IMG/VR virus record: IMGVR_UViG_3300025131_000562
Span: 1-20,170 of that record
Source of the DNA: a virus
Length of the DNA stretch: 20,170 bases
Strand: one strand, 5' to 3'
The translations under genes and the position numbers were made by a program. Positions 1 to 20,170 of the stretch are shown one piece after another (position 1 is the first letter of the stretch; every line of letters starts with the position of its first letter). The notes beneath the pieces were generated by a model. The model was not told the origin of the DNA, did not search any database, and saw nothing but the letters and a program-made list of their open reading frames with translations.

Positions 1-84
1 TATATAAATTTTATCTATGTACGGCGCAGGTAGGTATTTTCCAAAGTTGCTGAGCGTATCTCCGCTTGTAATTAATCTTGACAT
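1..84 (-). CDS. Partial CDS, N-terminus of unidentified phage protein (cut by left edge)
   Basis: An open frame starts at the ATG at 84-82 and runs to base 1 without a stop, giving 28 residues that begin MSRLITSGDTLSNFGKYLPA and continue PYIDKIYI. The start lies inside the end of the preceding gene, whose TAA is at 74-72, so the two overlap by 13 nt. A good Shine-Dalgarno (GGAG, 96-93) sits 8 nt upstream of the ATG. Overlap with a strong RBS is the style of the other junctions here, which supports a real gene. Composition is that of a normal globular protein. I do not recognise the family. By position it should be another structural or baseplate component. Everything after residue 28 is outside the window. 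Confidence 0.72.
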   Translation of the reverse strand, partial: MSRLITSGDTLSNFGKYLPAPYIDKIYI

Positions 85-1157
85 ATTTCAGGCTCCGTTA
101 CGCTTCCGTAAATATCATAAAACACAGCATCTTGGGCGCTGTCTCCACATTCAAAATCCATATCAATATAATAAGATTGTTTATTGAAAGATTCTAATCC
201 TTGACAAGCAATGGTTTGATTTACAGAGGCATCTCGCAAAACATCAAAAAAGTACTCAACGCTTGCGGTGGTCAAGTTTTCAATTTCATTAGGGACCGGG
301 GCCTCCATGAGCATGAAACCATTTTCAATTTGAGGCACTTGCCTTTCAAAATACTTTCTCTCTAAAATAGGACTATATAGCCCGTTTATCGATCCGCTTT
401 CTACTTGAAAAACTTCTATATCAAAATTTTCCGTCAACATTGTGGTATTAAATTCTTCAAAATACATCAGTGGGTCCTTCATTTCCAATCTAATCACTTT
501 TCCATCTGCAAAGGAATCGGAATAAGCCATCAAATTTCTAGCCGAAGCCGGATTTAAATTGGCTGTATTATCGACAACTTTCAAAGTGTAACTCGCTGAG
601 ATGTTTATTTGCGGGATTTGGGAATTCATTAGAATTCCATCTCTAGCTTCTTGTTCGATTGCGGGCTTTCCAATTGCTGGTGTGTAGCGTCCAGTAGCTC
701 GGTAAATAGAAGCGGAAATGTTTCCTTGCAACATCAACACTTTCCAAGCCGGCGTAGCTTGCGCATCACCATCTAAAAGAGCGTCTCCTATCGAAGAGTC
801 CATTTTAAAAATATCTTCTGCGGGCTTAACCATTGTCGGCGTGATGTCCGTATCCCCTACATAACTCACGGCGTCGGGATCTAAGCTTGATAAGGTGTCT
901 TGGACATCTCGAAAAAACACTTGACTTTGTCGATACGCGGTCTCTTCTTTAATTCTCTTATTGATGTTGCTTTGCCCTTCAAAGGGCATGTATGGATCCG
1001 CGGACGCCGTGCTAGTGTACTTTATATCGTAGACAATATTATCATCTAAAAACGTATAGTAGGTTGGCTTAAAAGTTCCAATCGACAAAAGATACCTGCC
1101 ATAGGAGGTTAGCTCTAAATCGTATACTTGTTCTTTTTTGTCAAGAAATTTAGTCAT
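72..1157 (-). CDS. Unnamed phage structural protein, 361 aa
   Basis: A 361-residue protein directly downstream of the giant gene. Residues about 4-44 form its most distinctive part: K-K-E-Q-V-Y-D-L-E-L-T-S-Y-G-R-Y-L-L-S, then F-K-P-T-Y-Y-T-F and L-D-D-N-I-V-Y-D. I recall comparable N-termini in uncharacterised proteins of large marine phages, but I can attach no function or family name. The rest is mixed alpha/beta with beta-rich stretches, no signal peptide and no membrane helix. The ATG at 1157-1155 follows a GGGA (1169-1166) at 8 nt, a weak but plausible RBS; the gap to the upstream stop is 28 nt. The stop is TAA at 74-72, and the next gene starts 13 nt before the end. Context in the baseplate/tail block suggests a virion protein or an assembly partner of the 3162-residue protein. 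That role is inference. Confidence 0.85.
   Translation of the reverse strand: MTKFLDKKEQVYDLELTSYGRYLLSIGTFKPTYYTFLDDNIVYDIKYTSTASADPYMPFEGQSNINKRIKEETAYRQSQVFFRDVQDTLSSLDPDAVSYVGDTDITPTMVKPAEDIFKMDSSIGDALLDGDAQATPAWKVLMLQGNISASIYRATGRYTPAIGKPAIEQEARDGILMNSQIPQINISASYTLKVVDNTANLNPASARNLMAYSDSFADGKVIRLEMKDPLMYFEEFNTTMLTENFDIEVFQVESGSINGLYSPILERKYFERQVPQIENGFMLMEAPVPNEIENLTTASVEYFFDVLRDASVNQTIACQGLESFNKQSYYIDMDFECGDSAQDAVFYDIYGSVTEPEICQD
93..96 (-). promoter_or_regulatory. Shine-Dalgarno site for the edge gene
   Basis: GGAG on the minus strand, 8 nt before the ATG at 84-82. It lies inside the C-terminal codons of the preceding gene. It is the main evidence that the frame at the left edge is translated and that its start overlaps the upstream stop. 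Confidence 0.6.
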
Positions 1158-1185
1158 TTAATCAATCCCATTTATCCTTTTATAA

Positions 1186-4100
1186 TTATTCCTTATTTTG
1201 ATTTTCTAATGAATGAATATGACCATCAGCCTTTTGAACAATGCCATCTATGATATCATGGAAATGATCATCATTTTCAGAAGTTTTTCCATTTCCTTCA
1301 TTATCAGCCATATATGTATGAGCATGGCCATCGTCATACGACGTCATCCCTCTATTAGTTTGATAAAGCACTTGAACGTCCATTTTGGCCATTTCGACAA
1401 TTGATACATAATCATATGGCCAGTTATAATCCACGGGATATTCAGCGGACGTACCGGCTGCAGTATCCGGAATAGGCGCCGATTCGCCAGCCAGGGACGT
1501 TATCTTCTCAAAATAGCTGCTCATCCCTCGTTGTTTCACTTTGAACAACATCCACCTTAGATTTTCATTATTGTGGATTATATCAGCATCTAGTAACTCA
1601 GTGTCCAATAGTTCGTGTGCAACTGAGGTGTTCTCCAATTGAAATTTCTTATAATTTCTCGGAGCCAAGTTCTGCCAAATATAAGCTAAATCATTTTTGT
1701 CTAATTCATATTCAAATTCGAAAATATACATTACAACCGGTTTAATATCTCTATTGTTTTTGAAATCAAACATGGGAGGAAGTACATAACGATCCATTTT
1801 CTGTAAGAGTCGGCGAATAGAGGCGCCGGCCGTCTCTAATGAATCTCCCTTTGTGCTCCCTTTGGCTTCCGGCAGCGCTGCCTCAAATCGATCTTTGGGA
1901 ATGTTAATAAATTTTTTCCGCTGGTATGATAAGTCCGTGTTGGTGGTAGTGGTGCTGTCAACTCTTTCAATAATATACGGGACGGCGACTACCGCTTCTT
2001 TAATTGTTTGCTTGTTGGCAAGCTCTCCCATTCGTTTCTTGCTGGTTTCCTTATCAAAGCCCAGCAATTTGCTTAGAGAGCCAATATCAGAGTATGCGGT
2101 TCGACCATATTTGGCTGCGTGGCCACGATTATATATTGAATCGTTGTTAATGACATCATAATGATATTTTAACCAATTGGTACTATCGATATCCCCGATT
2201 GAAAGGAAAATTCCCATGTTAGGCGCAGATGGTGGCACACCAAATTGATGCCACATACCACGAGGCACCGACGACGATCCGTATACGGGCAACGTCAGAG
2301 TTCCATTAGCGTTCGTAATGGGATGTATAGGATCTGCATCTGTAAAATTCATCATAGGAGTTTCAAATTTAGATTGAATAACCCATCGTTTAGCCGCAAT
2401 TTTGTTTCTGTTGTCGATTAGGTTTCCAAACTTATCCGTCGTTTGTTCAAAGATGTTTTCTATTCCAAATATGTTAAAGCTGGAACTCAGATGGGCTACG
2501 TTGTGGTTAATGTTGCCGCCGCCATAGGGTGGACCGGGATCTTGCGCTCCGGTGGCGCATGCGGGAATATTTTGATACTTAGTCAAATTTGCGGTGTATC
2601 TCTCCGGGCCCGGGTCGAATCTCCAGTAGACACCACTAGTCTCGGACATAATTCGTTCTAAACTATAAGTCTCGCCGGCAATAGGGGCAAAAATCAAATC
2701 GCACCAAGCTTCTCCATCTGTGTACGGAGGAGTAAAAGCCGGATTACGACCAGTAAATGAATCTTGAACGCCATAGCTGCTCCCCTGCTGCGCCATGCTA
2801 GCGCCCACACCCGAAGCACCCCATTCGGGTCGGCCTGCGACGGGGGGGCCGAACGCCGTGGGACGGCTATAAGGCATAAACAAGGGCTTAAAAGAGGGAT
2901 TCATAATAGGATCTTGTGGGACCGGACACTGACTAAATCCCAATGAACGGCCGGCTGCAGCAGAGCCACTCCAGGCTACAAATCCATTTTTACCCCACCC
3001 AACACTCGTGCCGGCTGCGCCCGATTCAAAATTGTAATTACGTTGTCCATCAACGGAACGCTGCAGAATGATGCGAGCGCCGTAAATTTTGCCTTCTTCA
3101 AATTTTAGGTCGTCTGTAAGAGGGCCTGACTTAAGCGTTGTAAATTCGTTATTGGTTAAAAAGAAATTGGGTATTTCACCGAAAAAGTTGGAAGCCATTT
3201 TGCTGTAATTGGTATCAGCTTCGCCGCTCCACGAGGCCGTCACATTCATACTGCATGAAGGATGAGCCTCGTTGTCAACAAACAAAAGGCCATTAATATA
3301 TTTTTCCGGCTCAATAATGGTTTCGAAAGGCAAGCGCTGGTCCCACCATTCTCCTCCACTATATCCTTCCACATCACTATTGGTGTTCCGATTAATTGCA
3401 GTGAGGGCCCAATTATCTGTAGTGTTGGACGAACCAGTCCAAGCATAAGACAAGAACTTCTTTCCATCAGTTAAAATGGGATAATCCATTGCGACGCCGC
3501 CCTTCAAGCTATTAAACAAAATGCCCGGTGCAAAGAGAGGAGCAGCCAAAGGCCTAAACAGTGAACCCGACTTAGCGAACAATTGGGTTCTGGTGGGCAC
3601 GTCAGAGGCAGCCTTTCCGATAATTCCATTTCCAAAAGATCTTGAAAATTGACTTACCAAATCGAGGGCCCTCTGGGCAGGATAGAAACCCTTGTAGGGG
3701 TTAAATCTAATGGCGGCGCTCATCACCAATCTTATCTGTGAAGCGCTAAGATTTGTTTCAGCGGGAATATTAACAAATTCTTTCATAAACTCAGAATTTG
3801 AATAATCTTTATAAAAGCTGCTCTGAGAACTATCGAGTGATGTGCCGGGAATAGAGAAAGTATCGGTGATACTTTCGTTGTCAATTCCGTAAGTGGTATA
3901 GTCTTCCACATGGTCGCTAATTCTAAATTCAGGTAAAATAGAATAATTCTTGGCTATCAATTTCAAATCGTATTGATAATCGCCATATTTGTTAAACCAT
4001 GGCTGTGAGGCGCGCGATTGAAAAGCTGCAATTCCTGCGCTTTTAACAACAGTGCCCGCCTGAGTGTTGGCTTCCCATAAGGCCTCTCCTGCATAAGGCT

Positions 4101-7100
4101 CTGGAGCCAGCGTAACAGAACTAGAATTGAACTCTTGTTTCTTCCACTGAGCCGTGGGAATTTCTGCAATATTATTCCAAGGGCTGGCAGATTTAGGAGT
4201 CGTAAGCATGTGCTTGCGCGCATATAAGCCGGCGGGGCGCATAGCTTCAAATTTATTTTCTAAGGGTCCTCCCGTTGAGCCTTTGGTATCAAAATAGAAG
4301 AAATAGTTGTTTTGTAATTCGCCAGCGGCGCCGCTTACTTCTAAACCGATATCGGTCGCGCTGCCCGTGTCCCAACTCGGGGAAGGCAACGTAGCTTTCG
4401 TTCGCGTCAAAAAGTTTGTTTGAGCATCTAATATCCACGCACTCTGAGACACGCTCATGCTGAATGAATTTCTAAACGTGGCGCCAACAGTATTCCGAGC
4501 AGTTCGTGCGTCACGCCAGAACTTATTATCATATCCTGTGCGGAAAATAGTGGTTTGGTAAAATTCGTTGTAATCCGAAGGAAAAACTCCCTCTGTATAC
4601 AATAACCAATTAATCGTATATTTGGGATCTGCTGCTACGCCCAACACATGATCATAGGGAGTAACAATGCTCGCCCAGGGAATTGCTAAATAATTATCCA
4701 AAGCCGTATTGCTGGTTCCAATACGCTTGTTGTTGTCGCTAACTTGTATCGTAAAACTATTATCTAGCGAAGTCGGAGTCGTTACTTCTGAAGATTTGGG
4801 TGCAGTAATGTTGATTTTAGCAAGGCGTCCTTTTGTTGAAAGAGGCGTAAGGCGGTATGATGTCAATGCTGTTCCGGGAGGAGTCTTCGTGAGAGAAATA
4901 TTAGCTCCCGATATTTCCTTATTGTTGATGGGGTTATGGTTCTGGTGTAATTTCTGCCAATTCCAACCAAACGTGGCGCCTCTGCGTGTCATTAAGAGGT
5001 TAAAATAGTTAGCGGTGTTCCCGCGGACCAATGTTGCATCTGCAGCAGGCAACGCATCAAGCAGTGCGTTATTAAAATAATTCGTTGTGCTCGATCCTAG
5101 CGGTAGGCCAATCGTATTACTGGTTGATGCGGTCACAGGATCAATCGTTAGAATATTCAAACGCGTGGTTGGTTGATAGATCCCCGCGGAGGTTTCAATG
5201 TTAGTACCGCTCACAAAAGTAAAATAATGGACGTGGCCTGCGGTACCGGAGAAAAACCCCAATTGCCATGGGGCGGCTGACTCCGCAGTGGGTTGATAGC
5301 GGTTATACCTCATATCACTTGCGCTTAGAATAGAAGAACTTAACCAAGAATATTGACGGACGGCCCGTGGAATTGCGTGAGTTACAAAAGCATTGTCAAA
5401 ATTAGAACCGCTAGAATATCCAGATGACGAAGAGTCTATTAAAATAAGTCGATTGCGATTAACTTTCTGAAAGCTTGGTAGCTGAGCGTATGTTTGCCCT
5501 GGAGGGTTAAGTTCAAATCGAGAATCACGACCAAATCTCCCGGAATGCCTCGCCAAAAGAATACGCAAACCATAGTCCTTTCCTAACTGATCATATGAAC
5601 GAATACCAGCAGTACCAGTTCCTGTCGCTTCTGAGATAGATGATGACGCCTGGAAGGGTCGGATTACGGACCAGTTTCTGTAAGGAAGCGAATTGTAAAC
5701 AGAATATTCGCCTGAGCGAATGTCCATGTAGCCAAGCCCCATAGACTGAATATCTCCGGGGGCTGCGAATCTGCTAATGATAACTGACTTGCAAGGTGGA
5801 TCATCAGCGGAACGTAAATATGCGAGTGAATAGTTTGGAACGAATTGAAAATGAGATTCCTCTTGACGATGAATATCCATGTATGAACGCCCCTGGGACG
5901 CCGATGGTGTCTGCGTAATCTCCGTCGGAAGCGATGGTTGTTTCTTAATGAACTGCTGTGGGTTTGTGTAGGCGCCTACGGTGCTAATGATTTGATAATT
6001 CTGACTATAATTTCCGAGCACCATGCCATACGACTGAGAAATATTTCGAATGTTTACCGGTCGCTTGGCTGTATACCCGCGATAATACACAGCTTTCTGA
6101 GCACCGGTCATAGGATAAGGAAAGACGCCTGCTTCGTTGGCTTCGGGCCAAGGATAGTCCGGTCCAACCATTCCAATGGCGCCGCTTGTATCGGGACATT
6201 TACCCAAAAGTAACTTCCATGCCTCAGGACGCGTCAAATATGTATCGAGGGCGGAACCTGTATTAAGAGGAACATGTCGCGACTGGTGGCCACCAACGTG
6301 GTAGGAGGTGAAAGTTCCCTGCATGGGGACTTCCCAATCATCTCCGTACACGTCGTTATGTAAATTGACAACTTCTAAGGTGGAAGATAGGCGCGTGGCG
6401 ACGCGACGATTATAGCCCGATTCCACCGAAGCGCTCATAATATTAAACGGGAAGGCAAACGTAGACTTCGTATTAGAATAGCCGAAACCATTCTCCCAAT
6501 TGCGGCCGTGCTGTACTTTCGAGAATACTCTCTTGAGTTTTCTATTCGGGAGGAAGTTTGCTATATTGGCTTCAATCTCGTTCAACGGAAGCAAATCATC
6601 GATATTCGCAAATAAAGTGTTTTCAGGCACATATTTTCCGTCATCTTGATTGACGGGGCCCGCGGGATATAGCGCATTGTAAGTAAATCCTATGCTCTTG
6701 TTGCCATCGAAATTAACTCCACCATGAATCACGCTTCCGCTACGATTCTTCGTGCTGGTGTTTAATGCATCTCCTGTAATTGTGGCGAAGCTGTTGCCGC
6801 GGGTCGTACCTTGTGGCCGATAATACTGATTTCCCTTTGCATCTGTAAGCAATGGGAGGGTACTGGGATAAGTCGGTTCTGACCCAACAGCGACTCGATA
6901 AATGTTACGCTGATAGTCAATGGTGGCGTCGTTGCTGGTAATTTCCGCAGAGGTCCTGTCTGCTTGATATTTCCAGAAGTCGGCACTTACGTTTGTGGGA
7001 CGCGGGGACTCTGCAGGAGGAGACGGGGCATAAGCATAAGAACCAAAAGCGCTGGCCTCGGGGTCAGTTGTCTGATCTTTAATGATAGGATATTTGCTTT

Positions 7101-10100
7101 GGTATTTGTTCCTCTCTAAAACATGACTTTCAATCGTATTGTAAGAATCAGCAGTAAAATCTACACTTGCCGGTAACAATTGACCAATTACAAGAGCGAT
7201 GGCATCATCAAACCATTTGTAATATTCAATAAATTTCTCTACCTGGGTTACCCCAGTCCCCGAAAGGTTGTCGCTCGACACAGAGACGCGTCTAAAAAAG
7301 ATTTCTCGTAATTTTTCAAGAGCTTTATAACGGCCTCGGTATCGGTTAACCGGCTCTCCAATTACGTTATTAAAGTCAACAACTCCCGCAAAAAAGTCTA
7401 GTATTTCCTCTGAGATAGCATTATACATACTCTTTTCTAAAGTATATTTATAGCTCGGTGGTGATTCAAAAATCCCAAAATATACATCGTCATTGGACAT
7501 GATATTAACCATATCGGAAGATACTGCATACTCGGGATTCACAAATCTAAATGCGTTCACTGACTGACTATGAATGATGTCCTGTGAAGTGGCCGGCCAT
7601 CCAGAGCCAGATCCTACATGTTGATAACCAGCCAAATTTCCAACCCAGCCGTAATTGTTACGTAACTGGGCCGATCCAGAACTATGATCCTCTACAAAAA
7701 AGCTTCCATTAGCATCTGAGCTAGATAAATTATTAAAGCGCCAATCAAGCGCGAGCATGTTGGAGTTCAATACGCTCCCACTATTTTTCAAATTCAGATC
7801 AAGGGGAGAGATATGACGATAGGAGCCAGAGATACCAGAATTATCAAGATCATAGGCATGCTGATATAAGCTTAAGTCATCTACATACTTAGCCCAATAT
7901 TTTACTCCGTTAAAGAGCACGTCACACGGAGCAACCGATGCTCCTGTTATGTTTGTCCGAAGGGCGCCAGCAGATAATCTTTTAGCAGATTTCAAGAAAT
8001 TGTGGCCATCGTTCTGAGATAGAGAAGCTGTCAACGTAAAACTATTTTGAACAGTCCCAAGGACAGTGTTTATTCCTTGAAAAACCAAATCATAAGTATA
8101 CGCGTTTGTAATAGAACCGCTGACTATGTTGGTAGTTCCAAAATCGGTAGGCTTTAATCTTACGGAAATATTCCACCGTGAATCATCATAAACATCATAA
8201 AACATGCTACTCGTCAATTCGGGAATCAAATATGGAAAATTGCTCGATGATAATTTAAAATAAGCGTTCGTGGAACCATTATTCTCCTTTACGGCCATGA
8301 CTTGAAAGTTAGCAAAATCTGGCTGCCTTCCTTCGGTGGTATAGTTGGATACCCACGTTGTTGCTGTCCCATTAAGACTTGCTGCGCTTCCGGTGTCTGC
8401 TGTACACATTCCGTAAAGAGACACCTCTTTGTATTGTCTATTAAACGCGGTGGCATTTCGTCCCACCACTGGGAAAATAACGTCTGCTTCGGCTGTAAAC
8501 CCATACGGGAATTCATACCCTAAAATGCTAGATCCTGTTACTAGACCCGCACCGTTACTGCCTGAAATATATCCTAAGCTTTCCGCATTTGTGCCATCAG
8601 CGGCTTGATATACAACCCCCTGTTTCAGACTATCTCCATTTAAATTGAGAGTCTTTTTGGTAACCAGGCTTTGTTTTAAATTGTCCTTAAGTTCATAGAC
8701 TTCGTTTTGAGCATATATGTTTAACCTTACTACGCTGTCGTCTAAATTAAAACATCTATAAACATTTCGAATTGCTTTTTCAGTTCCCTTGCTTTTAAAG
8801 ATGTTTGTTAAGTTGTTGTAAAGATTGAGATAAATTAAATTCTTTGTCTCGTTCAAATCTCCATCGAATAACATCGTAGACGTACGATTTCTAAACCTCT
8901 CAAGAACATTTGCATCAATAAACACCTCGGGCATGTATAAGCCCAAAGATTGTGGCAAGTGTTGCGCAAACGGAAATGGACTTTGAGAAGCGCTAGTATA
9001 GCTTAAGTGTTTAAAAGTCGGGAGGGCTTTAATCTGTAATCTCAGTTTGTCGAAATAGGTGCCCACAATGTGAGATACAATCTCGATATTATTGTCGTAA
9101 GTCGCTACCGACTCATTAGGCAAAATACTATCTTGGGCTTCCACCACCCAACTCGGTATTAAGCTTTTAAATGCACTATTGTTGCTATAGTCGTGTTCTG
9201 CACCTTTGCTTAAAAGCGTATCTTTGAGAGTTATGACGCGCGGATTAGAGCTACGAATAATCGGATCTTCGTATTCTTGAGTGGCAGCGGAGGCGGAGAT
9301 GATTGCCGAACCGGTGTTCCGCGAATAAGTGCTATACCCAATCCAATTCCCATTAGAAATTCTACCGCTATAGTCCAAAACGTTATTATCTACGGCCGCA
9401 TCGGCCGTTATACCGGCGTTAAATTTATAATAGAGGCCCAGGGTCGCGTTAGAAATATCGGTATTCGTACCGCCCCTTACTTGCGTAAACCAGTTTTCTC
9501 CAATTTCCTTTGGAGTCCGTGCAACTTTCCAAAAACGAAATTCATCAATGCTAGCACTTAATTTGCCTTGCCCGGCACGGCTTGTGGTTTTTCCGGAAGC
9601 GGGAGCTATAAGAGCGCCTAGGCGGCCGCCCATGGCCCCCGTAAGACTGGCTTTTGAAGCTAATGACCCTAGAGTCCCAAAACTGCCCACCGTGGTACTA
9701 TCTATTGCGCCCGTTACATACAACTTCGCGACCAATTGACTGCCCGAATTCTGAAGACTTAAGGCATAGTGTTTCCAGTTTCCATCCGCGATGGTGCTCG
9801 TATCAATATCATTAGAGCCAATCTTCTGCTCTCGCCATCCCGTGGAGCCGCTCCTCACTGTGAGCAGCAGTGGAGGATCGAAGCCGGCGGCGGCGGCAAC
9901 TAATGTAATACGACCATATCTATATCCCGTCGTTCCGCCGGTTCCGTCGTTTTCTTCTCCATTCCATATATCGAAAATTACTTCCTTGTTCGTTTTGGAG
10001 CCGCCCACGAAAGCGTCTTTTTTCATCCAAAATTCAACAGTCACTCCAGTATCAAAATCGCATTTAAGATTGGATTCTCGCGAGCCCGACCCATAATTCG

Positions 10101-10674
10101 CCTCTAAACCGGCTGTTGTATAAATGTCAGTATCATATACGTTCGCATAGTTTCGTTTAGCGGTGGTGATATCGGGGAAAAGGGCTGCAGCTGTGCTCGA
10201 TGTAACCGTGTGAGGGCCACCGCTAAATTCAATATATTCATAGTCGTAAGCGCCACCGGCAGTCCCAGGGGTACCATATCCTCCAGACAAATTACCAAGA
10301 CGCGTGCCCCATCCCGTACTGCTAGCACATAATTTTGCGTAGCCTGTACTTCGCGGATACTCTTTCTCAAAAATATAATTTTCAATATCTAACGATTTAT
10401 TATGAAAGTCAGTAATTTCATATTCCGACCCGTCATAAGGAAAATAATCTAGAACTCTGTTAATCGCAGAGTTATAATAGAGGCGCGCCGAGCCATATTT
10501 GGCAAAGTTTCGCGGCTGGGAATAGTTGACCTGTGGGACAAAGCGCTCTTGCTGAGTACTAATAGCGCTTACATTTTTGGCTGACTCTACATCTTCAAAC
10601 GCTTTCTTCTCACTAGTGTCTGAAAGATAGTTGCGTGATGTGTTAGTAGATTCAAAAAGTTTCTTAATACTCAT
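1186..10674 (-). CDS. Giant baseplate/tail-fibre-like structural protein with LamG-like domain(s), 3162 aa
   Basis: This 3162-residue protein is probably a baseplate-attached virion component that contacts the host. Regions seen, approximate residues: 200-440, LamG/concanavalin-like sandwich, with V-E-F-W-M near 211 and the hallmark I-D-E-F-R-F-W-K-V-A-R-T-P-K-E-I near 375; 510-665, a helical stretch with K-S-K-G-T-E-K-A-I-R-N, resembling tail proteins of the gpI/gp7 wedge type; 720-950, a possible second LamG-like fold ending in Y-W-A-K-Y-V-D-D-L-S; 1085-1196, a helical block with I-G-E-P-V-N-R-Y-R and E-S-H-V-L-E-R-N-K-Y; 1433-1471, V-N-L-H-N-D-V-Y-G and G-G-H-Q-S-R-H; 2978-3028, F-E-F-E-Y-E-L and I-W-Q-N-L-A-P; 3113-3156, three H-x-H motifs. 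Many Ser/Gly/Thr-rich loops lie between. No signal peptide or membrane helix is apparent. The ATG at 10674-10672 overlaps the upstream gene by 11 nt and has only a weak RBS, so reinitiation is likely. T4 gp7 is about 1030 residues, so this is roughly three times larger. LamG and placement are well supported; the gpI/gp7 relation is inference. Confidence 0.88.
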   Translation of the reverse strand: MSIKKLFESTNTSRNYLSDTSEKKAFEDVESAKNVSAISTQQERFVPQVNYSQPRNFAKYGSARLYYNSAINRVLDYFPYDGSEYEITDFHNKSLDIENYIFEKEYPRSTGYAKLCASSTGWGTRLGNLSGGYGTPGTAGGAYDYEYIEFSGGPHTVTSSTAAALFPDITTAKRNYANVYDTDIYTTAGLEANYGSGSRESNLKCDFDTGVTVEFWMKKDAFVGGSKTNKEVIFDIWNGEENDGTGGTTGYRYGRITLVAAAAGFDPPLLLTVRSGSTGWREQKIGSNDIDTSTIADGNWKHYALSLQNSGSQLVAKLYVTGAIDSTTVGSFGTLGSLASKASLTGAMGGRLGALIAPASGKTTSRAGQGKLSASIDEFRFWKVARTPKEIGENWFTQVRGGTNTDISNATLGLYYKFNAGITADAAVDNNVLDYSGRISNGNWIGYSTYSRNTGSAIISASAATQEYEDPIIRSSNPRVITLKDTLLSKGAEHDYSNNSAFKSLIPSWVVEAQDSILPNESVATYDNNIEIVSHIVGTYFDKLRLQIKALPTFKHLSYTSASQSPFPFAQHLPQSLGLYMPEVFIDANVLERFRNRTSTMLFDGDLNETKNLIYLNLYNNLTNIFKSKGTEKAIRNVYRCFNLDDSVVRLNIYAQNEVYELKDNLKQSLVTKKTLNLNGDSLKQGVVYQAADGTNAESLGYISGSNGAGLVTGSSILGYEFPYGFTAEADVIFPVVGRNATAFNRQYKEVSLYGMCTADTGSAASLNGTATTWVSNYTTEGRQPDFANFQVMAVKENNGSTNAYFKLSSSNFPYLIPELTSSMFYDVYDDSRWNISVRLKPTDFGTTNIVSGSITNAYTYDLVFQGINTVLGTVQNSFTLTASLSQNDGHNFLKSAKRLSAGALRTNITGASVAPCDVLFNGVKYWAKYVDDLSLYQHAYDLDNSGISGSYRHISPLDLNLKNSGSVLNSNMLALDWRFNNLSSSDANGSFFVEDHSSGSAQLRNNYGWVGNLAGYQHVGSGSGWPATSQDIIHSQSVNAFRFVNPEYAVSSDMVNIMSNDDVYFGIFESPPSYKYTLEKSMYNAISEEILDFFAGVVDFNNVIGEPVNRYRGRYKALEKLREIFFRRVSVSSDNLSGTGVTQVEKFIEYYKWFDDAIALVIGQLLPASVDFTADSYNTIESHVLERNKYQSKYPIIKDQTTDPEASAFGSYAYAPSPPAESPRPTNVSADFWKYQADRTSAEITSNDATIDYQRNIYRVAVGSEPTYPSTLPLLTDAKGNQYYRPQGTTRGNSFATITGDALNTSTKNRSGSVIHGGVNFDGNKSIGFTYNALYPAGPVNQDDGKYVPENTLFANIDDLLPLNEIEANIANFLPNRKLKRVFSKVQHGRNWENGFGYSNTKSTFAFPFNIMSASVESGYNRRVATRLSSTLEVVNLHNDVYGDDWEVPMQGTFTSYHVGGHQSRHVPLNTGSALDTYLTRPEAWKLLLGKCPDTSGAIGMVGPDYPWPEANEAGVFPYPMTGAQKAVYYRGYTAKRPVNIRNISQSYGMVLGNYSQNYQIISTVGAYTNPQQFIKKQPSLPTEITQTPSASQGRSYMDIHRQEESHFQFVPNYSLAYLRSADDPPCKSVIISRFAAPGDIQSMGLGYMDIRSGEYSVYNSLPYRNWSVIRPFQASSSISEATGTGTAGIRSYDQLGKDYGLRILLARHSGRFGRDSRFELNPPGQTYAQLPSFQKVNRNRLILIDSSSSGYSSGSNFDNAFVTHAIPRAVRQYSWLSSSILSASDMRYNRYQPTAESAAPWQLGFFSGTAGHVHYFTFVSGTNIETSAGIYQPTTRLNILTIDPVTASTSNTIGLPLGSSTTNYFNNALLDALPAADATLVRGNTANYFNLLMTRRGATFGWNWQKLHQNHNPINNKEISGANISLTKTPPGTALTSYRLTPLSTKGRLAKINITAPKSSEVTTPTSLDNSFTIQVSDNNKRIGTSNTALDNYLAIPWASIVTPYDHVLGVAADPKYTINWLLYTEGVFPSDYNEFYQTTIFRTGYDNKFWRDARTARNTVGATFRNSFSMSVSQSAWILDAQTNFLTRTKATLPSPSWDTGSATDIGLEVSGAAGELQNNYFFYFDTKGSTGGPLENKFEAMRPAGLYARKHMLTTPKSASPWNNIAEIPTAQWKKQEFNSSSVTLAPEPYAGEALWEANTQAGTVVKSAGIAAFQSRASQPWFNKYGDYQYDLKLIAKNYSILPEFRISDHVEDYTTYGIDNESITDTFSIPGTSLDSSQSSFYKDYSNSEFMKEFVNIPAETNLSASQIRLVMSAAIRFNPYKGFYPAQRALDLVSQFSRSFGNGIIGKAASDVPTRTQLFAKSGSLFRPLAAPLFAPGILFNSLKGGVAMDYPILTDGKKFLSYAWTGSSNTTDNWALTAINRNTNSDVEGYSGGEWWDQRLPFETIIEPEKYINGLLFVDNEAHPSCSMNVTASWSGEADTNYSKMASNFFGEIPNFFLTNNEFTTLKSGPLTDDLKFEEGKIYGARIILQRSVDGQRNYNFESGAAGTSVGWGKNGFVAWSGSAAAGRSLGFSQCPVPQDPIMNPSFKPLFMPYSRPTAFGPPVAGRPEWGASGVGASMAQQGSSYGVQDSFTGRNPAFTPPYTDGEAWCDLIFAPIAGETYSLERIMSETSGVYWRFDPGPERYTANLTKYQNIPACATGAQDPGPPYGGGNINHNVAHLSSSFNIFGIENIFEQTTDKFGNLIDNRNKIAAKRWVIQSKFETPMMNFTDADPIHPITNANGTLTLPVYGSSSVPRGMWHQFGVPPSAPNMGIFLSIGDIDSTNWLKYHYDVINNDSIYNRGHAAKYGRTAYSDIGSLSKLLGFDKETSKKRMGELANKQTIKEAVVAVPYIIERVDSTTTTNTDLSYQRKKFINIPKDRFEAALPEAKGSTKGDSLETAGASIRRLLQKMDRYVLPPMFDFKNNRDIKPVVMYIFEFEYELDKNDLAYIWQNLAPRNYKKFQLENTSVAHELLDTELLDADIIHNNENLRWMLFKVKQRGMSSYFEKITSLAGESAPIPDTAAGTSAEYPVDYNWPYDYVSIVEMAKMDVQVLYQTNRGMTSYDDGHAHTYMADNEGNGKTSENDDHFHDIIDGIVQKADGHIHSLENQNKE

Positions 10675-12391
10675 AGTCTTCTACTCTGAATTTGAATGTG
10701 TCGGGTTGTTCCACCCAAGAACTCACAGCATTATCATAAAACGCAAATTTAAAAGCATATGAATAGCCGGGCTCCAATAAATTCATATCAAAGTCAAAAT
10801 AATTTCCCGACACATCGTACGACATCGCAGTATGCTTGTCGCTTCCAGTGCCATATGGGACAGCTAAATATGCATCAAGCGTACGATATACTTTATAAGA
10901 AGCGCTAATAATGTTTGTTGTAGGGGCATTTACATTCGCTTTCGTAAAAACTGTCGGATCCCAATTCTTGTCTCTCACATACAAATTGAATCGTGCAATT
11001 TCGTTTCCACGATACTTCCCTTTCAAATTGGTGATGCTCATATAATAAGTTGGGCGGCCGGCATTGTTCTGGGCACGTAAAGTGTTACAAGGAATCGAGC
11101 CCGTAAAATATTGAATGAGGGCATCATTAGCACTTGTTGTGGCGTCACTACCGGTAAACCACACATCATAAATGGTTTCAAGACCTGTCGCGCCGGTGAA
11201 AGCAAACGAGGCACTATAAATTCCCGTTGAAACGATGCCTCCTGTTATAACTGTGGGGGCGGCACTGCGAACGTGGCCAACATTGTCAGTAGACAAGAGT
11301 TGTATGCTTCCGGTTGAGCCAGAAACCGGCACGTTTGAAGGTGGCACGTCGTCTCCGTCGCCACCTTTATAAAATCCTCCTGTTGAACCAGAATAAATAC
11401 TTACATATATGCGTTTTTCAAAAGTTCCCGCATAGGCTTGAGGAATATCAGATAGTTGTCCATCGATGTAATTGTAAAAATATATGGTGTTGAGGTTTTT
11501 GTCCGCTGATGCCAGGGAACTACTAAGGAAGAAGTCTCCGCGGTTGTCGCGCTTTGCTGAATCCCACCGAGCTTCAAGTACTGGCTTCTTAAAGAAATAT
11601 TCGGTACCCCGAGCGAAAAAACGCTTGGTATAATAAGAGGTAGTGGAGCCGCTGGGGTTGTAAATTACACTCTGAGTGCTATCGTCTCCATCTAAAGCTA
11701 ATTGGCCCGGGATACGACTAGTAACTGTATTGGCTGACCCTGACTCGTAAGCCTCATAGCTTGCGGAGAGGTGGATCCCCATACCGTAATTTGAGTAGGT
11801 TCCAGCAACCCATTGCTCCACCAGAGGCGTTACATCTAATTCCATGTCTTCTAACCCGGTTGTAAACGACTGAGTAAAGGTGAAGATTTCGGTATTAACT
11901 ACACCAGCAACAGCCCCTCCAGTAATATAAGAGCCGCCCGCCAGTACCGTATTGCTAACATCCGTCCAATAGGCGGTGTTAGAGGCGCTCATCCAATTGG
12001 ATCCTTGATTGCCTAAAGTCAAATCTTGATAATTATCTAAATCTAATCCCACTCCTTCTTGCCATGACTGCGATACTGCCACAACAGTTAAAGTATAATC
12101 GCGTGGGACCGTCTTGGTGGTAGATGCATTAAACAAACGCAAATAAAAACTAACACTTCCGCTAGCCGGCACAACACCATTACTCCTATCCGTCGAAATA
12201 TCCGTAATGGGAAATTTCATTAAAATGCGAGATAATTCTTGAGAACTTGTCGTTACGCGTCCATAAATCGAAAACGTTTCAACTATGTCGGCCACACCTG
12301 CGTTAGAGCCTGTCCCTCGTGTGCGCAAATTGGATTCGTACGCATTAACAATTGTGTTGTCTGCGTCTGCTTTATATCGTTTTATAGCCAT
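10664..12391 (-). CDS. Beta-rich structural protein with DNRLRE-like N-terminal half, 575 aa
   Basis: A 575-residue protein between the gp6-like wedge protein and the giant protein. Residues 1-220 follow the pattern of DNRLRE-type repeats, which are beta-sandwich modules of surface proteins. A strand with S-R-I-L-M-K-F-P-I is followed by V-S-F-Y-L-R-L-F-N and T-V-V-A-V-S-Q-S-W-Q-E-G, then L-D-V-T-P-L-V-E-Q-W and N-Y-G-M-G-I-H-L. Around 254-284 comes F-F-A-R-G-T-E-Y-F-F-K-K-P-V-L-E-A-R-W-D-S, which I recall from other marine phage structural proteins. The C-terminal half looks like Ig- or fibronectin-like beta modules. There is no signal peptide. Its ATG shares one base with the stop of the gp6-like gene (TAATG), and AGGGG lies 12 nt upstream, a long spacing that fits coupled translation. 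It overlaps the giant gene by 11 nt. A role as connector between wedge and outer fibre-like protein is inferred from position. Confidence 0.85.
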   Translation of the reverse strand: MAIKRYKADADNTIVNAYESNLRTRGTGSNAGVADIVETFSIYGRVTTSSQELSRILMKFPITDISTDRSNGVVPASGSVSFYLRLFNASTTKTVPRDYTLTVVAVSQSWQEGVGLDLDNYQDLTLGNQGSNWMSASNTAYWTDVSNTVLAGGSYITGGAVAGVVNTEIFTFTQSFTTGLEDMELDVTPLVEQWVAGTYSNYGMGIHLSASYEAYESGSANTVTSRIPGQLALDGDDSTQSVIYNPSGSTTSYYTKRFFARGTEYFFKKPVLEARWDSAKRDNRGDFFLSSSLASADKNLNTIYFYNYIDGQLSDIPQAYAGTFEKRIYVSIYSGSTGGFYKGGDGDDVPPSNVPVSGSTGSIQLLSTDNVGHVRSAAPTVITGGIVSTGIYSASFAFTGATGLETIYDVWFTGSDATTSANDALIQYFTGSIPCNTLRAQNNAGRPTYYMSITNLKGKYRGNEIARFNLYVRDKNWDPTVFTKANVNAPTTNIISASYKVYRTLDAYLAVPYGTGSDKHTAMSYDVSGNYFDFDMNLLEPGYSYAFKFAFYDNAVSSWVEQPDTFKFRVEDYEY

Positions 12392-14187
12392 TAGACCACT
12401 TTACCCCTAATATCGGTGGCAGGAAATTTAATTTCTGCTATTGCATTCGCCGGTATAATAAGATAAGTTCCGTCCGGCGACAAATTGGCGTTAATATCAA
12501 TGTTGGCAGAGCCATATGTGCCCCCCACTTTGCTTGTTAATTTAACCGTCACAACATCTAAAATACCAGGCACCGACTGAAGAGTGGAAAAAATGTTAGT
12601 AATATAGACTGGTTCTCCGATATAAAAGGCTGTCGAATATGTGTCACTCAGCGCAGTCACGGCATTATCCAATAAAACATATTTATCTGTCCCAGTCGCA
12701 GCTTTAATTGTAAACTCGATGCCTAAATTCAGAATATAGGGATCCAATATATCAATCGTGTCATTAATCATTCTATACTGATTAAGCCATGTTTTTAAAT
12801 TATTTTTAATTGTTGAATTTGTGGCTGTTAATTGATTCTGGGAATTTTCTGATATCACATAAAGATTTAGATTGCGCTTTTGAGAATTTGGGTCTTTCTG
12901 GGCTGAGCACCGCTTAATAGATCCGAGACGTGGAGGCATCCGATAGGCCACATTTTCATAGTCGGCTTGCGTCACTGCACGATTTTGGGTGGGAAAAGTG
13001 TCATAAATGCGCCTTTTTACCTCTGCTGAGGTTGGAGTAACCACGTCTCCCACAATCGGCTCTTCATTGGTAACTTCTAATGAATCCACCACGGTCTGCA
13101 TTGTAGTTCTCGTCAAAGTGTTGGGGTCGGAAAAATTCATTCTCGCGTCCACTACTTTATTTAATCCCGCGGTTGCAACATTTGAATTAGTTGTGTTCGT
13201 TGTGCGATAAGTAACTGTTAATGTAGTATTAGAAGGAACGATTCCAAAATTTTGATTACGCGTGAGGCGCGTTGGATCGAAAGTGGTGGCTGTAACATAT
13301 TGTTTTCCAAACGTGTTAATCGCGACCGATTGTGGATCTGCTACTACATCGCTTTCGCCGGATTTTCCACTCCCAAACTGCAAATAAGTATTAATGGCGT
13401 CCCTCTCTACGACAAATTTACGCGACACCAACATCGGCTTTAGAATAGAAGGAACATTATCGTTTTTATAATTGGTATTGGTGATTTCTTTTAAAATCAT
13501 ATCCGAAGCCAAATACTCTACTTCGTAATACTCCTGTCCTTGGCTATCTACCACAGAAATTACCTCGGCAATGTTGTTGGATGACAACCTTACCTTCAAA
13601 AATTTCTCGTACGCTCCAATTTTAATCTTTTGAGTTGCAAAATTGCCAGACACAACGTTCCCATAAGCCTTGATGGCATAATAGGTTGGCGCGCCAGTCG
13701 CACTATCTACCGTCGCGACTACAATGGGGTTTTTAGGATCGGAAAAGTCTACATTATCCGTTAAAATAAAACCTAAACCAGTTTGAGATGTGAACCTGCA
13801 GCCTTTTTTAACTATGGGAACATAATTTGTGTCAGGGCCTAGGCCTGTGCTGGATGCTGGCACTATCACATAAAGCGCCACAGAGCCATATGTTGAGGGG
13901 CGTCCCTGGTATTTATATCCCAAGATACGGCCATGGCGAATGACGTTATTATATTGATACGCAGTGTCCAAAAAGGATTCGTTAACGTTATAATCTAAAT
14001 AAAATGAAAGCTGGTCGCCGACGTAAGCCACCGCATCTACCATCATCGCCCCAAACGAAGCTTCGCTCCAATCTTTAAATGTGTCAGGATATAATCTTTC
14101 GGCCAATTCCATTAAGTCTTGCCGAATTGTGGTATACTCGCGATGTGTATAATCTATGGGTACTAATTTTTTTTGTTCGTCGGACAT
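12391..14187 (-). CDS. gp6: Baseplate wedge protein, gp6 / baseplate-J-like, 598 aa
   Basis: Homologue of T4 gp6 and the baseplate J family. In T4, gp6 dimers form the inner ring that joins the six wedges around the hub and rearranges on tail contraction. The N-terminus is typical of T4-like marine phages: D-Y-T-H-R-E-Y at 12-18, L-Y-P-D-T-F-K-D-W-S-E-A-S-F-G near 32-46, V-G-D-Q-L-S-F-Y-L-D-Y at 56-66, N-E-S-F-L near 69-73 and L-G-Y-K-Y at 89-93. The J-type core is visible around 401-425 (R-A-V-T-Q-A-D-Y-E then P-R-L-G-S-I-K-R-C). The C-terminus ends with a G-K-V-V tail after an I-K-F-P-x-T-D-I-R-G motif shared by marine gp6 proteins. Length is close to T4 gp6 (about 660). The start at 14187 follows GAGGG at 6-7 nt, 16 nt after gp25. 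The last base of its stop region is shared with the next ATG. I see no defect. Confidence 0.94.
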   Translation of the reverse strand: MSDEQKKLVPIDYTHREYTTIRQDLMELAERLYPDTFKDWSEASFGAMMVDAVAYVGDQLSFYLDYNVNESFLDTAYQYNNVIRHGRILGYKYQGRPSTYGSVALYVIVPASSTGLGPDTNYVPIVKKGCRFTSQTGLGFILTDNVDFSDPKNPIVVATVDSATGAPTYYAIKAYGNVVSGNFATQKIKIGAYEKFLKVRLSSNNIAEVISVVDSQGQEYYEVEYLASDMILKEITNTNYKNDNVPSILKPMLVSRKFVVERDAINTYLQFGSGKSGESDVVADPQSVAINTFGKQYVTATTFDPTRLTRNQNFGIVPSNTTLTVTYRTTNTTNSNVATAGLNKVVDARMNFSDPNTLTRTTMQTVVDSLEVTNEEPIVGDVVTPTSAEVKRRIYDTFPTQNRAVTQADYENVAYRMPPRLGSIKRCSAQKDPNSQKRNLNLYVISENSQNQLTATNSTIKNNLKTWLNQYRMINDTIDILDPYILNLGIEFTIKAATGTDKYVLLDNAVTALSDTYSTAFYIGEPVYITNIFSTLQSVPGILDVVTVKLTSKVGGTYGSANIDINANLSPDGTYLIIPANAIAEIKFPATDIRGKVV

Positions 14188-14207
14188 TAAAAACCCTCAC
14201 TTTTTAA
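14187..14207 (-). promoter_or_regulatory. Inverted repeat enclosing the gp6 Shine-Dalgarno
   Basis: On the message the arms UUAAAAA (14207-14201) and UUUUUAA (14193-14187) are perfectly complementary. They enclose the 7-nt loop GUGAGGG (14200-14194), which carries the Shine-Dalgarno of the gp6-like gene. The first arm contains the gp25 stop codon (UAA, 14206-14204); the second arm reaches the A of the gp6 AUG. All seven pairs are A-U, so the stem is weak. A ribosome finishing gp25 would open it. The repeat is certain; a regulatory role is inference. Confidence 0.4.
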
Positions 14208-14572
14208 GTAGTTATTTCTAATAAATCTTTGGTTCCGAGGCCGGGAATAGAATATATAATTGCAATCCCCAAATAATTGTTATCGGGATCAGTATTAGAA
14301 AACGAAATTCTTTGTAATTGAATAGCCGGCATATAGGTTTTTACTTGTTCCCTAATTTTGGTATCAATTTTACTCATAGTATCTTGGCCAAAATTTTCAA
14401 ACAGATACGTGCGAACCCCAACCCCAAAATTAGGATCCATGACTCGCTCCCCGGGATTAGTTAGAATTAGCATTTTTAAATTTTGCTTAGCGACACTTCG
14501 GATATCTTTATTCATCCTGAAGCCGTCGGCATCATCAATTACTAATGGAAGGGCTACTCCTAATGAACTCAT
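14204..14572 (-). CDS. gp25: Baseplate wedge protein, GPW/gp25 family, 122 aa
   Basis: Member of the GPW/gp25 family (Pfam PF04965; T4 gp25, P2 gpW). In the baseplate it sits at the inner wedge with gp6 and nucleates sheath polymerisation. The family signature is clear: L-I-L-T-N-P-G-E-R-V-M at 35-45, D-P-N-F-G-V-G at 46-52 and Y-L-F-E at 56-59. The core extends to a C-terminal strand I-A-I-I-Y-S-I. The length of 122 residues is normal (T4 gp25 is 132). The start at 14572 has a strong Shine-Dalgarno, AGAGG at 14584-14580, 7 nt upstream, and lies 25 nt after the stop of the large upstream gene. It is followed by gp6 after 16 nt, the classical gp25-gp6 or W-J neighbour pair. Intact. Confidence 0.96.
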   Translation of the reverse strand: MSSLGVALPLVIDDADGFRMNKDIRSVAKQNLKMLILTNPGERVMDPNFGVGVRTYLFENFGQDTMSKIDTKIREQVKTYMPAIQLQRISFSNTDPDNNYLGIAIIYSIPGLGTKDLLEITT

Positions 14573-14579
14573 ATCTTTA

Positions 14580-14584
14580 CCTCT
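14580..14584 (-). promoter_or_regulatory. Shine-Dalgarno site of gp25
   Basis: AGAGG on the minus strand, 7 nt before the ATG at 14572-14570. It is the strongest ribosome binding site in the window and confirms the gp25 start. It lies within the 25-nt gap after the TAG of the large upstream gene. Confidence 0.65.
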
Positions 14585-14597
14585 ATATAATTATTCT

Positions 14598-17500
14598 CTA
14601 ATCTTTCTTTTCACACAATTCTCCGGTCGCATTAAACGGATTAGTTCTTAACATACGCCGTTTCCACCAAGGTAGCAAGTTCTGGCCAGGTCGAGATTTA
14701 AATCTTTCTTTAAAGCCGGCTGTGATGATTGTGCCAGGAGAATCCGAGTCATCTTTCTGGCCGGGTTGGAAGTCTCTGGCGTTATAGTAACTCTTGAAGA
14801 TCTTTTTAATTCGACTTTTGGAGCTGCGTAATAACGTTTGATCCCACTGATCCCACTCTTTAACAAATAGACCTCCAAAAATGCCCGGGTCGCGGTCGAG
14901 CTTACTTGCCCAACCACCTCCGTCTGGATATGAAAGTACTTCCTCATCCGGACCTTCGGTGGCATCGGAAGTGTCCGGGCCTTCTACATCGGGAGGGTAA
15001 ATACCTGCTTCTCCTTCTTCATTAAAAGTCAAAGCTACTCCCGGTTTGGTATAGATGGTATTTTTCTCTGCATTTAATATATCACTCAAAGAGGGTACCT
15101 CGTCGGCATCTCCAAAATAATAAGGCCCAATGGTTTGATTATCATTCACCATTTTTTCACCGATGGACGGCATAAAGGCCAAACCATTATAAATGGCCAT
15201 TGTGGCTGCAATTTTCTTGAGAGGGAAGATATAATCAGCCACTAATTTAAACTTTTCATCCTCTTTAAGCATGTTAATTAAACACAATAACATTTTGCTA
15301 GATCCCTCAAAAGGATCCACAGAGCCAATTCCGACATCCAACGAATCTACTTCTACACTGGTAATGACAACTTTAGTTCCACTGATCAAAACCGAAAATT
15401 GCAAACCATATCTTACTCCTAGTTCTCCCGTCAAGCCTACAATTTGTCCGTTAGCATCAGATACCAATTCTAAACTTCCGGGATATACATCGGAAATATT
15501 AAGCTCATTGTCGTTTGCCTTAATTAGATCAACAGCTGCCGAAGGTGTCTTGTTGCCGTATCCTTCCACATAGATATACTTTTCAATCACAAACGGCTTG
15601 CTACTGTCTGTACTGTCACTAACAGCGTCTTCAATGTCACTAATATCTCCAATGGTTACTGTTACTTTATTGGCAAATGGAGTAAGAACTTCTCCCTCGA
15701 CATCCGCTCCGCTAAATTCCCCAGTCATGTAAATTGGGTTTCCCGAACCATCGTCTTCGACATGGTAATACCCCGTATAAGCAGAACCATCGGATAACAC
15801 AAATTCATTACCGTTAGTGAAAAGTTCTTCTCCTTCTGTTGGAAGGTCCACATATTCTTCTTTTATTTCTTGGTCCAACGTTAATTCTTCTCCGCCTTGG
15901 GCCAAATACTGCAGCAGATAATATGCCATATCATAAATGGTGGGAGCCATCCCAATAATTTTAAGATTCTCAACGAATTTCTCTCCCATTATGTTCAACT
16001 GCTCAACCACTAACTCTTTAAGAATGGCTTTGGCATCTTCTTCGGTAGCTTGCACAGCTTCTAAGTTTTTACTTTCCCTATAATTTTTTAAAGTTTCAAA
16101 CAGGCCGGCATCTCCTACTTTTTTAGCTTCTTTTAAATTATCCCTATATGGGTAAAGATATTTTTCTTGAACGTCATTAAGTCTAATTAACGCGTCCACA
16201 ACAGCTGCGGGTGGGTCGGGGATCTCTCCATTGTCCACGCGCCGAGAGTATAGTTGAACTGATTGTTCTAAAAATGCATACCAAAATTCGGTATCTTTAA
16301 ACGGATTGAAAAGTTCCCAGAAGCCCTTTTGCGCGTCCTTATAAGAAGCTTCCATTTCCTCTACTATGTAAGAGGCATATAAGGAACTAAATACATCGGG
16401 AAATTTAGGGTCAAATTTGGTAAATGTGGCCATTGATTTTATAAAATACATGCTCACATAAATACGAATAGCTGCTGTAATGATACTTTCTAGACCGGCG
16501 GCTCCAGATCTTTCCAAAATTCGAGCATATGGAACTTCCACAACACAATCCGGATCCGATTTTAAGCGCTCATCTTCCGGAATACTCGGATAAGAATCTT
16601 CAATTTTTTGTTCAATATCTTCAAAATCAATCAAATCGGTTCTATAAGGCTTGCAAGGACTCAATTCGGGAAACATCACGTCTACGAGACCAAGCCAACC
16701 TTTATTCTGGAGAGGTTTAATATATAAAGGAGGATTCATATAGGATCCTCCGAAAGTATTAGGATCGAGATAGTACACTCTATTGGCATCTGATCCAGAG
16801 ATAAATTGCATTTTACTGACGCCCATAATGTGATCGTCATTTTTTATATTACGTAAGTTTCCTTCGTCATCTACAAATTCTACCTCATAATAAGGAGAGC
16901 CGGCTGCATAGCCCCCCAACGCTTCATCAATTACGTATACGACATCATCTGGAGACAAATCATCATAAACTGCACCATATAAAAATGATGCCGAGTTGTT
17001 GGCCACCAGATCTACAAAAGTTTGTGTTATAGCCGACATCGCCGAGTCATGAACTTCCTTGATCGTTGAAAGCGCAAAAGTGTACCCGGCGCTGGCTGCC
17101 ATCTCTTCCAGCAGAACCAACTGTGGGAGATAATCTTGCTTAGCTTCGAAAGTGGCTAAAAACCTCGGATACTCCGTTAGGTCAATTTCATCTAAAGTAT
17201 TATCAGCTGCCCGAAATTCAAATTTTCTAGTGGGCAATTGATGAATTTCGGTATTATCTGGCTTAAGTGTCTTCATCAATGCTGTATAAAGAACCGGCCT
17301 CCAGAACTTAAGCATTCCCGGAACCGTGGCAGCTAAAGCTGTGTAAGTATTTGCACTTACGTTGTAATTATCCATGATTTTAATTCTAACATTGTCGGTT
17401 GGAACATTGTGAACTGCGTCATCTTTCTCTTCTAAATCGGCTAAATAAAATTCTACATCAAACCCATAAGAATACATGGAATCTACTTCTTCCGAATCCC

Positions 17501-20170
17501 ACAAACCTTTGCAATTATCATAAAAGCTTAAAGTCATATCTGGCGTCGCTTTACGTGGATGCTCAATATAAGTTACTTCATCCTCTTCAAAATCTGTTTG
17601 CACCTCTACATCATATCCCAGATCTGGTAATTTGAGCAGATTAATGTCTCCTCCAAACGTAGTAATTCCCGCGTCTTTAAATGATTCAGAATATTTCTTT
17701 TCATCTTGAAGAGTGTTGTTGGAATCAAATGACGGACTTAAAGACGATTGCAAATATTCTTCTAACCAATCAGCAATTTTATAAGGAAAGGCGCCTCTTT
17801 GTAAAAAAGTAGGTGCCGTGGGGGAAGCGAGAGATCCGAACACTTCCCCTAAGCCAGTTAGACCGGTACCTCCGTCAAGGTCAACTCCTCCATCGGTGTA
17901 AAAATCTACATAAAATGGGTTATTGGAGGCTTTTCTCATGTGAGCAGTTAGGGGGTTTCCCATAGTATCTGCTAAAATCATATTGACGAGGCCCCATCTT
18001 CCGTCGCCCGGGCCATTGCCGAGCATGTCATATGCATAATCTACTTTTAATTGTTCCAGCATTCCGTTAAGCGCTGCTGTCGCGACAGCCACTCCCTCTT
18101 CGCTTTCATAAGGAAGAAGGCCATCTTCACAACCCGGCTCAGAAAACAAAGGGGGCAGGTTATCAGCTAAATAGCCAGAGACGCCGCCCTGCAGGACATC
18201 GCTTAAATCTTTAAGATCTTCCAATGGCTGGCTGCTATCACAAAGCTTTTCAATTTGTTCAGGTGTGGCACGACCTTCTAAAATCTGAGATCTTAATTCA
18301 CAAAAATCTTCTAATTGTTCTGGAGTCGCACATAGAGAAGGATTCGCAGGCGTAATAGGATCACCGGCGAGGCCATCTGCCATATCTTGAAGTTGAGAAC
18401 GAAAATCGGCGGGCATTAGGTTTCCCATGTTCCCAAATAAGCTACCGATACTCTCTGGGTTGGGGAGGCCTGCTTGAAAATCGGGGTATTCATATTCTAT
18501 CAAAGAAGCCACAATCGTAAGGAAGTCTGGGGATGGGTTACCCAGGAAAGCGTTGCTTAGCTCCTCCATGGTAACGGATGCGGAAATATCTTCCGCAAAG
18601 CTCATCACTTGCTCCGTGTCAGCCAAGGCTGCACCGCCGACTCCCAGAGTCGCAAACATATCTACGATAGTGTTATCAATCTGTTCTTGATCGGTGTCTT
18701 CTCCACAAATGGAATCTCTAATAACATTTGCCAAATTGTCTCTACCGGTGGCTAAGTCTACCACCGAAGCGGCTAAATCGCCGGCGGTACCTATCGAATC
18801 ACAAAGCGCAGAACCTATAGATTCGCAAATTTTAACCATCAACTTCATTAACAACGCCACCACTGCTTGCTGAATAGCAAACTTGGCAGCCTCAAACAAA
18901 AATCCTGTCAAATCTTTTATTTTCGGAATGAAACCGAAAGGGTTTTGAAGAGCCGGCATCGTCAGATCGAACGGATTTTCGCAAAAGGGAAGATCCGCGT
19001 CTTTTACAAAATCTAAGAAGCTCGGATTAAAGGCGGGAGGAAGTGGGCAATCCAGAGTAGCAATCACAGCCGCAACAACCTGTGCTCCGGGGAATTTGTT
19101 TAATTCTTCTAATAATTCAAAATAATTATCGGAGTACACCTCGATGAGAGCCAATATGTAAGCTTCAAATACCACGTTAGGACTTAATTGCTTAGAAGCC
19201 GATGAACCAACATCTAATTGCTGCACTAGTGTTCGTCGTGAGTTCTCTGAAGTATCTTGTATTTCTCCCGCTGTCATCGTTTCGCCTGTTGCGGACGGTT
19301 GTTTCTCGCTCTCATTTTGAGCCTGCACTAACTCGTCGTCTTCCCATGGTTTAGTGTAAGTAAGCTTTCCAGCTAGTACATCAGATGTCTGTTGGTTAAC
19401 GCCGCCGTCTTCAAAAAACTCTCCATTTTCAAATTTCTTCTTGACTAAAGCATCTAATTCTGCTTGTTTTTCGGGAGGAAGGCCAATAAACAAGTCTCCA
19501 AAGTTTTCTAGACTCATAGCCTGCAGGGCGCTTTTCGCGACGGTGCTTAGTGTTTCCTCTAAGGACAAGCCTCCAAAAAGACACTGAATTGAATCCATCA
19601 TTAAATTATAAAGGCCGCACAACTTAATCTTATCAAATCCCTGCTCCCAAATATCTTCTAACGCGTCTACTCCGCCAATTCCGCCACTTATTATTTTCGC
19701 ACAAAATTCTTCAAAAACCGCCTCATCCATCTCTACCGTTTGAAACGCCTGTTCTGCGGCCATGGCTTCAATTTTCTTCAACTGATCCGAATTAGGATCC
19801 CACACATAGCCGATCTCTATGTCATCTTGCACGACTTCACCAATTTCTGCGCGGCATAGGTTTTTATGAAACTGGAAAGCAATAGCGTCTCCGATGCTAA
19901 AGGCTTCATCTAAAATATCTTGACCAAGCTGTTTAGCCTCCTCTTGTAGTGCCTCAGCAATACAACTAGCGGCTGAATTCTCGGGATCGGTATTCGCGTA
20001 CGCCTGATTTATTGAAGAATATATGGTCGGATAAGTATATTTTTCCACAAACTCCAACCAAGGGACTGGTTCTCTAGCGGTTAAATCCGTTTCCATGTCG
20101 GCCAATTGCGCAAGATATGCCATTGCGGTGGGGTCTTTCCAAGCAGTTTGTGTTTTTAAAAATCTTAATT
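14598..20170 (-). CDS. Very large Cys-rich phage structural protein, partial at N-terminus (>1841 aa)
   Basis: The first ATG in the window is at 20123, giving 1841 residues, but the same frame stays open for 15 more codons to the right edge. Those codons read as ordinary protein (A-W-K-D-P-T-A before the Met), and no good Shine-Dalgarno precedes that ATG. The gene therefore probably begins outside. Numbered from 20123: 1-430 is mainly helical and acidic, with repeated Cys; 406-431 is a hydrophobic helix (A-V-V-A-L-L-M-K-L-M-V); 598-628 holds a tandem T-P-E-Q motif; 1200-1420 is helical; 1432-1470 is a small beta insert with L-S-D-G-S and G-Y-Y-H-V; 1609-1655 is a helical block; 1700-1736 is an acidic, Pro/Gly linker; 1745-1841 is a basic tail. 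It ends with TAG 25 nt before gp25. Genes just upstream of gp25 in T4-like phages are often hub or baseplate genes, so a baseplate/tail role is likely, but I recognise no domain of known function. Confidence 0.85.
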   Translation of the reverse strand, partial: LRFLKTQTAWKDPTAMAYLAQLADMETDLTAREPVPWLEFVEKYTYPTIYSSINQAYANTDPENSAASCIAEALQEEAKQLGQDILDEAFSIGDAIAFQFHKNLCRAEIGEVVQDDIEIGYVWDPNSDQLKKIEAMAAEQAFQTVEMDEAVFEEFCAKIISGGIGGVDALEDIWEQGFDKIKLCGLYNLMMDSIQCLFGGLSLEETLSTVAKSALQAMSLENFGDLFIGLPPEKQAELDALVKKKFENGEFFEDGGVNQQTSDVLAGKLTYTKPWEDDELVQAQNESEKQPSATGETMTAGEIQDTSENSRRTLVQQLDVGSSASKQLSPNVVFEAYILALIEVYSDNYFELLEELNKFPGAQVVAAVIATLDCPLPPAFNPSFLDFVKDADLPFCENPFDLTMPALQNPFGFIPKIKDLTGFLFEAAKFAIQQAVVALLMKLMVKICESIGSALCDSIGTAGDLAASVVDLATGRDNLANVIRDSICGEDTDQEQIDNTIVDMFATLGVGGAALADTEQVMSFAEDISASVTMEELSNAFLGNPSPDFLTIVASLIEYEYPDFQAGLPNPESIGSLFGNMGNLMPADFRSQLQDMADGLAGDPITPANPSLCATPEQLEDFCELRSQILEGRATPEQIEKLCDSSQPLEDLKDLSDVLQGGVSGYLADNLPPLFSEPGCEDGLLPYESEEGVAVATAALNGMLEQLKVDYAYDMLGNGPGDGRWGLVNMILADTMGNPLTAHMRKASNNPFYVDFYTDGGVDLDGGTGLTGLGEVFGSLASPTAPTFLQRGAFPYKIADWLEEYLQSSLSPSFDSNNTLQDEKKYSESFKDAGITTFGGDINLLKLPDLGYDVEVQTDFEEDEVTYIEHPRKATPDMTLSFYDNCKGLWDSEEVDSMYSYGFDVEFYLADLEEKDDAVHNVPTDNVRIKIMDNYNVSANTYTALAATVPGMLKFWRPVLYTALMKTLKPDNTEIHQLPTRKFEFRAADNTLDEIDLTEYPRFLATFEAKQDYLPQLVLLEEMAASAGYTFALSTIKEVHDSAMSAITQTFVDLVANNSASFLYGAVYDDLSPDDVVYVIDEALGGYAAGSPYYEVEFVDDEGNLRNIKNDDHIMGVSKMQFISGSDANRVYYLDPNTFGGSYMNPPLYIKPLQNKGWLGLVDVMFPELSPCKPYRTDLIDFEDIEQKIEDSYPSIPEDERLKSDPDCVVEVPYARILERSGAAGLESIITAAIRIYVSMYFIKSMATFTKFDPKFPDVFSSLYASYIVEEMEASYKDAQKGFWELFNPFKDTEFWYAFLEQSVQLYSRRVDNGEIPDPPAAVVDALIRLNDVQEKYLYPYRDNLKEAKKVGDAGLFETLKNYRESKNLEAVQATEEDAKAILKELVVEQLNIMGEKFVENLKIIGMAPTIYDMAYYLLQYLAQGGEELTLDQEIKEEYVDLPTEGEELFTNGNEFVLSDGSAYTGYYHVEDDGSGNPIYMTGEFSGADVEGEVLTPFANKVTVTIGDISDIEDAVSDSTDSSKPFVIEKYIYVEGYGNKTPSAAVDLIKANDNELNISDVYPGSLELVSDANGQIVGLTGELGVRYGLQFSVLISGTKVVITSVEVDSLDVGIGSVDPFEGSSKMLLCLINMLKEDEKFKLVADYIFPLKKIAATMAIYNGLAFMPSIGEKMVNDNQTIGPYYFGDADEVPSLSDILNAEKNTIYTKPGVALTFNEEGEAGIYPPDVEGPDTSDATEGPDEEVLSYPDGGGWASKLDRDPGIFGGLFVKEWDQWDQTLLRSSKSRIKKIFKSYYNARDFQPGQKDDSDSPGTIITAGFKERFKSRPGQNLLPWWKRRMLRTNPFNATGELCEKKD

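Follow-up and report, generated by a model that had tools for sequence, protein, structure and literature searches.

The DNA analyzed here (the window) is a 20,170-nucleotide virus fragment of IMG/VR (IMGVR_UViG_3300025131_000562), and 47% of it is occupied by a single open reading frame (ORF) on the minus strand (positions 1186–10674), which starts with ATG and encodes a 3162-amino acid (aa) protein. A preliminary description, made from the letters of the window, had reported an ORF of this length in nearly half of the window, about three times the size of T4 gp7, and had placed it after a gp25–gp6 wedge pair and one small partner. The size (3.06 times that of T4 gp7) and the wedge pair were confirmed. 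A gp6-type wedge protein (598 aa, 12391–14187, minus strand) was assigned with the PHROG baseplate wedge profile (E 5.5e-17) and by hhalign to T4 gp6 (86%), and a gp25-type wedge protein or sheath initiator (122 aa, 14204–14572, minus strand) with PF04965 (E 2.8e-14). The one additional gene, which separates the giant gene from gp6 (P0003, 10664–12391, minus strand), is a conserved neighbour, but it encodes 575 aa and hence is not small. Its product weakly matches the Disaggregatase-repeat family (E 0.009), and over the first 200 residues it reads like a carbohydrate-binding module.

The order upstream of the giant gene is the 575-aa gene, gp6, gp25 and an open 1856-aa frame (14598–20168). The latter is conserved in the relatives with the long form of the chain, fused or split (median 2044 aa), was not found in the core-only relatives, and matched no known family. 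A 361-aa gene downstream of the giant gene (72–1157) is also found downstream in 45 long-form loci and had no family match. Among 79 loci, the position of the giant gene behind homologues of gp25 and gp6 was conserved in 76 to 78.

A scan of IMG/VR proteins returned 126 relatives, 80 of which were kept. The distinct full-length chains (n = 38, including L077, which is the first, long part of a chain divided between two genes) measure 2927–4732 aa (median 3540), and the chain of the window is the eighth shortest. The longest member found (L066:10001–24199) has 4732 aa and six lectin-type domains. Full-length relatives, the closest with 43–63% identity, match the giant ORF almost from end to end, and therefore it is no chance open frame. 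Three blocks that had looked conserved from the sequence of the window all scored above average in the 38-sequence alignment (residues 1085–1196, 95th percentile; 1433–1471, 98th percentile; 2978–3028, 91st percentile), and residues 401–480 and 561–640 were conserved to the same extent or more. Segment-vs-segment comparison of the giant protein revealed no internal repeats beyond the designed overlaps.

A C-terminal-half profile retrieved at least 551 matches from IMG/VR, and no match was found by tblastn with both halves against cultured-phage records or with the whole protein against GTDB genomes. The family profile did match the genes at the same position in the cultured Microcystis phage Mel-JY01 and Flavobacterium Immutovirus, and in the 484-kb phage LR756508 (E 1e-12 to 1e-14), and a second scan that started from these three genes yielded at least 392 more relatives, with chains mostly of 1044–1850 aa. 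The T4-type major capsid protein Gp23 was found in 9 and a contractile sheath in 8 of 20 long-form contigs; those without either may be fragments. The gene is carried by hundreds of T4-capsid phages, uncultured and for the most part marine, and the source of the window would be an uncultured, probably marine, T4-capsid myovirus. The sheath frames of the eight contigs (G002, G004, G007, G008, G012, G013, G016 and G020) have 968–1136 aa, well above the about 660 aa of T4 gp18.

Among 40 aligned relatives of the giant protein, the invariant residues fall in two lobes, residues 485–700 (8575–9222, minus strand) and the highly conserved residues 1075–1210 (7045–7452, minus strand). The lobes are adjacent in Immutovirus gp109, because the insertion between them (residues 701–1074; 7453–8574, minus strand) is missing there. 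The initial gpI set from IMG/VR consisted of nearly identical copies and was useless as a profile; therefore a diverse set of 12 P2 gpI proteins was fetched from phage records. By hhalign, the first lobe matched this profile with a probability of 53% (P 1.3e-4, score 34.6) and the family of gp055 of pelagiphage HTVC008M with 47% (P 1.9e-4, score 39.7); probabilities this close to 50% do not by themselves amount to proof. The score of 34.6 compares with a mean of 11.5 and a maximum of 23.1 for 299 column-shuffled gpI profiles, and with 21.1 or less for all remaining tested segments of the window's proteins; the gp055 score compares with shuffles at or below 22.4. The gp055 family in turn matched T4 gp7 (89%, P 2e-6, score 63.4; shuffles at or below 31.7). 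Direct comparison of the core with T4 gp7 was marginal (score 26.0, shuffle maximum 24.6, background 24.5). This says little, since gpI and gp7, an accepted pair, are themselves undetectable to each other with these profiles (score 16.3).

The gpI, gp7 and gp055 alignments all converge on K-x-K-G-T in the same column, which in the window is the K-S-K-G-T motif at residues 627–631 (8782–8796, minus strand). Among 100 relatives, the first K and the G are invariant, and the second K and the T nearly so. A suspected likeness of residues 510–665 to gpI/gp7 was borne out by profile comparison, with this segment enclosed by the gpI/gp7-like first lobe. Taken separately, the second lobe matched neither gpI nor gp7 by hhalign, and scans of the core against Pfam and PHROG gave no credible match. 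Nothing credible was found in a PDB sequence search with four profiles, in which the core profile found no chain. Proteins of the gpI/gp7/TssG class have a helix-turn-helix at the N-terminus (core bundle) and a trifurcation sheet. An isolated 245-residue core slice (478–722) gave a weak AlphaFold model (pLDDT 70, pTM 0.37), with a confident start and predicted helices at 2–20, 31–39 and 52–78 of the slice, and this model had no PDB match. Membership of the giant protein in the gpI/gp7/TssG-type wedge proteins is probable on the evidence of profile similarity, the motif and the position of the gene rather than of structure.

The core is preceded by a conserved N-terminal segment without a known domain (residues 1–140; 10255–10674, minus strand) and by a LamG/concanavalin-A-like domain (residues 145–453, extent from the family HMM; 9316–10242, minus strand; PF13385, E 1e-6). 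PF13385 (Laminin_G_3) scored 29.4 bits on residues 208–391 when the N-terminal 480 aa were scanned and 25.2 bits when the whole protein was scanned, against a cut-off of 27.6. It was matched in 30 of 32 aligned relatives (best 7e-17). Behind the core lies a variable middle (residues 1211–2050; 4525–7044, minus strand), which in relatives is a hot spot of inserted lectin-type domains. Insertions of 70–377 residues in the chains of relatives occur at 329, 1225–1241, 1471–1526, 1593, 1719–1752 and beyond, and out of 47 inserted segments 30 matched PF13385 and 9 Pentaxin. With a family-trained HMM, the chains have 1 to 6 lectin-type domains, the window's chain having 1, and the core-only relatives none; interrupted domains were counted in pieces in three chains. 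Since the training of this HMM included insertions in part, independent evidence comes from the Pfam matches. The insertion at 701–1074 was considered as a second LamG domain and rejected, with the first LamG domain vs. the insertion at 5% or less and the LamG HMM finding only residues 145–453.

The receptor-binding part that the preliminary description had proposed within the chain is present in the form of a lectin-type domain, which could bind receptors. The LamG domain, the lectin-type insertions of relatives and the variable middle would also fit a main role as receptor-binding or tail-fibre protein, with the gene lying beside the wedge genes and its product being no wedge subunit. We consider this unlikely: the core scores against the gpI and gp055/gp7 profiles are far above those of shuffles, comparison of the window's proteins with the profiles revealed no second gpI/gp7 candidate next to gp6, conservation and not hypervariability marks the N-terminal part, the core and the C-terminal globule, and the C-terminus is predicted to be a globule rather than a fibre.

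This globule (residues 2051–3110; 1345–4524, minus strand) was modeled by AlphaFold2 from 84 sequences with a mean pLDDT of 87.4 and a pTM of 0.91. Foldseek of the model against the PDB gave no match (best E 0.59, TM 0.05). Against BFVD, seven viral proteins matched over about the whole length (E 4e-37 or better), the sole named one from an uncultured marine virus. The C-terminal half had no credible match among Pfam, PHROG and PDB sequences. The globule was present in all nine long-form records (fused or split) searched whole, and in none of ten core-only records searched, including the complete Mel-JY01 and Immutovirus genomes. Prediction together with the gene splits demonstrates both its fold and its separability; it may be a new fold.

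A connector part of the gp8 or gp10 kind had also been suspected in the chain. The gene position, and the natural splits that reveal a separable module, would suit a T4-type wedge connector (gp8, gp10 or similar) that was fused on as the C-terminal part, but in hhalign every segment remained at background against T4 gp8, gp9, gp10, gp11 and gp12 and P2 gpH, and the confident globule model found no match in a PDB library that should include the solved T4 baseplate chains. A fused connector is therefore quite improbable, and this part of the earlier proposal found no support.

The assignment as a gpI/gp7-type wedge protein was then compared with known systems. P2 gpI (Tail_P2_I), T4 gp7 and T6SS TssG share with the giant protein the place behind gp25/gp6, and gpI also the KGT motif and the similarity of core profiles. 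In contrast, gpI has 176 aa and gp7 1032 aa, and the protein of 3162 aa adds an N-terminal LamG domain, a C-terminal globule of 1060 residues and an insertion within the core. Mel-JY01 WWT39511 (1336 aa) and Immutovirus gp109 (1265 aa) are alike in the core and in the kind of upstream neighbours, although both genomes are without the C-terminal globule, and Immutovirus also without the core insertion. HTVC008M gp055 directly follows gp6, matches the profile on the same motif and is itself a gp7 homologue, but it has 1016 aa, and neither the LamG domain nor the C-terminal globule found a match in it. The gp055 gene (L369:28436–31486) is labelled 'head closure Hc2'; its family matches T4 gp7 and, weakly on the KGT motif, gpI.

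In pelagi- and cyanomyophages, gp7 is reported to be absent and replaced by VrlC, a protein of about 2000 residues (PMC7029224). As far as profile similarity goes, the gp7 homologue gp055 of HTVC008M contradicts the published absence of gp7 in pelagimyophages (PMC7029224). A giant protein that is the counterpart of VrlC would agree with the similar large size, the same wedge region and the report of VrlC in phages without gp7 (PMC7029224). However, no tested segment of the giant protein matched a 39-sequence VrlC profile (probability at or below 0.3%), and the core matches gp055, itself a match of T4 gp7. Kinship to VrlC was rejected on this profile result, and we regard it as very improbable.

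The long chain is encoded by two adjacent genes in five groups of relatives, with five different cut places. In window residues, the cut lies at about 1782/1815 in L069–L073 and L080 (linker 1782–1818; 5221–5331, minus strand), 1826/1853 in L341 and L342, 1828/1838 in L344, 2065/2068 in L350, and 2337/2377 in L077 (linker 2337–2377; 3544–3666, minus strand). The second genes of the split pairs have Shine-Dalgarno-like sites. In a tree of the core, the core-only forms are on one side of a branch with a support of 100, and the split forms are nested among the fused ones, with ∼4 changes needed; the tree was built by a quick method, and its well-supported branches force only two changes. Given that the cut lies at different places, the simpler reading would be a chain that was ancestrally single and was split later. 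Relatives without the C-terminal half and two-gene relatives both exist, as expected of a fusion of separable parts; together with the core profile matches, they support both the wedge assignment and the fusion that had been proposed for this protein. That the ORF unites separate genes because a stop was lost or the assembly is wrong, as the two genes of some relatives could suggest, is refuted by dozens of diverged relatives with a single chain of 2927–4732 aa and by the split forms that fall within the fused group, and we give an artefactual ORF practically no credence.

These data suggest that the gene most probably encodes a baseplate wedge member of the gpI/gp7 type (TssG-like), enlarged at both ends, with additions in the window's protein before, inside and behind the core, and that it works as follows: (i) in each of the six wedges, one giant copy would clamp two gp6 proteins via the core (485–700 and 1075–1210), by homology to gpI/gp7; (ii) the LamG domain (145–453), with up to five more in relatives, would point outward and bind host-surface glycans; (iii) the globule (2051–3110), held covalently on the wedge, would act as a peripheral shell or adaptor, the counterpart of which would be a separately encoded, recruited protein in other phages; and (iv) by analogy with T4 and XM1, the wedge would be pulled open when the globule and the lectin domains touch the host, and the opening signal would pass via gp6 and gp25 to the sheath. 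The proposed working mode resembles that of Vibrio phage XM1 gp17, a gp7-type wedge protein that directly anchors the receptor-binding tail spikes, which it holds with a loop and its C-terminus (PMC10457771). TssG holds the TssK trimers with two loops (PMC6300606). XM1 gp17 differs in its 242 aa and in spikes that are separate proteins rather than fused domains.

The wedge core is of an already known type, and the lectin-bearing two-part giant form is new. A function is hereby proposed for a giant 'unknown' that is frequent in viral metagenomes, mostly marine ones; it would link this protein to the wedge, the trigger of sheath contraction. A design with lectin domains built into the wedge is suggested. 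We put forward, tentatively and with a slight leaning against it, that the C-terminal 1060 residues may be a new, widespread virion fold fused to the wedge protein of an abundant uncultured group of T4-capsid phages, and that with lectin domains gained and lost the wedge may have become a host-sensing surface. If so, the wedge itself would sense the host and would not serve as a platform to which receptor-binding proteins are recruited separately. The analysis exposes a large, confidently modeled domain for which the PDB search found no structural precedent, and the natural fission sites offer places to cut the chain for expression.

The globule is followed by an optional histidine-rich tail (residues 3108–3162; 1186–1353, minus strand) of the form DGHxH ... 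DHxH ... DGHxH, with a weak likeness to YmaF (E 0.005) and to phrog_15223. A similar stretch is also present in an upstream 1887-aa ORF of L039.
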